Below, in pieces: positions 1 through 64,000 of a stretch of 64,000 bases of DNA. The notes beneath the pieces are model-generated. The model did not search any database. It was not told the DNA's origin and was given only the letters and a program-made list of their open reading frames with translations. Source of the DNA: Paracholeplasma vituli. Lineage in GTDB: Bacteria > Bacillota_I > Bacilli_A > Acholeplasmatales > UBA5453. Location of the stretch: assembly GCF_025446935.1 (NCBI RefSeq), contig NZ_JAOEGN010000005.1, positions 1-64,000 of the forward strand, given 5' to 3'. How positions within the stretch are numbered: the first letter of the stretch is position 1; each line of letters opens with the position of its first letter. Made by a program: the position numbers and the translations under genes.

Positions 1-1
1 C

Positions 2-52
2 TACAAAATGACTAAGAACGCTCCAATCGCCGACATGGCGGGAATGGACTAA
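2..52 (+). CDS. C-terminal tail of an unidentified protein (partial)
   Basis: An open frame from the window edge ends at the TAA at 50-52 and encodes a tail ending in APIADMAGMD. A good rho-independent terminator begins 11 bases later, so this is probably the genuine end of a plus-strand gene cut by the window edge. Sixteen residues are too few to name a family. Confidence 0.45.
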   Translation, partial: YKMTKNAPIADMAGMD

Positions 53-62
53 CAGTGACGAA

Positions 63-97
63 AACGCCCAACAGTGCAAACTGCTGGGCGTTCTTTT
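63..97 (+). terminator. Rho-independent terminator
   Basis: A G/C-rich hairpin (AACGCCCA near 63-70 pairing with TGGGCGTT near 85-92, the stem continuing inward) is followed by a T-rich run. It terminates the truncated plus-strand gene at 2-52. Confidence 0.8.
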
Positions 98-225
98 AAT
101 CTTAGGGTGTAGTTATTTGACGTTTACACTTATAGACTTGTTTTATTTAAAGAAAAAAGGGATTATCTCCCTATTTTCATATTCTTTAAAGTCGATACTA
201 TTGTATCAACACTGTCGTGCTAATA

Positions 226-318
226 TGGCGGAGAAAGGGGGATTTGAACCCCCGCGGCGACTTCTCGCCCTACTGGTTTTCGAGGCCAGACCCTTCAGCC
301 GGACTTGGGTATTTCTCC
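226..318 (-). tRNA. tRNA-Ser (anticodon CGA)
   Basis: On the minus strand the acceptor stem GGAGAAA (5' end at 318) pairs with TTTCTCC, followed by an encoded GCCA tail (226-229). The anticodon loop reads CTCGAAA, giving CGA, which decodes UCG. The long variable arm (AGGGCGAGAAGTCGCC region) and the GGTTCAAATCC T-loop are typical of a class II tRNA-Ser. Confidence 0.93.
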
Positions 319-365
319 AGCATTTTTAATTATAGCATATAATCATTATATTTCAATTCATAATC

Positions 366-395
366 AAAAGAATCCACCAAATTGTGGATTCTTTT
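366..395 (-). terminator. Terminator of the ABC-2 exporter operon
   Basis: AGAATCCAC (369-377) pairs with GTGGATTCT (384-392). On the minus strand the stem is followed by TTCTTTTG, and on the plus strand by a run of T, so it may work in both directions. It lies immediately after the stop codon of the permease gene at 397. Confidence 0.75.
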
Positions 396-396
396 T

Positions 397-1107
397 TTAG
401 ATTTGAACACGTTTTCGATACTTCCAAAATAACAGTCCGATGAATCCAAAATTAACAACAAACCCTAGTATATAATACAAAATCTCATTCAAAAAATAAT
501 CTCCGGGTATCATCGACATCGATACAATTCTCGCAACCCAAAATCCTGGAACCATCCCTAAGAAAACCTCAGTCCAATTAGTCAAAAATAGCGCCGCCAT
601 CGGAATCATAACGATGATTCCAGTGGATTTCATAAAGACAAACCCTTCCACTTTATTAGATACGAAAGCATTGATGAATAACGCAAGCATCGGTGCTTGT
701 AGAGAAGCGAGTAGTGAAATACCGACCATGTTCATAACTGAGGATTCAAATAACTTTGTAATGAAAACCAATAAAAAGGTTGAAATCACACCGAGTATAT
801 AACTCATCATGAGTATAATCCAAATATAGTCAGATACTTTAATTGGTGTAATCCGGAGTGAATACAAAACTTGGTCATCCTGATCATCAAGGAGTGTAAA
901 GCCTGTGATTGCTCCAAACATGAATGAAGTCATGATGACGAACATCAAAGCGACGATATTTGCGACTAAATCCCCCACTTCAGTTCTTAAGTATGGGATT
1001 AAGAAATAGGCGACAATCCCGATGATGATTGGATAAACCATAAAGAACGCATACATCTTATCTCTAAATATATTCTTTAGTTCATGCATCAATACACGTT
1101 TAAACAT
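397..1107 (-). CDS. ABC-2 type exporter permease, last gene of a three-gene operon
   Basis: This 236-residue protein is almost entirely hydrophobic, with about six membrane segments and a basic cytoplasmic tail (FWKYRKRVQI). The size and topology fit the membrane subunit of an ABC-2 exporter. It starts 2 bases after the stop of a second permease (1110-1847), which follows an ATPase (1837-2697). Two different half-size permeases with one ATPase suggest a heteromeric exporter, as in drug or bacteriocin-immunity transporters. The substrate cannot be read from the sequence. Confidence 0.85.
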   Translation of the reverse strand: MFKRVLMHELKNIFRDKMYAFFMVYPIIIGIVAYFLIPYLRTEVGDLVANIVALMFVIMTSFMFGAITGFTLLDDQDDQVLYSLRITPIKVSDYIWIILMMSYILGVISTFLLVFITKLFESSVMNMVGISLLASLQAPMLALFINAFVSNKVEGFVFMKSTGIIVMIPMAALFLTNWTEVFLGMVPGFWVARIVSMSMIPGDYFLNEILYYILGFVVNFGFIGLLFWKYRKRVQI

Positions 1108-1109
1108 GA

Positions 1110-1847
1110 CTAAATTCCTCCTTGCTTGATTGCGTAGGTTTTATAAGCTCTTTTTACATAACCAAAGTATAACGCAACCGTAAGGGAAATAAGTACCACA
1201 TAACTAACTAGAGTCGCTAGGACGAACTTACCTGTAAAACCGAATGTGATGAGTTCAATAGAGGCTTGTGCTGGTGTAATTAATAAGATATAACGCCACA
1301 CTTCGCCTTTAAAAGCCAAATCAAATTGATGCAATAAAGAAGGTATAGATAACAATATGATGAACATCATTACCCCAAGTAACATGGAGGTAAAGTCTTT
1401 AGAATGATATGAAAATACATAACCCAATAAACTGTGGAATACAAGGGATAGTATTATCCCAATAAGCATCCAAATAAAATGAACTTCTACTTCTTTAATA
1501 AAATAAAATACCAAAAGAATCAGTACACTAGAGAATAACAGATGGATTGTGTTCGCAATCACTTTGGACCAGATTTGTTCACCGGTAGAAATCGGTGTGA
1601 CTAATAATGTTGAGATGGTTTGTTCCGATTTTTCAAAAAACAAAATTGAACCGATAAAAATGATACTCATCATGGTGACTTCCATTTGAATAATGAGCGG
1701 TAATAGCCGACTTAATATATCCATATCATCAATGAAATATAAGGCTAATCCCCAAATCAGTGCGACTAAGAAAGAAACCAATGTCACACGGTATTTATTC
1801 AGTCTTAACAATTCACCTTGAATCAGATAAAGGATTTTAGGACCCAT
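1110..1847 (-). CDS. ABC-2 type exporter permease
   Basis: This is a 245-residue integral membrane protein with about six hydrophobic segments. An early segment contains the charged stretch FFEKSEQTISTLLVTPIS, a pattern common in ABC-2 permeases, where an amphipathic coupling region follows TM2. The start codon lies 10 bases inside the end of the upstream ATPase gene, so the two are translationally coupled. It is the likely partner of the permease at 397-1107. Substrate unknown. Confidence 0.85.
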   Translation of the reverse strand: MGPKILYLIQGELLRLNKYRVTLVSFLVALIWGLALYFIDDMDILSRLLPLIIQMEVTMMSIIFIGSILFFEKSEQTISTLLVTPISTGEQIWSKVIANTIHLLFSSVLILLVFYFIKEVEVHFIWMLIGIILSLVFHSLLGYVFSYHSKDFTSMLLGVMMFIILLSIPSLLHQFDLAFKGEVWRYILLITPAQASIELITFGFTGKFVLATLVSYVVLISLTVALYFGYVKRAYKTYAIKQGGI

Positions 1848-2697
1848 GATTCAACCCCACCCCTGTCACTTGAATGAAGATATCTTCAAGGGTTGTTTCG
1901 CCACTATGGATCGTTTCAACAGTTTTAGTTTGAATCAATTCTAAGAAATCTTTATTTTGACCAATCTCATCCATAGGGAACACTTTGTTCTTAGTTTGGT
2001 GGTCTTCTAAGTATTCTACTTTAATGGTGCGTTTACCATACTTAATCTTCAAGTTTCTTGGCGAATCGATCTCTTTGATTTCGCCTTCGACGATGAACGC
2101 AACTCGGTCGCACAGTTGATCAATATCGGCCATGATGTGTGAAGTAATAAAGACTGTCCCACCTTGATCTTTAAATACTTTGATTAAATCCTTTAAAATC
2201 TTCGCGTTCAGTGGGTCTAACCCATTGGTCGGTTCATCTAGAAAGAGCATCTTTGGGTCATTCAACATCGCTCTGACAAAATTTAACCTGATTTTCATGC
2301 CCTTAGAGAATTCTGAAACCCGTTTGTTTCGGTCTTCCCAAAGACCTACCTTTTTGAGTAAAGTATCGATATCGGTGTTACGCTTATATAACTTCTTGAA
2401 GAACTCGATGTTTTCCATCGCTGTTAATTTTGAAAAATGAATCGGCATTTCAAAAGACACCCCAATGTCTTCAAAAAAGCGTTGATCCCAATCTAAAAGC
2501 GATTTGCCATCATATAGGATTTGGCCTTGATAGCGGTCTAAAAGTTTAATCAGGATCTTCTGTGTCGTACTTTTACCCGCACCAGATGGACCAAGAAACC
2601 CAAAAATCTCCCCTTTTTTTATCTCAAAAGATATTCCCTTTAGGGTGGGTTCTGAGTTTTTAGGATACGTGAATACAAGGTCTTTTACTTGAAACAT
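1837..2697 (-). CDS. ABC exporter ATP-binding subunit
   Basis: This 286-residue nucleotide-binding protein has a Walker A motif GPSGAGKST (about residues 36-44), a degenerate signature SEFSKGMKIR, a Walker B MLFLDEPTNGLDP and the switch His in TSHIMAD. The roughly 80-residue C-terminal extension is typical of ABC-2 exporter ATPases (CcmA-like). It is the first gene of the operon and overlaps the next permease. A ribosome-binding site (AAAGGA) lies upstream of the ATG at 2697. It energises the two permeases downstream; the cargo is not identifiable. Confidence 0.92.
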   Translation of the reverse strand: MFQVKDLVFTYPKNSEPTLKGISFEIKKGEIFGFLGPSGAGKSTTQKILIKLLDRYQGQILYDGKSLLDWDQRFFEDIGVSFEMPIHFSKLTAMENIEFFKKLYKRNTDIDTLLKKVGLWEDRNKRVSEFSKGMKIRLNFVRAMLNDPKMLFLDEPTNGLDPLNAKILKDLIKVFKDQGGTVFITSHIMADIDQLCDRVAFIVEGEIKEIDSPRNLKIKYGKRTIKVEYLEDHQTKNKVFPMDEIGQNKDFLELIQTKTVETIHSGETTLEDIFIQVTGVGLNHGS

Positions 2698-2757
2698 ACA
2701 GATCAGTCCTTTCGGTTGATACTCACTTATATTTTACATTAAGAACGACAAAAAAAG

Positions 2758-2779
2758 AAAAAAACACAAACGAATTGTG
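2758..2779 (-). terminator. Terminator of the hydrogenase/ABC operon
   Basis: On the minus strand a short hairpin (CACAA/TTGTG, 765-769 and 775-779 of the 2700s) directly after the permease stop is followed by a long T-run interrupted by one C. It is a strong U-tract with a weak stem, placed where an 8.3-kb operon should end. Confidence 0.65.
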
Positions 2780-3511
2780 CTATTTATTTTGAATAGAGTG
2801 GTTCCACCGCTTAATTTGTGATTCTATCAAAAAAGTTGAAACAACCAATAAAATGGTAATCGCGAAGATTTGATCATAGGCCAGATTGGTTCTTGCTTGA
2901 TAGAGCAACCGTCCAATACCGTTACGATACTGTGTGATGAATTCTGCCATCACAATGACTTTTAGACCTAAACCAAGTGATTGTAATAACCCAAGAATTA
3001 AATAAGGTTGAATCATCGGCCAGTATAGGTATTTAACCCCTTGATAAAAGCTCCCCTTTTCGAGTCGATAGACATCGATATAGCTAGAATCTATCGCTTG
3101 TAAACCACTGAAAATCGCTTGATATAATAACGGAAATACCATTAAAAATGTGATTGCGTAGGTTGCTAAACTAAAATGAATCAATACATAGATGACTAGA
3201 ATAACAGATACAAGTGGAATGGTTTTTAATAAAACAATATAGGGCTCTATAAACGCTTCAATGTGTTTATATTGATAACTTAAATAGGTCATAATAAACG
3301 CTAATAGGAGCGAGATGCCGATACTGATGCCAAGGCGCACAAAAGTGTGCGCGATTGCGAGTAGGGCATCCCTGCTGCCGAAAAGCCTCATTAGGGCTAG
3401 GAAAGTATCTTCAATGCTTGGCATTAAAAGTGGGTGGTCGACCACAAGATAGACCACATACCAAACCATGAGGATCGATAAAATTGAAGAGTAAGTCATC
3501 CATTTTCGCAT
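2780..3511 (-). CDS. NitT/TauT-type ABC transporter permease
   Basis: This 243-residue protein has about six membrane helices and the binding-protein-dependent permease fold. The segment SLGLGLKVIVMAEFI is the cytoplasmic EAA-like coupling loop of the SsuC/TauC/ThiX group. The gene follows its binding-protein gene by 3 bases, and both follow hydA in the hydrogenase operon. No matching ATPase is present in the window: the ATPase at 1837 belongs to an exporter. It therefore must borrow an ATPase encoded elsewhere or be incomplete. The substrate could be an anion, a pyrimidine precursor or a metal-related compound; the sequence does not decide. Confidence 0.82.
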   Translation of the reverse strand: MRKWMTYSSILSILMVWYVVYLVVDHPLLMPSIEDTFLALMRLFGSRDALLAIAHTFVRLGISIGISLLLAFIMTYLSYQYKHIEAFIEPYIVLLKTIPLVSVILVIYVLIHFSLATYAITFLMVFPLLYQAIFSGLQAIDSSYIDVYRLEKGSFYQGVKYLYWPMIQPYLILGLLQSLGLGLKVIVMAEFITQYRNGIGRLLYQARTNLAYDQIFAITILLVVSTFLIESQIKRWNHSIQNK

Positions 3512-3514
3512 AAA

Positions 3515-4411
3515 TTACCTATAAAATGAATCGTCTGGAAGTTTTCCTATAAACGCTTGATTAAAAGCGTAAATGCGTTCAAAAAGGTCAATAAGTGCTG
3601 CTTTGGATGCGTACGCATCCTTAAATTCGATGTGTGAGTTTGTGATTGCTTGTTGATAAATGGATTCCGGTAACTCGATACCGACCGTTTTCAGTTGTGT
3701 ATACGCATCAGTACTCGTCTTAATTTGTTGAATCGAGGACGTTAAATCACGAATGAGTTTTAATCTCTTTTCACTCGATACGTTTTTGAGGACAAATACA
3801 CCGGCTTGAGGAAAACCATCCATTTGTGTGATTTCTTGATAGTGGACTTGTAAATCCACTTTATGAACAACCTGTTTCGTCTCGAGGATACTTAGACTGG
3901 GTTCTGCTATTAAATAAACCTTGGAGGAATCTAATAAATAAGCGCTTGTGATCGCGGCGACAGAATCCAAATACGTAATATCGTACTCGATTTGATACTG
4001 ATTGAAGATAAATTGAATCAAGAAATCCGGAATTTGGTTTTCCCCAAACGCAGTGACTTCTAAACGATTTATGGTCGATAAATCGATAGATGTCTCACTG
4101 ATTAAATAATAGTTACCCCAGGTGATGACCCCGACTAACGGATAATTAGGTTTCGCATTATAGAGTTTGGCACCTAAATTGACTGGTGCGATGATGACAT
4201 CGTATCCAATGTCATTAAACGCTGCAGTTAATGCCTCTGATCCACTCACGACTGTCGTTTTATACTCTGAGTTGGTTTGAAGATAACTGGTTGCGTAGGC
4301 AGGTCCACCCGTTGGAATGAGTATTTCAAGGGTGTCTTTACGACATCCACTGAGGCTAAATAATAGGGTAATTAAGAGGCCTAATAAGCCTTTTTTACTC
4401 AATTTGAGCAT
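3515..4411 (-). CDS. NMT1/THI5-like substrate-binding lipoprotein
   Basis: I choose the ATG at 4411, which gives a clean lipoprotein signal peptide ending in the lipobox LSGC with the acylated Cys near residue 23. The longer frame back to 4474 would put 21 charged residues in front of it. The body resembles the periplasmic-binding proteins of the NitT/TauT and HMP-precursor class (IPTGGPAYATSY near the N-terminus, FGENQIPDFLIQFIF hinge region). The start lies 17 bases inside the end of hydA, so translation is coupled to the hydrogenase. Ligand unknown. Confidence 0.8.
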   Translation of the reverse strand: MLKLSKKGLLGLLITLLFSLSGCRKDTLEILIPTGGPAYATSYLQTNSEYKTTVVSGSEALTAAFNDIGYDVIIAPVNLGAKLYNAKPNYPLVGVITWGNYYLISETSIDLSTINRLEVTAFGENQIPDFLIQFIFNQYQIEYDITYLDSVAAITSAYLLDSSKVYLIAEPSLSILETKQVVHKVDLQVHYQEITQMDGFPQAGVFVLKNVSSEKRLKLIRDLTSSIQQIKTSTDAYTQLKTVGIELPESIYQQAITNSHIEFKDAYASKAALIDLFERIYAFNQAFIGKLPDDSFYR

Positions 4412-6155
4412 ATGGGCTTCTCTTTTTATAAGTGGTATGTAAGAGCTCATGAGACTTCTTCGAATGGGGTTCACCTAAGAAGTTTTGATAGAGTTCTAAT
4501 ACGAACGGATTTTGATGACTCTTGCGTAAGTGTTGTTTTTCATCGATCTTATATAGTACACTCGCTCTTAACGATCTTACATCGTATTTTTCTTGGTCTT
4601 TCGCGGTCACTACAGGTTGTCCGCCACCATTGATACAACCCCCTGTACAACCCATAAATTCCACGAAATGGTATTGTTTATCGGTAGTTTTTAAGTGTTC
4701 AAGGAATGCTTTCGATGCGGCTCCACCATGGACGACAGCAACATTAATTTCTTTACCTTGAAGGGTATAGGTCGCCTCTTTAACATCCTGGGTCCCACGC
4801 ATTTCTAAGAAATCGATTGGAGTTTCTTTATTCTCTAATATTTCTGAGACTGTTCGAAGCGCCGCTTCCATAACCCCACCAGTCGCACCAAAGATAGCAC
4901 CGGCTCCGGTGTAGGTTGCCAACATCCCAAATGGTTTCGAATCTTCAAGATTCCTAAAATCAATCCCACGTCGTTTAATGAGTCTTGCGAATTCTCGAGT
5001 CGTTAAGACGTAATCGACATCTAGATTTCCATCTCGACCCATACCCTCTCTACGTGCTTCTGCTTTTTTAGCGATACAAGGCATAATCGATATTGAAACG
5101 ATATCTTTGGGGTCAAACCCCATTTTATCTGCATAATACGTTTTGATGAGTGCACCAGCCATTTGTTGAGGGCTCTTACAACTCGATAAATTGGGTATAA
5201 ATTCTGGGTAGTACAGTTCAACTAGGTTAATCCAACCGGGTGAACAGGATGTAAACATTGGAAATGGACCATCGTGTTCTAAACGATGAATAAATTCAGT
5301 ACCTTCTTCTAATATCGTTAAATCGGCTGTGAAATTGGTGTCCATGATTTCATCGACACCCAGTTCTTTAAGCGCATGGAACATTTTACCTTCAACATCC
5401 GTACCAATCGGATAACCAAAGGCTTCTCCTAAGGCCGCTCTGACTGCAGGTGCAACTTGAACAACAACTTTTTTCTTAGGGTCTCTTAAAACGCGTTCAA
5501 CCGCTTTGATATCGTCTTTTTCACGTAAAGCCCCTGTTGGGCAGGCCCCAATACATTTCCCACAGTAAATACAACCAGCATCGTCTAAACTATGAAATAA
5601 TGCGGGACCTACATAGGTTTTATTTCCACGATTATTAAAGTTTAAAACCGATAATCCCGATTGTTTTTCACAAACTGAGACACAACGGCCACATAGAATA
5701 CATTTACTGCTATCGATAATCATGACACCGTTGTCATCTTGATAATAGTAATTATCTTCATCAAACATACCGTAAAGTTGTGAGAACTCATTATCGATGG
5801 AGTATTTTCGAAGTAAGTCTAGAAATTCACAGTTATCTTCTCGTGAACATTTGAAACATTCAAAATGGTGACGGTGGGTCAAAAGTTCTAGATTCATGCT
5901 CACCGTATCGTAAACGTCTTGGTCATCGGTAAGGATGTTCATTCCTTCTGTGACTAAAGTCTTACACGCTGGTTTTAAATTCTTTTGACCTTCGATTTTA
6001 ACACTACATACTCGACAATTCGCTTCTTCGTGAACGTCTTTTAAGAAGCAAAGACGTGGAATGAAGACATTGTTTTTGGTTGCAGCTTCTAAGATGGTTT
6101 GGTCGCTATCGACCGTATATGGTAGCCCATTGATGGTGATATGTACAGGTTTCAT
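4395..6155 (-). CDS. hydA: [FeFe] hydrogenase catalytic subunit
   Basis: At 586 residues this is a full-length modular [FeFe] hydrogenase of the HndD/HydA type. The sequence shows an N-terminal [2Fe-2S] domain (C36, C47, C50, C64), the His-ligated [4Fe-4S] motif (H96, C100, C103, C109), two ferredoxin clusters (C152-C162 and C195-C205) and the H-cluster ligands in TSCSPGW (C304), MPC (C360) and MGCTGGC (C503, C507). All key cysteines are present, so it should be active if the HydEFG maturases exist elsewhere; they are not in this window. It overlaps the NuoF-like gene by 4 bases. It reduces protons to H2 with electrons from NAD(P)H and probably reduced ferredoxin. Confidence 0.96.
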   Translation of the reverse strand: MKPVHITINGLPYTVDSDQTILEAATKNNVFIPRLCFLKDVHEEANCRVCSVKIEGQKNLKPACKTLVTEGMNILTDDQDVYDTVSMNLELLTHRHHFECFKCSREDNCEFLDLLRKYSIDNEFSQLYGMFDEDNYYYQDDNGVMIIDSSKCILCGRCVSVCEKQSGLSVLNFNNRGNKTYVGPALFHSLDDAGCIYCGKCIGACPTGALREKDDIKAVERVLRDPKKKVVVQVAPAVRAALGEAFGYPIGTDVEGKMFHALKELGVDEIMDTNFTADLTILEEGTEFIHRLEHDGPFPMFTSCSPGWINLVELYYPEFIPNLSSCKSPQQMAGALIKTYYADKMGFDPKDIVSISIMPCIAKKAEARREGMGRDGNLDVDYVLTTREFARLIKRRGIDFRNLEDSKPFGMLATYTGAGAIFGATGGVMEAALRTVSEILENKETPIDFLEMRGTQDVKEATYTLQGKEINVAVVHGGAASKAFLEHLKTTDKQYHFVEFMGCTGGCINGGGQPVVTAKDQEKYDVRSLRASVLYKIDEKQHLRKSHQNPFVLELYQNFLGEPHSKKSHELLHTTYKKRSPYAQIE

Positions 6156-7963
6156 AGGGATACTCCTTGGTGTAATGGTTCAGAGGTGATGGCACCGACA
6201 GGACAAGCTTTCTTACAAGCACCACACTTAATACAAATTTCTTGGTCCAAAATGTGAACTTGTTTTGGCCATCCTGAGATGGCGTTCACTGGACAGTTCT
6301 TCGCACATTTTGTACATCCGATACAGTTATCGTGGATGACGAAGTGTGTAAGGTTTCGACACACCCCAGCTGGACACGTTTTATCGGTCACGTGGGCAAT
6401 GTATTCTTCTCTAAAGTGCTTGATCGTAGATAACACTGGATTCGGAGCCGTTTGTCCAAGACCACAAAGTGAGGTTTTCTTAATCATTTCTCCCAGACGT
6501 TCGAGTTCATCGATGTCTTCGAGTGTACCTTCTCCTTCACAAATCTTATTGAGGATATCAAGCATTTGCTTAGTACCTTCACGACATGGCGTACATTTTC
6601 CACAGGATTCATCCACAGTAAAGTCTAAATAGAATCTGGCTACGTCGACCATACAGTTGTCTTCATCCATGATAATCATTCCACCTGACCCCATCATTGA
6701 ACCTAAGGCCGTTAAGTTATCAAAATCAATCGGGGTATCTAAATCTTTTTCGGTTATGCAACCACCGGAAGGTCCTCCGGTTTGAATCGCTTTAAATTTG
6801 CGTTTACCGGGAATACCGCCACCAATATCGTAGACAACTTCACGTAGCGTAGTTCCCATTGGAACTTCTACTAAACCGGTATTATTGATTTTGCCACCTA
6901 ATGCGAATACTTTCGTCCCTGGTGATTTCGCGGTACCAATCGATCTAAAGTAATTCGAACCCCGTAAGAAAATAATCGGGATATTCGCTAAGGTTTCGAC
7001 GTTATTGACGTTGGTTGGTTTACCCCAAAGACCTTTAACGGCAGGAAATGGCGGTTTTAATACCGGCATCCCGCGGTAGCCTTCGATGGATTTAATGAGT
7101 GCGGTTTCTTCACCGCACACAAACGCACCAGCCCCGAGTCTAATGTCAATATTAAAACAGAAGTCAGTACCTAATATATATTCACCTAACAAGCCATATT
7201 CACGGGCTTGTTCAATCGCGTTTTGAAGTCTTTCTACCGCGACTGGGTATTCTGCTCTGACATAGATATAACCTTGTTTTGAACCAATCGCGTAACCACA
7301 AATGGCCATCGCTTCCAAAACGGAATGAGGGTCACCTTCGAGAATCGCACGGTCCATAAAGGCACCGGGGTCGCCCTCATCGGCGTTACAAATAACGTAT
7401 TTGATGTCGCTTTGAGAACTTCTCGCAAACTGCCATTTCATCCCCGTTGGGAATCCACCGCCGCCACGACCTTTTAAGCCTGAGGCGATGACTTCATCAA
7501 TGACACCTTCAGGAGTCATTTCAGTTAGCACTTTACCTAAACCTAAATAGCCATCTTTCGCAATATACTCATTGATATCCAGCGGATTGATTTGACCACA
7601 ATTTCTAAGAGCGATGCGGCGTTGTTTCGCGTAAAATTTGAGTTGGCTCATTTGTTTAATCTTGGTTTTAGCAATCGGGTCGTTAACCATGAGGCGTTGT
7701 ATTGGACGACCTTTTAAGAGGTGTTCTTCACAAATGGCTCTGACATCGGATACCGTAACGTGTGAATAGAATGTTTCATCGGGATAGACTACAATGACCG
7801 GTCCTTTTTCGCATAGACCAAAACAACCGGTCAAAACAAGCCCGACTTCGGATTTAATGCCCAACAATGTGAGTTCATTTTCAAAGGCTTTCTTAATCTC
7901 TTTTGAGTGTGAACTCATGCACCCTGTACCCCCACAGATGAGGACTTGAATACGTTCTAACAT
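6152..7963 (-). CDS. hydB: NuoF-like NAD(P)/FMN subunit of the hydrogenase
   Basis: This 603-residue diaphorase subunit corresponds to HydB of bifurcating hydrogenases and HndC of Desulfovibrio. In order it has an N-terminal thioredoxin-like [2Fe-2S] domain (CGGTGC and CFGLC), the NADH/FMN-binding core with GRGGGGFPTGMKW and CNADEGDPGAF, the NuoF [4Fe-4S] motif ESCGKCTPC, and a C-terminal 2[4Fe-4S] ferredoxin (CIGCTKCAKNCP and CIKCGACKKACP). It exchanges electrons between NAD(P)H, FMN and HydA. The extra C-terminal ferredoxin is the feature that distinguishes hydrogenase-linked NuoF from respiratory complex I. Confidence 0.95.
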   Translation of the reverse strand: MLERIQVLICGGTGCMSSHSKEIKKAFENELTLLGIKSEVGLVLTGCFGLCEKGPVIVVYPDETFYSHVTVSDVRAICEEHLLKGRPIQRLMVNDPIAKTKIKQMSQLKFYAKQRRIALRNCGQINPLDINEYIAKDGYLGLGKVLTEMTPEGVIDEVIASGLKGRGGGGFPTGMKWQFARSSQSDIKYVICNADEGDPGAFMDRAILEGDPHSVLEAMAICGYAIGSKQGYIYVRAEYPVAVERLQNAIEQAREYGLLGEYILGTDFCFNIDIRLGAGAFVCGEETALIKSIEGYRGMPVLKPPFPAVKGLWGKPTNVNNVETLANIPIIFLRGSNYFRSIGTAKSPGTKVFALGGKINNTGLVEVPMGTTLREVVYDIGGGIPGKRKFKAIQTGGPSGGCITEKDLDTPIDFDNLTALGSMMGSGGMIIMDEDNCMVDVARFYLDFTVDESCGKCTPCREGTKQMLDILNKICEGEGTLEDIDELERLGEMIKKTSLCGLGQTAPNPVLSTIKHFREEYIAHVTDKTCPAGVCRNLTHFVIHDNCIGCTKCAKNCPVNAISGWPKQVHILDQEICIKCGACKKACPVGAITSEPLHQGVSL

Positions 7964-7965
7964 GG

Positions 7966-8337
7966 TTATTTGTCCTTTCTCTCTGAGAGTAAATACTTCG
8001 TTATGGGTTGATGGTTAACGATATGACGTTCCACAATTTGTCTAACCATCGGAATCGTCAAAGCACAGTAAATATAGGACTGTCCGGATTCATCAATGAT
8101 TTCTGCCATCGGTTCATACGCACATTCACCCATGCACCCAACTTGGGTCACAGTGACATTCTTTAAATCGTGAAACTCACATTGTTCCAAAAATGCGTTG
8201 AGAATGGGTCTAGCACCTGAAGCAATCCCACAGGTCCCCATCCCTACTTGCACGCGAAAACCATCTTTTTGATAACGCATCGTCATCTTTTTTAAGGATT
8301 CATCACGGAGTTTCTTTAATTCATCTAGTGTTTTCAT
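7966..8337 (-). CDS. hndB: Thioredoxin-like [2Fe-2S] ferredoxin subunit (HndB type)
   Basis: This 123-residue protein matches the HndB-like small ferredoxins of NADP-reducing hydrogenases. The motif GTCGIASGAR (C36) and the later VGCMGEC (C68, C72) lie in a thioredoxin-like fold of the usual size. It is placed 2 bases before the NuoF-like gene and overlaps the end of the HATPase gene by 17 bases. Its role is to relay electrons within the hydrogenase complex. With the NuoE-, NuoF- and HydA-like genes it completes a four-subunit Hnd-type set. Confidence 0.88.
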   Translation of the reverse strand: MKTLDELKKLRDESLKKMTMRYQKDGFRVQVGMGTCGIASGARPILNAFLEQCEFHDLKNVTVTQVGCMGECAYEPMAEIIDESGQSYIYCALTIPMVRQIVERHIVNHQPITKYLLSERKDK

Positions 8338-8845
8338 TAGCCACCTCTATTAATTTGTTCTTAACGATTTCGTATAATTGGTTGCGACGCTTGAATGTCT
8401 TGGGTAGTGAATCCAAACCAAGTTCATCCAAATCAACACAAATTGTATTAAAGATAAACGTAAAATGCTTTATATCTTGATGCATGTAGATATCTGAAAC
8501 CAATTCAGCTAAATCACCCATTTCAGGGAAATCAATGTGTTTCGAGTTAAAACCTAAAAAGAGGGTTGTCCCGATATTTTGTTTAGATTCGATTTTAAAA
8601 TAGCCATCGGTTTGTTTCGTTAAATCGTGGATTAGGGAAAGGCCTAATCCCACTTTTCGAGTGGTTCTAGAGGTGTAGGTGAAAGATTCTACTCGTTTTA
8701 AGGTAGCTTCATCCATACCGATACCATCATCTTTAATCAAGACCTCTAATAGGGGTCCTTCACTAATCGTGAGTTCAATATGCTTTGATTTGGCTTGTAT
8801 TGAATTTTGAATGAGGTCATAGATATAATCGGTTAATCTAATCAT
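8321..8845 (-). CDS. Small HATPase_c ATP-binding protein, hydrogenase-associated
   Basis: The protein (174 residues from the ATG at 8845; a TTG at 8851 is a weaker start) consists mainly of a histidine-kinase-like ATP-binding domain. The N box is DLIQNSIQAKS, the G1 box is DDGIGMDEA and the G2-like segment is VGLGLSL. There is no dimerisation/phosphoacceptor domain and no membrane segment, so it is not a normal sensor kinase. Proteins like this recur beside NuoE/NuoF/HydA genes in Clostridia and Thermotogae, presumably sensing or controlling hydrogenase expression. That role is inferred only from genomic association. It overlaps the PHP gene by 8 bases. Confidence 0.8.
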   Translation of the reverse strand: MIRLTDYIYDLIQNSIQAKSKHIELTISEGPLLEVLIKDDGIGMDEATLKRVESFTYTSRTTRKVGLGLSLIHDLTKQTDGYFKIESKQNIGTTLFLGFNSKHIDFPEMGDLAELVSDIYMHQDIKHFTFIFNTICVDLDELGLDSLPKTFKRRNQLYEIVKNKLIEVANENTR

Positions 8846-9515
8846 GTCCAAAATACCTAAAGAAGGCTTCTATCGACAACGTGTCGAGCTCGATTTGATT
8901 AGGTTGTCCGACTTCTAGAATATCGATGATCTGGTGTGCATCGGAATTATATAAATCGTTATTATGCTTTTTAAGGTCAGGGTTACGATATTCAAAGCCA
9001 TCTAATGGATAGGACTGAGTATAGGCTAACCCACTTCTACTTTTTTTATCCATATGGGCATAGATGAGAATGTAATCAAATGGTTTTAGAACATCGATCA
9101 AATTCTCTATACCAAGTTCTAATGGGGTCGCTAGCAAGTAAGGATACATTTCTACGACTTCATCGTCGATGTTACACATCCACTGTTCACCATAATAGTC
9201 CGTATCGTAGGTTTGTTTGGGTAAGTAGGTTTCAAGGATGTGATCAAACTGCATAGCTTCCTCGATATGTTTGAAGTAACATAACACATCGAAACCCTCT
9301 TTAACAGTGATTTCAACCCCAGGTATGAATAAAAAGTCATAACTCTTCGATAATTCGTAACAGACTGGAATTTGTTTTAAACTGTTGTGATCGGTAACAC
9401 TGATGATATTTAGCTGTTTTAATGACGCCATATTAAAAATATTATTTGGCGTCATCAGCACATCCCCGCAGGGGGATAAAACACTGTGGATATGGAGGTC
9501 ATAGGCATATTTCAT
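8838..9515 (-). CDS. PHP-domain phosphoesterase, hydrogenase-associated
   Basis: This 225-residue protein opens with the PHP signature DLHIHSVLSPCGD, followed by SVTDHNS, PGVEITV and, near the end, NSDAHQI. These are the metal-binding His/Asp residues expected of a PHP hydrolase. The family includes the polymerase PHP domain and the YciV/RNase AM nucleotidase, so a phosphoesterase activity is likely but the substrate is unknown. It is embedded in the hydrogenase operon between a DRTGG-like gene and the HATPase gene, with 4- and 8-base overlaps, which implies a fixed stoichiometric partnership. Confidence 0.85.
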   Translation of the reverse strand: MKYAYDLHIHSVLSPCGDVLMTPNNIFNMASLKQLNIISVTDHNSLKQIPVCYELSKSYDFLFIPGVEITVKEGFDVLCYFKHIEEAMQFDHILETYLPKQTYDTDYYGEQWMCNIDDEVVEMYPYLLATPLELGIENLIDVLKPFDYILIYAHMDKKSRSGLAYTQSYPLDGFEYRNPDLKKHNNDLYNSDAHQIIDILEVGQPNQIELDTLSIEAFFRYFGHD

Positions 9516-9844
9516 AGTAACCCTCTTAAAACTAAATCCTGAATGACTTCATGGGTTAAATAGGTTGTCTTAATGACGGTTATTTGAGCTTCTTTCGCTT
9601 TTTCTATAAAGGCATCCGTCAACAAGGCATCCTGCGTTAATATCACGATTTGGAGGTCTAACATCGACATCACATTCAATGTCGATTGACTACAAATAAG
9701 TGTGATGAGGATATGATCTGGACGCATGTGCTTAATGGCTGTAGAAAGTAAGTCAGTCGCGAAAACGCCCTTGAATGAACTATCTTCAGTACCAGTTAAT
9801 CTTTGGTACTGTTCGTTATGTAGTAATGTGGACAGGTAAGCCAT
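9512..9844 (-). CDS. DRTGG-like small protein, hydrogenase-associated
   Basis: This 110-residue soluble protein has alternating beta/alpha hydrophobicity (VFATDLLSTAIKH, DHILITLIC, LDLQIVILTQDA, QITVIKTTYLT). It closely parallels the neighbouring DRTGG protein at 10256-10639 (AFCSDLMSDALVIM, HTILITGLA, DVVLLVRGK, NVMLLTTETT), and I read the two as paralogues. DRTGG domains occur as ligand-binding regulatory modules, for instance with CBS domains. It overlaps both neighbouring genes. Function unknown. Confidence 0.7.
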   Translation of the reverse strand: MAYLSTLLHNEQYQRLTGTEDSSFKGVFATDLLSTAIKHMRPDHILITLICSQSTLNVMSMLDLQIVILTQDALLTDAFIEKAKEAQITVIKTTYLTHEVIQDLVLRGLL

Positions 9845-10262
9845 CTCGATCCCCCACTTTAAAAAACATCTTTAAATGTGTCCCTCTAGGACTAGAATGA
9901 ATGGTGAGTCTGTCCGAGAGTTCTTTCATATTATTTAGCCCCATACCGGCTCCAAACCCATTGATATGAGCAATTTCAGATGCCGTAGAGTAGCCCTTTT
10001 TCATAGCTAGTTCGATATCCAAAATTCCAGGGCCATCATCGTAAAAATTAAGTTCGATAGTATCATCCAAAATTTCGTAGGTCATGTACCCACCCACTGA
10101 ATGGATAACTACATTGATTTCTGCTTCATAAGAGGCAGAACAGACGCGACTGATAAACGTTCGAGGGTATAAAAGATTCCCCTTAAGATACCGTTTTAAA
10201 TCCGAGGAAGCTCTTCCAGCTAAATCAAAGTTTCCCGCAATGATTTGATGTTCTTTTACCAT
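9816..10262 (-). CDS. RsbW-like anti-sigma-type ATPase, hydrogenase-associated
   Basis: This 148-residue protein is a stand-alone GHKL ATPase domain of the anti-sigma/serine-kinase group. ASYEAEINVVIHS holds the N-box-like helix, FYDDGPGILDIELAM is the G1 box, and GFGAGMGLNNMKELSD is the glycine-rich lid. No sigma factor or STAS anti-anti-sigma gene is nearby, so the classical partner-switching circuit is not obvious. It overlaps the next gene by 29 bases and the previous one by 7, and belongs to the conserved regulatory insert of the hydrogenase operon. Confidence 0.8.
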   Translation of the reverse strand: MVKEHQIIAGNFDLAGRASSDLKRYLKGNLLYPRTFISRVCSASYEAEINVVIHSVGGYMTYEILDDTIELNFYDDGPGILDIELAMKKGYSTASEIAHINGFGAGMGLNNMKELSDRLTIHSSPRGTHLKMFFKVGDRDGLPVHITT

Positions 10263-10639
10263 TGAATGTTGTATTTTACGCCACGTATGCCTAAACCATA
10301 AAGAACACCACTCGCATTGAACATGGTCGTTTCTGTGGTTAACAACATGACGTTGGCTTCGTGTGCCAACATAATGACTTTCTCAGAAGGGATTTTACCT
10401 CTGACCAATAGTACGACATCCACATCGAGCATTTCCGCTGTTCGGATGGATTGTTGTGTGGCTAAACCCGTGATGAGGATGGTGTGTTCAAGAATTTTTG
10501 GATCTTTGACTGAATTCATAATGACTAAAGCATCACTCATTAAATCCGAACAGAAAGCAAAGTTTATGTCTTTATCCTTCATCAGTGAGGGTGTGTATGT
10601 TTTCGCTTCCATCAAATCCATGATCTCAATTAGTTTCAT
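10256..10639 (-). CDS. DRTGG-domain protein, hydrogenase-associated
   Basis: This 127-residue protein resembles the DRTGG-domain proteins seen next to NuoE-like hydrogenase genes. It has repeated short beta-strands (HTILITGLA, VDVVLLVRGK, NVMLLTTET) alternating with helices and no membrane segment. It is likely to bind a small ligand. It overlaps the NuoE-like gene by 14 bases and the RsbW-like gene by 7. Its parallel with the shorter protein at 9512-9844 suggests that a duplication created a pair flanking the anti-sigma-like ATPase. Confidence 0.75.
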   Translation of the reverse strand: MKLIEIMDLMEAKTYTPSLMKDKDINFAFCSDLMSDALVIMNSVKDPKILEHTILITGLATQQSIRTAEMLDVDVVLLVRGKIPSEKVIMLAHEANVMLLTTETTMFNASGVLYGLGIRGVKYNIQW

Positions 10640-11126
10640 GTGGAAGTTCCTTTAGTTCTTTGATTGTTTCTTTTACCTTACTAACATTCGCATTTCCATG
10701 AATCGCACCATCAACAGAAAAAACAGGAGCGAGGCCACAAGCTCCAATACAGCGGGTGGAAACCAACGTGATTTCGCCATCAGGTGTCGTTTCTTTTTCT
10801 TTAATTTTAAGTTCGTTTTCCAAGGTTTCCATCAGGTTCTTAGAACCACGAACATAGCATGCTGTACCTAAGCAAACCGCAACCGTATGTTCTCCTTTAG
10901 GTGTGACTGAAAAGTTGCCATAAAAAGTGACAACGCCATTGATTTTAGCGATACTTTCGCCAAGTTCTTCTGAGATGATCTTTTGAATGGATAAAGGAAT
11001 ATAGCCAAAAATGGTCTGAGCATCATGCAATGTAGGCATGAGTGGACCTGGTTTCTGTTTGTTTTCCGCCATTCTAGCATAAAAAAGGTTAATCTTTTCT
11101 TGACAAAGATGGTCATTCATATTCAT
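10626..11126 (-). CDS. hydC: NuoE-like [2Fe-2S] subunit of the hydrogenase
   Basis: This 166-residue NuoE/HndA-type subunit has the four [2Fe-2S] ligands in VCLGTAC (C85, C90) and STRCIGACG (C126, C130), and the family motif GVVTFYGNFS. It is the first gene of the operon, with a good ribosome-binding site (GGAG, five bases before the ATG at 11126). It passes electrons to the NuoF-like subunit. Five regulatory genes separate it from the other hydrogenase subunits, an arrangement known from Clostridia-type clusters. Confidence 0.92.
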   Translation of the reverse strand: MNMNDHLCQEKINLFYARMAENKQKPGPLMPTLHDAQTIFGYIPLSIQKIISEELGESIAKINGVVTFYGNFSVTPKGEHTVAVCLGTACYVRGSKNLMETLENELKIKEKETTPDGEITLVSTRCIGACGLAPVFSVDGAIHGNANVSKVKETIKELKELPHETN

Positions 11127-11273
11127 TTTTCTCCTGTTATGTATCGGTTCTTACACCCTCATTTTAGCATAATCTATCTTAATTACTAGACGATTTTTTA
11201 TATAAATTATATATAATTAAATGATAACGGTTACAACGATTGGATTGGTGTAAATTTTCAATGAAATTAATCT

Positions 11274-11306
11274 GTAAAAAAAATACCCAGCCTTTTAGCT
11301 GGGTAT
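11274..11306 (-). terminator. Terminator of the beta-glucan locus after the LacI gene
   Basis: ATACCCAGC (11283-11291) and GCTGGGTAT (11298-11306) form a 9-bp stem, followed on the minus strand by an uninterrupted T-run. It closes the carbohydrate operon before the hydrogenase promoter region. Confidence 0.88.
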
Positions 11307-11322
11307 CCATTTAGTTCACATA

Positions 11323-12327
11323 TTAGTGATTACTTTTCTTTTTACACGAGTCTCTAACGACTATGGTCGCATCTACAATGATGGGTTTAACGGTTCTATG
11401 ACCTTGAACTAACATGTCGATTAACGCGTCACACGCCTGTTTCCCAATCGCTTCGATATCTTGTTTCATCGTTGTCAATTTAGGCGTACTAATATCACAG
11501 ATGGAAAGGTCATCGAATCCGATGATCGATACGTCATCTGGGACATGGTATCCATGGTTTTGAAGGTAGTGCAACGCTCCAATCGCCATTAGGTCAGATA
11601 CTGTACACACTGCGTCAGGCAACCCATAAGTTTCAAATAGATTTTTCATCGTCTTGTATCCTTCATCATAGGAATAGGATTCATTCGAATGGTTCTTGAT
11701 GTAATACGGTTCTAAATTCTTCTCTTTGATGAAATCTAGATAGCCTTTAAGACGTTCCCGTCCAATAAAATTCGAATAGGAACCATTTAAAAATGCAATC
11801 TTTCGATGACCCAAATCGTATAAATACTTACAAGACTTCTTGATCGCGTTATACGAATCGGTGTAAATGGTGTTTTTGGATTGATACCAAGGGTCAAACA
11901 TCATCAATGCGAGGTCGCTATTGATCAGCTTTCGTACAGATTCAACAGACGTACCTGTCGAAATCACTAATACTGCGTCCACATTCTTCGAGATACAGTG
12001 TTTTAAATAGTTCTGGCTAGTACCATTATCCGATAGGAATAGGATATCGTAGCCTCTACCTTGAACATTACGACGAAAGGCTTCTAAAACGGATGAAAAG
12101 AATAGGTTTTTAAGACCGTATTCGACTTCGTATACGACACCAACTGTATCGGCACGTTTACGAACCAAACTTTGTGCGGTGGCATTGGGTGTATAGCCCA
12201 TTTCAGTCGCTAAATTCATTATTTTTGATCGCGTTTTTTCACTTATTTCACTGTATCCATTCAGTGCTTTTGATACAGTAGACGTTGAAACCCCTAATTC
12301 TTGTGCTATTTTTGCTATGGTTACCAT
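11323..12327 (-). CDS. LacI-family transcriptional regulator of the beta-glucan locus
   Basis: The LacI/GalR repressor is 334 residues from the ATG at 12327. That start is chosen because the SD sequence GAGGTGA lies seven bases upstream, whereas a GTG at 12336 falls within the SD. The N-terminal helix-turn-helix reads MVTIAKIAQELGVSTSTVSKALNG, with the hinge helix at NATAQSLV, followed by a periplasmic-binding-like sensor domain (DAVLVISTG, ISIIGFDDLS-type motif as VSIIGFDDLSICD). It lies 66 bases downstream of the GH3 gene. It probably binds the CG-centred palindromes at the GH30 and binding-protein promoters, releasing them when a glucan oligosaccharide binds. Confidence 0.93.
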   Translation of the reverse strand: MVTIAKIAQELGVSTSTVSKALNGYSEISEKTRSKIMNLATEMGYTPNATAQSLVRKRADTVGVVYEVEYGLKNLFFSSVLEAFRRNVQGRGYDILFLSDNGTSQNYLKHCISKNVDAVLVISTGTSVESVRKLINSDLALMMFDPWYQSKNTIYTDSYNAIKKSCKYLYDLGHRKIAFLNGSYSNFIGRERLKGYLDFIKEKNLEPYYIKNHSNESYSYDEGYKTMKNLFETYGLPDAVCTVSDLMAIGALHYLQNHGYHVPDDVSIIGFDDLSICDISTPKLTTMKQDIEAIGKQACDALIDMLVQGHRTVKPIIVDATIVVRDSCKKKSNH

Positions 12328-12392
12328 CCAAATCACCTCAGACTGCTTTCCATTATACTCGGATAAAACGATTTTTGACTTGTAAATTTATA

Positions 12393-14225
12393 TTAAGAAT
12401 TATACTTTAAACCCGAACCATACCCGAAGAGATACTCACTTGGGTCATACTCTGGGTCTAACATGGTGTGCATTGCTTGTTCAACGGTGCGTGGGTATGT
12501 GTATGGTAAGATACCCTTAAAGTCATAATCCCCATAAAGAACATCTGTTATGCCTAAACCTTCAGTCCCCGGTAAGAATGCCATCACAAAGGCATCAAAG
12601 CCATCGATGTAATCGGTAATGAGTAGTGGTTTAGAACTCAGCATGATTGTAATAACAGGTACTGGACTGTTCGCTAATTGATTAATCCACTCCAGGTTAC
12701 TAGCATAGCCAGTATCACTGGATAATGACAGCGCAACGGAATCCCCCATCATTTCAGCATGTGGTTTTTCCGCTAACACAAGGACTACTGCATCGACTTT
12801 ATTAATATCTTCAATCGAGGTATAGATAGTGCCTGTTGTAACTGATTCAAAGGCTTGTTGAATGGTAGTTCCTGCTGTTTGAATATTGTCTCCACCTTGC
12901 CACGAAATGGTCCATCCGCCTGATTGGATCCCGATGTTATTCGCACCAGGTCCGACGACTAAGATGTCTTGATCCTTTTTAAGTGGCAATGCTTGGTTTT
13001 CATTTTTTAGTAGTACAAGGGATTCACGTACTGCTTGTCTAGCAATAGCTAGAGAAGCTTCATTGCGAAGATCAGACTTTACTTGAGCTTTTTTAACAAA
13101 TAAACCCATTTCATACTTCACTGTTAAGATACGTGAAACCGCATCATTAATTCGTGACATTTGAATCAGATTATTATTTACACCATACTTGATGGCTGCA
13201 ATCACATCTTCAAAATTATGTGGTTGCATCAGCATATCGATACCCGCATTCACAGCTTCAATGACTTTACCTTGAAAGGTAGTTTTCTCAATGTTATCAA
13301 TCCCGTTGTAATCAGAGATAACAATCCCTTTAAAGCCCATTTCACCCTTGAGGGTATCGGTGATTAAAGGTTTATTTTGATGCATGGGTACGCCATTTAA
13401 GAGGCTATAGCTGACCATGATGGTCTTCACACCTGCTTCTATCGCTTCTGCATATAAAGGTAAGTGGATGGTTTCCAGTTCAGTTTGTGAAATAATGGAA
13501 TTACCACGGTCGAGTTTTCCAGATAGACCGGTACCGTAAGTGGTATAGCCATCGCCAACAAAGTGTTTAGCGGATCCCGCAATACCGTGAGTTTGAATAC
13601 CTTCAATATAGGGTTTAATCAAATTCATTGCCACGGCTGGATTTTCACCGAGTGTCTCGTAAGTACGACCCCAACGTTTATCCTTAATTAAACCTAAAGA
13701 TGGGGAAAAATTATACGTGATCCCCGTTTGTGATATTTCATAGGCTGTCGCTTCACCAATCGCTCTCATGAGCTCTGGGTTATTAGCAGCAGCCAATCCA
13801 ATGTTATGCGGGAAAATGGTTGCGTCTTTTACGTTATTGTGGCCATGTACCGCATCCACACCATAAATGATGGGAATGCCAGAACTGCTATCCACCGATG
13901 CATTATAAAACGTTTCATACATTGAATACCAGTTATTAACAACATTCATAGCTGGGGCGTTACCGCCACCATTTAAAATCGATCCGATATTCAGTGCTTT
14001 AGCTTTCGCAGGGGTAATGCCATTGCCATTATTTGAGCGTTCTGCTTGGATCATTTGGCCGACTTTTTCATCTAATGTGAGGTTGTCAATCCACCAAGCC
14101 ACTTTTTCTTCTATCGTATCGTATTGGTCTGGTCCTTCTTCGATGACCACTGGTGGTTTCTCTTTACAAGCAACCAAAAAGACACCAATACTTAACATCA
14201 GTAATATATAAAATAGTTTTTTCAT
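12393..14225 (-). CDS. GH3 beta-glucosidase lipoprotein
   Basis: This 610-residue glycoside hydrolase family 3 enzyme has a lipoprotein signal (lipobox FLVAC, Cys20) and is therefore anchored outside the cell. It shows the GH3 motifs GRTYETLGENP, the substrate-contact KHFVGDG, and the nucleophile D305 in IVISDYNGID, where SDW is more usual. The second alpha/beta domain starts around ESLVLLKNENQALPL. It should release glucose from beta-glucan oligosaccharides made by the neighbouring GH16 and GH30 enzymes. It is the last enzyme gene of the operon, with an SD AAGGAG before the ATG. Confidence 0.93.
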   Translation of the reverse strand: MKKLFYILLMLSIGVFLVACKEKPPVVIEEGPDQYDTIEEKVAWWIDNLTLDEKVGQMIQAERSNNGNGITPAKAKALNIGSILNGGGNAPAMNVVNNWYSMYETFYNASVDSSSGIPIIYGVDAVHGHNNVKDATIFPHNIGLAAANNPELMRAIGEATAYEISQTGITYNFSPSLGLIKDKRWGRTYETLGENPAVAMNLIKPYIEGIQTHGIAGSAKHFVGDGYTTYGTGLSGKLDRGNSIISQTELETIHLPLYAEAIEAGVKTIMVSYSLLNGVPMHQNKPLITDTLKGEMGFKGIVISDYNGIDNIEKTTFQGKVIEAVNAGIDMLMQPHNFEDVIAAIKYGVNNNLIQMSRINDAVSRILTVKYEMGLFVKKAQVKSDLRNEASLAIARQAVRESLVLLKNENQALPLKKDQDILVVGPGANNIGIQSGGWTISWQGGDNIQTAGTTIQQAFESVTTGTIYTSIEDINKVDAVVLVLAEKPHAEMMGDSVALSLSSDTGYASNLEWINQLANSPVPVITIMLSSKPLLITDYIDGFDAFVMAFLPGTEGLGITDVLYGDYDFKGILPYTYPRTVEQAMHTMLDPEYDPSEYLFGYGSGLKYNS

Positions 14226-14238
14226 AAGTCTCCTTCAG

Positions 14239-15153
14239 TTATTGGTTACGTCTTAATGATTGAACGGTCGGTGATTGATACACGCGAACGTAATCAACTT
14301 CCATGCGCCAAGGGAAACTATCATTATCGATACCTTGTACGGCACCCCAATCCCCACCTACTGCGATATTAAGCAATAAATGGAATGGGTTATCAAATGG
14401 CCAATGCGCATTTTTTGGTTGAGCCAATAATGCCAAAGGACGATAGCGGTAATAAGTTACGCCATCAATCTTAAATAGGATTTGGTCAGGGAACCATTCG
14501 ATTTCATAAACGTGGAATGCAGCGGTTGCATCCGAAACCACTTTGGATCCACCTTTTTGGGTATTAATCTTCTGGTTATACGCTTGTGTATGGATACTAC
14601 CATGGATACGATTTGGGTCGTAACCCACATGTTCCATGATGTCGATTTCACCACTATTTGGCCAAGCACCATAGATGTAATTGGTTGGTAACATCCAAAT
14701 TGCTGGCCATGAACCACGTCCTGTAGGGACTTTAGCATTGACTTGAATCTTACCATATTTCCACTGTGCTTTATTACGGGTCACTAGACGGGCTGAGGTA
14801 TAATTCCATGTTCTATCGCCAGAAGTATACGCTTCTTTTTTGGCTTCAATGATGAGTTTCTCACCATCGACCCAAGCGTTGTTACCATTATTAGTATAAT
14901 ACTGTAATTCATTATTACCAAAACCACTTCCACCGGTATCGTAATCCCATTTTGAGGACTCTGGAAGACCTTCATAATCAAACTCATCCGACCACACTAA
15001 ATTGTAATCGTTAATGGCGTCTGCATTGTATTCATACCCACAAATTTTGCAATAAGGGGTTGGTGTTGGTTCTGGTTTCGGTTCTTCTTGTTTACATGAA
15101 GCAAGGAGGGGTGCTGAGATAATCAGCAACCCCAAAATAAGCCATTTTTTCAT
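14239..15153 (-). CDS. GH16 endo-beta-1,3-glucanase (laminarinase-type) lipoprotein
   Basis: The ATG at 15153 is preferred because AGGTGA lies five bases upstream; a GTG at 15162 would overlap the preceding gene. The 304-residue protein has a lipobox LLASC (Cys20), a proline-rich linker, a short Cys-x-x-Cys segment (CKIC) and a GH16 domain with the catalytic EIDIME signature (E169, D171, E174). The GEIDIMEHVG context is typical of beta-1,3(-1,4)-glucanases that cut laminarin. It starts one base after the stop of the upstream permease gene. Confidence 0.93.
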   Translation of the reverse strand: MKKWLILGLLIISAPLLASCKQEEPKPEPTPTPYCKICGYEYNADAINDYNLVWSDEFDYEGLPESSKWDYDTGGSGFGNNELQYYTNNGNNAWVDGEKLIIEAKKEAYTSGDRTWNYTSARLVTRNKAQWKYGKIQVNAKVPTGRGSWPAIWMLPTNYIYGAWPNSGEIDIMEHVGYDPNRIHGSIHTQAYNQKINTQKGGSKVVSDATAAFHVYEIEWFPDQILFKIDGVTYYRYRPLALLAQPKNAHWPFDNPFHLLLNIAVGGDWGAVQGIDNDSFPWRMEVDYVRVYQSPTVQSLRRNQ

Positions 15154-15154
15154 A

Positions 15155-16309
15155 TTATTCACCTGTCATACCGGTACGTTCAATACCTTCAATAAACTTA
15201 CGTTGTGCCAATAGATACAAAATCAACAAAGGCAAAATCGATAAGAACGTTGCTGCGGTCTTATACCCTTCGTTAATAAGTGCAATTCCGGCATCATCAG
15301 GGTTCGAACCAGCTTGACCAGCGAATTGCGAGTCAAACAAGGCGAGACGTGATACGATGAGCGGATTTCCACTATTAAAGAAAATAGTAGCCGTATAAAT
15401 GTCATTCCAGTTCCAAATGAATGCGAAGAGGAACACGATGATGATGATTGGTACGACCAGTTTGACATAGATGTACCAAAATACTTGAAGTGATTTCGCA
15501 CCGTCCACACGTGCAGCTTCATCAAGCGATACCGGAATCATCTTAAAGAAGTTATAGAAGATGAGAATTAAGATCGCTGAATTAATGCCTTGTCCAAAGA
15601 GGGCTAAAATGACTTGAGGGTATAGGGTTTGGAAAAGTGTACGTTTGATGATGCCATCTAAGAAGGTATCCATAAAGAGCGTTTCAAAAATTGGAATCCA
15701 AACTTTATCCTGTAAGTTACTAAAGAGCATGATTCTTGGAATCGTCACCATTGGTAATGGGATAATAAAGGAAAGTAATACCATGGTGAACCAGAAGTTT
15801 TTAAACTTAAAGTTAAAACGTGCGAACGCGAATCCTGCAAATGCGGTAATGACCGTTTGAATGGATGCGAGGATAAAGACGTTACGAATACTCTTGAACA
15901 GGTTCCCTGGGTTGGTGAAAATGCCACCAATGCGTTCACCAAAGGACAAGCCTTCAGCGATTAAGGATGGTGGTAACAACCCTAAAACACGGTTCGAAAC
16001 GATGAAGTTAGAGAATGATAAGCGTGATGGTATCCAACTAACTTCAGGGTCTAATAGGTCTGCACGTGTCATGAATGACATCGAAATCATTCTTAAAATC
16101 GGAAATAAGAAAACATAGCTAATCCCAATCAATAAGGCATAAACTGCCAATTTACCAATGAGACCGTTCGCAGCGGAGTGACCAAACACCATTTTTTTGA
16201 GCTTGTCACTCTTCAGGAAATCGACCATGGTTTGGTAGGTTTTCTTAATCCAAGCGACGCTTTGTTTAAAAACGTGTTTTGCTTTGGTCAAAAAAGTATC
16301 ATTCGACAT
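15155..16309 (-). CDS. Sugar ABC transporter permease (MalG-like)
   Basis: This 384-residue permease has about six membrane helices and an EAA loop (DEAARVDGAKSLQVFWYIYVKLVVPI) typical of the MalG side of carbohydrate importers. It is longer than usual because of an N-terminal cytoplasmic extension of about 50 residues and an insert between TM1 and TM2. It overlaps the MalF-like gene by 11 bases. It is the second of two MalG-like genes in this locus; no ATPase is present, so a shared MsmK-type ATPase encoded elsewhere is likely. Confidence 0.9.
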   Translation of the reverse strand: MSNDTFLTKAKHVFKQSVAWIKKTYQTMVDFLKSDKLKKMVFGHSAANGLIGKLAVYALLIGISYVFLFPILRMISMSFMTRADLLDPEVSWIPSRLSFSNFIVSNRVLGLLPPSLIAEGLSFGERIGGIFTNPGNLFKSIRNVFILASIQTVITAFAGFAFARFNFKFKNFWFTMVLLSFIIPLPMVTIPRIMLFSNLQDKVWIPIFETLFMDTFLDGIIKRTLFQTLYPQVILALFGQGINSAILILIFYNFFKMIPVSLDEAARVDGAKSLQVFWYIYVKLVVPIIIIVFLFAFIWNWNDIYTATIFFNSGNPLIVSRLALFDSQFAGQAGSNPDDAGIALINEGYKTAATFLSILPLLILYLLAQRKFIEGIERTGMTGE

Positions 16310-17309
16310 GGTTCTTCTCCTTTCTGCGTTTAATCATACGATTCACAAATTCCTTAACCGTTTCATTTTGATAACGGTGTCTGTGTTGTTGTCTTTGGAG
16401 ACGTTTAACAAATTTTTGTTGTTTTTCTTGTAAGGTTTCTTTATAGACATCTTTATCACGTTCTCTTAATAAGAAGAAAATGAGGACGATGAATAATAAG
16501 ACTACGAACGAGTAGATCAATACGACTGCAGCAGCGAAGCCTAAACCATTGGTGTAATTGTCATTGATTGTACGAATAATGAATGCGTACATCGGATTGA
16601 TTTCGAATATCGCAATCTGGACAACCGTGAAGATCCCTACAACCAAAGCCGTGCTCTTCAAATTCGGTAAGCTTATCTTCCAAAGCATTTGCCAGGAGTT
16701 CGCACCGTCAATTTGAGCCGCTTCAAACAGCTGTGAATTGATTTTTTGGAGCCCGTTTAAGAATAGAACAATTGGAATCCCAGTGAACCATAAGATGGTT
16801 GAGAAGTTGTTGAAAATCCCAACAAGCACTCCCGCTAATGTATCTGAGTAGTTCGCAATCATTCTAAAGACTAAGATACTCGACACATCAATGAGTTCTG
16901 TGGCTCGTGAAGACCCTAATTGACTGAGTACTGGCCCAGACATCACAACGACTGGGAAGAAAAAGATCAATCGGAATCCCGATCTAAACTTGATTTTGGT
17001 ATTTAACAAAATCGCTAAGATGAGGGACAACACGAGAATAGCTGGAACATAAGATAGTTCCACAATGATGAATTCAATTAATAACGGGGTGAAATTGGTA
17101 TTTCTAACAAAAGCGGTAATGTAGTTTTCTAACCCCGTGAACGTATTGTTCCAACCATTGATATCCTTAACGACGTTATTGAAGGAAAGGATGATGGTAT
17201 AGAATAATGGATACAGTACGAATACTAAAAATCCAATAATCCAAGGTAGGAGGAACAAATAGGCGGATAGGTTTTGATTAATCGGTTTTCTTTTACGTGA
17301 TTTAGCCAT
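16299..17309 (-). CDS. Sugar ABC transporter permease (MalF-like)
   Basis: This 336-residue protein has six membrane helices and an EAA motif (FEAAQIDGANSWQMLWKISLP). A strongly basic C-terminal tail of about 50 residues (FVKRLQRQQHRHRYQ) is unusual and could dock to the membrane or to RNA. It pairs with the downstream MalG-like gene. Together with the other pair at 21859-23677 it gives this locus two complete permease heterodimers. Confidence 0.9.
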   Translation of the reverse strand: MAKSRKRKPINQNLSAYLFLLPWIIGFLVFVLYPLFYTIILSFNNVVKDINGWNNTFTGLENYITAFVRNTNFTPLLIEFIIVELSYVPAILVLSLILAILLNTKIKFRSGFRLIFFFPVVVMSGPVLSQLGSSRATELIDVSSILVFRMIANYSDTLAGVLVGIFNNFSTILWFTGIPIVLFLNGLQKINSQLFEAAQIDGANSWQMLWKISLPNLKSTALVVGIFTVVQIAIFEINPMYAFIIRTINDNYTNGLGFAAAVVLIYSFVVLLFIVLIFFLLRERDKDVYKETLQEKQQKFVKRLQRQQHRHRYQNETVKEFVNRMIKRRKEKNHVE

Positions 17310-17321
17310 GGTGTCGTCCTC

Positions 17322-19790
17322 CTATAATACGAGGCCGAACGCTTCGGCGTTAACGGTCACGCCAGCATGCGTATAGGCTGTATCAGTGTAGTTAATTACA
17401 ATCTTAATGCCATTGTCGTAAGTATTTAAAATGACGCCTGGCGCTAAAACGGTACGGTTGATCCATTTCGCATTTTGAACACTGGATAACGCTGCATTCA
17501 TTTGCGATTGAACGTCACGAATCATATCCATGTAATAAATATACTGTGTGGAATAATAATCCGCCGCATTTGTAGATGCGAGTTCATAGGATGGATTATG
17601 GGTTAATACAAAGGCAGGATACGTATTGTAGTCAATCATTCTTAAGATATCTCTTTGGTTATAGAATGAGAAGTTAACATACGTGCTGTAGAGTTCCATC
17701 GATTGGTTTAAAACCAGTTGAAGGAATGGTACAGTATCGGTTTGTACTAAGTATTGACTTGAGAACATTGGGGTTTGTAAGTAGCGGTCCGTGTAGGCCC
17801 ATAGATACTGATTCGGTTTGACTGCGTTAACTTTATGTTTCGCTTCGATTTGTTCTAATGCGCCTTGATAAAGTTCAATCGCTTTGCTTACAGAAGTATC
17901 TGTACCCGAATAATCACTATAAAGCTTATTGGTAAACCCTTCAAATGTCATACTTTGGATACCAAGACTGCGGGTTGCTTTTTCATTGGATTTGATCCAA
18001 GAAACAATTTTGGATGGTCTAGCAAAGTAGAATTCTTGTGTGACACCAACTTTTCTGCGGTCCATTTCTTCCATGTACCAGCCATTCACGTGTTTTGATA
18101 CATTTCGAGTTAGACTCATTTGCTTTTCAGTGACTTGTGTATAGTTGAGTGCTAGTGAAACATCAATACCTTCTTTAGCAAGATTCGTGATGACTTTATC
18201 GAACTCACCTTTACTACCAATTGAATTACTCCAATTCGGTTTCGATTTATGACCAAGGGTAATGCCACCTTTTTGATAACCATAAAGGCCACTGTTGATG
18301 TTTGTAATGCCCTCATCTTGAAGTTGATTTAAAATCTTATCGACTTGTTTAATGGTGGTCACAACCACGTCTTGGGTACCGACTAAGGCATTTTTCGCAT
18401 CCGCCATGACAAAGTCAATACGGGTTGGAATATCGCCTGTAACAGGGTCTTTGTAATTGAGAATGCCACGATCATGAAGAATATCACGGTATTTAAGCGC
18501 CATACCGACATAATCTGCCGAATAGCCTGTTGTTGATCCGTCACCACTTAGGAATGCATAATTCAAATCAATGTTGAAACGGTTACGTGTTTCGAATAGA
18601 GATGGGTAATTCCCACCAAATTCGTTATAGTACTGTGTATAGACTTTATTGAACACAAAACGGCTATGAATGATGTTATAGTTCGTTAAGTTATACGAAT
18701 CCGATGAGTCGTTTGGACGTGCAATGACTTGCATGAATTCTTCACCAGAGGTTGCATAAGCTAGAAATGCAGCTTGTTGATTTCCAACTGCTACACCAAA
18801 TAGTGGCATGGTTGGATTTTCAAATGGTACATAATTTGGCACAGAATTGAAGTGTTGTCTCAACTGTGCTAAATCTTCACTGTACACATTTCCAGTATAC
18901 CCAGAAAGCTTAGAAGCATAATCTTCAAAACGGATTAAGGCACCACTACCATCTGGAACCAGCATATAACCAGGATTTCTGAGTTTAAGCGTTGGAATAT
19001 CCCAATCTTCGGTAACTTTGTTGTATTCGAATTGCTTACCACCATAAGCACCCATAAATGGGGCTACGGTGATTGCACCCAGCATATCGATGTCTTCGCC
19101 ACCAAGTTCCTCATCACGGATTTCAAACCGAATCCCATCCAATGAGAAATAAACGTGGACTTTGATTTCAATATCGATACGTTTGAAATTAAAATCGACA
19201 CGATAGTGGGTATCATCGTTGTTGATTTTGTTCACTTTAGAGGTATCCATGGAATCGGATTTACGTTCTTGAACGGATTCGGTTCCTGGATTATTTGGGT
19301 CTTCTGCGATGATAAATGTCTTCGCTGAACTACCAATTGTGGTGGTTGGGTTAGCGACATTTTCACGATTAAAGTATTCAATGGTGATTAAAGAGTTCGC
19401 AATCCCTTCACGGGTATTGTTCATTTGATCTTCAATCGGTTTCGCAATGGCTTCAATTTGTTCGGGTGTTGCTTCTGGATTTTGATCGATGTAGAGTTCT
19501 ACGGTACGTTCAATGAACTGATCGTAGTCATGGTCAATCCCCGTCTTCCAAGTATAGCCGTTTCGACGGTCTGTAATCGCAAATACACCGTTGTGTTGTT
19601 TATAGTTGAATATGAAATTTTCGTTTCGGTGAAGCTCAGTATACCCCTCTGTGTTAAGCGGTACAATCACGGCGACATCCGGTGGCATCTTCGTATCTTT
19701 ATTGGTTTCAATGTAAGCTGCATTGACGACATAAACGTGGGTGATTAAAAGTGTTAGTAAGAGAATCAGTATTTTTTTAGTTTGTAACAT
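17322..19790 (-). CDS. Large secreted DUF5696-type protein
   Basis: This 822-residue exported protein has an N-terminal signal sequence (hydrophobic residues 5-24, ending VVNAA) and no other membrane segment. I recognise it as a DUF5696-type protein, a family found beside sugar ABC transporters in Firmicutes. The central region (RIDFVMADAKNALVG, INSGLYGYQKGGITLG, SLALNYTQVTEKQMS, MTFEGFTNKLYSDY) has the strand/helix rhythm of a TIM-barrel glycosidase, so an enzymatic role on the imported glucan is plausible but unproven. It overlaps the NHL/YIP1 gene by 14 bases, and the two families tend to co-occur. Confidence 0.75.
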   Translation of the reverse strand: MLQTKKILILLLTLLITHVYVVNAAYIETNKDTKMPPDVAVIVPLNTEGYTELHRNENFIFNYKQHNGVFAITDRRNGYTWKTGIDHDYDQFIERTVELYIDQNPEATPEQIEAIAKPIEDQMNNTREGIANSLITIEYFNRENVANPTTTIGSSAKTFIIAEDPNNPGTESVQERKSDSMDTSKVNKINNDDTHYRVDFNFKRIDIEIKVHVYFSLDGIRFEIRDEELGGEDIDMLGAITVAPFMGAYGGKQFEYNKVTEDWDIPTLKLRNPGYMLVPDGSGALIRFEDYASKLSGYTGNVYSEDLAQLRQHFNSVPNYVPFENPTMPLFGVAVGNQQAAFLAYATSGEEFMQVIARPNDSSDSYNLTNYNIIHSRFVFNKVYTQYYNEFGGNYPSLFETRNRFNIDLNYAFLSGDGSTTGYSADYVGMALKYRDILHDRGILNYKDPVTGDIPTRIDFVMADAKNALVGTQDVVVTTIKQVDKILNQLQDEGITNINSGLYGYQKGGITLGHKSKPNWSNSIGSKGEFDKVITNLAKEGIDVSLALNYTQVTEKQMSLTRNVSKHVNGWYMEEMDRRKVGVTQEFYFARPSKIVSWIKSNEKATRSLGIQSMTFEGFTNKLYSDYSGTDTSVSKAIELYQGALEQIEAKHKVNAVKPNQYLWAYTDRYLQTPMFSSQYLVQTDTVPFLQLVLNQSMELYSTYVNFSFYNQRDILRMIDYNTYPAFVLTHNPSYELASTNAADYYSTQYIYYMDMIRDVQSQMNAALSSVQNAKWINRTVLAPGVILNTYDNGIKIVINYTDTAYTHAGVTVNAEAFGLVL

Positions 19791-21849
19791 TTCTAATCGC
19801 CTCCTTCACAATGGCTTCAATGAATAGATAAAGTTGTTGCCACATCGAAATGATGATGATCAATACAATCGCTAGAATGAGTAAGAATAAAATGCTCATA
19901 ATGATACTTCTTAAAGTTTGTTTACCTGTATATTGGTGCGTTTCACTGATACCTATAAAAATCAGAATACCTGTCCACACCCAACCCACATTCATTGTGA
20001 TATCCAAGAAGAATACCTCATCTTGGGTAAGCACGAACGATAACGCAGTAGTTGCTGCGAATGCTATTAATAGAGGTCCTAATGAATAAATAAACATTAA
20101 GAAGATATTCTTAAGTGTACCAATACCATCGTTAATGGAGGTATCTAAGTAGTTTGTAATCACAAATAGAATGGTTAACGAGAAATACCCTAAAACGAGT
20201 GCAGTAATATCTAAGTCTTCTGGTGCAACATATTGGTAAATAAAACCCTTATTCGCACTGTAATTGATAAATACTAAGAACAAGACAAGATATATGGTAA
20301 GTGCTGCAATCATTGAGCCTTTCTTACCGACTTTGATATCGTAATAAGAATCGACTGGATGTCTCATAACCTTAAAGATCATCAATAAGTCTGCGATGAA
20401 CTTCATCTTGAATACATTCTTCATGGGCGTCATATAAGTAGATATCTTACCTGGTCCATGTGCTGTTTCACCATTTGGTAACACATAGGTGCCTGTTTTC
20501 TTATCGACGTATTTCAATACTGTGTAGATTGCAAATAAGCTGACACCTAAAATGATGACTAAGCCTAATGAATTTTGAATGTTTACGTTTCTGACTTCCC
20601 ACGAAGCGACTGAGTACCCATCACGATTACCTGCTAGTTTAAAGTGTTTCATCGCTTCATCGTACATTTCGATTTGTAAGTAAGACTCACCAATCTTATT
20701 GTGTGCGATGACAGACATTTGGTTCAGTTCTAGAACTTCATTCCAAGCGTCGATGGCTGCTTCGTATTGACGGGTTTCGTATAGATTGATAGCCTGATAT
20801 ATCTTGTTGGCATAATCGGTTGGTTCGAATGATTGTAAGAATGCCTTTTGATCGTCTAGCGCGAAGATTCGACCATCGTTTCGAATCGCGATGGCAGCGA
20901 GTTTCGAGAAGATCCCAGCAACGTCTTCATTCGTTGAACTTGATCCAGCCCCGAAGCTGAAAATGAATCGGCCTTGTTGGTCATAAACGAAAATCGTTCC
21001 AGATTGCATCCCGGCATAGATGATGCCTTGCGCATCAACATAAATATCTCTCGCGTCATCCCCGGATATACTTTCATCGAAAATATTACCACCTTGGGTA
21101 TTGTGCTTTTTGATTGCGTTAAAACGTGTCGACATCGTAGTTGTATAAATCATCGAGTTTTTGTCGATGAATAAACTGGAGAATGTCGCTGGATCACGTT
21201 TTGCGATATCGTCGAATTGTTCTTGTGAGAAGATTAATTGATAGAATCTTTGAATCGGATTTAAACGGATTTTATTGGTGGTAAAGTAACCTAGGAATTC
21301 ACCTCGATTAGATAGTTGAATAATCCCACTGTTAACGCCTTCGCCATAGATATACATATTCCCGCGGTTATCGACCACGATCTTACTTGGTGCGAATGGC
21401 GTATCGCCAAATGAAATCGCGGTAGGTTGTGTATATTTTTCAACAAAGTTCATACCTGAGTCAAAACGGAATACCGCTTTGGCTGTCGAGTCTGCTACAT
21501 AAATACCACGACTTGAAACGAATACACCTTTTGGTGTCACAAATTCTGGATAGGTAAGAGTACCTAATACCGAATTGGTATAGGTATCATACTTCACGAT
21601 TCTCGCATTACCTGTGTCCGCAATCCAAAGGTGATTGTCTTCATCGAAAATCATATCTTCAGGTGCTTTTAAACCTAAACTCATGTTGGTCTTGTCCGGT
21701 AAATACGCATCTTGAGTGCGGACGTAACGGCCTTTCGCATTCAGTGTCATTGTATAAAATGTCGCTGGGGATGCAAATGTTTTTTGATTAAATAACATCA
21801 ACGTCATAGAGACGATGAGGATCAAAATTAAACCTTTTAGTTTTCTCAT
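19777..21849 (-). CDS. NHL-repeat/TPR/YIP1 multidomain membrane protein
   Basis: This 690-residue protein has a signal anchor (residues 5-24). An extracellular NHL beta-propeller follows over about residues 50-345, with blades marked by DLEDNHLWIADTGNARIV-like motifs. A TPR pair (about 355-410) precedes a single membrane helix (SLGLVIILGVSLFAIYTV), and a C-terminal YIP1-like bundle has about five helices. Such proteins lie beside DUF5696 and sugar permeases, suggesting a membrane scaffold or sensor for glucan uptake. That is inference from context; no catalytic motif is visible. Confidence 0.8.
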   Translation of the reverse strand: MRKLKGLILILIVSMTLMLFNQKTFASPATFYTMTLNAKGRYVRTQDAYLPDKTNMSLGLKAPEDMIFDEDNHLWIADTGNARIVKYDTYTNSVLGTLTYPEFVTPKGVFVSSRGIYVADSTAKAVFRFDSGMNFVEKYTQPTAISFGDTPFAPSKIVVDNRGNMYIYGEGVNSGIIQLSNRGEFLGYFTTNKIRLNPIQRFYQLIFSQEQFDDIAKRDPATFSSLFIDKNSMIYTTTMSTRFNAIKKHNTQGGNIFDESISGDDARDIYVDAQGIIYAGMQSGTIFVYDQQGRFIFSFGAGSSSTNEDVAGIFSKLAAIAIRNDGRIFALDDQKAFLQSFEPTDYANKIYQAINLYETRQYEAAIDAWNEVLELNQMSVIAHNKIGESYLQIEMYDEAMKHFKLAGNRDGYSVASWEVRNVNIQNSLGLVIILGVSLFAIYTVLKYVDKKTGTYVLPNGETAHGPGKISTYMTPMKNVFKMKFIADLLMIFKVMRHPVDSYYDIKVGKKGSMIAALTIYLVLFLVFINYSANKGFIYQYVAPEDLDITALVLGYFSLTILFVITNYLDTSINDGIGTLKNIFLMFIYSLGPLLIAFAATTALSFVLTQDEVFFLDITMNVGWVWTGILIFIGISETHQYTGKQTLRSIIMSILFLLILAIVLIIIISMWQQLYLFIEAIVKEAIRNVTN

Positions 21850-21858
21850 CAGATCCTC

Positions 21859-22734
21859 CTACTTAATACCAGCATGCGCCATCGTATTCATAACACGGGA
21901 CTGCATAACGATAAAGATGATCAGATTTGGTAAGAACATGATTAACCCGGCAGCAGCGGCCATACCGACCCCTGCAAGGGCTGAACCGGTATTCGCAAGC
22001 GCTAAGGTATTTAAGTAGAACGCAAAGGATTTCATCGTTTCGTCTTGAATATAAAGGCTTGAGGCTTCTACTGCGCCCCAAGTTGCTTGGAAGGTTAAGA
22101 TTGCTACGGTTGCAATCGCGTTCTTAGTGAGTGGCATAATGATTTTCCAAATGATATAGAAATCATTCGCGCCATCGACACGTGCCGCTTCGATGATGAC
22201 ATCTGGAACTTGGTCGATAAACTGTTTCATTAAGAATACAGAAACTGGCACGGCTAGATAAGGCAAGATATGGACGAGTGGGTTATTGTTTAAACCAACT
22301 CGAACAATGATGAAATAAGTAGGAATAACGACAGCGGTTCTTACGAACATTAATGCTGTTTGGTTAATTCCAAATAAAGCCGATTTACCTTTAAAACGTT
22401 TTTTCGAGAATACATACCCCGTGGTTACGGATAACCAAATCGTCAAGAATAACATCAGCACGGTAATGATGACGGTATTAAAGAAATAACGAGAAAGTGG
22501 TACCCCCGTAGAGGTCGCTGTTCTTAAAAGCGTTGTAAAGTTATCAAAGGTTGGATTTTGGACAAAGAATCGTGGTGGGAATAAAAATAATTCATCGAGC
22601 GGTTTAAACGCTTGGTTGATGATAAACACCACCGGCAACATCATGAATACTGCGAGTGGAATTAAAACCACATAGTACCAAACTTGTTGTCGATTAAAGC
22701 TGGTTGGATTGATTTTTGTGCCTTGAAAACTCAT
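21859..22734 (-). CDS. Sugar ABC transporter permease (MalG-like)
   Basis: The ATG at 22734 is preferred because AGGGGG lies about eight bases upstream; the longer frame to 22764 would run into the preceding gene. The 291-residue protein has six membrane helices and the EAA loop IEAARVDGANDFYIIWKIIMPL. It is the downstream partner of the MalF-like permease at 22748-23677. A basic, Asn-rich N-terminus precedes TM1. It probably imports the beta-glucan oligosaccharides bound by one of the two binding proteins. Confidence 0.92.
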   Translation of the reverse strand: MSFQGTKINPTSFNRQQVWYYVVLIPLAVFMMLPVVFIINQAFKPLDELFLFPPRFFVQNPTFDNFTTLLRTATSTGVPLSRYFFNTVIITVLMLFLTIWLSVTTGYVFSKKRFKGKSALFGINQTALMFVRTAVVIPTYFIIVRVGLNNNPLVHILPYLAVPVSVFLMKQFIDQVPDVIIEAARVDGANDFYIIWKIIMPLTKNAIATVAILTFQATWGAVEASSLYIQDETMKSFAFYLNTLALANTGSALAGVGMAAAAGLIMFLPNLIIFIVMQSRVMNTMAHAGIK

Positions 22735-22747
22735 TAAAAATCGCCCC

Positions 22748-23677
22748 CTAATCTCTTTCCGCAAATAGCCTGTAGGCTACTTTCGAGAATACCCAAATCA
22801 TGATTAATAGTACGACGGATAACGCAGCTGCGTAACCCATTTCGTATCGGATAAAACCGAAATCATCGATGTGGTTTGTAATTAACTGTGCCGCGTTTTG
22901 AGGGGTTGGGTTTGACCCGGATAGCGCGACACCAATATACCCATTGGTGAATGTTCCAACAATTGACATAACGGCCCCGAACAACATTTGAGGTTTCATC
23001 ATTGGAACCGTAACGTACATAACTTCTTGGAACTTATTGCGGATGCCTTCAATATAGGCTGCTTCATAGAGTTCTTCATTACCATTTAAAATCCCAGCAA
23101 GCATCGCAAGGAAACCAACGCCCATGCTGCTCCATAAAGCAACAATGATGACGATATTCATCAAGTACTCTGGTGATTGTAAGAACTGAATCGGTCTATC
23201 AATCATGTCCCAACTCATCAAGAGTGCATTGATATACCCGGATTCATCTCCTGAGAAGAGCGTTCTCCATACAACAGAGATGAATACACCCCCAACCATC
23301 GAAGGTGAATAAATGGCTAAGGCGATGATGGTACGTGGTCCTTTTTGGATTTGTGCTATCATCCAAGCAAGGATGAATGCCAAAATATAACCACCCGGCC
23401 CAATAATGATGGCATACATCAAGGTATTGGGTAAGACATACTTTAAGAACACTTCATCTTGAGTAAAAATGTTGATGAAGTTGAGTAATCCAATCGGATT
23501 TGGTGTTTGAATGACGTTAAATGAGGTTAACGATAGCGTAATCGCAACCGCTACTGGTAATGCGATAAAAATGGAGAATAACAACACATAAGGCATTAAC
23601 ATCAACATCAACGATAGGTTTTCTTTAAACTTCATCTGATTAAATTTTTTCTTTTCAGAATTAATCATTTGATCCAT
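22748..23677 (-). CDS. Sugar ABC transporter permease (MalF-like)
   Basis: This 309-residue permease has six membrane helices and an EAA motif ([24 protein letters not shown]). It starts 17 bases inside the 995-residue binding-protein gene, so these two products are translationally coupled and probably act together. It pairs with the MalG-like gene that follows it by 13 bases. Confidence 0.92.
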
Positions 23678-26648
23678 GATAACCTCCGGATGCTGCTAAC
23701 ATTTGCTGTTGTACCCATGAAATATCGCGGATACTATACGGTTTGATGACATTACCGTCACGGTCTAAGAATCCGAATTCAATCATCTTTTTACGAATTT
23801 CACGGTTGATTAGAATCGTCTTCGAGTCGATTGCAACACCTGTTGGGGTTGCGTCAAATACGGAGGTATTCCAAATATCCGAAATGGAACGTTCAAGCAT
23901 GTATTGGCCTGGTGTTCTAGGTACGTCAATCAACCACTTGATTTGTTCTAGGATAACTTCTTTATCCTTTTCAGGGAACGGTGAATTGATGAAGGCATTG
24001 ATGTTACCGGAAATCCACGCATAGGTAGGACCGTAAGTAGACTGTAACTTAAATGCGAATTGACTTTGTGTATCTGTAGATAACCACCATTTTAAGAATG
24101 CCCAAGATTCGTCTGGTTGATCGGTTTCTTGCATAATCATGCTTGCAGTACCATTGGCGATGTAATAGCGGTTTGCTTTACCATCTACAGTAATGCTAGG
24201 GTATGGTGCAATCGCCCATTGTCCAACGAGTTCAGGTGCAGCATTCTTAATCAATTGATAAGTAGCGAAATCGGTAATTCCGATTGGCAATGTGGCATAT
24301 CTAAAGGAGTTATAGAACGATTGAACTTGTTCTGGTAACGAATAGTTTGTGAATAATTGAGTTAAATAGGTTAACCCTTGAACGGCTTCAGGGGTATTGA
24401 TGTTTGCTCTTAAACCATCTGGTTGATAAAGATTACCACCAAATTGATACACGAAACCACTGGTTTGATAGAACCATTTAATTGCAGTACCCCCGGCAAT
24501 TGGATGGTAGAAATTCATACCATATTGTTGAAGTTCAGGTAAAAGTTCAATGACTTCATCCCAGGTATCTGGAACCGGTAAATTGAGCGCGTTGAAGATA
24601 TCCGTACGATAAATAATAACGTTAAAGTCGAGTGTTTCTGGCATTGCATATGCTTTGTCATTTAAGATGTAAGGTACAAATGCGCCTGGTGCAAACTGTG
24701 AAGCGAACTCCCAATAGTCTGGGAATGATGATAAATCGTAAGCAGCGCCACGAATGGCTAAGTCATAAGGCATGTATGAGGCTAAACCGAGTGCGACGTC
24801 TGGTTGTTGATTGGCTGCAGATGCCATGATGAGTTTGTTCGCATCCGGCATAACCGAAATTTTAACCTTAATGCCCGTATCTGGTGTAAAGGTTTGGTCT
24901 GCCATTTTTTGCATCATATCGACGTAGGTAATTGGTCTATTGACCCAAATGTCGACTACATTCTTCTCTTTGGTTAAGGAGTACTTATTCGATGTAAATG
25001 AGGAAATAAAGGATTCAATACTTGAAAGTGTACGAATGAAGAAATTCGCATTCGCTTTAGGGAGCTTCTCGCCATGATAAAGGTAGATCTCATCAAAGTA
25101 CATTGGTTGTTCGCCAATTACTGTGAGTGCGTTTCCTAAGAATAAAGCGATTGAACTTGTCCCACCTGTTAGGTCATCTAAATATAACGGAATACGTTCG
25201 TAATCTTTGTAGATGTTTTCAGCACGGGCAAGCGCTTTTTGTAATTCGGAAAGTGTAGCAGATTGTGCCCCATTTGGTGCGTATTGAGATAAATCAGTAA
25301 TTGCTGCTTTCATCATTACGATATAAGATTCTAAGAATTGTGGAGTTTCAGGAATATAGTCTGTAAACTTCCATGTACGGTTTTTATCAATCTCTTTACC
25401 GGTAATCTTACGAATTTCTAGTGCAAAAGTATTGATATGGTCAACGACCAATTGAATTTTACGAAGGCTATTTTGAAGCGGTTCATTCTCTGCTCTTACG
25501 GTTAAAGTATGGGTCCCTTTTGTTAAGTAAAAATAGAATGGATCTCCATCTTCACTTTGTAAGACTTCATTCTTCCAAGCGGAATTGATGGTTGGATCAA
25601 AACGATATGCCTTCAATTCTGCAAATGGAATCTTACCATCGATCGCGATTGAACGGAGAACTTGGAAATCGTTCTTATAGTTTGCATAGTGTAAAGCAAT
25701 TTTATAACGACCGGTTTCAGGGACATCAATCTCATAAATTAGGGCTTGCCCTGAACGGCGCCAGGAAAGACCATCGATGATGTTTAACTTTTTGTATACA
25801 GGATCGAATGGGCGAACACTATTATTCCCTAATGCAAACGGTTGAACATAAGAGGAGTTCTTCTCGATATAGTTGATGGCATCTACCGAATCAAAATGCT
25901 TCACTGGATCCCCACCATGGAGTTGATCATACTGAGTATAATCCATGTATAGGGTTGGTGCAGTCAGCGTAAGGGTTGAGATGGTAAAGCGTGAAGATGT
26001 TGTATTTTTAATTTCAACCAAGTTTTGACCAGCTTCAAAGTAAAATAACAGTGGGTCTACACTGATATAGGTATTGTTGTAAAGTCTGAAATGTTTCCAA
26101 CCGGATTTTAAAACGGAGTTTGGTAGTACCTGATCGCCATAACGGTCGGTTTGGTAGTCTTTTGATTCATCCATCCAAATGATGGGTAGATCAATCGTTT
26201 CCATTTCCTTATAAAAAGTTTCGCCATTGACTTGTACAGAAACTGTGATTTCATTGAGTGTCATTTCGGAGATGAGATAGTCAACACCGATGTGGTAATA
26301 CCCAGGGGTCGCTACGGTAACATCGTATGTCGCAACAACATCCTTATCCATGATTAAAGACGGTACACCTCGTTCAGGGTCGAGTACCGCTTCATTATTT
26401 TCAACATCTGCAACTACAGTATTTAAGCCATAGATAATCTGAGATGATCGATCGCTTAAATAATCAACATAGGTGTATCTTGGGTTATCAATTGTGTCAT
26501 TTAAAATCTCAAAAGCATCCTTAATTTCGGTGTTCGTTAATTCGCCCTTGGGTACGTATGATGCGCGCGCGTCAGTGAAAAGGGTAATGATAAAAATCAA
26601 AACAACGACAAAAAGGATGGACGTGACTGTCCTTTTTAGTTTGCCCAT
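23661..26648 (-). CDS. Very large extracellular solute-binding protein with N-terminal jelly-roll domains
   Basis: At 995 residues this is about twice the usual length. An N-terminal membrane anchor (residues 8-26, no lipobox) is followed by about 350 residues of beta-rich sequence in two carbohydrate-binding-module-like units ([11 protein letters not shown] and [12 protein letters not shown] are recurrent strand motifs). A helical linker precedes a family 1 sugar-binding-protein domain from about residue 565 ([20 protein letters not shown] to the end). The fusion suggests that glycan capture at the surface is tethered to delivery to the permease. It is coupled to the MalF-like gene. Confidence 0.85.
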
Positions 26649-26732
26649 ATGTAAAACTCCCTTCTATATTATGGTAAAGGCACCAAACATTATATTTGGT
26701 GCCCCCCATATGAACATAGTTACTAATTATTG

Positions 26733-28385
26733 TTATTCAAAATCTGCAGCTTTCATACCATAGTGTGTAATCAAGCCTTGTTGTAATGCAGTTGTAGCAA
26801 GTAAGAATCTTTCGTTTGTAGTTGTGTTCCAACCAGCAAGCTTAGATAATACCATGTCAGTGAAGCCAGCGTCAGTTCTTCTTGGAGAAGTTGCGCCTGG
26901 AGTACCTGTTAAGACATCTGGTAAGTTAAAGTTGTTCCATTCGCGTAGAATTTCACTCTTTGTACCATTGTTGTCGTATGTCCAAGGGTATGCCTTGTCA
27001 GATACGTCGAAGAATTCACCTTTTTCGAAGACTTCCATTAACTTATGGAAACCAGGAGTCTTAGATTTGTCAGCAAAATAAGTATGAGTAGGTGCTTCGA
27101 ACCAAATTTCCATTTGTCTATCGAATGCTTTACCAGTTACTGCTGGGAATGAGTCATTGATTGCAGTCTTATAAGTACCTTGGTCATTAAATTCTTGGTT
27201 CTTACGAGCTTCCCATGAAGCGTCATCGCCGATCCAGAAGGATGCGAATGTGTAAGAAAGTTGAAGTTTAGCATATTCTGCGTCAGAAAGTTCAGGGTTG
27301 CTATCTTCTAGAGCATAGTTATGAACTGCTAGAGGGTCAAGAACGATACCAACACTGTTACCCATGTATGGTGTAGAAGGACGTGGATAGATATCCCATT
27401 CTTCAGCTTGTACAGAACCCCAGTGTCCAGGAGTTTGGTTTGCAGCATCGCCCATCATCCAAGGGTCGCCATCAAGAGTTAATAATGCGCCATTCTTAAA
27501 GAAGTTGAATGACCACCAACCGTTAGCGTCCATAAATGGTCTCATCGGTGAGTTGTTTTCTACTTCTACAGCCCCAGCCTTATCCCATTGTGGCCAAACG
27601 GAGTGTTCAGACCATTCTGCGATGTAAGGAATTAATGCTCTAACTTCAGAAGAGTTCATGTTGATGAAATCTTCGCCAGCTTTGTGTTGTAATAATTGCT
27701 TAGCCATTGTGTTTGTTCCTGTGAAGATGAAACTCTTAGGAGTATCCATCGATCCGTAGAACACGTTAGCTTGGCTATTGGATACGAAATCTGTATATTC
27801 TTCGATTGTCCAGTTTGGTTCTGGTACGTCAATATTCTTTTGGTCAGCTAAGGATTTGTTAACGTATACGCCCCATGGTAATAGGTATTGTGGTAATCCA
27901 GCTTGGATACCATAATAGTTCATCATTTGCATGACACCAGGGTTAAATGACTTGTACATAGGGTCATCTTTGAATACGGAAAGGTCAGCTACTAGACCTC
28001 TAGTTACGTCATCAACTAAGTTAGTAGATGCCCAAATATCGACTGTTTTACCAGTTTCAAGTGTAAAGTTTTCTTTATATTGATCCCAAGTAGTGCCACC
28101 ATCTGCTGGGCCACCAACTTTAGCCAATACGTTAACTTTAACGTTTGGATAAACTTTGTTGAATTCTTTTGCTACAGCATAAATCGTTGCTGTATTTTGG
28201 CTTACTAGGTCGTCACGGGTAAGATTCTTATTACCGATGTCTTCGTGGAATACGCCATCGCCACTCCATAGTAAGATCGTTACTTCACCTGCAACGTCTT
28301 TGTCTAGGCCTTTGTATTTTTCTTTACAACCAGCTAAGACGAATACTGCTACAAGTAGAACTACTAAAGCAAGATACTTCTTCAT
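26733..28385 (-). CDS. Sugar-binding lipoprotein of an ABC importer
   Basis: This 550-residue family 1 extracellular solute-binding protein has a lipobox VLAGC (Cys19). Aromatic-rich stretches (NGWWSFNFFKNGALL, WMMGDAANQTPGHWG) fit oligosaccharide stacking. It is the first gene after the operator-studded promoter at 28428-28506 and should be strongly expressed. With a second, very different binding protein immediately downstream, the locus has two binding proteins for two permease pairs. Confidence 0.92.
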   Translation of the reverse strand: MKKYLALVVLLVAVFVLAGCKEKYKGLDKDVAGEVTILLWSGDGVFHEDIGNKNLTRDDLVSQNTATIYAVAKEFNKVYPNVKVNVLAKVGGPADGGTTWDQYKENFTLETGKTVDIWASTNLVDDVTRGLVADLSVFKDDPMYKSFNPGVMQMMNYYGIQAGLPQYLLPWGVYVNKSLADQKNIDVPEPNWTIEEYTDFVSNSQANVFYGSMDTPKSFIFTGTNTMAKQLLQHKAGEDFINMNSSEVRALIPYIAEWSEHSVWPQWDKAGAVEVENNSPMRPFMDANGWWSFNFFKNGALLTLDGDPWMMGDAANQTPGHWGSVQAEEWDIYPRPSTPYMGNSVGIVLDPLAVHNYALEDSNPELSDAEYAKLQLSYTFASFWIGDDASWEARKNQEFNDQGTYKTAINDSFPAVTGKAFDRQMEIWFEAPTHTYFADKSKTPGFHKLMEVFEKGEFFDVSDKAYPWTYDNNGTKSEILREWNNFNLPDVLTGTPGATSPRRTDAGFTDMVLSKLAGWNTTTNERFLLATTALQQGLITHYGMKAADFE

Positions 28386-28427
28386 ATTTTCCTCCTATTT
28401 TTGGGTACTGTTTGTTTCCCATGCCAC

Positions 28428-28506
28428 ATTATATCATTGTATGTAAACGATTTCAACTCATTTTCCAAAAAATTTCAAACGTTTTCGTAAAAATGTTAAC
28501 GCTTAC
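28428..28506 (-). promoter_or_regulatory. Promoter with three LacI-type operators upstream of the binding-protein operon
   Basis: On the minus strand a near-consensus promoter reads TTGAAA (28451-28456), a 17-bp spacer, then TATAAT (28428-28433). Three CG-centred palindromes lie on or upstream of it: TGTAAACGATTTCA (28442-28455, over the -35), TTCAAACGTTTTCG (28474-28487) and TGTTAACGCTTAC (28494-28506). Their centres are 32 and 52 bp apart from the first. This is the pattern expected for the LacI-family regulator at 11323 or for a CcpA-like protein. Confidence 0.85.
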
Positions 28507-28538
28507 TAAAAGATGATACGATTTTTACATCTTTTAGT
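28505..28538 (-). other. Inverted repeat between GH30 and the binding-protein promoter
   Basis: ACTAAAAGATG (28505-28515) and CATCTTTTAGT (28528-28538) form an 11-bp perfect stem with a 12-nt AT-rich loop. No U-run follows on the minus strand, so it is not a standard terminator of the GH30 gene. It could end or process the GH30 transcript, or be a protein-binding site. It abuts the third operator. Confidence 0.6.
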
Positions 28539-28568
28539 AGATTTGATGGAGATTTTGTATCAAAAGTT

Positions 28569-30023
28569 TCATACTAGTAGCTGCTTCATTTCAGTTAAAA
28601 CGTATGTTACTGTGCTTTTCCCTGCGAGTGTTTGAGACAATTTAGACCCATGAATATTCAGGTCAAAGATTGCATTTACATTCGCTTTGTTATGTGCAAC
28701 CACAACAATAGAGCCATCTGGGTTTTCAAACGCAACTGTAATCACATTTGGGTTACTGGATAGAGCATCCACACGGGTAGCCCCTTTCGAAACAAATTTC
28801 GAAAAATGTCCAATTAAATAGTATTCTACATTTTTAGTGTAGGTTTCTGTTACAGGATCAATGGTAACGACACCGCGGCAGTTTGTACAACCTCCGTTTT
28901 GTGGCCCATGGTTTGGATTTAATGCAATGTTCCAAAGTAAGACACCCTTCGCACCATAACGCATGGAACCCATGAAGACGTTTTCCATATTCCAAGTCAT
29001 ATTATCGGCGAAGCTAGTAGCCCAAGCACCACCTGAACATTCTGTGAACCAGAATTCCATATTAGGGAATAGGCGTTGCATCTTCTCTGTATCTTCAACG
29101 CTACCTGCATAACAGTGGAAACCAGCGCCATCGACATAATTACGGGCGACACGGTCATTTAACACGGTCATCGGATATTGGGTGTTGTCCCAGTTGTGAT
29201 CATAAGCAATTATTTTAGTGTCAATACTTCTGTTTTCAAAGAGTCTACCTAAGGCAATGACGAGTTCAACTTGTTCACTCGCTGTCATGTACATCGAAGG
29301 ATACCCACCGGTTTGATGTAACGGTTCATTTTGTGGGGTGATCGCGTAAATTGGCAAGCCTAAGTTACCATAAGCTTCAATAAACTTAGCGAAATAGAGT
29401 GCATACGCCTCTTTGTAACCCATCAAGAGTTTGCCACCATTCATGGACTTATTATCTTTCATCCAAGCTGGGGCACTCCACGGTGAACCCATGAATTGAA
29501 TATCAGGATTTTTAGATTTTGCTAGTTGTAAAACGGGTACGACAGAGTCTAAATCTCTAGATAATGAGAATTGCTCCATATTCAAATCGGTTTCAGTAAC
29601 CGGAATGTCATTATAAGAATAATTGGATAATGCGAAATCAGATGCCCCCATTGGAATTCTCACAAAGGACATTTCAATACCTGTGTTAGAAAACAAATCA
29701 TTCATCAAGGCTTCTTTAGCTTCCGCAGAAAGGTTTTGAATAAGTACTGCTGAGGATTCTGTCATCGCAGCTCCAAACCCATCCATGGTTTGATATCGTT
29801 TAGAAGGATCAATTGTGAGCGCAATGCCAGTTAAAGTTTCGTAAAACTCTGTAACAGCATCTGTATTTTTTTCTAAGAGCTTCGTTTGATTCCCTGTTGT
29901 CACATAGGACTCAACGTTGTAGATTTTCTTCACAGGTATTTCTCCTTCTTCAGTATCCTTGCAGGCAATGAGTACTATAGAGCATAAGGATAGGATCAAT
30001 AATGACCAAATTTTCTTGTACAT
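28569..30023 (-). CDS. GH30 beta-glucanase lipoprotein (beta-1,6-glucanase/glucosylceramidase family)
   Basis: This 484-residue GH30 enzyme has a lipobox VLIAC (Cys21). The (beta/alpha)8 barrel shows the acid/base E233 in ITPQNEPLH and the nucleophile E328 in EFWFTECSGG, with the usual C-terminal beta-sandwich from about residue 420. With a GH16 laminarinase and a GH3 glucosidase encoded downstream, an endo-beta-1,6-glucanase acting on laminarin side branches is the best guess. Glucosylceramidase is the formal family alternative. The gene has its own promoter and operators. Confidence 0.92.
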   Translation of the reverse strand: MYKKIWSLLILSLCSIVLIACKDTEEGEIPVKKIYNVESYVTTGNQTKLLEKNTDAVTEFYETLTGIALTIDPSKRYQTMDGFGAAMTESSAVLIQNLSAEAKEALMNDLFSNTGIEMSFVRIPMGASDFALSNYSYNDIPVTETDLNMEQFSLSRDLDSVVPVLQLAKSKNPDIQFMGSPWSAPAWMKDNKSMNGGKLLMGYKEAYALYFAKFIEAYGNLGLPIYAITPQNEPLHQTGGYPSMYMTASEQVELVIALGRLFENRSIDTKIIAYDHNWDNTQYPMTVLNDRVARNYVDGAGFHCYAGSVEDTEKMQRLFPNMEFWFTECSGGAWATSFADNMTWNMENVFMGSMRYGAKGVLLWNIALNPNHGPQNGGCTNCRGVVTIDPVTETYTKNVEYYLIGHFSKFVSKGATRVDALSSNPNVITVAFENPDGSIVVVAHNKANVNAIFDLNIHGSKLSQTLAGKSTVTYVLTEMKQLLV

Positions 30024-30043
30024 GGATGCCTCCTTCGAGTTTA

Positions 30044-30155
30044 GGAAACCGATTTCGTAAAAACTTCAAACACATTATAACCGAGAATTTTCATTATGTA
30101 AAGCCTTACATGACAAGTTTCTTAAAAAATATGAATAAGCATGAAAGCGTTACTA
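30044..30155 (-). promoter_or_regulatory. GH30 promoter with flanking LacI-type operators
   Basis: On the minus strand TTTACA (30097-30102) and TATAAT (30074-30079) are separated by exactly 17 bp. A CG-centred palindrome GAAACCGATTTC lies just downstream of the -10 (30045-30056, start-site side), and TGAAAGCGTTAC lies upstream (30142-30153). Both resemble the boxes at 28442-28506, so one LacI-type regulator probably controls both transcription units, possibly with looping. Confidence 0.8.
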
Positions 30156-30174
30156 TTTAATCACTATATTTCCT

Positions 30175-30221
30175 TTTTAAAAAAAAGGGATCCAAATCTT
30201 TCGAAATGAGTAGCCCTTTTT
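30175..30221 (-). terminator. Terminator of the fatty-acid operon
   Basis: On the minus strand AAAAAGGG pairs with CCCTTTTT across a 24-nt segment that can itself pair, and a run of T follows. It lies directly after the stop of the FabK-like gene at 30228. Confidence 0.75.
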
Positions 30222-30227
30222 ATGGAT

Positions 30228-31643
30228 TTATGAGTTAAGTAAATAGTGGAGTACTTGTGTTGCTGAGTAACTGTATGTTTTCGGATCGATCAAAGGTTTT
30301 AAGCCATTTAAGTAATCACCTGAAGTAACTAAGTGTTTTTCAGTTGATCCATCTTTTCGAATCTGACCTAAACCAATACCTGCTACCAAACCATTGCAAA
30401 GACACTTTCTACCGACCGTATCTTCGACCTTGCCACCTTTTCTGACGTAATCCTCTACAGGCTCTGAAGGACAACGGTAACCAATTGATCCATTTTCTTT
30501 TCGATAAGCTTCTCTTAAATAACCAAGATCACATATCCGCTTCCGTGCTTGATATGTGGTTTCATCGGATAAAGTCCCCTCAATTTCAGCTACTTTGAAT
30601 GGGAATCCTGTTGGAGAGGCTTTGATGTCTGTCTTTACACGGACTTTTCCGTTTAAGACTTGTTCTAATACTTGTTTCTTCAGTTCGGGTTCGAATCCAG
30701 ATTCATTGGAGAAAGCAAACGCGGTTCCGACTTGGATTCCAACAGCGCCGAGTTCTAAAGCTTTCTTTAACCCTGTGTGATCACCAAATCCACCGGCTAA
30801 CCAAAATGGGAGATTTAAAGCTCTTAAGGCTTCAAAATCGACCAAGTCACGTTCACCGTAAATCGGTTCACCGGTTTCTGTAAGTGGGTATTTTCCCCGT
30901 GGCGGTGCGTTGTGTCCACCGGCTATCGGTAACTCAACCACAAAGCCATCAGGTGAGCCAAACTCACTTTTAGTCAAGTAGGTTGCGAGTGTATGAGAGC
31001 CAACAATGGCTAAAAATTGAGGTCTTTTCAGTTCTGGAAGTGATTCTCCTTTAGAAAAACTTAACGGCGAAAATGAAGACATCTCAATAGTATGTTCTGT
31101 TTCTTGAGCAATCTTTATAGGGAGCATGACATCCTCATGTTTCGTTAATTTTCGGATAATTTCGGGCATTCGGTGAGGAATCCCTGCACCCATCAAAATA
31201 TAGTCTACCCCAGCCAAAATAGCCCCATAGATAGAGGCTAAAGTGGGAAACTGAATTTTCTCTAAGAAGTTGATGCCAACGACACCTTTATGCCCTTTCT
31301 TCGCTAAATGTACTTCTACGAAATTGGCCACAACAATGAGTTCATTCAAATCTTCTGAAGGGTGAATGCTTGGCATCTCAACCATCCTAAACGGCTCGTG
31401 TGCTTCTTTTGGATGAAAACGGGCTTGGATGCGTTCGATCGTTTTTTTAAAGGGGAAGTGTTTCATCGCTTCCTCGTAGATTTCATTGCCTTTTTGCATG
31501 AGTCTACGAGCGAAGGTTATTGCGAGTGCGGTACCGGAGACCACACCGAGTTGGCCAGATTTAGAGACCGTATTGGCAAGAGTAGTTGAACTCACACCTA
31601 CGCCCATACCACCTTGGATAATTCGAGGTAAAGAAGATGTCAT
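30228..31643 (-). CDS. FMN-dependent nitronate monooxygenase/FabK-like oxidoreductase
   Basis: This 471-residue member of the NPD/FabK flavoprotein superfamily opens with PRIIQGGMGVGVSS. It has the flavin-binding AGGFGDHTGLKKALELGAVGIQVGTAF segment and VELPIAGGHNAPPRG in place of the FabK GGH motif. A C-terminal extension of about 110 residues with Cys-containing motifs (CDLGYLRE, YRCPSEP, GRKCLCNGL) distinguishes it from FabK and recalls the PfaD-like branch. It follows bioY by 24 bases. Possible roles are fatty-nitro detoxification or an unusual enoyl reduction; the second is less likely because a standard fabK is present. Confidence 0.8.
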   Translation of the reverse strand: MTSSLPRIIQGGMGVGVSSTTLANTVSKSGQLGVVSGTALAITFARRLMQKGNEIYEEAMKHFPFKKTIERIQARFHPKEAHEPFRMVEMPSIHPSEDLNELIVVANFVEVHLAKKGHKGVVGINFLEKIQFPTLASIYGAILAGVDYILMGAGIPHRMPEIIRKLTKHEDVMLPIKIAQETEHTIEMSSFSPLSFSKGESLPELKRPQFLAIVGSHTLATYLTKSEFGSPDGFVVELPIAGGHNAPPRGKYPLTETGEPIYGERDLVDFEALRALNLPFWLAGGFGDHTGLKKALELGAVGIQVGTAFAFSNESGFEPELKKQVLEQVLNGKVRVKTDIKASPTGFPFKVAEIEGTLSDETTYQARKRICDLGYLREAYRKENGSIGYRCPSEPVEDYVRKGGKVEDTVGRKCLCNGLVAGIGLGQIRKDGSTEKHLVTSGDYLNGLKPLIDPKTYSYSATQVLHYLLNS

Positions 31644-31667
31644 TACAGTTCCTTATTGGGGGTTGCC

Positions 31668-32204
31668 CTAATGTGTAGATAGTTCGTATAAAGATGGCAT
31701 TTTTCTGTACACAGTGTGTGCAATGACCATTTTGATGAGGTCAAATGGCACAAATGGAAGTAATAAAAGTAACGCTTGTACATAATTCATTTCTAATACG
31801 TAAGCAAGCCATAAAGCCGCTCCACCGTATAGGATAATAACACCAAATAGAATGGTTACTATCCAGTCTTGAACGACATTTTTATCTTTGGATTTTAAGG
31901 ATGCTATCGCATAGGTAATTAAAGGAAACCCGACTAAGAACCCACCGGATGGACCGAGGATCGCTGACAACCCACTTTGACCATTTGAGAAGACCGGTAA
32001 TCCAAAGAGACCGATGACTAAATATAAAAGCACAATCAGTAGCGCATCGGTTTTATTGAAAAGGTACGCAATGAGAAAAATCACCATGGTTTGAATTGTA
32101 AATGGGACCCCACCAAAAAGCAAAATCGGTGGGATTAAGTAGACAGATATGCATAAAACAGCCGTCATGGCGGCTATTTTTATCAAACGGTTTAATGAAC
32201 TCAT
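31668..32204 (-). CDS. bioY: BioY biotin transporter substrate-binding subunit
   Basis: This 178-residue membrane protein has about six helices and the BioY core (LFGGVPFTIQTMVIFLIAY, then LIVLLYLVIGLFGLPVF and ILGPSGGFLVGFPL). It is the S component of a biotin ECF importer; the EcfA/EcfT energising module is not in the window. It shares one base with birA at 32204, which couples biotin import to protein biotinylation and to the AccB biotin acceptor in the same operon. Confidence 0.93.
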   Translation of the reverse strand: MSSLNRLIKIAAMTAVLCISVYLIPPILLFGGVPFTIQTMVIFLIAYLFNKTDALLIVLLYLVIGLFGLPVFSNGQSGLSAILGPSGGFLVGFPLITYAIASLKSKDKNVVQDWIVTILFGVIILYGGAALWLAYVLEMNYVQALLLLLPFVPFDLIKMVIAHTVYRKMPSLYELSTH

Positions 32205-32722
32205 TAGATGTCTCCGTAAGTACTTAACAAATGATGGATTAAGGCTTCAAATAGCGCATCCACATCCCAGGTTTGATTTGCTTCTATTGCCATAGATGTC
32301 GCATTCAAGCCTTCAAATTGGGTTTGATTTACATTCAATCCAAATCCGATAACGACATACGTTAATTGGTTGGTTTCACTTTGGGTTTCCGTCAAGATTC
32401 CGCAGATTTTACGCTCTCCAACGTATAAATCATTGGGTGCTTTAAAGACCACTTTTAACCCTCTTTCAGTTAGAAATTGCATTAAGCCTTGTTCGATCCA
32501 AGCCTTATAAGCATTAACTTTTTGAACATGAATATCCTTTAATAACACAGAACACAGGATGTTTTCATTCGGATTAGACACCCAAGTACGGTCAAATTGA
32601 CCACGGCCTTGGGTCTGGTGTCTTGTTCTTACGAACGTAAGGTGGTTTAAAGCTTCTTGGTAGGTTTTTAGAAAGGTGTTGGTGGAGTCTAAGGTTTTGA
32701 ATTCTAAAATGGTGTAACTCAT
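32204..32722 (-). CDS. birA: Biotin-protein ligase without the DNA-binding domain
   Basis: The ATG at 32722 overlaps the fabZ stop (TGATG) and has AGGT six bases upstream, giving 172 residues. The ligase core is clear: HQTQGRGQFDRTWVS is the biotinyl-adenylate loop, and KAPNDLYVGERKICGIL is the catalytic-lysine region. At this length it lacks the N-terminal winged helix of regulatory BirA and is somewhat shorter at the C-terminus, so it is a monofunctional enzyme. It should biotinylate the Lys in EAMKIM of AccB. Confidence 0.92.
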   Translation of the reverse strand: MSYTILEFKTLDSTNTFLKTYQEALNHLTFVRTRHQTQGRGQFDRTWVSNPNENILCSVLLKDIHVQKVNAYKAWIEQGLMQFLTERGLKVVFKAPNDLYVGERKICGILTETQSETNQLTYVVIGFGLNVNQTQFEGLNATSMAIEANQTWDVDALFEALIHHLLSTYGDI

Positions 32723-33147
32723 CAATTACCTACTGCAAACGAAATATTCGCTTCGCAAACCAGTTCATCATTCACATAGGCTCTACCATATCCAAATCCA
32801 AAAGGTCCACGAATCTTGGTGATTTCACATTCTAAGATGAGTGTATCTCCAGGTAAAACACTCTTACGAAATTTCGCCGATTCAATACCTGTAAAAAACG
32901 CAATCTTGCCTTGATAAGCTTCTCCAGATAAGAGTGCTACTGCCCCTACTTGTGCAAGAGATTCAATGATTAACACACCTGGCATGACCGGTTTAGAAGG
33001 GAAATGTCCTTTGAAGTAATCCTCTGTTAGCTTAACATACTTCACTCCCAGAGCTTTTTTTAGTGGTTCTAAAGACTTTATCTCATCAATCATTAAGAAA
33101 GGATCACGATGGGGTAGTATCGCTTTGATTTGTTCTTGATTAAGCAT
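32722..33147 (-). CDS. fabZ: 3-hydroxyacyl-ACP dehydratase FabZ
   Basis: This 141-residue hot-dog-fold dehydratase has the family motifs LPHRDPFLMIDEI (catalytic His) and GHFPSKPVMPGVLIIESLAQ (catalytic Glu on the central helix). It dehydrates 3-hydroxyacyl-ACP in each elongation cycle. It overlaps fabF by 8 bases and the birA start. There is no fabA or fabM, so how or whether unsaturated fatty acids are made is not shown here. Confidence 0.95.
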   Translation of the reverse strand: MLNQEQIKAILPHRDPFLMIDEIKSLEPLKKALGVKYVKLTEDYFKGHFPSKPVMPGVLIIESLAQVGAVALLSGEAYQGKIAFFTGIESAKFRKSVLPGDTLILECEITKIRGPFGFGYGRAYVNDELVCEANISFAVGN

Positions 33148-34384
33148 TCTCAGTCACCTTTTTGAAAATGATGGCTGCATTTTGTCCACCAAACCCAATG
33201 TTGATATTCATACCGTATATGTGATCTCTTTTCACAGCCACATTCGGTGTGTAGTTTAAATCACAGTCTGGATCCGGATTTTGATAGTTAATGGTTGGTG
33301 GAATCATCCCTGTTTGTAAAGCTTTGATCACAGCAATGGTTTCAATGGCACCTGCAGCGCCTAAAGCGTGGCCGGTCATGGATTTTGTTGAGGAGATATT
33401 GATGCCATAAGCGGCTTCTTTAAAGGCTTTTTTAATGCCCATAGTTTCGTATTTATCGTTGAGCACGGTTGAGGTTCCATGCGCATTGATGTAGCCAATA
33501 TCGCTCGGTTCAATATTTGCGTCTTTTAGGGCTTGTGTTAAACAGTTAGTAATCCCTTTCGCTTCTTCATCGGGAGAGGTCATATGGAACGCATCGGTTG
33601 TGGTGCCATAGCCTACCAGTTCTGCTAGAATGTGAGCTCCACGTTTTTTAGCATGTTCGTATTCTTCCAAAATAAGAATCCCAGCCCCTTCTGCAATTAC
33701 AAAACCACTTCTGTCGTGGTCAAATGGAATCGAGGCACGGTCTTTATTATTGGAGGTGTTTAGTGCTTTCATCGCAGCAAACCCACCTACACCGATTGCG
33801 TTTACGGGTGCTTCAGCACCCCCTGCCATCGCGATTTCTAAGTAGCCATCTCGAATGTAGCGGAAGGCTTCACCAATCGAGTTGGTTGCGGCTGAGCATG
33901 CTGTAACCTGAGGTAAGTTAGGACCATAGATTTGATATTTAATACCTATCTTGGCCCCGATTAAATTGATGATGGAGTTTGGGATAAAAAATGGCGACAT
34001 ACGGTCTTGACCACGATTTGCATAAGTGGATACCTCTTCTTGAATGGTGTTTAGTCCACCGATGCCACTTCCGATAAACAATCCAAATCGGGTACGGTCA
34101 ATTTCAGCATTTTCTAGTTTCGCTTGTTTATACGCTTCATCTGCTGCAATCAAAGCGAGTAAGACCGAACGGTCTGAACGCTTGACTTCCTTGCGGTCAA
34201 TGAAGGCTTCAAAATCTAAGTTTTTCACTTCACCAGCCAGTTTAACTTTCCAGTTTGTAGTGTCTTCTAATGTAATCAAATCGATACCGTTTTTGCCTTC
34301 AATCATTGCTTGAAAGCTGGATTCTACGGTATTGCCTATGGGACTTACGAGTCCCATACCGGTAACAACAACGCGTCTTTTCAT
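33140..34384 (-). CDS. fabF: 3-oxoacyl-ACP synthase II FabF
   Basis: This 414-residue condensing enzyme has the full catalytic triad: Cys in VTACSAATNS, His in NAHGTSTVLND, and His in SMTGHALGAAG. It elongates acyl-ACP with malonyl-ACP. It follows fabG with no gap and overlaps fabZ by 8 bases. No fabB is present, so FabF is the only elongating synthase in this cluster. Confidence 0.96.
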   Translation of the reverse strand: MKRRVVVTGMGLVSPIGNTVESSFQAMIEGKNGIDLITLEDTTNWKVKLAGEVKNLDFEAFIDRKEVKRSDRSVLLALIAADEAYKQAKLENAEIDRTRFGLFIGSGIGGLNTIQEEVSTYANRGQDRMSPFFIPNSIINLIGAKIGIKYQIYGPNLPQVTACSAATNSIGEAFRYIRDGYLEIAMAGGAEAPVNAIGVGGFAAMKALNTSNNKDRASIPFDHDRSGFVIAEGAGILILEEYEHAKKRGAHILAELVGYGTTTDAFHMTSPDEEAKGITNCLTQALKDANIEPSDIGYINAHGTSTVLNDKYETMGIKKAFKEAAYGINISSTKSMTGHALGAAGAIETIAVIKALQTGMIPPTINYQNPDPDCDLNYTPNVAVKRDHIYGMNINIGFGGQNAAIIFKKVTENA

Positions 34385-35128
34385 CTACATCACCAACCCG
34401 CCGTCAACTTCTAAGGTATGACCGGTAATATAGGCGCCATTTGGGCTAGCTAAGAAAGCAACAACTTCTGCAACCTCAACATCTTGTCCAAAGCGTTTCA
34501 AAGGGATTTGAGCTTGCCATTGATTACGAATGTCATCGGAGAGTTTACGCGTCATATCGGTTTCAATAAACCCAGGTGCGACTGCATTTACAGTCACGCC
34601 ACGACTTGCGAATTCACGTGCTAAGGATTTCGTTAACCCAATCACACCTGCTTTCGCTGCGCTGTAATTGGTTTGCCCAGCATTACCAAGTACACCCGAT
34701 ACCGAGGAGATATTGATCACACGACCATAACCGGATTTTAAAAGTGTTTTGGATGCGTGTTTGCACATATTCCATACCCCTTTTAAGTTCGTATCTAGGA
34801 CACGGTCAAATTGGGTTTCACTCATTCGTAGAATCAAAGCATCATCGGTAATCCCAGCGTTATTAACTAAGATATTTAATCCACCGAAACGATTGATGGT
34901 TTCGTTCACGAGTTTTTCGGCTTCTTCGTATTTTGAGATATCCGCTTGAACGATGTGTGCTTCGCCACCATTCGCTTCGATTTCCGCTTTTAAGCTTTGA
35001 GCTGCTTCACTCGATCTGTTGTAATTAATGACGACTTTCGCGCCATAGGTTGCCAATGTTTTGGTAATGGCACGACCGATGCCGGCTGCGCCACCGGTGA
35101 TGATTGCTACTTTATTGGATAAATCCAT
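34385..35128 (-). CDS. fabG: 3-oxoacyl-ACP reductase FabG
   Basis: This 247-residue short-chain dehydrogenase has the NADP-binding GGAAGIGRAI, the NNAG motif and the catalytic Ser-Tyr-Lys in ISSVSGVLGNAGQTNYSAAKAG. The C-terminal VDGGLVM is typical of FabG. It reduces 3-oxoacyl-ACP. The start overlaps the end of fabD by 17 bases. Confidence 0.96.
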   Translation of the reverse strand: MDLSNKVAIITGGAAGIGRAITKTLATYGAKVVINYNRSSEAAQSLKAEIEANGGEAHIVQADISKYEEAEKLVNETINRFGGLNILVNNAGITDDALILRMSETQFDRVLDTNLKGVWNMCKHASKTLLKSGYGRVINISSVSGVLGNAGQTNYSAAKAGVIGLTKSLAREFASRGVTVNAVAPGFIETDMTRKLSDDIRNQWQAQIPLKRFGQDVEVAEVVAFLASPNGAYITGHTLEVDGGLVM

Positions 35129-36038
35129 GGATTGTTAACCATCCTTTCAAATTGTCTAATTCTACGTATTTCCCAAAACTGAACGATTCTACGTTGGGAT
35201 TGATTTTCTTAACCAGTGGCCCTAAAACTTGTCCGGGTCCTATTTCGAGAAAATGTGTAAATCCATCTTTGATCATCTGTTCAATTGTTTGTTGAAATCG
35301 AACCGATTGATAGATTTGTTTGACCATTTCGGATTTTAAGGTATTTATGTTTGCTACTTGAGCGGTAGTATTTAAATATAGTGGGTAACTAGGTGAAGCT
35401 AAGTCGACCTCACTCAATGCTTGTTCAAACTTTAATGCTGCTTGTTTCATAAGCGGCGAGTGAAAAGCCCCTGACACTGCTAGTTGAATCACTCTTTTTG
35501 CCCCTAAATTCTTAAGGGTCATTTCGGTTTCACTGAATGCAGTTAGTTCACCACTAATAACCGTTTGAACTGGGCTATTGTAATTTGCACAAACGACCAC
35601 TCCCGATTGAACTTGCTTCAAACCATTTTCGATGGTTTGCGCATCGAGACCCAATACAGCTGCCATAAACCCTTTGGTTTCGAGTGTCGCTTCATGCATT
35701 GCAAGTGCACGTTGATAGACGAGTTTGATTGCTTTGTCAAACGAAAGTACGTTTGAAGCATAGAGTCCCGAGTATTCACCTAAACTGAATCCGGTCATCC
35801 CTTCAAACTTAGGTTTAAGAGACAATAACGCATCGAATGCCAAACGTGAAGCAGTCAAAACGGATAGTTGAGTAAAGCGTGTTTCATTGAGATTTTCACC
35901 AGTTGTGATAACCGCTTCAATGTCTAGATTGGTTAATACTTTAACGTGATTCAATACATCTTTATGATTAGGAAAATCCAAACCCATACCGACATATTGA
36001 GCTCCTTGACCAGGAAACAATATGGCCAATTTGCTCAT
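35112..36038 (-). CDS. fabD: Malonyl-CoA:ACP transacylase FabD
   Basis: This 308-residue transacylase has the oxyanion motif FPGQGAQYVGMG, the nucleophile elbow GFSLGEYSG and the catalytic His in SGAFHSPLM. It moves malonate from CoA to ACP. It shares one base with fabK. The acyl carrier protein gene, often found next to fabD or fabF, is missing from this operon and must lie elsewhere. Confidence 0.95.
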   Translation of the reverse strand: MSKLAILFPGQGAQYVGMGLDFPNHKDVLNHVKVLTNLDIEAVITTGENLNETRFTQLSVLTASRLAFDALLSLKPKFEGMTGFSLGEYSGLYASNVLSFDKAIKLVYQRALAMHEATLETKGFMAAVLGLDAQTIENGLKQVQSGVVVCANYNSPVQTVISGELTAFSETEMTLKNLGAKRVIQLAVSGAFHSPLMKQAALKFEQALSEVDLASPSYPLYLNTTAQVANINTLKSEMVKQIYQSVRFQQTIEQMIKDGFTHFLEIGPGQVLGPLVKKINPNVESFSFGKYVELDNLKGWLTIHGFIQ

Positions 36039-36970
36039 TATAAAACAACCAACTGACTACGATATTGATCCACACCATCGAACAGATCGCTTAAAACTTG
36101 TTGAACGGTGCGAACTTCTTTGATCAACCCTGAAATTTGTCCAGCCATGAATGACCCACGGTCAATATCGCCATCAAAGACCGCACGACGTAAGGACCCC
36201 AGTGTAAGTTTTTCAAGTTCAGCGAGAGGCACACCTTGGTCGGCGATGCGTAAGTATTCGACAGCCATTTTGTTCTTTAAAACACGTACAGGTGCACCTG
36301 TTCCACGACCGGTAACAACCGTATCGGTATCTTTCGCATCTAAAATGATTTGTTTATAGTTATCATGCACTGGGCATTCTTTGGTTGCCAAAAGGACAGT
36401 TCCTACTTGAACCCCTTTTGCACCCAAGGCGAAGGCTGCTAATACACCGCGTTGATCGGCGATGCCCCCTGCAGCGATTACCGGAATGCTAACTGCATCA
36501 GCAACTTGTGGAATGAGTGCCATTGTAGTCAGTTCACCAATATGACCACCAGATTCCGTACCTTCTGCTACCACTGCATCTACCCCCGCACGTTCCATAC
36601 GAACGGCTAAGGCCACCGATGGGACAACTGGAATAATCTTAATGCCTGCTGCTTTCCAAGCTGGAATATACACACCTGGAGAACCAGCCCCAGTTGTAAC
36701 GACTTTAACACCTTCTTCGATAACCACTTGAGCAATGTCTTTCGCATGTGGACTCATCAACATGATATTCACACCAAACGGTTTATCCGTTAAGGTTTTG
36801 CATTTTCTAATTTCATTTCGAACCCATTCTGCATCGTAGCCACCAGCTCCGATTAAACCTAAGCCACCCGCATTGGATACAGCACTTGCGAGTACTGCGG
36901 TTGCGATATTCGCCATCCCCCCTTGAATGATGGGGTATTTAGTTCCTAAAATTTCTGTAATGTTTTTCAT
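36038..36970 (-). CDS. fabK: Enoyl-ACP reductase II FabK (FMN)
   Basis: The ATG at 36970 is preferred, with GGAGGT five bases upstream; the upstream in-frame extension lies within fabH. The 310-residue protein has the FabK/NPD flavin fold: PIIQGGMANIAT, VVAEGTESGGHIG (GGH at the active site), AAGGIADQRGV and GAKGVQVGT. It performs the last reduction of the elongation cycle. FabK rather than FabI implies intrinsic triclosan insensitivity at this step. It starts one base after the fabH stop. Confidence 0.95.
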   Translation of the reverse strand: MKNITEILGTKYPIIQGGMANIATAVLASAVSNAGGLGLIGAGGYDAEWVRNEIRKCKTLTDKPFGVNIMLMSPHAKDIAQVVIEEGVKVVTTGAGSPGVYIPAWKAAGIKIIPVVPSVALAVRMERAGVDAVVAEGTESGGHIGELTTMALIPQVADAVSIPVIAAGGIADQRGVLAAFALGAKGVQVGTVLLATKECPVHDNYKQIILDAKDTDTVVTGRGTGAPVRVLKNKMAVEYLRIADQGVPLAELEKLTLGSLRRAVFDGDIDRGSFMAGQISGLIKEVRTVQQVLSDLFDGVDQYRSQLVVL

Positions 36971-36971
36971 A

Positions 36972-37895
36972 TTAGACCTCCACGATGGCGGATCCCCAAG
37001 TGAATCCTCCACCAAATCCTACCAATAGGACACGTTTATTTTTGTTGTTTGCTTGATATTCTGAAATGAGGATTGGAATGCTCGCTGCGGAGGTATTCCC
37101 ATAGGTTGATATATTCAGTTCAAATTTAGACATCGGAATGCCCATGGATTTGGAAACCGATAAAATAATACGTTCATTTGCTTGATGCGGTAATATCGCA
37201 TCAATGTCGTCTATTGTTAATTGATTGACCTCTAAAATGTGACGAATACTTTTTTCTACAACATCGGTTGCGAACTGATACACTCTTTTTCCATCCATAC
37301 GAATGGTTTTTTCAACTGTAAGCACATCGGCTAAATCTGCCTTTGAAGCATTATAGAACGATGCTTTTGCATTTGGATCTGATTCAATCACTACAGCCCC
37401 TGCACCATCTCCAAAGAGAATACAGGTATTTCTATCGGTGTAGTCAATGACATTTGATAACCGTTCAGACCCAATCACCAGTGCACTTTGATAGTGATTA
37501 CTTGATATCAGTGCAGAAGCAATCTCTAAAGCATACACAAAGCCTGTACAAGCTGCATTAACATCAAAGCTCATAATGCCTTCTTTAAGGCCTAATCTGC
37601 CCATAACGAGGTTTGCAACCGAGGGTGTTTGACGCTCAGAAGTAATTGTAGCGACAATGACTAAATCGATTTTGGATCGATCGTAATTGGCTTTTTCAAT
37701 CGCGTCTAGGGCTGCATAATAAGCCATATCGGTTGCAGTTTCTGTATCTGCTTTACGGCGTTCTTTGATCCCTGTTCGACTGGTAATCCAATCGTCTGTA
37801 GTCTCTACTATTTTTTCTAAATCTGAATTGGTAACAATGGTGCTTGGGGTATATTTACCGGAAGTCGCCACTTTAATCTTGTGTGTGTTCAACAT
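36972..37895 (-). CDS. fabH: 3-oxoacyl-ACP synthase III FabH
   Basis: This 307-residue initiating ketosynthase has Cys in NAACTGFVYA, His in LPHQANERI and Asn in STYGNTSAAS. It condenses an acyl-CoA primer with malonyl-ACP to start chains. It overlaps the accA end by 23 bases and has GAAGGAG ahead of its ATG. The position between accA and fabK is consistent with a complete synthesis operon. Confidence 0.96.
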   Translation of the reverse strand: MLNTHKIKVATSGKYTPSTIVTNSDLEKIVETTDDWITSRTGIKERRKADTETATDMAYYAALDAIEKANYDRSKIDLVIVATITSERQTPSVANLVMGRLGLKEGIMSFDVNAACTGFVYALEIASALISSNHYQSALVIGSERLSNVIDYTDRNTCILFGDGAGAVVIESDPNAKASFYNASKADLADVLTVEKTIRMDGKRVYQFATDVVEKSIRHILEVNQLTIDDIDAILPHQANERIILSVSKSMGIPMSKFELNISTYGNTSAASIPILISEYQANNKNKRVLLVGFGGGFTWGSAIVEV

Positions 37896-38694
37896 TTGCT
37901 CCTTCTAAAAATACCCCCATTTGACGGTACTTTTGATATCTTTTTTGGGTAATAATACCAATTTTTTCGGTTAATAATTGGGTAAGGTTACGACTTAAAG
38001 CACTCTTTAAGTTAAATAAACCTTCTTTAGATTCATGAAGACCAGGCCCTTCAGGTATGATTTCATCAATAATCTTAAAGTTATATAAATCGGTAGCGGT
38101 TAGTTTCATTAAGGAGGCGGCATGCTCAGCTTGCTTAGCATCTTTGAATAAAATCGATGCGAACCCTTCAGGTGATAAAATCGAGTAGATGGCATGTTCG
38201 AACATCATGACATGATCACCTACACCTATTGCAAGCGCACCACCCGAACCACCTTCGGATAATACGATGACCAATACGGGTACTTTGAGTCCCATCATCT
38301 CTTGTAGGTTAAAAGCAATGGCTTGTGCTTGTCCCCGTTCTTCTGCGCCTAATCCTGGATATGCACCGGGGGTATCGATGATCGTTACAATTGGTCTTTT
38401 GAACTTTTCGGCTTGTTTCATCAATCGGAGCGCTTTCCGATAGCCTTCTGGATGCGGCATCCCAAAATTATGAGCAATTTTATCCTGTGTTGAAGTGCCT
38501 TTTTCTTCAGCAATAATCGTGACTGTCACCCCATTGAGTGTGGCTAATCCACCAATGATGGATTTATCATCACTGAATGCACGGTCTCCGTGTAATTCGA
38601 TGAAATCATCAAATAGGGTTTCGATTAAGACTCGACTTGTAGGCCGTTTTGGGTGTCTTGCTAGCAAGACGTGTTGCCAGGCGGTGTTAGACAT
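37873..38694 (-). CDS. accA: Acetyl-CoA carboxylase carboxyltransferase alpha subunit
   Basis: The ATG at 38694 has GGAGGTG five bases upstream; the ATG at 38706 overlaps that SD and is less likely. The 273-residue protein carries the carboxyltransferase motifs IVTIIDTPGAYPGLGAEERGQ and VIVLSEGGSGGALAIGVGD, and KLTATDLYNFKIIDEIIPE near the C-terminus. With AccD it transfers the carboxyl group to acetyl-CoA, giving malonyl-CoA for FabD. Confidence 0.95.
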   Translation of the reverse strand: MSNTAWQHVLLARHPKRPTSRVLIETLFDDFIELHGDRAFSDDKSIIGGLATLNGVTVTIIAEEKGTSTQDKIAHNFGMPHPEGYRKALRLMKQAEKFKRPIVTIIDTPGAYPGLGAEERGQAQAIAFNLQEMMGLKVPVLVIVLSEGGSGGALAIGVGDHVMMFEHAIYSILSPEGFASILFKDAKQAEHAASLMKLTATDLYNFKIIDEIIPEGPGLHESKEGLFNLKSALSRNLTQLLTEKIGIITQKRYQKYRQMGVFLEGANVEHTQD

Positions 38695-39559
38695 GTTCAC
38701 CTCCATGGAATAACAACAATTTAGCCAAAGTCGCTTTTATCTCATGACGAGATAATACCAAATCAACTTGACCGTGTTCTAATTGAAATTGAGCGGTTTG
38801 AAAATGAGGGGGTAAGTCTTGTTTAATGGTTTGCTTAATGACACGCGCTCCGGCGAATCCAATCGTTGATGATTTTTCAGCAATGTTGATGTCACCTAGA
38901 GAAGCAAAACTCGCTGCGACCCCTCCAGTGGTTGGATTGGTTAAGATACTGATGAACAGAACACCTGCTTCATTAAGATAATATAAAGCGCCAGCGGTTT
39001 TCGCCATTTGCATGAGGGATAAGATACCTTCTTGCATACGAGCTCCACCAGAGGCTGAAAAGATAATTAAAGGGGTACGTGCTTCGGTTGCTGCCTCTAT
39101 CAAGCGAGTGACTTTTTCACCAACGACACTACCCATTGAACCCATCATGAAGTAACTATCCAAAACGCCAATAAAGCATGGATACCCTTGGATGGTTGCT
39201 TTACCACAGACAAACGCATCGGATTGATGGGTGAGTTTTTTGGCACTTTCAAGTTTGACCTCATAATCCGGCATTTCAAGAGGGTTTAAGGACGATAAAT
39301 CTGAATCCATCTCGCAAAAAGAGTTTGGATCGACGGTGATTGTGATGCGTTTACGAGCACCAATGCGAAAGTGGTGACCACAATTTGGACAAACCGAAAG
39401 TTTTTGTTCCAGTTCTTTCTCATAAAGAGCAGTACCACACTCGTCACATTTAACGAAGAGCCCATCGGGAATATCGATGGGTTTATTTTTACCTTTACTA
39501 AAAAAACGAGCTTTAAACTCTTGTATACGCTTTTTGCGTTCGTTGATGAAGTCACTCAT
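38687..39559 (-). CDS. accD: Acetyl-CoA carboxylase carboxyltransferase beta subunit
   Basis: The ATG at 39559 (MSDFINERKK) is chosen because it overlaps the accC end by 8 bases and gives the normal N-terminus; the longer frame lies inside accC. The 290-residue protein has the zinc ribbon CDECGTALYEKELEQKLSVC plus PNCGHHF, and the crotonase-like core IFSASGGARMQEG. It forms the carboxyltransferase with AccA. Confidence 0.95.
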   Translation of the reverse strand: MSDFINERKKRIQEFKARFFSKGKNKPIDIPDGLFVKCDECGTALYEKELEQKLSVCPNCGHHFRIGARKRITITVDPNSFCEMDSDLSSLNPLEMPDYEVKLESAKKLTHQSDAFVCGKATIQGYPCFIGVLDSYFMMGSMGSVVGEKVTRLIEAATEARTPLIIFSASGGARMQEGILSLMQMAKTAGALYYLNEAGVLFISILTNPTTGGVAASFASLGDINIAEKSSTIGFAGARVIKQTIKQDLPPHFQTAQFQLEHGQVDLVLSRHEIKATLAKLLLFHGGEHV

Positions 39560-40916
39560 TGCGTTTCGCCTCGTATCTCGCATTGAATTTCGCAATAAAG
39601 CCGGTATCGTATTGACCTTTAATGAATTCAAGGTCATGCATAATTAAGTATTGGTATTCGATATTCGTTTGAATGCCTTCGACAACAAACTGTTCTAAGG
39701 CAACACGCATCTTCTTGATCGCCTCTTTGCGATTCGGTGCGAAGACAATGAGTTTCGCTAGCATCGAATCGTAGAAAGGTGGTACAGAATAACCAGGGTA
39801 GATGTGTGTATCCACTCTTACACCGTTGCCACCAGGGAATAAGACATTCTGAATTTTACCCGGAGTTGGAATAAACCCCTTGCTTGGGTCTTCGGCATTG
39901 ATACGACATTCAATCGCGTGACCTAAGATTTGAATATCTTTTTGTTTAAATGATAATTCTTTACCATAGGCTACTTTGATTTGTTCTTTAACTAAATCGA
40001 TCCCCGTAATCCACTCAGTTACTGGGTGTTCAACTTGAATTCTGGTATTCATTTCAATGAAATAATAGTTACCTTTAGGATCCACTAAGAACTCCATCGT
40101 TCCGGCATTTTCATAATTAATGGCTTTAGCTAACTTAACAGCCGATTGTCCTATTTTCTTTCTTAATATGTCATTTAATACAGGTGATGGCGCTTCTTCT
40201 ATCATTTTTTGATTACGTCTTTGGGTAGAACAGTCACGTTCAAATAGATGTACCACATTACCAAACGCATCCCCCATAACTTGGATTTCGATGTGTTTTG
40301 GAGATTCAATGAACTTTTCAATATACAGTGACTTATCACCAAAAGAGGATAAAGCCTCCAATTGCGTACGTTCAAAAGCACTCATCAGTTCGTCGTCTGA
40401 GCGTGCAATACTAATCCCTTTACCACCACCACCAGAGGTCGCTTTGATCATCACTGGGTATCCAATTTTTTTCGCTATCTTTATAGCTTCATGAACATCT
40501 TCAATAATCCCATCTGACCCCTCTACTACCGGAACACCATTGGCTTTCGCAATCGTACGAGCGCTTGCTTTGTCGCCAATCATTTCGATGGTTTTCGAGT
40601 TTGGACCAATGAATTTAATTTGGATGGATTCCACCATTTCCACAAACTTTGCATTTTCGGATAAAAAACCATAACCCGGATGAATGGCATTACATCCAGT
40701 GGCTACAGCTGCGGATAAGACCGCATTCATATTTAGGTATGACTCCTTAGACTTTTCTTTACCGATACAAACCGCTTCATCAGCAAGTTTAACATGTAAA
40801 GCATCTTTGTCTGCTAAAGAGTATACAGCGACCGTTTCGATGCCGAGTTCTTTAGCTGCTCTGATGATTCTGACAGCAATCTCGCCACGGTTCGCAATTA
40901 AAATTTTATTTTTCAT
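39552..40916 (-). CDS. accC: Biotin carboxylase subunit of acetyl-CoA carboxylase
   Basis: The protein is 454 residues from the ATG at 40916; a TTG at 40928 is possible but weaker. It is an ATP-grasp enzyme with ILIANRGEIAVRI at the N-terminus, HPGYGFLSENA, the glycine-rich loop KATSGGGGKGI and MNTRIQVEHPVTE at the active site. It carboxylates the biotin carried by AccB. It overlaps accB by 11 bases. Confidence 0.96.
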   Translation of the reverse strand: MKNKILIANRGEIAVRIIRAAKELGIETVAVYSLADKDALHVKLADEAVCIGKEKSKESYLNMNAVLSAAVATGCNAIHPGYGFLSENAKFVEMVESIQIKFIGPNSKTIEMIGDKASARTIAKANGVPVVEGSDGIIEDVHEAIKIAKKIGYPVMIKATSGGGGKGISIARSDDELMSAFERTQLEALSSFGDKSLYIEKFIESPKHIEIQVMGDAFGNVVHLFERDCSTQRRNQKMIEEAPSPVLNDILRKKIGQSAVKLAKAINYENAGTMEFLVDPKGNYYFIEMNTRIQVEHPVTEWITGIDLVKEQIKVAYGKELSFKQKDIQILGHAIECRINAEDPSKGFIPTPGKIQNVLFPGGNGVRVDTHIYPGYSVPPFYDSMLAKLIVFAPNRKEAIKKMRVALEQFVVEGIQTNIEYQYLIMHDLEFIKGQYDTGFIAKFNARYEAKRNE

Positions 40917-41355
40917 GTTCAGAAACAACCATCAAGTCGTGGTCATAGCCCACAACCTCACCGTTTCTGACAAAAATCTCTTTGATCACACCATCATAAG
41001 GTGAGGTGATTTCATTCATGATTTTCATCGCTTCGATGATGCAGACAACTTGGCCTTTTTTTACAGGTTGTCCGACTTCAACATAAGGGTTGCCATTAAT
41101 GGTTGCGGATGCGTAAAAAGTCCCAACGAGCGGGGATTTTATTAGATTTTTAGGTGCGGAATGAACAGGTTTTACTTCGGTAACTGGAATTTCTACTTTC
41201 GGTTGTGCAACCGGTGTGTTTTGAAGTGGAACCGGAGCTGGTTCAAATTTGTTTTTAGATAATTTGAGTTTGAAATCATCCATTTCAAGTTCTAAAGTCA
41301 TCAAAGGTGAATTCTCAATATCTTTGATGATAGCTTGTAATTCTTTTATTGTCAT
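40906..41355 (-). CDS. accB: Biotin carboxyl carrier protein of acetyl-CoA carboxylase
   Basis: The ATG at 41355 (MTIKELQAII) has a purine-rich SD (AGAAGAGA) and gives a normal 149-residue AccB; the longer frame to 41421 has no SD. The N-terminal segment is followed by a Pro/Val-rich linker and the biotinyl domain with the biotinylated Lys in CIIEAMKIMNE. It is the first gene of a 12- to 13-gene lipid operon running to 30228. Confidence 0.95.
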   Translation of the reverse strand: MTIKELQAIIKDIENSPLMTLELEMDDFKLKLSKNKFEPAPVPLQNTPVAQPKVEIPVTEVKPVHSAPKNLIKSPLVGTFYASATINGNPYVEVGQPVKKGQVVCIIEAMKIMNEITSPYDGVIKEIFVRNGEVVGYDHDLMVVSEHEK

Positions 41356-41582
41356 CGTTCTCTTCTCTTTCTGTAGTGATTTACACAGACGCGATCCAAC
41401 ATTAAAATGAGACTTGCCCAAGATAAGTGGTCGAGGCTGTGGTGAAGCAATTTCAGTCTGGTATTCTAGCGGGATAGGTGTTTAGTGTTTGAAGGTTTAA
41501 AATGATCCGCGGTAGAATGGTTACCATCTCCCTCGTTAACGCATAATTTGTTTTGATGTTCAAAATATACGTGCATGCACCT
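41356..41582 (-). promoter_or_regulatory. Long 5' leader of the acc/fab operon
   Basis: About 220 nt separate the predicted start site (near 41576) from the accB ATG. A self-complementary decamer GTGCATGCAC (41571-41580) sits at the start, a near-palindrome ATGGTAACCAT lies at 41515-41525, and several short complementary segments follow. I recognise no known riboswitch. An RNA-level or repressor-based control of lipid synthesis is possible. Confidence 0.5.
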
Positions 41583-41611
41583 ATTTTAGCACCAAGACAT
41601 ACCCTTGTAAA
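41583..41611 (-). promoter_or_regulatory. Promoter of the acc/fab operon
   Basis: On the minus strand TTTACA (41606-41611), a 17-bp spacer and an extended -10 TGCTAAAAT (TAAAAT at 41583-41588) form a strong sigma-A-type promoter. It is the only good candidate upstream of accB. Confidence 0.82.
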
Positions 41612-41672
41612 CCCCCTATACTTTGTAAGCGTTTTAAATATCTTGAATTTCAAAGTATATTACAAAAAAAGA

Positions 41673-41706
41673 CAAAAAAAAGCACCGTATAATTGCATAC
41701 AGGTGC
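41673..41706 (-). terminator. Terminator after the cytochrome-b5-like gene
   Basis: On the minus strand GCACC-T-GTAT pairs with ATAC-GGTGC (one bulge) and is followed by eight T. It insulates the acc/fab promoter from the upstream gene at 41790. The rest of 41707-41789 shows nothing recognisable. Confidence 0.82.
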
Positions 41707-41789
41707 GAAAAACCGTTGAATATGTAATTAAATAGATTTATTTCAAATAAGTCTAATATGAGCCTAGCCTCAGGACAACCTAAATTAGT

Positions 41790-42107
41790 TTACTCTTTTT
41801 CCAAACGCCCTACAATCGGAAGCCCAGATAATACGGATTTCCCATGTGGACTACTCAAGATAACAGCTGAAGCATCGGTTCCAGCAAGTCTTTGACCATT
41901 ATGCTCGCCATTATTCCAGTTTTCAGCGTTCGTAACATCGTATACTATACCATCAACAGCCACATAAGCTTGACGTCCACCTTGACCATCGTAATTTGCT
42001 AGTTGTTCAAGCGTAAATACGATGTCGTTATCCGGTGTAGATTCACTACATCCAACTAAACCTATAATCGTGAATAATAAACCTAGTAGAACGATAATTC
42101 GTTTCAC
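41790..42107 (-). CDS. Cytochrome b5-like heme-binding lipoprotein
   Basis: This 105-residue lipoprotein has the lipobox LVGC (Cys20). The mature part is a small cytochrome b5-like domain: FTLEQLANYDGQGGRQAYVAVDGIVYDVTN, then WNNGEHNG with a candidate axial His, and SSPHGKSVLSGLPIVGRL with the second. The family is widespread as surface lipoproteins in anaerobic Firmicutes. Heme or another hydrophobic ligand is expected, but which one cannot be told. A monocistronic unit with its own terminator. Confidence 0.85.
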   Translation of the reverse strand: MKRIIVLLGLLFTIIGLVGCSESTPDNDIVFTLEQLANYDGQGGRQAYVAVDGIVYDVTNAENWNNGEHNGQRLAGTDASAVILSSPHGKSVLSGLPIVGRLEKE

Positions 42108-42201
42108 AATACCACCACTATACAGGTAAGTTTAGTAGATATAACCTTATATATCAAAAGGTTTGCATCTATGAACATGCGGTAGATGCACATATTTGTA
42201 T

Positions 42202-42900
42202 TTATTCTTCAATCATAACAATCATTTTTTGTTTTCTTGACATCTTATTCCATGCGATAAAACCGTAAATATCATAAATCAGGAATAGACTAAAACAAAC
42301 CACCAATGGTAAGTATTCACGATGTGCTAGACTTGCATAAATCCACAATCCAATCAAGATAATGTCATTAAATGCATAGGCGAGTGCGTAATACTGACTA
42401 CGCTTGTAAGTCAAATACACAGCGACAAAACTCGTCGTTACAGAAATTGTACTCAAGACTAAGTTAGGGGTATCAAATAGATATAGAATGACCCCTAGAG
42501 CTATTGTCACTAAAATCGCATAAGTGGCACCAATCACCCATTCCTTAATAGATAACTCGGCAGTTTCAACCTGGTTCTTTTGACTAGATGGATGCTTAAT
42601 CCAAGCGATTATCGCCAAAACGGACATTGGTAAAGTCATTCCACCATAGGTAATCGCTTCACCGTAGTAATCAAAAGATAGCGATATCAAGCTATAAGTG
42701 ATACTGAATACGACCATAATCACAGGCCCCATCAAGTGTCCTTTAGCTGTGTAAATCAAAGCCGATATGCCTATCATAGAAACAACCATAAAGACCCACT
42801 CTTTACTACCTAAAAGCATTTGACTGAGCACGATAAGGCTTAATGATGATACCCAAGCAGTGATCTCTTTTTTATTAAAGTGTGCGAATAAAAATGTCAT
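42202..42900 (-). CDS. pnuC: PnuC-family nicotinamide riboside transporter
   Basis: This 232-residue membrane protein has about eight hydrophobic segments of the PnuC/SWEET-like type. The late segments (YALAYAFNDIILIGLWIYAS, ICFSLFLIYDIYGFIAW-like with FLIYDIYGFIAWNKMSRKQ) match PnuC. It facilitates diffusion of an NAD precursor that is trapped by phosphorylation inside; a thiamine or riboflavin specificity is also possible in this family. A conspicuous hairpin leader (42919-42975) ends 18 bases before the ATG. Confidence 0.88.
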   Translation of the reverse strand: MTFLFAHFNKKEITAWVSSLSLIVLSQMLLGSKEWVFMVVSMIGISALIYTAKGHLMGPVIMVVFSITYSLISLSFDYYGEAITYGGMTLPMSVLAIIAWIKHPSSQKNQVETAELSIKEWVIGATYAILVTIALGVILYLFDTPNLVLSTISVTTSFVAVYLTYKRSQYYALAYAFNDIILIGLWIYASLAHREYLPLVVCFSLFLIYDIYGFIAWNKMSRKQKMIVMIEE

Positions 42901-42918
42901 AATTCCTCCAAAATAAAA

Positions 42919-42975
42919 GCCACCGGTACAAAATCATCTTCAAAGACCTAACGATGTTTTGTTCTACCCGGTGGC
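42919..42975 (-). promoter_or_regulatory. Structured leader hairpin of pnuC
   Basis: In the minus-strand transcript GCCACCGG (42968-42975) pairs with CCGGTGGC (42919-42926). Inside it, ACAAAACATC and GATGATTTTGT form a second stem around a loop containing GTTAGGTCTTTGAA. TTTTATTTT and the SD GGAGG follow at once. It could be an attenuator or a small riboswitch for an NAD-related ligand. I could not match it to a named class. Confidence 0.65.
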
Positions 42976-43072
42976 AGTGTAATTAAATTGAGTATTTTTT
43001 ACTACTTTAAGATAAATCTAGTCCTAAACTAGTCTTTATTATTCTGTGATGGCTTAACAAAGCCATTAATTA

Positions 43073-43122
43073 ATGAATGGTGGAGGCTAAGGGGATTGAA
43101 CCCATGACCCCTTGCACGTCAA
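43073..43122 (+). repeat. attL: displaced 3' half of tRNA-Val
   Basis: This stretch is identical to 56026-56075. It holds only the 3' part of tRNA-Val (minus orientation) from the anticodon-loop bases GTCAA to the CCA end plus five flanking bases. After 43122 the sequence diverges from the tRNA, so this copy cannot make a tRNA. It marks the left end of the element. Confidence 0.95.
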
Positions 43123-43150
43123 TTAAAGCGTCCTTGGGTATGAGAGAACG

Positions 43151-43206
43151 GCGATAACTTTCACATCCATTGAAATATTCAAGTTGATCGCATTGGCGAT
43201 TTTTTT
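43151..43206 (+). promoter_or_regulatory. Terminator/antiterminator pair at the element's left end
   Basis: ATCGC (43187-43191) can pair with GCGAT (43196-43200), followed by a T-run: a small intrinsic terminator. Alternatively GCGATAACTT (43151-43160) pairs with AAGTT-G-ATCGC (43181-43191), ten pairs with one bulge, which would sequester the 5' arm and allow read-through into the gene at 43227. Two mutually exclusive folds are the hallmark of an attenuator. Confidence 0.6.
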
Positions 43207-43226
43207 ATTAATTGAGGTACATTAAT

Positions 43227-43454
43227 ATGCAAGTATACCAGAAGATAGTAACTTCAATACAAATGTACGATAAACCCGTTGGTGATGTTAGGTTATACAA
43301 ACGGGTTCTAAAGCACTGTAATGGTGATGAGTTATTAGCTGATATGTTTATGCTAAGTTCATCTGGTGGATACACTGATTCAGAAATACGCAGAATTAAA
43401 ACCTTTATTCAATATGAAAGAAAGAGATACCAAAGAAAACTAAACTGTATCTAA
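43227..43454 (+). CDS. Small hypothetical protein, first gene of the element
   Basis: The ATG at 43227 has GAGGT about eight bases upstream; a TTG at 43212 overlaps that SD. The 75-residue product is soluble, predicted helical, with a basic C-terminus (YERKRYQRKLNCI). I recognise no family. Its position just inside attL, behind the attenuator-like leader and ahead of the pseudoknot, suggests an early regulatory or replication accessory role. Confidence 0.7.
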   Translation: MQVYQKIVTSIQMYDKPVGDVRLYKRVLKHCNGDELLADMFMLSSSGGYTDSEIRRIKTFIQYERKRYQRKLNCI

Positions 43455-43468
43455 ATAGTTTTAGTATT

Positions 43469-43547
43469 CTAGGTGGGGTACTAATGATTCCATCGCCGTT
43501 GTCATTAGTATCTCACCTAGCCTACTAAGGCGTGAAAGGGAACGGCG
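43469..43547 (+). other. 19-bp stem-loop with 7-bp pseudoknot potential
   Basis: CTAGGTGGGGTACTAATGA (43469-43487) pairs over all 19 positions (two G-U) with 43502-43520. The 14-nt loop contains CGCCGTT (43494-43500), the exact complement of AACGGCG (43541-43547), which lies four bases before the ATG at 43551. This would form an H-type pseudoknot over the ribosome-binding region of the next gene. It could also act as a single-stranded DNA replication signal. Confidence 0.8.
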
Positions 43548-43550
43548 AAC

Positions 43551-44318
43551 ATGAACAAGATGAGTTATGATGAATTTAAAAAAGTTTTACAAATGGTTAC
43601 ATCACATATGTCAGATGATGACAAATTCGAGTTTTATCAAGAACTCTTAGATACTGGATCAGCATGTGTTAGCGAAAGGACTATAGAACATAATTTCGCG
43701 ATTATTAATGGTCTACATTATGAAGAAGTCATTTTCACACCCACAGATAACGATGATGAACTAGAAATCGATTTAAAAGAAATTGAGTTACAAGCTGATT
43801 CTATCGAGAATGAAGATGTAACCGAAATGACTGATGTAGAAATAATGCAGATTGGAATCAATCCTTGGACACATGAAAAAGTTGATTTTAATTACTTACA
43901 AAAAAGACTTGATGATTTTATTAGAATCTTCCAAGAGAGATTACAAAACGATACACTCGAAATTACCATAGCTCACAACAGAGAAAATTTGACTCACTTC
44001 AATTTTATTAAAACAATAGTGGCATTTTATCAAGAACAAACTAAAGACAGTAATAAACCCAAAGTAAATGGAAGTACTTATCCGGATTTACATATTCAAT
44101 GGCGACTAGATGACTTAAACCAAGGTGATGAAATGCCACGATTGGTAAGTATTGAACCTAACGAAGATAGAGCTTTTGATTACTGGTTGATACACGACCG
44201 TACAAATGGCGATACTAAAGAAATAGTGATTAAGGCAAATGAACTGGGTGAATATGATATATCGGAGTTTATCGAATATATCAGTGAACGTGTAAATAAT
44301 GAACGATTTGATTGGTGA
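43551..44318 (+). CDS. Hypothetical acidic protein of the element
   Basis: This 255-residue soluble protein is strongly acidic in the middle (TPTDNDDELEIDLKEIE) and has no signal peptide or membrane segment. I recognise no family. The C-terminal part (LEITIAHNRENLTHFNFIKTIV, DEMPRLVSIEPNEDRAFDYWL) has alternating strands and helices. The SD AAAGGG precedes the pseudoknot-forming AACGGCG, so its translation may be regulated. It heads a cluster of small genes up to 44766. Confidence 0.7.
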   Translation: MNKMSYDEFKKVLQMVTSHMSDDDKFEFYQELLDTGSACVSERTIEHNFAIINGLHYEEVIFTPTDNDDELEIDLKEIELQADSIENEDVTEMTDVEIMQIGINPWTHEKVDFNYLQKRLDDFIRIFQERLQNDTLEITIAHNRENLTHFNFIKTIVAFYQEQTKDSNKPKVNGSTYPDLHIQWRLDDLNQGDEMPRLVSIEPNEDRAFDYWLIHDRTNGDTKEIVIKANELGEYDISEFIEYISERVNNERFDW

Positions 44319-44324
44319 TTGCTA

Positions 44325-44489
44325 ATGATATTCATAATCTCTGGATTGATAATATCTTTGCTTATCTCATTGCTATTCATCATTTATTTGCTGGATGTCA
44401 TCCATGAACTTCATAACTACAAAAATGATAATGAAGTCAAGCTGATACTGAAAAGAATCCATAATAAAGAGGTATCAAAAAATGGTTAG
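44325..44489 (+). CDS. Small single-span membrane protein
   Basis: A 54-residue frame begins with MIFIISGLIISLLISLLFII, an N-terminal membrane helix, followed by a charged helical tail (ELHNYKNDNEVKLILKR). It overlaps the start of the next gene by 8 bases and lies 6 bases after the previous stop, which supports it as a real gene. Small proteins with this topology are common in filamentous-phage-like elements; the function is unknown. Confidence 0.6.
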   Translation: MIFIISGLIISLLISLLFIIYLLDVIHELHNYKNDNEVKLILKRIHNKEVSKNG

Positions 44490-44766
44490 AACAAAATATA
44501 TCTATAGCGTCTATGACTTACAAAAGAAAATACATATCGGCTTCTTCAGTTCTTTAGATAGAGGGTTAGAATTTGCACTCGCTCATGAACTTAAAATCAA
44601 GGCGTGGGATTACAAAGCTAGTGCTTATTGTGGATACACAGATAAGCATAGAGCCGCATTAAGATTTAAACCTAACAATGATTATGATCCACATAATAAT
44701 TACTCGAACTTCACACATGTGTTTGTTAAGATTCCGTTGGATGAGAACGGCCAACTTAAGCTTTAA
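44482..44766 (+). CDS. Hypothetical protein of the element
   Basis: This 94-residue soluble protein has the aromatic-rich opening TKYIYSVYDLQKKIHIGFFSS. No family recognised. AAAGAGG lies ahead of the start, which overlaps the small membrane-protein gene. It is the last gene before the iteron array at 44769. Confidence 0.65.
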   Translation: MVRTKYIYSVYDLQKKIHIGFFSSLDRGLEFALAHELKIKAWDYKASAYCGYTDKHRAALRFKPNNDYDPHNNYSNFTHVFVKIPLDENGQLKL

Positions 44767-44768
44767 AA

Positions 44769-44854
44769 GTTAGAACAATCAAACGTGGTAAATGTTAGAA
44801 CAAATATTCGAATAAAAGTTGGAACAATTATCTAAAGAAAAAACTTAGAACAAT
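44769..44854 (+). repeat. Iteron-like array A (four copies)
   Basis: Four direct copies of (G/C)TT(A/G)GAACAA(A)T start at 44769, 44794, 44818 and 44844. The spacing of 25, 24 and 26 bp is near-constant and far too regular for chance. A fifth match (AAGTTGGAACAATTA) lies in the end of the gene at 45112-45570 (45538-45552). Regular spacing of this kind is typical of initiator or partition-protein binding sites. Confidence 0.85.
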
Positions 44855-44880
44855 TACCTTAAACTTAAAAATACATCTAA

Positions 44881-45084
44881 TGACCTTTACTCCTTAGGTC
44901 AAAATCGAAACCGGGAACTCCACTCCCGGTATACCAGTGATTAGCCCCCTGGTACTGATGAGATAGGCCTATGAACCTTTGAATCTATGCCATTGAATCA
45001 GAGTTAATCTCCCTCCCAGGGCAATGGGGAATGCCCTGGCATTTGGATGTAATAGTTTATCATGGTGCAAATCCATGAACATCC
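44881..45084 (+). other. Cluster of consecutive hairpins in a 345-bp non-coding region
   Basis: Successive perfect stems are TGACCT/AGGTCA (44881-44901), ACCGGGA/TCCCGGT (44910-44930), TACCAG/CTGGTA (44932-44954) and CCAGGGCA/TGCCCTGG (45016-45039). A nested one follows: GGATGT/ACATCC (45045-45084) enclosing TCATGG/CCATGA. The motif ATGAGATAGGCCTA lies between (44958-44971). The arrangement recalls the hairpin-rich origin and packaging region of filamentous phages. Confidence 0.75.
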
Positions 45085-45111
45085 ATCAATCAAAAATAAG
45101 GCGGTAACGAA

Positions 45112-45570
45112 ATGCAACGTAGCGATTATATCAAAGCTTTAGAACAGTTAACACCGGAATTAATAATTACAAATATATCATCCTATAATGACGATCAACT
45201 TGACTCACAAGTCGATAGGGTGATGAGATTCCGATTAATGCACCCGAAGACAAGTAAAGTCGTTATCAACGGCATTATTGTGTTTCTACTCATGACACAC
45301 AAGGGTAAATTACCGAATGATAGATACTTGAAAATGACGCTTAAATCGTTTCAAGAAGAACATAGGCTTGATAATGCTGAAGATATACTAGACTTCATAA
45401 TCAAGCGCAAAGAGTACTTATTGAAGAAGAAAAATGAGAAACAAGAAAAACGTAAATCGTACTACGATAATGTTATCAATCCCGATGTATCTGAAGTGTT
45501 TGATGTTACTAAAGATATCGTTCAAGACACCCGGAATAAGTTGGAACAATTAAGACAATCCAAACAATAA
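45112..45570 (+). CDS. Hypothetical helical protein, possibly replication-related
   Basis: This 152-residue soluble protein is predicted all-helical with a long charged coiled-coil-like segment (KRKEYLLKKKNEKQEKRKS). The stretch GKLPNDRYLKMTLKSFQEE faintly resembles a DnaD-type domain, but not enough to call it. AAGGCGG lies before the ATG. It is followed 22 bases later by the winged-helix candidate initiator. Its last codons contain a perfect copy of the iteron, so it may overlap a binding site. Confidence 0.7.
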   Translation: MQRSDYIKALEQLTPELIITNISSYNDDQLDSQVDRVMRFRLMHPKTSKVVINGIIVFLLMTHKGKLPNDRYLKMTLKSFQEEHRLDNAEDILDFIIKRKEYLLKKKNEKQEKRKSYYDNVINPDVSEVFDVTKDIVQDTRNKLEQLRQSKQ

Positions 45571-45592
45571 TAATCCATGAAAGGAGATCCCC

Positions 45593-46402
45593 ATGAGCGA
45601 CTACAAAAAAGAAATTATGAAAAAAGCTAGAACAGCTAGAAAGTCAAATGAACTTAGAGTTAAGCTAAGAGAGTTTAAGAAAATGCAAATCGATGGCCAA
45701 TCGGTTTTCTTTCATGGGGATATCGCTATTCAATCTTGGTTCAGTAACCCAAAAGTGGACGTTACTCAAAAGGTTTTCTTTGTTTTATTAAATCTATTCA
45801 CTTTAGAATCCAACCGTGATATTTCACCGGAAGAACGTATTAATATCCAAAACACTAAATTAATGGAACTATGCAACGTTATATCTAATCCAAAAAAAGG
45901 CAATAAAAAATCACCATCTACAGTTCAAAAAGCATTAAGATACCTAACAAAAATGGGTGTTATTGAAGATCGAATCTACCTTGCTAAAGGTGATCGTTAT
46001 TCTCTTAAAGATGGCGTACAAGGCTTAACAAATAGAAGAATAATTCTAAACCTTAAACGTTCTAAAGAGTTCTTAAGAGCTATACCAGGGGATGAGTTTT
46101 TTAACCAACAAGATGATAGAAGCCGAGAAAGACGTCTCATTTATAGACGTCCTTTATCCTTGGTTGACCACTTAAGCAATCAAGCTACTTCTACTCAAGT
46201 CAACGATATAAACGCTAAAAAGAATAGAAACATGTTTAACCAATATTTAGAGAAGCAACTCGACGTTTACAACTATTTCGTTGTTTCAGATGTTGAGGAA
46301 ATTGTTAGTTCATATGATGACTCTGGAAACCTCTTGGGAGCTTTATACAAGCTTGTTCAAGGCGATTTGATTCCACCAGAGTTAATGACTCTTGCTTCAT
46401 AA
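45593..46402 (+). CDS. Winged-helix protein, candidate replication initiator
   Basis: This 269-residue basic protein has a strong SD (AAAGGAGAT). The region KSPSTVQKALRYLTKMGVIEDRIYLAKGDRYSL (about 104-140) reads as a winged helix-turn-helix with its wing, as in plasmid Rep and phage initiators. The N-terminus is rich in Lys/Arg. There is no HUH or Tyr-pair rolling-circle motif that I can see. Its position between two iteron-like arrays makes an iteron-binding initiator the best guess; a transcriptional regulator is the alternative. Confidence 0.65.
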   Translation: MSDYKKEIMKKARTARKSNELRVKLREFKKMQIDGQSVFFHGDIAIQSWFSNPKVDVTQKVFFVLLNLFTLESNRDISPEERINIQNTKLMELCNVISNPKKGNKKSPSTVQKALRYLTKMGVIEDRIYLAKGDRYSLKDGVQGLTNRRIILNLKRSKEFLRAIPGDEFFNQQDDRSRERRLIYRRPLSLVDHLSNQATSTQVNDINAKKNRNMFNQYLEKQLDVYNYFVVSDVEEIVSSYDDSGNLLGALYKLVQGDLIPPELMTLAS

Positions 46403-46489
46403 ATACTAAAGTAAACGACATTGTCGTTATTTTGGCTTTTATATATATAGCTCAAAACAATAAAATCAACGTTTTAACTCACATCCACA

Positions 46490-46520
46490 TGACTACTCGA
46501 CTCCAGTAGTCATTTTTTTT
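46490..46520 (+). terminator. Terminator of the replication module
   Basis: TGACTACT (46490-46497) pairs with AGTAGTCA (46505-46512) and is followed by eight T. A textbook intrinsic terminator separating the left (replication) genes from the exported-protein genes. A weaker AACGACA/TGTCGTT hairpin precedes it near 46413-46427. Confidence 0.9.
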
Positions 46521-46535
46521 GCTTTAAAAATAGAT

Positions 46536-46602
46536 AAGTAGACATACCCCTTTAATCCTAGTCATGAAAGTCGACATACCTAAAAACAAAAGTCGACATA
46601 CA
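46536..46602 (+). repeat. Iteron-like array B (three copies)
   Basis: AAGT(A/C)GACATACC-type repeats start at 46536, 46568 and 46590; the second and third share AAAGTCGACATAC exactly. Spacing is 32 and 22 bp. The sequence is unrelated to array A. It lies just beyond the terminator downstream of the candidate initiator gene, so it may be an initiator-binding origin or a late-gene regulatory site. Confidence 0.7.
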
Positions 46603-47168
46603 AACTATAGTCCTCTTTAGAATGAAGAAATCTTTATTTTATAAAGATTGACTTCTACAGCGGACTAATAAATGGCCGCATTGCAACTATGAGATAGGCC
46701 TAACAACGTGCCACGGCAATTAAATGTATCCTAGCCAATAGAAAAACGCCCCTTTAAAAAAGCTAAAGGGTCGATTGGGTATGGATTAAATCAATCACTA
46801 GATAATTAGCGTTATATGGTCGCCCCCTTTCGGGGTCGGAGGTTAAAAGGAGCAAGGTCGCTTACGCCCCTTGCAGTCCGATTTAATTCGATATGGTTTA
46901 TAGGCTAGATTCAATTCGTTTATGTGGATTGAGTATTTTATCGTCATAGACTAAAAACCGCTTAAAACGGATTTTTGATAGGGTACTTTTTTAATTTGGT
47001 ATTCTGGCTAATATCGAGGTTCAAAATCATTTTTACTGTCGGTCTAAAAATCAAATATCATTGACAAATGATAAAAAGGAACTGTAGCAAGTGGTTATCG
47101 CTCCACCAATCAAAAGTATGTGCTACAAGTGTTTATTTCATAGCCATGGTGGCAGAAAGGATTATCAA

Positions 47169-47468
47169 ATGAAAAAGAAAACACTCATCGCAGTATTGCT
47201 AACACTAGCAACCATTTTATTCGCTTACGTATTAACCATTTTCGTGGTTGGCCAATTGTCAGCACCCGTAGAACCAAAGCTTTTAGTGGATGGTCATAAG
47301 TTCTTTTTAGATCAATATGAGTTCATCACTTCAAACTTCGAATTTTTACTGGTTCTTCTTGTTCTATTATTCGTAATCATTGGAATTGCAGTTACGAACT
47401 TAGTGCCGAAAAAAATTGGTTATAAAAAAGATACACGAAATGGTTCGAAGTATCCAAAGAAAAAATAG
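47169..47468 (+). CDS. Small two-span membrane protein, candidate virion or assembly component
   Basis: The ATG at 47169 follows the SD AGAAAGGA; the longer frame from 47091 has a Cys-rich leader without SD and runs through a hairpin. The 99-residue protein has an N-terminal signal-like helix (KKTLIAVLLTLATILFAYVL), a short outer loop and a second helix (FLLVLLVLLFVIIGIAV), ending in a basic tail (KKDTRNGSKYPKKK). Size and layout suit a minor coat or assembly protein, but no homology is recognised. Confidence 0.7.
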   Translation: MKKKTLIAVLLTLATILFAYVLTIFVVGQLSAPVEPKLLVDGHKFFLDQYEFITSNFEFLLVLLVLLFVIIGIAVTNLVPKKIGYKKDTRNGSKYPKKK

Positions 47469-47489
47469 TCTTTAGAAAGCGAGGACACA

Positions 47490-49112
47490 ATGAAAAAATT
47501 ATTAACTTTAGTCTTAACCATTTTTGTTTCAGTCTTATCAATTCTTGCTATCACACCAAGAATTAATGCGGCTAATGTTCCGGGATGGTATTTCATGAAT
47601 AATAAATACTATCTAGATATTAGTAGCTCGGCTAATGGTACTTTTAACCCTAATCTACTGCCACCAGAGTATTCTGGTACGATTGTTCAGTTACCTCAGG
47701 GTTGGACTTCAATGAAACTTTATCAATCCAATGGTACATTGTTACAAGATTTAGTAGCCGATTATGTCGCTGTTCCGGGTGGTGACACTTATGTTCAAAT
47801 CGATTTTGTAGGGTCAAACTTCTTACTCTATTTTGACTACAACGTTTCTAGTAGCTATGAATACTCTAAGAACGCAAGTTATAAATTAGAGGTTGAAGCC
47901 CCAAATATCGATAACTACCGCCCTGCGATTAGTGGTCAAGAAGAATTCGTTACTTCAGTAGACGCTCCAAAAGATGTTAATTATTTTAAATCGACATTAA
48001 AAGCAATTGACGAAACAGATGGTGACATTACCGCAAATATTTATGTGAAAACCGATAACTATACGACTAACAAAACCGTTTTAGGTCGCTATAATATCGT
48101 GTTTGGCGTAAAAGACGCCGCTCAAAATGAATCCACACTTGAAGTTTGGGTTACAGTTGGTGATTTTACTCAACCAGTCATTAATGGGAACTCGTCGAAA
48201 GTTCAAATCAGTTATACCCAAACTTATAATATCTCTTCGTTTAAATCGACTTTAACAGTAAGTGACAACTACTATACTTTAAACAACTCGAATATCGTCA
48301 TTGAATCAGACGCTTACACATCAAATAAAACAAATCTCGGAACATACAATATCGTCTTTGCTGTAACAGATGGTTCAAGCAATAAAGGAACGTTCACCAA
48401 GCAAATTGAAGTCATTGATGATATAGCACCTGTTTTTAGTGGTCCAGCAACATTAATAAAGAATAATAACGCCAATTTATCTGTATCAGAGATTAAAGCT
48501 CAACTAACAGCTACGGACGCTAAAGAGGGTAATAAAACTCCACAAATTGTAGTTAAGCAAGATAACTTCACTGGTAATGGTCACAAGGTCGGTTCATATA
48601 CTATTATTTTTGAAGTAGCCGATTCCAAAGGCAACACAGCGACACACACAGTAACCGTTAATGTATCCGATAAACTTGGCGCAGTCTGGTATATCCAAGA
48701 TGGTGTATCGATTAAGCTTGTGCCACCAGCAACATTAACAAGACAACAAATGATCGATTTGTTAATCGCAACTGGCCAAATCAATATTACATCTCAAACG
48801 TCATTTAACTTCGTTCATGACGAGTACACGGGCAATGAAGAAACACCGGGTGTTTACGCCATGTCATTAATGCTTCGTGATACGGCCGGTAATGAGGACG
48901 TTCATTCATTTGCTTTAGTTGTTTTAGAAGCAGATGAGGGCGAAGATACAATCGTTATTGAAGATCCAAATGGTAGTTTCTTCGAGAAGTACCAAACTGA
49001 AATTTATTACGTTGGTGGCGCATTAGTCCTTATGATTTCAATCTTCGGATTAGTAGCCTTTTACAAAGCACAAGTAAAAGCTTCAAAGCGAAATAGAAGA
49101 CGTTACAGATAG
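47490..49112 (+). CDS. Secreted, C-terminally anchored protein with DUF5011-type Ig-like repeats
   Basis: The 540 residues comprise a signal peptide (about 1-28, ending INAA), a roughly 120-residue unique N-terminal domain, and then three to four Ig-like repeats. The repeats show the DUF5011 pattern (DGDITANI, LGRYNIVFGVKDAAQNES; KGTFTKQIEV; KVGSYTIIFEVADSKGNTAT). A C-terminal membrane helix (GGALVLMISIFGLVAFY) precedes a basic tail. This is the design of a surface adhesin or a phage attachment protein such as pIII, anchored in the membrane before assembly. That role is inferred from topology and neighbours. Confidence 0.8.
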   Translation: MKKLLTLVLTIFVSVLSILAITPRINAANVPGWYFMNNKYYLDISSSANGTFNPNLLPPEYSGTIVQLPQGWTSMKLYQSNGTLLQDLVADYVAVPGGDTYVQIDFVGSNFLLYFDYNVSSSYEYSKNASYKLEVEAPNIDNYRPAISGQEEFVTSVDAPKDVNYFKSTLKAIDETDGDITANIYVKTDNYTTNKTVLGRYNIVFGVKDAAQNESTLEVWVTVGDFTQPVINGNSSKVQISYTQTYNISSFKSTLTVSDNYYTLNNSNIVIESDAYTSNKTNLGTYNIVFAVTDGSSNKGTFTKQIEVIDDIAPVFSGPATLIKNNNANLSVSEIKAQLTATDAKEGNKTPQIVVKQDNFTGNGHKVGSYTIIFEVADSKGNTATHTVTVNVSDKLGAVWYIQDGVSIKLVPPATLTRQQMIDLLIATGQINITSQTSFNFVHDEYTGNEETPGVYAMSLMLRDTAGNEDVHSFALVVLEADEGEDTIVIEDPNGSFFEKYQTEIYYVGGALVLMISIFGLVAFYKAQVKASKRNRRRYR

Positions 49113-49133
49113 TCTTCAAGAAAGGGGTAGCAA

Positions 49134-51248
49134 ATGAAAAAGTTAATCACAACATTCGTTTTACTACTTACCGGTATTCTTCTATCCACAATCTCATTAC
49201 AAGCGAGTGTTTGGGTTGGGTTTAAAACATCCAACCCGGACGCTTCAAACTACCAAGCTAATCTTTACCATGAGATGAAAGATAACAAGGTATTCATCAA
49301 AATGTCAGTACCTATGTTTGATTGGGTATCTGAAGAGGGTCATGGTAACTACAAGACAATCGTACATACCGATAATAATTATTACTTCAATATGCCAGAC
49401 GTGGGTAATGACCCATATTTTAATTATGATATTGGTATTCCATCCATGGAGTATACATCTTTCATAATTGACTCTAAATCACCGACTGGTACGATCACTA
49501 GAAAACATGAAATCCAAACTACAGCGTTCGATTATATTCATTTTGAGAACTACGGTGAGGGTTTTTATGTCATGTTAAAAAAAGTTGGCCAAACTCAAAA
49601 TGTGGCCATTTATCGCTTTACTTATAACTCCTCAACATCACTATATTTCTACAAAAATTCGGTTAATGTAACAACGAGGTTGTATTACAGTAACACCATT
49701 AATGATTCATCTACTTTGACCATGAACTACAATGATCCAATTGTGTTCCCTGGGTACGATACTTCAACGTATTCATATTCCAAGACTGCAATCAATGGTT
49801 TCTTAACAACCAATACCGAAAATACAACAGTTCGAGCTATTTCTGATATGGAAATCGATCGATTCTATAAACCAAGTAATACCGTCATAGCTTACTTCGT
49901 GGGTTCTGATGATAAAGTTCTAAAGGTTCATTATGTCAATATTGGGGGTACTCCGGTCGCTCCAACTACAATCCCTAATCCACCCAACGGTTATACTTTA
50001 GACCAGAATGTTTGGGATAAATCGATCAACAAAATTTATGTCGATACAGTCTATAAAGTCAAGTACATTTTTGATGGAAATATTATTGAGGGATGGAACG
50101 ATTTACCTAAGACCATTGGAACTGTAGCTGATATCGATAAGAGTGATTTTAATAGTCGAGTTGGACATGTTACTTTTACCAAACTCAGCAACGGTAACTA
50201 TAACACAAATATTCTCTACCAAGGGGTGAACTACCTCGCTCAAGATATTTCATTCTCATTCCTAGGTGAAGACCCAGCCAAGGCTTATTATTACACCCAG
50301 GGCGAAGATAAGTTTATATGGTTTATTCTTACTTCAGCATTAAAACCAACTAGCTATCATATCGCAGCTAATGCGTGGGTAATCTATAACGTTAATACTG
50401 GTGAGTGGATTAGAACCTCTGATGTTTCCATTTTTGGAATGCCACACGTCAAATCGAACTATAACATGTACGTTGACTTGGTTATACCTTATGGTGTGGA
50501 TGATTTAGTATCTGTCATCATGAGCTATAAGTATCAATACCAATGGCCAGTTGGTACATCTTCGTGGCGTGAAGTTAAAAACAAAACTTTTACCAAGGGG
50601 GATGAAGTGATTCAAACCTTACCATGGTGGGGCAGTGGATTTGGTATTTATAACGGTTTAATCAAAAACAGTGAACCAAACCTATTTTTAGAAGACGTCA
50701 TTAGTCCAATAAGTAATCCAACGGATTCTTACAAATCCACATTCGTGAACTACATCAACCAAAATAAACCGGCTTCTGATTTAAAGCTTTATAAGTCTAC
50801 AGATATTTTCATTGGTGGGTATAACGTCTATGAAATTTTCATGGGAAGTTACAGTGAATTCCCGGCGGTAAACGTAAGAGCTAAAGATGTGGTTATCGTT
50901 AACATTCGGTACATTGAGAATGGTGTTGAGTTCAGTAAGCCTTATCCGAAAATTGTTATACCAGATATGCCAAAGTTTGAGGGTGGAATCGAGTTTGATA
51001 CGCCGATTGATAACCCATTTGATTTCTTTAAACTTATCGATTTCAAAAACATTGACTGGAACTCTTGGGTTACATGGGTTGTCATCATTATTATCGCTTC
51101 AGTTCTTCTTGTTGTCTTATCGTATGTGATTAAAGCGGTAGCGCTTGTAACTACGGCAACTAAAACAGTATTCACGCCCATGGGGATTGTGATAACCGGA
51201 ACGATTATATTAATCGTGTTAATACTTATGGGAGTGAGTAGCATATGA
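49134..51248 (+). CDS. Large secreted protein with two C-terminal membrane spans
   Basis: The 704 residues comprise a signal peptide (1-25, ISLQA), a long aromatic- and Asn-rich exported region without recognisable domains, and two C-terminal helices (WVTWVVIIIIASVLLVVLSYVI; GIVITGTIILIVLILMGV). AAAGGGG lies before the ATG. Its stop overlaps the start of the next membrane-protein gene. Together with the DUF5011 protein it would be the main extracellular product of the element, plausibly a receptor-binding or tip protein. No family recognised. Confidence 0.8.
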   Translation: MKKLITTFVLLLTGILLSTISLQASVWVGFKTSNPDASNYQANLYHEMKDNKVFIKMSVPMFDWVSEEGHGNYKTIVHTDNNYYFNMPDVGNDPYFNYDIGIPSMEYTSFIIDSKSPTGTITRKHEIQTTAFDYIHFENYGEGFYVMLKKVGQTQNVAIYRFTYNSSTSLYFYKNSVNVTTRLYYSNTINDSSTLTMNYNDPIVFPGYDTSTYSYSKTAINGFLTTNTENTTVRAISDMEIDRFYKPSNTVIAYFVGSDDKVLKVHYVNIGGTPVAPTTIPNPPNGYTLDQNVWDKSINKIYVDTVYKVKYIFDGNIIEGWNDLPKTIGTVADIDKSDFNSRVGHVTFTKLSNGNYNTNILYQGVNYLAQDISFSFLGEDPAKAYYYTQGEDKFIWFILTSALKPTSYHIAANAWVIYNVNTGEWIRTSDVSIFGMPHVKSNYNMYVDLVIPYGVDDLVSVIMSYKYQYQWPVGTSSWREVKNKTFTKGDEVIQTLPWWGSGFGIYNGLIKNSEPNLFLEDVISPISNPTDSYKSTFVNYINQNKPASDLKLYKSTDIFIGGYNVYEIFMGSYSEFPAVNVRAKDVVIVNIRYIENGVEFSKPYPKIVIPDMPKFEGGIEFDTPIDNPFDFFKLIDFKNIDWNSWVTWVVIIIIASVLLVVLSYVIKAVALVTTATKTVFTPMGIVITGTIILIVLILMGVSSI

Positions 51249-51487
51249 GTATGCTAGATTTATTAAAACTTGGTGATGAACTTAAAAACGCACTGGACTG
51301 GATAGTACCCAGTGCGTTAATCATCATTTCAATATTCGGTGCGGCTCTTGGAATCAAAACGTATAAAAGGGTAATTGAAGATACAAAAATGATAACTGGT
51401 ACAATTGGTGGGGTGTTATTTTGGTTGTTGTTAGTATTGATACTCCTTGGTTCATGGTTTTACTTACGTTTTGTATTAAGGTTCTAA
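51245..51487 (+). CDS. Small two-span membrane protein (coat or assembly candidate)
   Basis: The start overlaps the previous stop by 4 bases (ATGA). The 80-residue product has two hydrophobic helices (WIVPSALIIISIFGAALGI; IGGVLFWLLLVLILLGSWFYL) joined by a basic loop (KTYKRVIEDTK). It lies directly upstream of the P-loop ATPase, the position where filamentous phages often carry a pVI-like or similar membrane protein. Function inferred from position only. Confidence 0.72.
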   Translation: MSMLDLLKLGDELKNALDWIVPSALIIISIFGAALGIKTYKRVIEDTKMITGTIGGVLFWLLLVLILLGSWFYLRFVLRF

Positions 51488-51490
51488 CAT

Positions 51491-52576
51491 ATGATTGAAC
51501 TCCATAAAAATGAAAATATTCATAGTAATCCGATTAATTCCGTTGACCTTGGTTTAACATTTGACTTCGATTCATATGACAATAAGGTATCTTCAGTAAT
51601 CATCAAATACGAGTCATTTTTCACCAAGATTGAAAGATTTAATGACCATCTGATAGCGATTAGCAACCAAGGTGTTCTAAAATCGACTTCATTGTTAGTT
51701 TACTCCATAGACTTTTTAGCAAACATTAATCAATTCATCATAAACAAAGCGGTTGATTTAGCAATGCCATTATATGGACTAGCTAGAAAATCAACGCCAT
51801 TCACACGTCTTTGGTTATGGTATTACAAACGAATGAACTCCTTTGAGGATAACTTATTCTTAATACCAGGTATTCATTATATTGTAGCTTTACCGGGTGG
51901 TGGTAAATCTTCAATCATCTATGATATCACTGATGAAATACGATTTAAAACGGGTAAATCTGCCTATGTAAACGTAGAAATGGAAATACCCTATTTGGAT
52001 CAACAACGCTTAGCTTATACAGTGAATCGCAGGCTATTTGAAGTCGAGGAGTTTTTCGGTATTGAATACGATTCTCAAAAGGATAAGTACTTGGCCACAC
52101 AGTTAAAATCATTTGACACAGAACACTTTAACACGATTGTCATGGATGAGTGGTTGGCCAACAATAATCACAGACAAAATAAAACCAATGACTACAACAA
52201 TAAAGTAATCCCAATGATTACATTCTTTGCTAGAATGCGACACGCTTCTATCCCATACGTTTATATCGCTTCACAAATTGATACTACAGATACACAAGTT
52301 ATGTCATTCTTTAAGTTCATTCATGAAGTGGAAATCGTCCGGGATATCCCAGTTAGAAAATGGATAAAAGACGGGTTATTTGAAAAAGATATTATCGGGT
52401 GGAATGTCTACACATATGCGTTCAAACGAGGTAAAAAAGGTATTGAAAAAACCTTGGTTAAAGAATGGTTTAAGCCTAAGTTCTCCATGGAGTTCGATAG
52501 ATTCAACTCACTTAACCAAGCACATATATTTGCAAATCTTCCAAAAGACAAAATGAATATTAGAAAGGTGGGATAA
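51491..52576 (+). CDS. P-loop ATPase resembling the pI/Zot morphogenesis protein
   Basis: This 361-residue ATPase has Walker A in IVALPGGGKSS (residues 131-141), Walker B in NTIVMDEWL (214-222, D219 E220) and a sensor-like strand YVYIASQ (256-262). The order and spacing are those of the Zot/pI group (HerA/FtsK superfamily) that assembles filamentous phage at the membrane. Departures are a 120-residue N-terminal extension with an amphipathic segment (67-98) and no clear C-terminal membrane helix; the next gene may supply the membrane part. A conjugation or DNA-transport ATPase is the alternative, but no relaxase is present. Confidence 0.72.
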   Translation: MIELHKNENIHSNPINSVDLGLTFDFDSYDNKVSSVIIKYESFFTKIERFNDHLIAISNQGVLKSTSLLVYSIDFLANINQFIINKAVDLAMPLYGLARKSTPFTRLWLWYYKRMNSFEDNLFLIPGIHYIVALPGGGKSSIIYDITDEIRFKTGKSAYVNVEMEIPYLDQQRLAYTVNRRLFEVEEFFGIEYDSQKDKYLATQLKSFDTEHFNTIVMDEWLANNNHRQNKTNDYNNKVIPMITFFARMRHASIPYVYIASQIDTTDTQVMSFFKFIHEVEIVRDIPVRKWIKDGLFEKDIIGWNVYTYAFKRGKKGIEKTLVKEWFKPKFSMEFDRFNSLNQAHIFANLPKDKMNIRKVG

Positions 52577-52577
52577 C

Positions 52578-52988
52578 ATGCCCAATATTGTCGTGATTCT
52601 TCTATGGGTATTGTTAAGCTTTGTAATCTTAGCTTTAACGATTACAATTGGTCTTTATATCATGTGGCAAATATGGAATATTATTTTTATTCCAGTCTAC
52701 AAACGATATAGATTCAACATTGAAAAGGCTCAAGCTGAAAGAGAACTCTACGCTATTGAAATCAAGAAAGCTAGTCTTATTGAAATCAATTCCGATTATG
52801 AGGAAAAGTTTAAAGAAATATCGCTTGAGAATAAGAAACTTGAAATGGAAAATAAAAAGCTTCAGCAGTCTATGGCCGAAGACAAGTTACTATATCAAGA
52901 ACTTCAATTGAAGAAGAAAGAAAAAGAGCTTCTTGAACAAACTAAAGAGCTTGAAAAGAAAGCTAAGAAAGCCGATAAGGAAAAATAG
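52578..52988 (+). CDS. Membrane-anchored coiled-coil protein
   Basis: This 136-residue protein has an N-terminal membrane helix (VVILLWVLLSFVILALTITIGLYIMW), then an uninterrupted charged coiled coil (about residues 50-136, Glu/Lys/Leu rich). It starts one base after the ATPase stop (TAACATG), so it is probably co-translated and may form a complex with the ATPase, for instance as a membrane docking subunit. No family recognised. Confidence 0.75.
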   Translation: MPNIVVILLWVLLSFVILALTITIGLYIMWQIWNIIFIPVYKRYRFNIEKAQAERELYAIEIKKASLIEINSDYEEKFKEISLENKKLEMENKKLQQSMAEDKLLYQELQLKKKEKELLEQTKELEKKAKKADKEK

Positions 52989-53075
52989 GATGTCATATTT
53001 GATATGACATAATAGGATATATAGAATATATATCCTATTTATGTAGATATATTTTTAAAAGGAGTGTAATCTGAT

Positions 53076-53477
53076 TTGAAGAAAAAAAAGGGTTATGTTG
53101 GGGATATCTATTTTATTGATCCATCACATGTGATCGAGAAGAATAGATTACAAAAATATACAGAGATTAAAGGATCAAAGTCATCTAATAAAAGACCAGT
53201 AATGGTTGGCATAGAAAAGTCTAGTAAGAAAGTTCAAATCTCAGACATTTCTACAAAAGCAACAAAAGCTGAAATTAACAAAAAAATGATGGTTCCGTTG
53301 AAAAACACAAAATTAAAACAAAAAAGTTATGTGGATAGTTCAACAAAATCAAAAAGTGAGTTGACTAGAAAACACTTTAAAGTCGGTGAACCCCCATTAG
53401 TCAATAAAAGTAAAATAAAAGTTGATAATAGGGATATAGCCGAATATGAATTATCTCGAAAGAAACGCTATAAATAA
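53076..53477 (+). CDS. Basic hypothetical protein with TTG start
   Basis: No ATG is available, but a TTG at 53076 has GGAG 11 bases upstream and opens a 133-residue, highly basic protein. The first 45 residues (GYVGDIYFIDPSHVIEKNR ... SNKRPVMVGI) resemble the opening strands of the MazF/PemK fold. The rest is Lys/Ser-rich and probably disordered. It may bind nucleic acid, as a genome-coating or scaffold protein. A toxin role is not supported. It is the last gene of the block. Confidence 0.55.
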   Translation: MKKKKGYVGDIYFIDPSHVIEKNRLQKYTEIKGSKSSNKRPVMVGIEKSSKKVQISDISTKATKAEINKKMMVPLKNTKLKQKSYVDSSTKSKSELTRKHFKVGEPPLVNKSKIKVDNRDIAEYELSRKKRYK

Positions 53478-53478
53478 A

Positions 53479-53499
53479 CAAAAGCCACGTTCCGTGGCT
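53479..53499 (+). terminator. Hairpin terminator of the exported-protein block
   Basis: AAAGCCACG (53479-53487) pairs with CGTGGCTTT (53491-53499) across a 3-nt loop: a 9-bp perfect stem just after the stop at 53477. The following T-run is short, so efficiency is uncertain. Confidence 0.7.
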
Positions 53500-53881
53500 T
53501 TCAGTATAGTGCTAATTGCTTAACACTAAGTTGGATTGTAGCAGTTAATCCGCTTACAACGTGATTATATAATAACCAATTTAGAATGTCAAACAAAATA
53601 AAAAGCCACCATGGAATAGTGACTTTTAACACCGATTAGGTGCCATAACATTGATAAATTAGGTACTAGGCCTAGTGATATCTCACTTACCTAAGGCAAC
53701 TTAATATTATTCCATATTGTTACATTTGTCAAATAAAAAATTATTAAAGTGCATTCAACTTTTGTTAATGGTATAGTTTTACTCACATTAATGCTTCATG
53801 CCTATAGTTTAATTCTTTCGTAATTATGTTATTCTATTCGTTAGGAATACGCTACTTGGGACAATTACAAGGGAGATTAAC
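53500..53881 (+). other. Non-coding region before the integrase with a multi-branched palindrome
   Basis: No gene is seen. AAAAG(C)CAC/GTG(A)CTTTT (near 53605-53631) forms a mismatched hairpin. At 53641-53698 TGCC/GGCA and TTAGGTA/TACCTAA stack around the palindrome ACTAGGCCTAGT (53665-53676) and the stem GTGA/TCAC (53675-53686), a cruciform-like structure. Its minus strand contains TGAGATA and GGCCTA, echoing the motif at 44958 and 46689. AAGGGAG precedes the integrase ATG. Confidence 0.55.
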
Positions 53882-54751
53882 ATGAATGTATCAAAGGCAT
53901 TATTAGAGTACCATTTACTTACTTCAGCTACATTAAAACCTAGTAGTATTTTCATTCAAGAATACTACGTTAAGCATTTAACACACTGTTTAAAAGACTT
54001 AAAAATCAAGAAGTTAAATCAAATTACAATTAACACTGGATATCATATAGTCGATTGGTATAGGAAAAACACCAAGAACCACAACAATAGCATTAACAAG
54101 AATATTCGTTTTCTTAAAAGTGTTATGAAACATTATGAGGTTAATACTTCCTTTCAGAAGTTCAAACTGTTACCAAGCGATACAAAACCATTTAAAAGAC
54201 TTTTCCATGAAGACTTAAAACTAATCATCCAGTACTTACTTCAAATGGAATATAGCAAAAATAGTATCGTATACAGAACAGCTATACTGCTCTTACTCGA
54301 TTCTGGGGTTAGAATCAGTGAACTTCTTGATATCAAGATAAGAAACATTGATTTTGATTTGATGAGAATTTATCTTGAAACAACAAAAAATGGCAAGGTT
54401 CGGTATGCTCCGTTCTCTGAATTTAGTCGTGAATCCATTATAGAAATAATTAGAATGAATAATCATAGTCCATTTCTTTTTTGGAACTTTTTACAAAATA
54501 GACCCTTGACAAAATCAGATATGAAGAATTTTTATAGAAGATTGAAAAGATGGACTCAAATGGATCGCTTACATTCCCATAGATTCAGAAAAACATTTGG
54601 CTCGTTATTGGCTGAAAACGGTATGGCCATTCAACATATTCAAAAGATGTTAGACCATTCAAGAGTAACGACAACCATGATTTACATCGAACATGATAAA
54701 GATAAAGCATTTGAAGAATATCAAAATTACAATAATTGGAAAATAGCATAA
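53882..54751 (+). CDS. Tyrosine recombinase (integrase) of the element
   Basis: This 289-residue phage-type integrase has an N-terminal SAM-like DNA-binding domain (about 1-100) and the catalytic set R144 (SGVRISELLD), K172 (KNGKVRY), H233 and R236 (HSHRFRKTFG), H259 (LDHSRV) and Y268 (TMIYIEH). All catalytic residues are present, so the element is probably still able to excise. It most likely recombines the 50-bp repeats at 43073 and 56026. It is close to the right end but separated from attR by a minus-strand regulatory block. Confidence 0.93.
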   Translation: MNVSKALLEYHLLTSATLKPSSIFIQEYYVKHLTHCLKDLKIKKLNQITINTGYHIVDWYRKNTKNHNNSINKNIRFLKSVMKHYEVNTSFQKFKLLPSDTKPFKRLFHEDLKLIIQYLLQMEYSKNSIVYRTAILLLLDSGVRISELLDIKIRNIDFDLMRIYLETTKNGKVRYAPFSEFSRESIIEIIRMNNHSPFLFWNFLQNRPLTKSDMKNFYRRLKRWTQMDRLHSHRFRKTFGSLLAENGMAIQHIQKMLDHSRVTTTMIYIEHDKDKAFEEYQNYNNWKIA

Positions 54752-54754
54752 AAA

Positions 54755-54776
54755 AGAGAGCCAAAAAAGGCTCTCT
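54755..54776 (-). terminator. Convergent terminator between integrase and accessory genes
   Basis: AGAGAGCC (54755-54762) pairs with GGCTCTCT (54769-54776). On the minus strand a run of T follows, ending the accessory operon at 54777. It also lies immediately after the integrase stop and may act on both strands. Confidence 0.85.
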
Positions 54777-55058
54777 CTAATCTAAATTATTATCTTCACC
54801 ACTTAAAACAGGATGCATTTCCCACCTATTTAATCTACGATAAATATAAGCTTCAGCATCTCTAAAAGTTGAAAAATTTATTTTTCTATTAATTAACTTA
54901 TCTATAACTAAGAATTGGGTTATTCTAGTTTGATAAATTAGGATGATAATCTTGCCGTTTCCATCCTTGATTTCTTCTATTGGATATTTTGTAAAAACAA
55001 GTGCTATTACTAAAAGAAGAATTATGAATCCAAGAGTTAAAAAACCAAAATTATCCAT
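54777..55058 (-). CDS. Small membrane-anchored accessory protein
   Basis: The 93 residues comprise an N-terminal membrane helix (FLTLGFIILLLVIALVF) followed by a soluble part (GNGKIIILIYQTRITQFLVI, AEAYIYRRLNRWE). No family recognised. It is the last gene of a minus-strand set that begins with the repressor, and is therefore likely expressed in the integrated state. Such lysogenic-conversion genes often alter the host surface or block superinfection, but nothing in the sequence proves this. Confidence 0.6.
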   Translation of the reverse strand: MDNFGFLTLGFIILLLVIALVFTKYPIEEIKDGNGKIIILIYQTRITQFLVIDKLINRKINFSTFRDAEAYIYRRLNRWEMHPVLSGEDNNLD

Positions 55059-55073
55059 TTATCTACCAACTTT

Positions 55074-55493
55074 CTACTTATTAGGATTTAATATGACCGT
55101 ATTTAAGAACTTATTTAGGGCTTTAAAATCAGTCTTATTATCTTCGAAAATCTTCTTGACATCTATATTTTCTGTAAGATACAATTTAATATCATCTTTA
55201 AATGTTAAGATGAACCATTTTTGATTGATTTTTTTTAAATCATAAAATCTTACAGCATATTCAAAAGCATTAAGAAAATTTTCAACTGCTGCATTATATA
55301 TATTTGATTTTTTATCAATGCTTTTATCTTTAACAACATCAAAATAATTATTTCTTTGTTCCAGTAAAATTTTCATAATTTCAATTTCATTATGCGATTT
55401 AGAAAATCTAATGAAACTAAAAAAAGATACTAAAGCTGTAAATACAGATAATAACGCAGCCAAAGCTGAAATCCACTCTGTTGGGGTATTCAT
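55074..55493 (-). CDS. Membrane-anchored helical accessory protein
   Basis: This 139-residue protein has an N-terminal membrane helix (EWISALAALLSVFTALVSFFSFI) and a helical cytoplasmic part containing a candidate motif EQRNNYFDVV and a C-terminal domain (FEDNKTDFKALNKFLNTVI). The layout recalls uncharacterised DUF4760-like membrane proteins found in mobile elements and defence islands. Its ATG overlaps the stop of the 45-residue gene upstream (ATGA), showing coupling. A superinfection-exclusion role is a guess. Confidence 0.6.
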   Translation of the reverse strand: MNTPTEWISALAALLSVFTALVSFFSFIRFSKSHNEIEIMKILLEQRNNYFDVVKDKSIDKKSNIYNAAVENFLNAFEYAVRFYDLKKINQKWFILTFKDDIKLYLTENIDVKKIFEDNKTDFKALNKFLNTVILNPNK

Positions 55494-55627
55494 TTCTTCA
55501 CCGGTGCTTTTGGAGTGTTTTTTTCAGCCTCTTTTATAGCCTCGATTAAATTTTTAGCGCTATCCCGAATATCAATTTTAGTTTCAGATATAACTGTATT
55601 TTTATCAGTAGGATTTTGATTGTTCAT
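55490..55627 (-). CDS. Small hydrophilic protein (45 residues)
   Basis: A frame from the ATG at 55627 to the TGA at 55490-55492 encodes a charged, helix-forming peptide (ISETKIDIRDSAKNLIEA). AAAGG lies 11 bases upstream and the stop overlaps the next start, so I consider it real. No family recognised. It sits directly downstream of the repressor and could be an antirepressor, anti-toxin-like or structural microprotein. Confidence 0.55.
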   Translation of the reverse strand: MNNQNPTDKNTVISETKIDIRDSAKNLIEAIKEAEKNTPKAPVKK

Positions 55628-55651
55628 TTTGCTATCAACCTTTCATAAAAT

Positions 55652-55900
55652 TCAAGAAATAGACTTCTCATTCTTTAATGATATGAGATATTCTGTATAA
55701 TTTTTATACTCTTCTTTGAAATCGAGAAGATCATTAGGAGTAACTTCGAGATAAAGAGATGCTCGAATAATGAAGTTATAATCCATCGCCCTTGTGCCAC
55801 TTTCATAGGATGAAATGGCCTGTTGGCTTACTTTTAATGCTCTAGCAAGTTCAGCCTGAGTAATACCTTTTCCGATGCGAATTTCTTTTAATCTATTCAT
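55652..55900 (-). CDS. Cro/CI-type helix-turn-helix repressor
   Basis: This 82-residue protein is almost entirely an XRE HTH domain (IRIGKGITQAELARALKVSQQAISSYESGTRAM), with a short C-terminal helical tail and no peptidase domain. GGAGGA precedes the ATG. It is the first gene of the minus-strand block next to attR and probably maintains the integrated state by binding the palindromes at 55959-55996. With no RecA-cleavable domain, induction would need another signal or an antirepressor. Confidence 0.88.
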   Translation of the reverse strand: MNRLKEIRIGKGITQAELARALKVSQQAISSYESGTRAMDYNFIIRASLYLEVTPNDLLDFKEEYKNYTEYLISLKNEKSIS

Positions 55901-55958
55901 TTCTTAATTTCCTCCTTGACTTTTACCACGATATGAAGTAAATTGTAATTAAGGATTA

Positions 55959-56007
55959 ACCACTCTATGTGGTAAAAAATATCTTTGCAGAGATATTATA
56001 AAGTCAA
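55959..56007 (-). promoter_or_regulatory. Candidate operator/promoter region of the repressor
   Basis: Two inverted repeats lie upstream of the repressor gene: ACCAC/GTGGT (55959-55973) and ATATCT/AGATAT (55979-55996). A TTGACT -35-like hexamer (56002-56007, minus strand) precedes them, but the -10 at 17 bp is poor. This is the expected place for autoregulatory repressor binding. Confidence 0.5.
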
Positions 56008-56025
56008 GAAAATGATGCTTAAATT

Positions 56026-56075
56026 ATGAATGGTGGAGGCTAAGGGGATTGAACCCATGACCCCTTGCACGTCAA
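56026..56075 (+). repeat. attR: direct repeat within the intact tRNA-Val
   Basis: This copy is identical over 50 bp to 43073-43122. It forms the 3' half of the functional tRNA-Val gene, so integration restored the tRNA. The repeat ends exactly within the anticodon loop (GTCAA), the usual crossover position for tyrosine integrases of this class. Confidence 0.95.
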
Positions 56076-56105
56076 GCAAGTGCTCTCCCGCTGAGCTAAG
56101 CCTCC
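56031..56105 (-). tRNA. tRNA-Val (anticodon GAC)
   Basis: On the minus strand the 5' GGAGGCT (from 56105) pairs with AGCCTCC, followed by ACCA (56031-56034). The D-arm (TAGCTCAGCGGGAGAGC), the anticodon loop TTGACGT flanked by CTTGC/GCAAG, and GGTTCAATCC in the T-arm are all normal. The gene is intact and serves as the attachment site of the element. Confidence 0.95.
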
Positions 56106-56153
56106 AGCCATATTCTATTATAATGAATAACATTCATTTGTCAAAGACTTTTT

Positions 56154-56645
56154 TCAAAAAGTATCTTTTTGATAAGCCAAGCGCATGCGATCAGTTGCTT
56201 GATTCAAATATATCTTTCCACAATACGTAAATCCTAGTTTTTTTAATAGATTTTGCATAGGTAGATTGAGTTCATGGGTATCAATTCGAATACTTTTTGC
56301 ATGTAAGTCTCTAAAAACAAAATCAATCATTTTAGCAGATATACCTTTTCCATAATGCCCTTTTCTAGTCGCAATCCGGTGAATCACTTTGTAGGGTTTT
56401 GATGATATCCAAGCACCTTCACTAAACTCATATGTAGGTTCATAATCAAATACAGTCATCACACCCAATATTTCTAAATCTTCATATACGTACAAAGCCT
56501 TATTATCAATATCTGACTGTGTAACTTCAATCGATGGGTAATTGTTTTGCCACTGAGGTGACCCATAGGAAGCAATCAGTTCACGACCGTCTTTATATAC
56601 TTCTTGAATGAATTTTATATCATTATTAGTTGCTAATCGAATCAT
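56154..56645 (-). CDS. GNAT-family N-acetyltransferase
   Basis: This 163-residue protein has the GNAT fold. MIRLATNNDIKFIQEVY is the first strand and helix, RIATRKGHYGKGISAKMIDF is the acetyl-CoA-binding loop (R/Q-x-x-G-x-G variant), and NLPMQNLLKKLGFTYCG is the typical C-terminal motif. Its substrate is unknown. It overlaps the SRPBCC gene by 4 bases. It is the first host gene to the right of the element. Confidence 0.88.
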   Translation of the reverse strand: MIRLATNNDIKFIQEVYKDGRELIASYGSPQWQNNYPSIEVTQSDIDNKALYVYEDLEILGVMTVFDYEPTYEFSEGAWISSKPYKVIHRIATRKGHYGKGISAKMIDFVFRDLHAKSIRIDTHELNLPMQNLLKKLGFTYCGKIYLNQATDRMRLAYQKDTF

Positions 56646-57073
56646 AAGTGCTCCGCATAATGTTTAAAAGTGACCATATCTTCTTCGGTTTTTTTCATAT
56701 ACTCTAGTTTATTTTGATTACTATCTGTTTCAAACTGAAAAGTGACATCCATACTCCAAAGTGTGCCTTTTTTGGTATCTGTAAATGTCGATATGCACTT
56801 ATTCTTTACTTCACCTAAAATATATAATTGGTGAATCGAATCAGGCAAATCGACTTCGACTGTTATTTCTGCCATGTGTAATTCTGTTTTCTTATAAGCA
56901 TATACCAAATCGACAACCGCGCCTTTTTTCAGCCATTCTCCCTGCTTGAGTTCATAGCGTTTTAGAGGTGGTTCTTGATAATTCTTAAACTGTTCATAAT
57001 CAAACAATGTTTCTATTACTTTTTGACGAGGGACCTCAATTTCTACTGAGATTCGATATTGAAATGCCTTCAT
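56642..57073 (-). CDS. SRPBCC-like protein
   Basis: This 143-residue protein has the pattern of a START/Bet v1-like (SRPBCC) domain. FQYRISVEIEVPRQKVIETLFDYEQFKNY is the first strand plus the N-terminal helices, antiparallel strands follow, and a long C-terminal helix (NKLEYMKKTEEDMVTFKHYAEHL) closes the cavity. Such proteins bind hydrophobic ligands. It is coupled to the GNAT gene and starts 2 bases after the DUF4956 gene. No specific function can be assigned. Confidence 0.7.
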   Translation of the reverse strand: MKAFQYRISVEIEVPRQKVIETLFDYEQFKNYQEPPLKRYELKQGEWLKKGAVVDLVYAYKKTELHMAEITVEVDLPDSIHQLYILGEVKNKCISTFTDTKKGTLWSMDVTFQFETDSNQNKLEYMKKTEEDMVTFKHYAEHL

Positions 57074-57075
57074 CT

Positions 57076-57756
57076 TTAATCGAGACTTCTTTCAATATAT
57101 TCCTGTGTAAGAATGATATTTAGGTTGCCATTGATTACACGTAAATCATCAATGAATGCCTTTTGGCTGATACCCGATTTCATATTGACTAAATAGGTTA
57201 ATTCAAATGTAGTACCAAAGTCTGTTGTTTTAACTTTCTTAAGCTTTGAAAAAGTACAATACGATGTTAATACCGGTTCAAACGCACCGACATAATTGAG
57301 GCTTTCTGGAACAACGATTTTTAGTTTCGCATGGTTATCTTTAATCTCATCGAGTTTCAATGCATGAATGACTAATAATACTGCAATGATAAAGGCTGTA
57401 ATAATCATTGCGTATCCGATATACCCCATCCCCGTGGATAAACCAATCGCAACCGTAGAAAAGACAAAAGTAATATCTTTGGTGTCACTGACCGTGGTTC
57501 TAAAGCGAACTAGGGTGAATACGCCTGCCAAACTAAAGGCTCTTGCGACATTATCTGATACGAGCATAATAATGATCGATATGATTAAAGGTAATAACAT
57601 CAACGTAACAACAAAAGAGCGATCATACCCTTCTTTTCGTCTAATAAATGCGAGCGCTAAGGATAATAACATCCCTAGCAAAGTCGTACTGATTAAAATA
57701 ATGATGACGGTCGTATACGTGATGTTGGTCATTGGTAGTTTTAAGAATGCTTCCAT
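57076..57756 (-). CDS. DUF4956 membrane protein paired with VTC polymerase
   Basis: This 226-residue protein has three to four N-terminal membrane helices (TYTTVIIILISTTLLGMLL, VTLMLLPLIISIIIML, GYAMIITAFIIAVLLVI). The conserved segment AFSLAGVFTLVRFRTTVSDTKD is followed by a soluble C-terminal domain of about 90 residues. I recognise it as DUF4956. Genes of this family regularly adjoin VTC-domain polymerases, as here (2-base gap), so it probably forms the membrane path or anchor for polyphosphate synthesis. Confidence 0.87.
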   Translation of the reverse strand: MEAFLKLPMTNITYTTVIIILISTTLLGMLLSLALAFIRRKEGYDRSFVVTLMLLPLIISIIIMLVSDNVARAFSLAGVFTLVRFRTTVSDTKDITFVFSTVAIGLSTGMGYIGYAMIITAFIIAVLLVIHALKLDEIKDNHAKLKIVVPESLNYVGAFEPVLTSYCTFSKLKKVKTTDFGTTFELTYLVNMKSGISQKAFIDDLRVINGNLNIILTQEYIERSLD

Positions 57757-57758
57757 GT

Positions 57759-58472
57759 TTATTTATCTCCTTGAATTGTCAAACGATAGGCTTCTCCATA
57801 TTTAGAAAAGCTTCTTGAGAATAATCCCATTGTTGATAGTTTGTGTGCTAGCCACAATGGAAAATTGTGTTCAGATTTAATTTCAATTAGGTAATGGTCT
57901 TTAGGCAATAACGATTTCCCTCCGGCTTGATAAAGACTGACTGAATCTTCACGATACTGGATACTTTCGTCAATCGTAACCCGAAGTAAGCCTGTATCAT
58001 CAGTCAAAGCTCGGCGTTCATAGGCGATATAGTACTTTGGGATAATCTGATTACACTGTAAATAATAGCTGATTTCATTTAAAACCTGAATCGAAACAAA
58101 ATCGTTAGGGTCTGGTTTTAAGCCATTAAATACAAACCCTTCAACATCTTGATACCTCATCGTTAGACGGCGTTTTGTCACTTTACCTTGAATCTTTTTC
58201 TTAATCTCTAGATAAACAGCATCTTCTGGTCCAATCGGGCAACGATAACTTCTCACGCGTAATTTCGCTTTATAAGGCGGTTTATCTAATGACTGCCTAA
58301 TGATGTTATGATCAAGGGTATCATAGTAGACATTATATATGGTGTAGGCGGAATCTATTGAAAATTCATCCCATTTTAAGTGTAACGTCAAAAAGTCGAC
58401 GAGTTCGTCTTTTTCTTTTTTTGTTACAAGATACTTTTTTTCAAATCGATTGAACGATTGTCCAGCGCTCAT
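57759..58472 (-). CDS. VTC-domain polyphosphate polymerase
   Basis: This 237-residue protein has the triphosphate-tunnel fold of the yeast VTC4 catalytic domain. Basic and acidic tunnel residues appear as FNRFEKKYLVT, YNVYYDT, KAKLRVRSY, VYLEIKKK, AYERRAL, RVTIDESI and LIEIKSE. It should make polyphosphate from ATP. It is the first gene of the set and its own promoter lies in 58473-58536. Together with DUF4956 it is a candidate prokaryotic polyphosphate-synthesising unit independent of Ppk. Confidence 0.88.
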   Translation of the reverse strand: MSAGQSFNRFEKKYLVTKKEKDELVDFLTLHLKWDEFSIDSAYTIYNVYYDTLDHNIIRQSLDKPPYKAKLRVRSYRCPIGPEDAVYLEIKKKIQGKVTKRRLTMRYQDVEGFVFNGLKPDPNDFVSIQVLNEISYYLQCNQIIPKYYIAYERRALTDDTGLLRVTIDESIQYREDSVSLYQAGGKSLLPKDHYLIEIKSEHNFPLWLAHKLSTMGLFSRSFSKYGEAYRLTIQGDK

Positions 58473-58536
58473 ACAGTTACCTCAAAACCGACGTTATGTA
58501 TCCATTGTAGCACACAACAAACACGAAAGAACATCC

Positions 58537-58572
58537 AAAATAAAACACGATGAATCGTGTGAATTCATCGTG
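58537..58572 (-). terminator. Terminator of the AEC transporter gene
   Basis: CACGATGAA (58546-58554) pairs with TTCATCGTG (58564-58572) and on the minus strand is followed by TTTTATTTT. It lies 8 bases beyond the stop at 58580. Confidence 0.88.
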
Positions 58573-58579
58573 GGTGTTA

Positions 58580-59587
58580 TTAAAGGAAGTTAAATGTTCT
58601 CAATAGAACGATGATCCCAAAGATACTAAAGACTGAGAATAAGGAAGTCCAGACAACCAATTGAGCTGCTAGTGACTCGTCGGATTTCATTTCAGCAGCC
58701 ATAACTGCTGAGGATACCGCCACTGGTGAGGCAAAAAGTGCAATAATCGCAGCGAAATAAGCTGATTTCATTTCAAAACTTGGAATGAGTGCGTCAGCAA
58801 TATATATCAATCCAAAACCAACAACTGGAGCTAAAATGAGTCTACCAACAACACCTATACTGACTTCTTTGATCATACTCGATAAGGCTTTAAATTTAAA
58901 CTGTCCACCTAGAATAATGAGTGCCAGTGGTGAAGCAATCACCGCGACACTTTTAATAGCTTCGTATAAAAACGGTATGTCATTTTTAATACTAAACGAT
59001 AGGTCATCACCATCCATAGGTATGAACTCGCGAATAATTAACACCAAGGTACCAATTAAAACCCCGATAATTAACGGGTTTTTGATGATATCTAGAAGTA
59101 CTTTTTTAAAGGATAAACAACCTTCTTCTTTATTGAACATGGTAAGTGAAACTACAGCTAAGATGTTAAATAAAGGGATTGTAAAAGCTGCTAGAATGGA
59201 GACAAGTGCAGCAGAAGCCTCTCCACCTAAACTGGTTGCTAATGGCACACCAATAATTGCAAAATTTGATCTAAATAAACACTGTAAGACGACCCCTTTT
59301 TGGGTATCTTTGGGTACCATCGCCAAAACTATAATCCAACCGATTAGAAATAATATGAATATTCCTAACAAGGCTATGATGACAATCCCAAATTCGATGT
59401 TCTTAATGGAACTAACGTCGTAAATATTTTTCGCAAGCAATACAGGAAGTGCTACAAAAAATACAAATCGATTACCGATCTTAAGGAATTTCTCATCCAA
59501 GAAACGAATTCGCATCAAAACATAACCTAAAACAATCAAGAGGACAATCGGCGCGATGGCGTTGATTGCAAATACCAAAGTATCCAA
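58580..59587 (-). CDS. AEC-family transporter (auxin efflux carrier type)
   Basis: This 335-residue integral membrane protein has about ten helices. The first (AINAIAPIVLLIVLGYVLMRI) and the conserved NFAIIGVPLATSLGG are typical of the AEC family, which exports or imports small organic acids such as malate in bacteria. The substrate here is unknown. It starts 32 bases after a P-II-like gene, so it may be cotranscribed with the nitrogen-regulator-like cluster. It ends at a strong terminator. Confidence 0.88.
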   Translation of the reverse strand: MDTLVFAINAIAPIVLLIVLGYVLMRIRFLDEKFLKIGNRFVFFVALPVLLAKNIYDVSSIKNIEFGIVIIALLGIFILFLIGWIIVLAMVPKDTQKGVVLQCLFRSNFAIIGVPLATSLGGEASAALVSILAAFTIPLFNILAVVSLTMFNKEEGCLSFKKVLLDIIKNPLIIGVLIGTLVLIIREFIPMDGDDLSFSIKNDIPFLYEAIKSVAVIASPLALIILGGQFKFKALSSMIKEVSIGVVGRLILAPVVGFGLIYIADALIPSFEMKSAYFAAIIALFASPVAVSSAVMAAEMKSDESLAAQLVVWTSLFSVFSIFGIIVLLRTFNFL

Positions 59588-59619
59588 GGTAAGCCTTCTT
59601 TCTATGTTAATTCAAAGTG

Positions 59620-59940
59620 TTAGTCTAGAGGGTCAAAACTGATACCAATAGAATCCTCAACTTTGAGTGAAAAGCAAAGGCCTTTTGCATCTGAAGTCAC
59701 ACCATATTTAGAACTCATCGCCTTCATTAATGCTTGTTTTTGTTCATCGGTACACACAACCATTAAAATGTCTTTTTCAGGATGTACTGTTATCCCAAAG
59801 AACTTTTGCTTCTCAGTAGAAATACTACTTCTACCATGAATAATGGTTCCACCACGAGCTCCAGCTTTGCGAGCCTCAGCCATTGCGTCATAGGCATAGC
59901 CATGATTACAAACGAATAATATCAATGATTGATTTTCCAT
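59620..59940 (-). CDS. P-II-like regulatory protein 2
   Basis: The ATG at 59940 has GGAGGAA upstream; the longer frame to 60045 lies inside the neighbouring gene. The 106-residue protein has a ferredoxin-like P-II pattern: SLILFVCNHGYAYDAMAEARKAGARGGTIIHGRSS (B-loop-like glycine motif) and DILMVVCTDEQKQALMKAM. No uridylylated Tyr at the usual T-loop position is obvious. It is adjacent to a second P-II-like gene and to DUF1538, so it likely senses nucleotides and gates that membrane protein. Confidence 0.85.
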   Translation of the reverse strand: MENQSLILFVCNHGYAYDAMAEARKAGARGGTIIHGRSSISTEKQKFFGITVHPEKDILMVVCTDEQKQALMKAMSSKYGVTSDAKGLCFSLKVEDSIGISFDPLD

Positions 59941-59941
59941 A

Positions 59942-60268
59942 CTATTCTTCCTCCGTAATTTCGTATAAATAGTTAAAGCCCATTTTACCGATTGAATCGA
60001 TTTCAATCGTAAAGGAAACCCCAAAATGGGAATTTTTAAAGTCAAATGTTTCGTCTAAATCCTGATAAATCATATTAACATCGTTGTCATCTACAATCGA
60101 GAAGATAACTTCCTTGTCACGTTCACTCATCGCCAACATTTCCATAATATCGGTTGGTGCTGTGCCCCGACCAAGCATCGTTTCTTGATGATGAATTAAT
60201 CCTTCACCGATGACTTTTGCAACTGCATCGGCTTTACCTTTCGGTACAATTGTAATCATCAATCTCAT
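59942..60268 (-). CDS. P-II-like regulatory protein 1
   Basis: This 108-residue protein also has a P-II-like fold. MRLMITIVPKGKADAVAKVI, ETMLGRGTAPTDIMEML and EVIFSIVDDNDVNMIYQDL match the strand-helix-strand repeats. It overlaps the DUF1538 gene by 4 bases and precedes the second P-II-like gene by one base. Two different P-II-like proteins with one transporter suggest a heteromeric or sequential regulatory ring. Confidence 0.85.
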   Translation of the reverse strand: MRLMITIVPKGKADAVAKVIGEGLIHHQETMLGRGTAPTDIMEMLAMSERDKEVIFSIVDDNDVNMIYQDLDETFDFKNSHFGVSFTIEIDSIGKMGFNYLYEITEEE

Positions 60269-61749
60269 GATTTTTCTCCTTTTAAGTCAATAATTTCGTC
60301 TTCAACTACAACTGATTTTGATTTGTGTTGTCGACGTTGAGCCATCATCCCAACTAATTGAATCGTGATAAGTGGCGTCATTGCAACCAATGCTATTAGG
60401 CCAAATGCATCGGTCAATGGGTTTGCGCCTGGAATTGCCGCAGCTGCACCTAATGCAAGTGGCATTAGGAATCCAGTTGCTAGTACACCGGTAACCGCTG
60501 CACCGGAGTCAAACGCAATGGATGAGAAGATTTTTGGGGATATGAATGTCAATAGTATTGTTATACCATAGCCAGGTAGTAAAATCCACCAGATACTGAT
60601 ACCTGTAACGACACGAAGCATCGATAATCCAACCGCAACCGATACCCCTATCGATAATGCGATCATCATGATTCGACGGCTAATAGCACCTGCAGATACT
60701 TCTTCGACTTGTCGATTTAATGCGATAACTGCTGGTTCTGCAGCAACAACGGATAAACCAAATACCATACCCAGTGGAATTAATAACCACTTCATATTAC
60801 CACCAAAGTACTCCCCAATATAAGTACCAATGTTCACCAATCCACCATTTGCGCCTGTTAAGAATAAAACTAGACCTAAATACGTGTAGAAAAAGGACAC
60901 TAGAATTTTATATACTCGAATTTTTGGAAACTTGAATGCAAAAATTTGAAATACGAAAAAGAATAATACAAAGGGCAATATTGCAATACCCATTTGAACG
61001 ATGTTAATAAGTAAATAATCCATTAATGTCGAGCTCGTATCGATAACCGGTGCAGTAGGATTATAAAATATACCCAATAATAATACGCTTAATATTGGCC
61101 CTACTGATACGATACCAATCAATCCGAATGCATCAAGTTCGGAGGATTTATCACCACGAGCATGGGAAATACCATAACCAAACGCCATGATAAAGGAAAA
61201 TACCATTGGTCCGGTAGTAACACCACCAGAGTCAAAAGCCACCGGAATGAAATCTGGGCTACTGAATGAAACAATTCCAGCCAAAACAAATAGTGTGATA
61301 TATAAAAACATAAACATTTTTTGCAAACTGAACTGGAATAAAATGCGCAAAAGAGCAAGCACAATTAGGATGGCTACTCCGATTGAAACCGTTAGAATTA
61401 AAACAATCGGTGGGATGACCTCTTTCAATTGGTCGCTCAATACCCATAATTGGGGTTCAGCTACGGTTATCATCAAACCTAGAACGAGTGCTACGCCAAT
61501 GAAAAGGGGTAGTTTCTTCTTTCTAGTAATGAAAATGCCAATGTCTTCAGCTAAAGCAACCGTAGACGAAAGTGAACCGATTTGGAATAGAGCTAAGCCT
61601 AATATCAACATAGCTGTACCGATTCCAAAATTAATCAAATCGGCACCATCTACGCGGATGATGATACTGATTATAAATCCTAAAAGACCTACAGGCAGGA
61701 TGGCTTTTGTAGATTCGATAATTTTTTCGACTAAAATCGAATTTTTCAT
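60265..61749 (-). CDS. DUF1538 integral membrane protein
   Basis: The ATG at 61749 has GAGGAGGAA upstream. This 494-residue protein has about 12 helices arranged as two related halves: VAFDSGGVTTGPMVFSFIMAFGYG and IAFDSGAAVTGVLATGFLMPLALG are clear duplicates. Each half carries a DSG and a second motif AEPxxxxL (VAEPQLWVLSDQL, AAEPAVIALNRQV). I recognise DUF1538, thought to be a channel or transporter of unknown substrate. Coupled P-II-like genes imply control by adenylate or similar ligands. Confidence 0.88.
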   Translation of the reverse strand: MKNSILVEKIIESTKAILPVGLLGFIISIIIRVDGADLINFGIGTAMLILGLALFQIGSLSSTVALAEDIGIFITRKKKLPLFIGVALVLGLMITVAEPQLWVLSDQLKEVIPPIVLILTVSIGVAILIVLALLRILFQFSLQKMFMFLYITLFVLAGIVSFSSPDFIPVAFDSGGVTTGPMVFSFIMAFGYGISHARGDKSSELDAFGLIGIVSVGPILSVLLLGIFYNPTAPVIDTSSTLMDYLLINIVQMGIAILPFVLFFFVFQIFAFKFPKIRVYKILVSFFYTYLGLVLFLTGANGGLVNIGTYIGEYFGGNMKWLLIPLGMVFGLSVVAAEPAVIALNRQVEEVSAGAISRRIMMIALSIGVSVAVGLSMLRVVTGISIWWILLPGYGITILLTFISPKIFSSIAFDSGAAVTGVLATGFLMPLALGAAAAIPGANPLTDAFGLIALVAMTPLITIQLVGMMAQRRQHKSKSVVVEDEIIDLKGEKS

Positions 61750-62052
61750 TTGATTCCTCCTCTTTAACATATTTAAATATATTAAGTAAACTATGTACTC
61801 AATTTCAAAATAAAACTTTCGAGATAAATCAAAATTCGAATTATAATCGTATATTTGATACGAAATCTCAGTAAGAATAGTTTAAACAATTATCGCGTCA
61901 ATTGCAAGAAATAAGGCTATTTTGTTGTGTTTTATTTAGGGGAATAATATTACTAAATAGGATTCATCAAGATAATGGAATTATATGTTATTTACTGCTT
62001 ATTTAGACCCTGATTTTGAGGGTATTAAATTAGGGGAAAATCGATCCATTAA
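61750..62052 (-). other. 303-bp non-coding region upstream of the DUF1538 operon
   Basis: No gene is seen. On the minus strand a TATAAT (61840-61845) lies about 95 bases before the DUF1538 ATG, overlapping an inverted repeat CGTAT/ATACG (near 61848-61862). No good -35 lies 17 bp upstream. Nearer the FNT gene, ACCCT/AGGGT forms a small hairpin around 62007-62024 without a T-run. A weakly supported promoter or operator. Confidence 0.35.
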
Positions 62053-62685
62053 TTAGGTATTTTCTGTTTTGGGTTGATCCAAGCGTTCGATCGATTTGTC
62101 CATGAAGCATAGCCCTATTGCACCTAGCCCATTGCCAATGATCATTACAACCAAATACACCAATGATTTTAAAGAATAGTTTGCACTGATGACAAAATAA
62201 GCCATGTTGGCGACACTGTGTTCAAATTTAGAAAGTATAAAAATCATCACTGCGAATAAGACTAAAACGACTTTCACAACATCATTTTTAGCTTTTCTAA
62301 AACCATCTACACCTAAATACATCATCATCCCACATAGTATCGAAAGGATTAGGACTTTTACCAATCCATTTTCCATCTTAAGCTCAACGATGGCTTCAGT
62401 TTTAGTGATGATTGGGAGCTGCATCAAACGAACCATAATACCGATAATAAATGTACCAATTAGATTTCCGCCAAGAGTAGTTATCAGTACTTTGATGTAA
62501 TTCTTCTCTTTAACCCAATAGCCGACTTTGCCCGTATAAAGATAATACCCTGATGATACAATCATTAAAAGGCCAAATCCGAATAGGAGTGAGCCTAAAT
62601 ACGCATTGTCCACAGACAAATACGCTACTGCTGCAATACCAATTAAAAGCCCAGCATAAATGGCTTTATAAAAAATAGATTTCAT
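62053..62685 (-). CDS. Formate/nitrite transporter (FNT)-family protein
   Basis: This 210-residue membrane protein has six helices. The segment LSKFEHSVANMAYFVI near residue 160 is the FNT signature (normally GFEHSIANMFF, with the central His). It is shorter than typical FocA (about 260-280) because the N-terminal cytoplasmic part is reduced. It may move formate, nitrite, hydrosulphide or acetate. With a hydrogenase in the same genome, formate or another fermentation acid is a reasonable guess. Confidence 0.82.
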   Translation of the reverse strand: MKSIFYKAIYAGLLIGIAAVAYLSVDNAYLGSLLFGFGLLMIVSSGYYLYTGKVGYWVKEKNYIKVLITTLGGNLIGTFIIGIMVRLMQLPIITKTEAIVELKMENGLVKVLILSILCGMMMYLGVDGFRKAKNDVVKVVLVLFAVMIFILSKFEHSVANMAYFVISANYSLKSLVYLVVMIIGNGLGAIGLCFMDKSIERLDQPKTENT

Positions 62686-62804
62686 ACAAACTCCTTTAAA
62701 GTCTTATTATTTATAGTGATTTTTTACTAAAATAGAATGTTTATCAAATTCTTTAACTCGAATATTGATATTTGTTAGAATACCTACGAAAGGGTGATTC
62801 AAAC

Positions 62805-63122
62805 ATGTATGTAATGACACGTATTTTAAAAGTCGAAAAAGGTCAAAAAGCGATTCTACAAGAACGCTTCAGCCAGCCTTTTCGTTTACAAACCGTGGAT
62901 GGTTTTATCAAAAGGGAAGTTTTGATTGATGAAAAAAATCCAGCTTATGACGTATATCGAATCGCAGTTTACTGGGATTCACGCGAAGCATTTTACGCAT
63001 GGGAAGGTTCTGCTGAACACAAAGCCTTACATCAAAATGGTAAAGGCCATGGTGAAATGACTGGTTTGATTGAAGCTACTAAAGAAACCTATTTCGAACT
63101 CGCGACTATTTACGCTAAATAA
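62805..63122 (+). CDS. HmoA/IsdG-like antibiotic-biosynthesis-monooxygenase-domain protein
   Basis: The ATG at 62805 has AAGGGTGA upstream; the longer frame from 62772 adds 11 residues without an SD. The 105-residue ABM-fold protein begins MYVMTRILKVEKGQ and has FxxREVLIDE and the W-containing VYWDSREAFYAWEGSAEHKALHQ. It resembles HmoA/HmoB heme-degrading monooxygenases, with a His in the C-terminal half as possible heme ligand. It is the only host gene on the plus strand in the right flank. Confidence 0.82.
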   Translation: MYVMTRILKVEKGQKAILQERFSQPFRLQTVDGFIKREVLIDEKNPAYDVYRIAVYWDSREAFYAWEGSAEHKALHQNGKGHGEMTGLIEATKETYFELATIYAK

Positions 63123-63124
63123 AA

Positions 63125-63148
63125 GCCACACGTGTGTGGTTTTTTTTA
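63125..63148 (+). terminator. Bidirectional terminator between HmoA-like and ZIP genes
   Basis: CCACACGTGTGTGG forms a compact stem followed on the plus strand by eight T and preceded by A residues, giving T on the minus strand. It serves the convergent genes at 62805 and 63146. Confidence 0.85.
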
Positions 63149-63967
63149 TCCTAAAGCGATGTCAAGCACCATCATGATGATGAAGCCTAGTACAAATCCA
63201 AAGGTTGCTAAATGTTCTGCTTTGTCTTCTGCTATATCCTTGGATTCCGGTATTAATTCTTCAATAACAACATATATCATCGCACCAGCAGCAAATGTTA
63301 GAGCATAAGGCAAAATGACACTCACTGTGTTAACCAATATTGCACCGATTACAGCGAATACAGGTTCTACTAACGCAGAGGCTTGTCCATAGAAAAATGA
63401 TTTTCTTCTTGAGTTACCTTCTTGGCGAAGTGGAATAGATACCGCAGCCCCTTCGGGAAAGTTTTGGATACCAATCCCAATTGCAACAGCCAAAGCAGCC
63501 AGTAATGCAGTATCTGGATTTGTAGCTAAACCAACGGCACCGAACGCCACCCCAACCGCAAGTCCTTCTGGGATATTATGAAGGGTTATTGAAAATACCA
63601 AAAGAATATTTCTTGAAAGTTTTGTAGGAATCCCTTCTTGTAAGTTATCTTTACCAAAATGAATGTGTGGCATGATTTTATCAAATGCATATAAAAAGCC
63701 AGATCCAGCTAAAATACCAATCGCAGCTACTAACCACGGAATCGCTCCTTGAATTTCAGCTCTTTCAACAGCCGGAATGATTAAACTCCATACTGAAGCT
63801 GCAATCATTACACCTGCTGCGAATCCTAACATCATGTTATAAACATTCTTTTGAATCTCTTTAAAAAAGAATACTAAAGAAGCTCCGATAGCGGTTAAGC
63901 TCCAAGTTAATATACCACCAAGTAACGCCAATTGCCAATTGTCTAATGACAATAGAAAATTCATCAT
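63146..63967 (-). CDS. ZIP-family divalent metal transporter
   Basis: The ATG at 63967 has AAGGTG five bases upstream, giving 273 residues with eight helices. The metal-site motifs of ZupT-type ZIP transporters are present: HNIPEGLAVGVAFG in TM4 (His, Asn, Glu) and QNFPEGAAVSIPLR in TM5. A His/acid cytoplasmic loop (DKIMPHIHFGKDN) precedes TM4. It imports zinc or a related metal. The upstream promoter is beyond the window edge. Confidence 0.93.
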   Translation of the reverse strand: MMNFLLSLDNWQLALLGGILTWSLTAIGASLVFFFKEIQKNVYNMMLGFAAGVMIAASVWSLIIPAVERAEIQGAIPWLVAAIGILAGSGFLYAFDKIMPHIHFGKDNLQEGIPTKLSRNILLVFSITLHNIPEGLAVGVAFGAVGLATNPDTALLAALAVAIGIGIQNFPEGAAVSIPLRQEGNSRRKSFFYGQASALVEPVFAVIGAILVNTVSVILPYALTFAAGAMIYVVIEELIPESKDIAEDKAEHLATFGFVLGFIIMMVLDIALG

Positions 63968-64000
63968 AATATCACCTTCTACTACATACATATTATAGCA

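Follow-up and report, generated by a model that had tools for sequence, protein, structure and literature searches.

A conserved cassette of DRTGG, RsbW-type and PHP proteins in a predicted electron-bifurcating hydrogenase operon of Paracholeplasma vituli, lacking the putative sensory hydrogenase present in most related loci

In the stretch of Paracholeplasma vituli DNA analysed here (64,000 nucleotides; 'the window'), five minus-strand open reading frames at 8321-10639 lie between hydC and hydD-hydB-hydA, just as an earlier note on this DNA had placed them between a NuoE-like gene and the other hydrogenase subunits. The features of the locus are as follows.

11281-11308, minus strand: intrinsic terminator upstream of hydC, with a 12-bp stem and T run
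10626-11126, minus strand: HydC, a [2Fe-2S] subunit of NuoE-like thioredoxin fold, encoded first in the operon (PF01257, 1.3e-43)
10256-10639, minus strand: DRTGG-A, 127 aa, stand-alone DRTGG domain (weak PF07085 match, AlphaFold, Foldseek)
9816-10262, minus strand: GHKL ATPase of RsbW/SpoIIAB type and candidate serine kinase, 148 aa (HATPase_c, TIGR01925)
9816-9844, minus strand: RsbW/DRTGG-B junction, the site of hydS in relatives; hydS absent
9512-9844, minus strand: DRTGG-B, 110 aa (PF07085, above cut-off)
8838-9515, minus strand: PHP-family phosphoesterase, 225 aa (PF02811, 2.9e-6)
8321-8845, minus strand: stand-alone GHKL ATPase with a C-terminal domain of its own (HATPase_c, 2.9e-13)
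7966-8337, minus strand: HydD/HndB-like [2Fe-2S] ferredoxin-fold subunit (PF01257, 1.5e-5; PDB match 8oh5_B)
6152-7963, minus strand: HydB, FMN/NAD diaphorase subunit (Complex1_51K, 8.8e-47; NADH_4Fe-4S, 1.8e-36)
4395-6155, minus strand: HydA, catalytic subunit of an NADH-dependent [FeFe]-hydrogenase (NCBI group A6; NF040763)

Transcription runs from HydC through DRTGG-A, the RsbW-like ATPase, DRTGG-B, PHP and the GHKL ATPase to HydD, HydB and HydA, and the terminator (11308-11281) parts the operon from the upstream gene. The extensive overlap of the genes reported earlier is borne out, with 4-29 nt at all junctions from HydC to HydA (14 nt for HydC/DRTGG-A) except HydD/HydB, where a 2-nt gap is found. 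Since HydA of group A6 (NF040763, 777.9 bits vs a cut-off of 765), an FMN/NAD-type HydB and HydC are all present, the hydrogenase is predicted from its gene content to be of the electron-bifurcating HydABCD type; HydD matches the N-terminus of HydB/HoxF chains in the PDB (8oh5_B, 1.2e-16). A Rex box upstream of hydC is not indicated, the motif TTGTTAAN4TTAACAA being unenriched in the window (15 found vs 13.2 expected).

DRTGG-B scores above the Pfam cut-off for PF07085 (26.8 bits), and its D31-L-L-S34 motif is near-invariant among 170 sequences. DRTGG-A falls below that cut-off (16.3 vs 25.2 bits; 0.0087), and is assigned a DRTGG fold from its AlphaFold model (pLDDT 94.4), which Foldseek matches to the DRTGG structures 3l2b/3l31 (E 2.8e-6) and 2ioj (TM 0.74-0.78); D32, S35, D36, K82 and G111 are conserved at 99-100%. 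Of these, 3l2b/3l31 represent the CBS/DRTGG regulatory region of CBS-pyrophosphatase, a region with an adenylate-binding role. The RsbW-type ATPase matches HATPase_c (1.5e-6) and, below the equivalog cut-off, the anti-sigma F model TIGR01925 (2.5e-10), while a sequence search of the PDB yielded no match; the N-box acid/Asn and the glycine boxes of GHKL kinases are present, and residues near-invariant among 151 sequences (E46, E48, N50, H54, D75, G77, G79, G102-G108) are retained. In the PHP protein, H8, H10, D42, H43, E68, H154, D192 and H194, conserved among 185 sequences, are kept, and the nearly invariant set of putative metal ligands differs only at position 76, where the window has D and 95% of sequences have H.

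The fifth protein, for which a conserved ATG at 8845 is preferred over the listed TTG start two codons upstream (8851), carries a HATPase domain spanning residues 2-99 of 176 aa, counted from the start, and its AlphaFold model (pLDDT 89.3) leads Foldseek to MutL and to the CA domains of histidine kinases. No HisKA match, that is, no DHp/phospho-His domain as in a two-component histidine kinase, was found in it. By position and described domain it is the counterpart of Acetobacterium woodii HydE (Awo_c27000) and Caldanaerobacter Tte0891; with the radical-SAM maturase HydE, a different protein, it shares the name only. Across many gene orders it is kept inside a HydC-HydD-HydB block, and in Lachnospiraceae, where DRT-RsbW-HydS-DRT-PHP forms a separate divergent unit, it remains alongside the hydrogenase genes. 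All five genes of the module proposed earlier are thus real, but it is the first four, plus HydS, that constitute one unit, the fifth belonging with the hydrogenase in Lachnospiraceae.

The same arrangement is found in 35 further genomes from a sample of this phylum, in each case adjoining HydABC, and, as the earlier note had surmised for Clostridia, in the clostridial phylum (155 of 399 genomes, by PHP profile), and is therefore not due to chance. Five genes are not the typical set, however: in 137 of 194 loci compared the order is DRT-RsbW-HydS-DRT-PHP, where HydS is a group D 'sensory' [FeFe]-hydrogenase placed between RsbW and DRTGG-B, and 23 loci have DRT-RsbW-DRT-PHP without it. HydS of relatives combines two 4Fe-4S motifs, the H-domain and a C-terminal FeS cluster motif, with all Cys invariant. 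Among 80 sampled loci, mostly clostridial, the cassette adjoins HydABC in 54, selenocysteine formate dehydrogenase (Sec-FDH) in nine and Rnf alone in five; in eight (one cut by a contig end) none of the three lies within ~9 kb. A Rex gene occurs in 23 of the 80, nine of which show a 4-nt overlap between Rex and the cassette, so that Rex is predicted to be translationally coupled to it in some genomes. These Rnf, Sec-FDH and Rex neighbours, together with three cassette-bearing genomes in which no full-length group A HydA was matched, imply that the cassette is not exclusive to bifurcating hydrogenases; the independence from these enzymes that the earlier note would have counted against itself is thus found in part. 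In the window, the DRT-RsbW-DRT-PHP order likewise adjoins an enzyme coupling NAD and ferredoxin. A literature search yielded no description of a DRTGG/RsbW/PHP set with hydrogenase, Rnf or Rex.

HydS is absent from the window locus and from the genome, in which searches gave only partial matches of hydrogenase, ferredoxin and RnfB type; a 49% match on contig C11 is no remnant of HydS, since it belongs to a short FeS protein resembling RnfB, with RnfA/RnfE-like genes next to it. The tree (14 rows, support 100/98) indicates that HydS was lost once, before the window clade diversified. The cassette is widespread, accompanying enzymes that pass electrons between NADH and ferredoxin in many anaerobic bacteria, and normally includes a putative hydrogen sensor of its own, which was lost here. 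DRTGG-B W46L was considered as marking a HydS contact; it is confined to the window clade and unrepeated in independent HydS losses, and therefore does not identify such a contact.

Natural fusions join exactly the partners proposed below, which indicates direct cooperation: (i) DRT-RsbW in 10 loci, (ii) HydS-DRT in two and DRT-HydS in one, (iii) PHP-GHKL ATPase in L235 (Pfam) and L233, L234 and L138 (length), and (iv) CBS2-RsbW in L209 and L257 (Pfam) and L207, L210, L212 and L243 (length). The DRTGG proteins are the likeliest partners of RsbW. Conserved co-location proves linkage, not mechanism. Considering gene set, order, conservation, fusions, contexts, the loss of HydS and selection together, we judge the chances to be about even that a conserved signalling cassette, made up of DRTGG-A, RsbW, HydS, DRTGG-B and PHP together with the hydrogenase operon's GHKL ATPase, is present here in a form without its sensor, and that its function is to tune the enzymes through which NAD(H) and ferredoxin exchange electrons, namely HydABCD, Rnf and NAD-linked formate dehydrogenase. 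The RsbW-type ATPase would bind, and probably phosphorylate, the DRTGG proteins, which would take the place of the STAS antagonists in Bacillus-type partner switching, and PHP would reverse the switch, either through dephosphorylation or through breakdown of a nucleotide ligand of DRTGG. The switch would be set by the DRTGG proteins, relatives of which bind adenine nucleotides, and, where present, by HydS responding to H2 or ferredoxin redox state; its output may reach the diaphorase part of the enzyme via the GHKL ATPase and, where Rex is coupled to the cassette, may extend to transcription. In the window, devoid of HydS and Rex, the input would be the nucleotide or energy state alone and the likeliest target the co-translated hydrogenase. 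The nucleotide- or redox-responsive character suggested earlier is thereby supported by partners of nucleotide-binding type, the redox link being plausible, and the 'no known output' is narrowed: the genome has no STAS, SpoIIE or Rex match, and Rex is coupled in others.

Several observations speak against such a switch: there is no consistent output gene, all three enzymes being missing nearby in eight of the 80 loci, two loci (L251/L258) carry the cassette without RsbW and HydS, and in the window the PHP protein has D at the usual H and DRTGG-B, PHP and the GHKL ATPase evolve faster than the hydrogenase subunits.

Alternatively, the gene products might serve flavin/Fe-S modules of HydBC type in assembly, maturation or reactivation instead of signalling, with the GHKL ATPase as an ATP-driven chaperone. 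We consider this rather unlikely, although it would fit the co-translation with hydrogenase subunits, the proximity of the gene set to three enzymes that each have a flavin/Fe-S diaphorase part (HydABC, Rnf and HydBC-linked formate dehydrogenase) and the 'assembly or signalling' role suggested for A. woodii HydE (PMC3315566). The cassette is missing from most loci with a full-length group A6 HydA (of 20 non-cassette loci fetched, 19 contain no cassette gene at all), a (HydABCD)2 complex has been produced in E. coli with Tte0891 but no DRTGG, RsbW or PHP genes (PMC4694547), and the association with Rex, CBS and HydS suggests a sensing role.

That the genes are decaying passengers left in the operon after the loss of HydS is distinctly unlikely. 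The absence of HydS, H76D and W46L in the window clade, three in-frame TGA codons in PHP of the related genome G251 and partial cassette loss in the relatives G064 and L168 would agree with decay, but none of the clade's cassette loci (13 relatives) has lost any of the five genes, the active-site residues of RsbW are intact, and dN/dS is 0.04-0.26 after the loss where dS can be estimated, so that the genes appear to remain under purifying selection.

Classical anti-sigma switching, in which the RsbW kinase sequesters an alternative sigma factor until an RsbV/STAS antagonist releases it and a SpoIIE-type phosphatase resets the system, is improbable here. The ATPase does have a SpoIIAB-like kinase-type N-box and ATP lid, and the genome encodes six proteins with sigma70 region 2 (sigma70_r2). 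Profile searches of this 99.99% complete genome for STAS (PF01740) and SpoIIE/RsbU-type PP2C phosphatases (PF07228) gave no match, however, which makes RsbV/sigma switching unlikely; no sigma factor is among the neighbour genes scanned, and RsbW is fused to DRTGG or CBS domains instead. The partner-switching circuit of the earlier note survives as a conserved, regulatory-looking module of RsbW-type kinase and DRTGG proteins, not with its classical partners. Least probable of all is direct modification, with RsbW or the GHKL ATPase phosphorylating HydB/HydC, PHP reversing this and DRTGG proteins as nucleotide-sensing regulators: co-translation and the place of the GHKL ATPase inside the HydC-HydD-HydB block would suit it, but most HydABC enzymes work without the cassette and some cassette-bearing modules have no HydBC neighbour.

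Returning to the signalling cassette, it is tempting to speculate further, though the odds seem to us somewhat against it, that the DRTGG proteins constitute a novel class of substrates or antagonists for RsbW, that the cassette is the signal-transduction pathway of group D [FeFe]-hydrogenases and that in the window lineage it was rewired to nucleotide sensing alone after losing its H2 sensor. Clostridia would then possess, and this we propose just as tentatively, a portable switch for H2, ferredoxin and energy charge, attached to HydABC, Rnf, formate dehydrogenase or Rex. Spectroscopic studies of group D 'sensory' hydrogenases exist; the locus family now proposes candidates for their signalling (two DRTGG proteins, the RsbW kinase, the PHP hydrolase and the HydE-type ATPase), the fusions rank which protein pairs to examine first, and the window lineage offers a natural sensor-loss control. 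If true, the model would link sensing of H2, ferredoxin, NADH (Rex) and adenylates in gut, rumen and industrial anaerobes, and account for the uncharacterised hydE/tte0891 already present in published hydrogenase constructs.

Among known systems, the operons hydC-hydE-hydD-hydB-hydA of A. woodii and hydC-tte0891-hydD-hydB-hydA of Caldanaerobacter place the GHKL ATPase between hydC and hydD as in the window and encode the same tetrameric HydABCD enzyme (PMC3315566, PMC10472528, PMC4694547), whereas the window has four more cassette genes between hydC and hydE. HydS of relatives corresponds to that of group D (M2e) loci (TamHydS of Thermoanaerobacter mathranii; Cthe_0335, TTE0887, Athe_1292), an H-cluster enzyme for which a sensory role has been proposed (PMC8163306) and which is encoded upstream of HydABC (PMC8163306, PMC3561251), as in the cassette of relatives but not in the window. 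Land et al. (2020) called the signal-transduction route and partners of group D hydrogenases an open question, and the published accounts found name, as genes nearby, an AraC regulator, serine/histidine kinases and a histidine-kinase-like ATPase only; they describe neither the DRTGG/PHP set nor the fusions nor the contexts with Rnf, FDH and Rex. For T. maritima, a member of the Thermotogae that the earlier note had included, PMC3561251 lists the genes TM1420-TM1422 under a different arrangement, that of group C (PAS type). Group C sensors such as the PAS-type HydS of Thermotoga maritima also lie near a bifurcating hydrogenase; unlike cassette HydS, they have a PAS output domain of their own and, in some loci (L192), a sigma-54 activator. 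As in the RsbW/SpoIIAB-RsbV-SpoIIE system of Bacillus, the ATP site of the window's RsbW-type protein has the catalytic acid and N-box Asn, while DRTGG and PHP genes occupy the positions corresponding to the missing STAS antagonist and PP2C phosphatase. Finally, the DRTGG fold is common to the window proteins, the regulatory region of clostridial CBS-pyrophosphatase (3l2b, 3l31) and the N-domain of HPr kinase; in the window it forms two stand-alone proteins of 110-127 aa with no pyrophosphatase attached, and some relatives, mostly those without HydS, have CBS pairs fused to RsbW, which echo the CBS and DRTGG pairing of that enzyme.

The genome from which the window derives (1.86 Mb, 99.99% complete) carries on contig C39, that of the window, a minus-strand operon of nine genes, HydC through HydA, in which all junctions are overlaps with the sole exception of a 2-nt gap preceding HydB:

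11308-11281, strong terminator separating the operon from a LacI-type gene upstream
11126-10626, minus strand, HydC, NuoE-like domain
10639-10256, minus strand, DRTGG-A, weak by sequence and clear by fold
10262-9816, minus strand, RsbW-like
9844-9512, minus strand, DRTGG-B
9515-8838, minus strand, PHP
8845-8321, minus strand, GHKL ATPase
8337-7966, minus strand, HydD, [2Fe-2S] domain
7963-6152, minus strand, HydB, diaphorase domain
6155-4395, minus strand, HydA, exceeding the NCBI cut-off, group A6 NADH-dependent [FeFe]-hydrogenase

HydB, HydC and HydD exhibit the domain set of the tetrameric HydABCD enzyme. An earlier note had described the five genes from DRTGG-A to the GHKL ATPase as a regulatory module within a hydrogenase operon; its coordinates and domain calls proved correct upon ORF and domain check and the five-gene observation is confirmed, while its interpretation as a partner-switching circuit is partly supported and re-framed here. 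The 3' end of hydA shares up to 80 nt with a substrate-binding-protein-like ORF (3515-4474); this ORF, which precedes ABC transporter genes, is possibly co-transcribed with the operon.

A search of the PHP protein against 392 genomes of the window's phylum yielded 36 full-length relatives, window included, and a HydABC operon houses the cassette in all 35 neighbourhoods fetched (one truncated within HydB at a contig end). In 19 of these, RsbW and DRTGG-B are separated by a gene for a ~390-aa protein that combines an H-domain with two 4Fe-4S motifs and an FeS domain at its C-terminus. The protein is HydS, the [FeFe]-hydrogenase of group D / M2e; across 150 sequences, neither the four H-cluster-type cysteines nor any FeS cysteine varies. 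TamHydS, a studied group D member, binds the H-cluster, turns over slowly and has been proposed to be an H2 sensor (PMC8163306). A genome-wide search detected no HydS in the window's genome, which forms with 13 HydS-less relatives a single clade in the RsbW+PHP tree (support 100/98); at least 5 more gains or losses of HydS occurred outside this clade.

The cassette is present in 155 of 399 sampled genomes of Thermobrachium's phylum and in 2 of 148 sampled Bacteroidota genomes. A PHP-alignment scan of named genomes, in which 80 loci were kept out of 466 relatives, returned mostly Erysipelotrichaceae, Lachnospiraceae, Thermoanaerobacterium, Christensenella and other Firmicutes, along with two Bacteroidota. 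Among 194 loci compared, the order is DRT-RsbW-HydS-DRT-PHP in 137 and DRT-RsbW-DRT-PHP in 23, the remainder being mostly fusions or contig-edge cuts. Lachnospiraceae split the genes into two divergent units, DRT-RsbW-HydS-DRT-PHP versus HydC-GHKL-HydD-HydB-HydA; hence, the GHKL ATPase is to be grouped with the enzyme, and the cassette core consists of the remaining genes. In operon position and described domain, this ATPase is the equivalent of A. woodii HydE. Only one of 20 cassette-less HydA loci, L168, contains the GHKL ATPase, alongside a DRTGG. The cassette is undergoing loss inside the genus of L168: genome G064 (L168) retains only the DRTGG and GHKL ATPase, the rest being lost, and the PHP of G251 (locus L057) has three in-frame TGA. 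At L091 and L132, PHP adjoins HydC-HydD-HydB-HydA, and DRTGG, RsbW, HydS and GHKL ATPase were not detected there.

We then consider 80 neighbourhoods of ~18 kb each (79 from the clostridial phylum, one from Bacteroidota), drawn across the ranking with long contigs favoured. HydABC is near the cassette in 54 (10 of these also with Rnf), Rnf without HydABC in 5, formate dehydrogenase in 9, a HydB-like protein alone in 4, and none of these enzymes in 8; full-length group A HydA had no match in genomes G427, G573 and G623, each with an enzyme-less cassette locus. The shared factor is enzymes balancing NADH, ferredoxin and the ion gradient, and not hydrogenase as such. In all four formate dehydrogenase examples checked, the ORF is interrupted by an in-frame TGA within an HCARL-U-H motif, and these are therefore selenocysteine enzymes. 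Such enzymes, apparently NAD-linked, are joined to HydB/HydC-like subunits and the cassette at L200, L219, L226, L231 and L233-L235. A Rex gene is found in 23 of the 80 loci, against an expectation of well below one when 18.6 kb are sampled from a ~2.6-Mb genome that has a single Rex. Rex and the DRT-RsbW gene share 4 nt in nine loci; Rex lies upstream of DRTGG-A by 46-61 nt in three and by 272 nt in one, and in ten it is found towards the hydrogenase, FDH or Rnf genes. In Anaerovorax, V-ATPase subunit D adjoins the cassette.

Several further architectures were observed. In the ORF L192:15206-17890, PAS, a sigma-54 activator domain and HTH are joined to a sensor hydrogenase that is group-C-like (domains verified for this ORF alone), and long HydA-like ORFs resemble it at L205, L206, L221, L241, L255 and L259; ORFs of this type lie downstream of or near HydABC loci bearing the cassette. 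At L236-L245 (e.g. L236), HydB-like proteins of ~1010 aa, in which HydB is joined to an extra ~400-aa part, adjoin the cassette. In the window's own genome, the RnfE- and RnfA-like genes at L069:1408-3087 (contig C11) precede those for a Cys-rich protein of 67 aa, a short RnfB-like FeS protein of 103 aa and an ApbE-like protein; an Rnf/Nqr-type complex separate from the cassette appears to be encoded in this genome.

RsbW retains all residues of a kinase-type ATP site (151 sequences), PHP its metal ligands apart from H76 (replaced by D in the window), and the GHKL ATPase its N-box and glycine boxes; a domain search of the latter found no histidine-acceptor domain. Codon 76 of PHP (9288-9290) likewise specifies D in several HydS-less relatives, and H in 95% of the family. 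After HydS loss the five genes remain under purifying selection (dN/dS 0.04-0.26 where dS is estimable); in most comparisons, constraint is tighter on DRTGG-A and RsbW than on DRTGG-B, PHP and the GHKL ATPase.

Natural fusions provide the best sequence evidence on which proteins are likely to cooperate: (i) DRTGG is joined to the RsbW N-terminus at ten loci, to the HydS C-terminus at two and to its N-terminus at one; (ii) PHP and the GHKL ATPase form a single protein at L235 and, judged from length, at L233, L234 and L138; and (iii) paired CBS domains are fused to RsbW at L209 and L257 and, judged from length, at L207, L210, L212 and L243, HydS being absent from 4 of these 6. Structure comparison matches the DRTGG-A fold to the regulatory domain of CBS-pyrophosphatase. 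Since genome-wide family searches gave no STAS or SpoIIE match in the window's genome, the customary RsbW partners are missing, and the DRTGG proteins, whose genes flank that of RsbW and which are fused to RsbW in other loci, are most likely its partners. RsbW and PHP conservation, the missing partners and the DRTGG fold lead us to propose a DRTGG-based partner switch, in which PHP would provide the reversing activity and the HydE-type ATPase, acting on the diaphorase, the read-out; outside the window, Rex may serve as well. Genes, gene order, the DRTGG-A and ATPase folds, conservation, fusions and contexts are observed, and from these we infer catalysis, substrates and direction.

The locus family is specific enough to make the output of group D sensory hydrogenases, an acknowledged question, testable. 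Group D genes have been recorded upstream of bifurcating hydrogenases with kinases in between (PMC3561251, PMC3608648), and the cassette in the window is a variant, devoid of HydS, of the known group D HydS arrangement.
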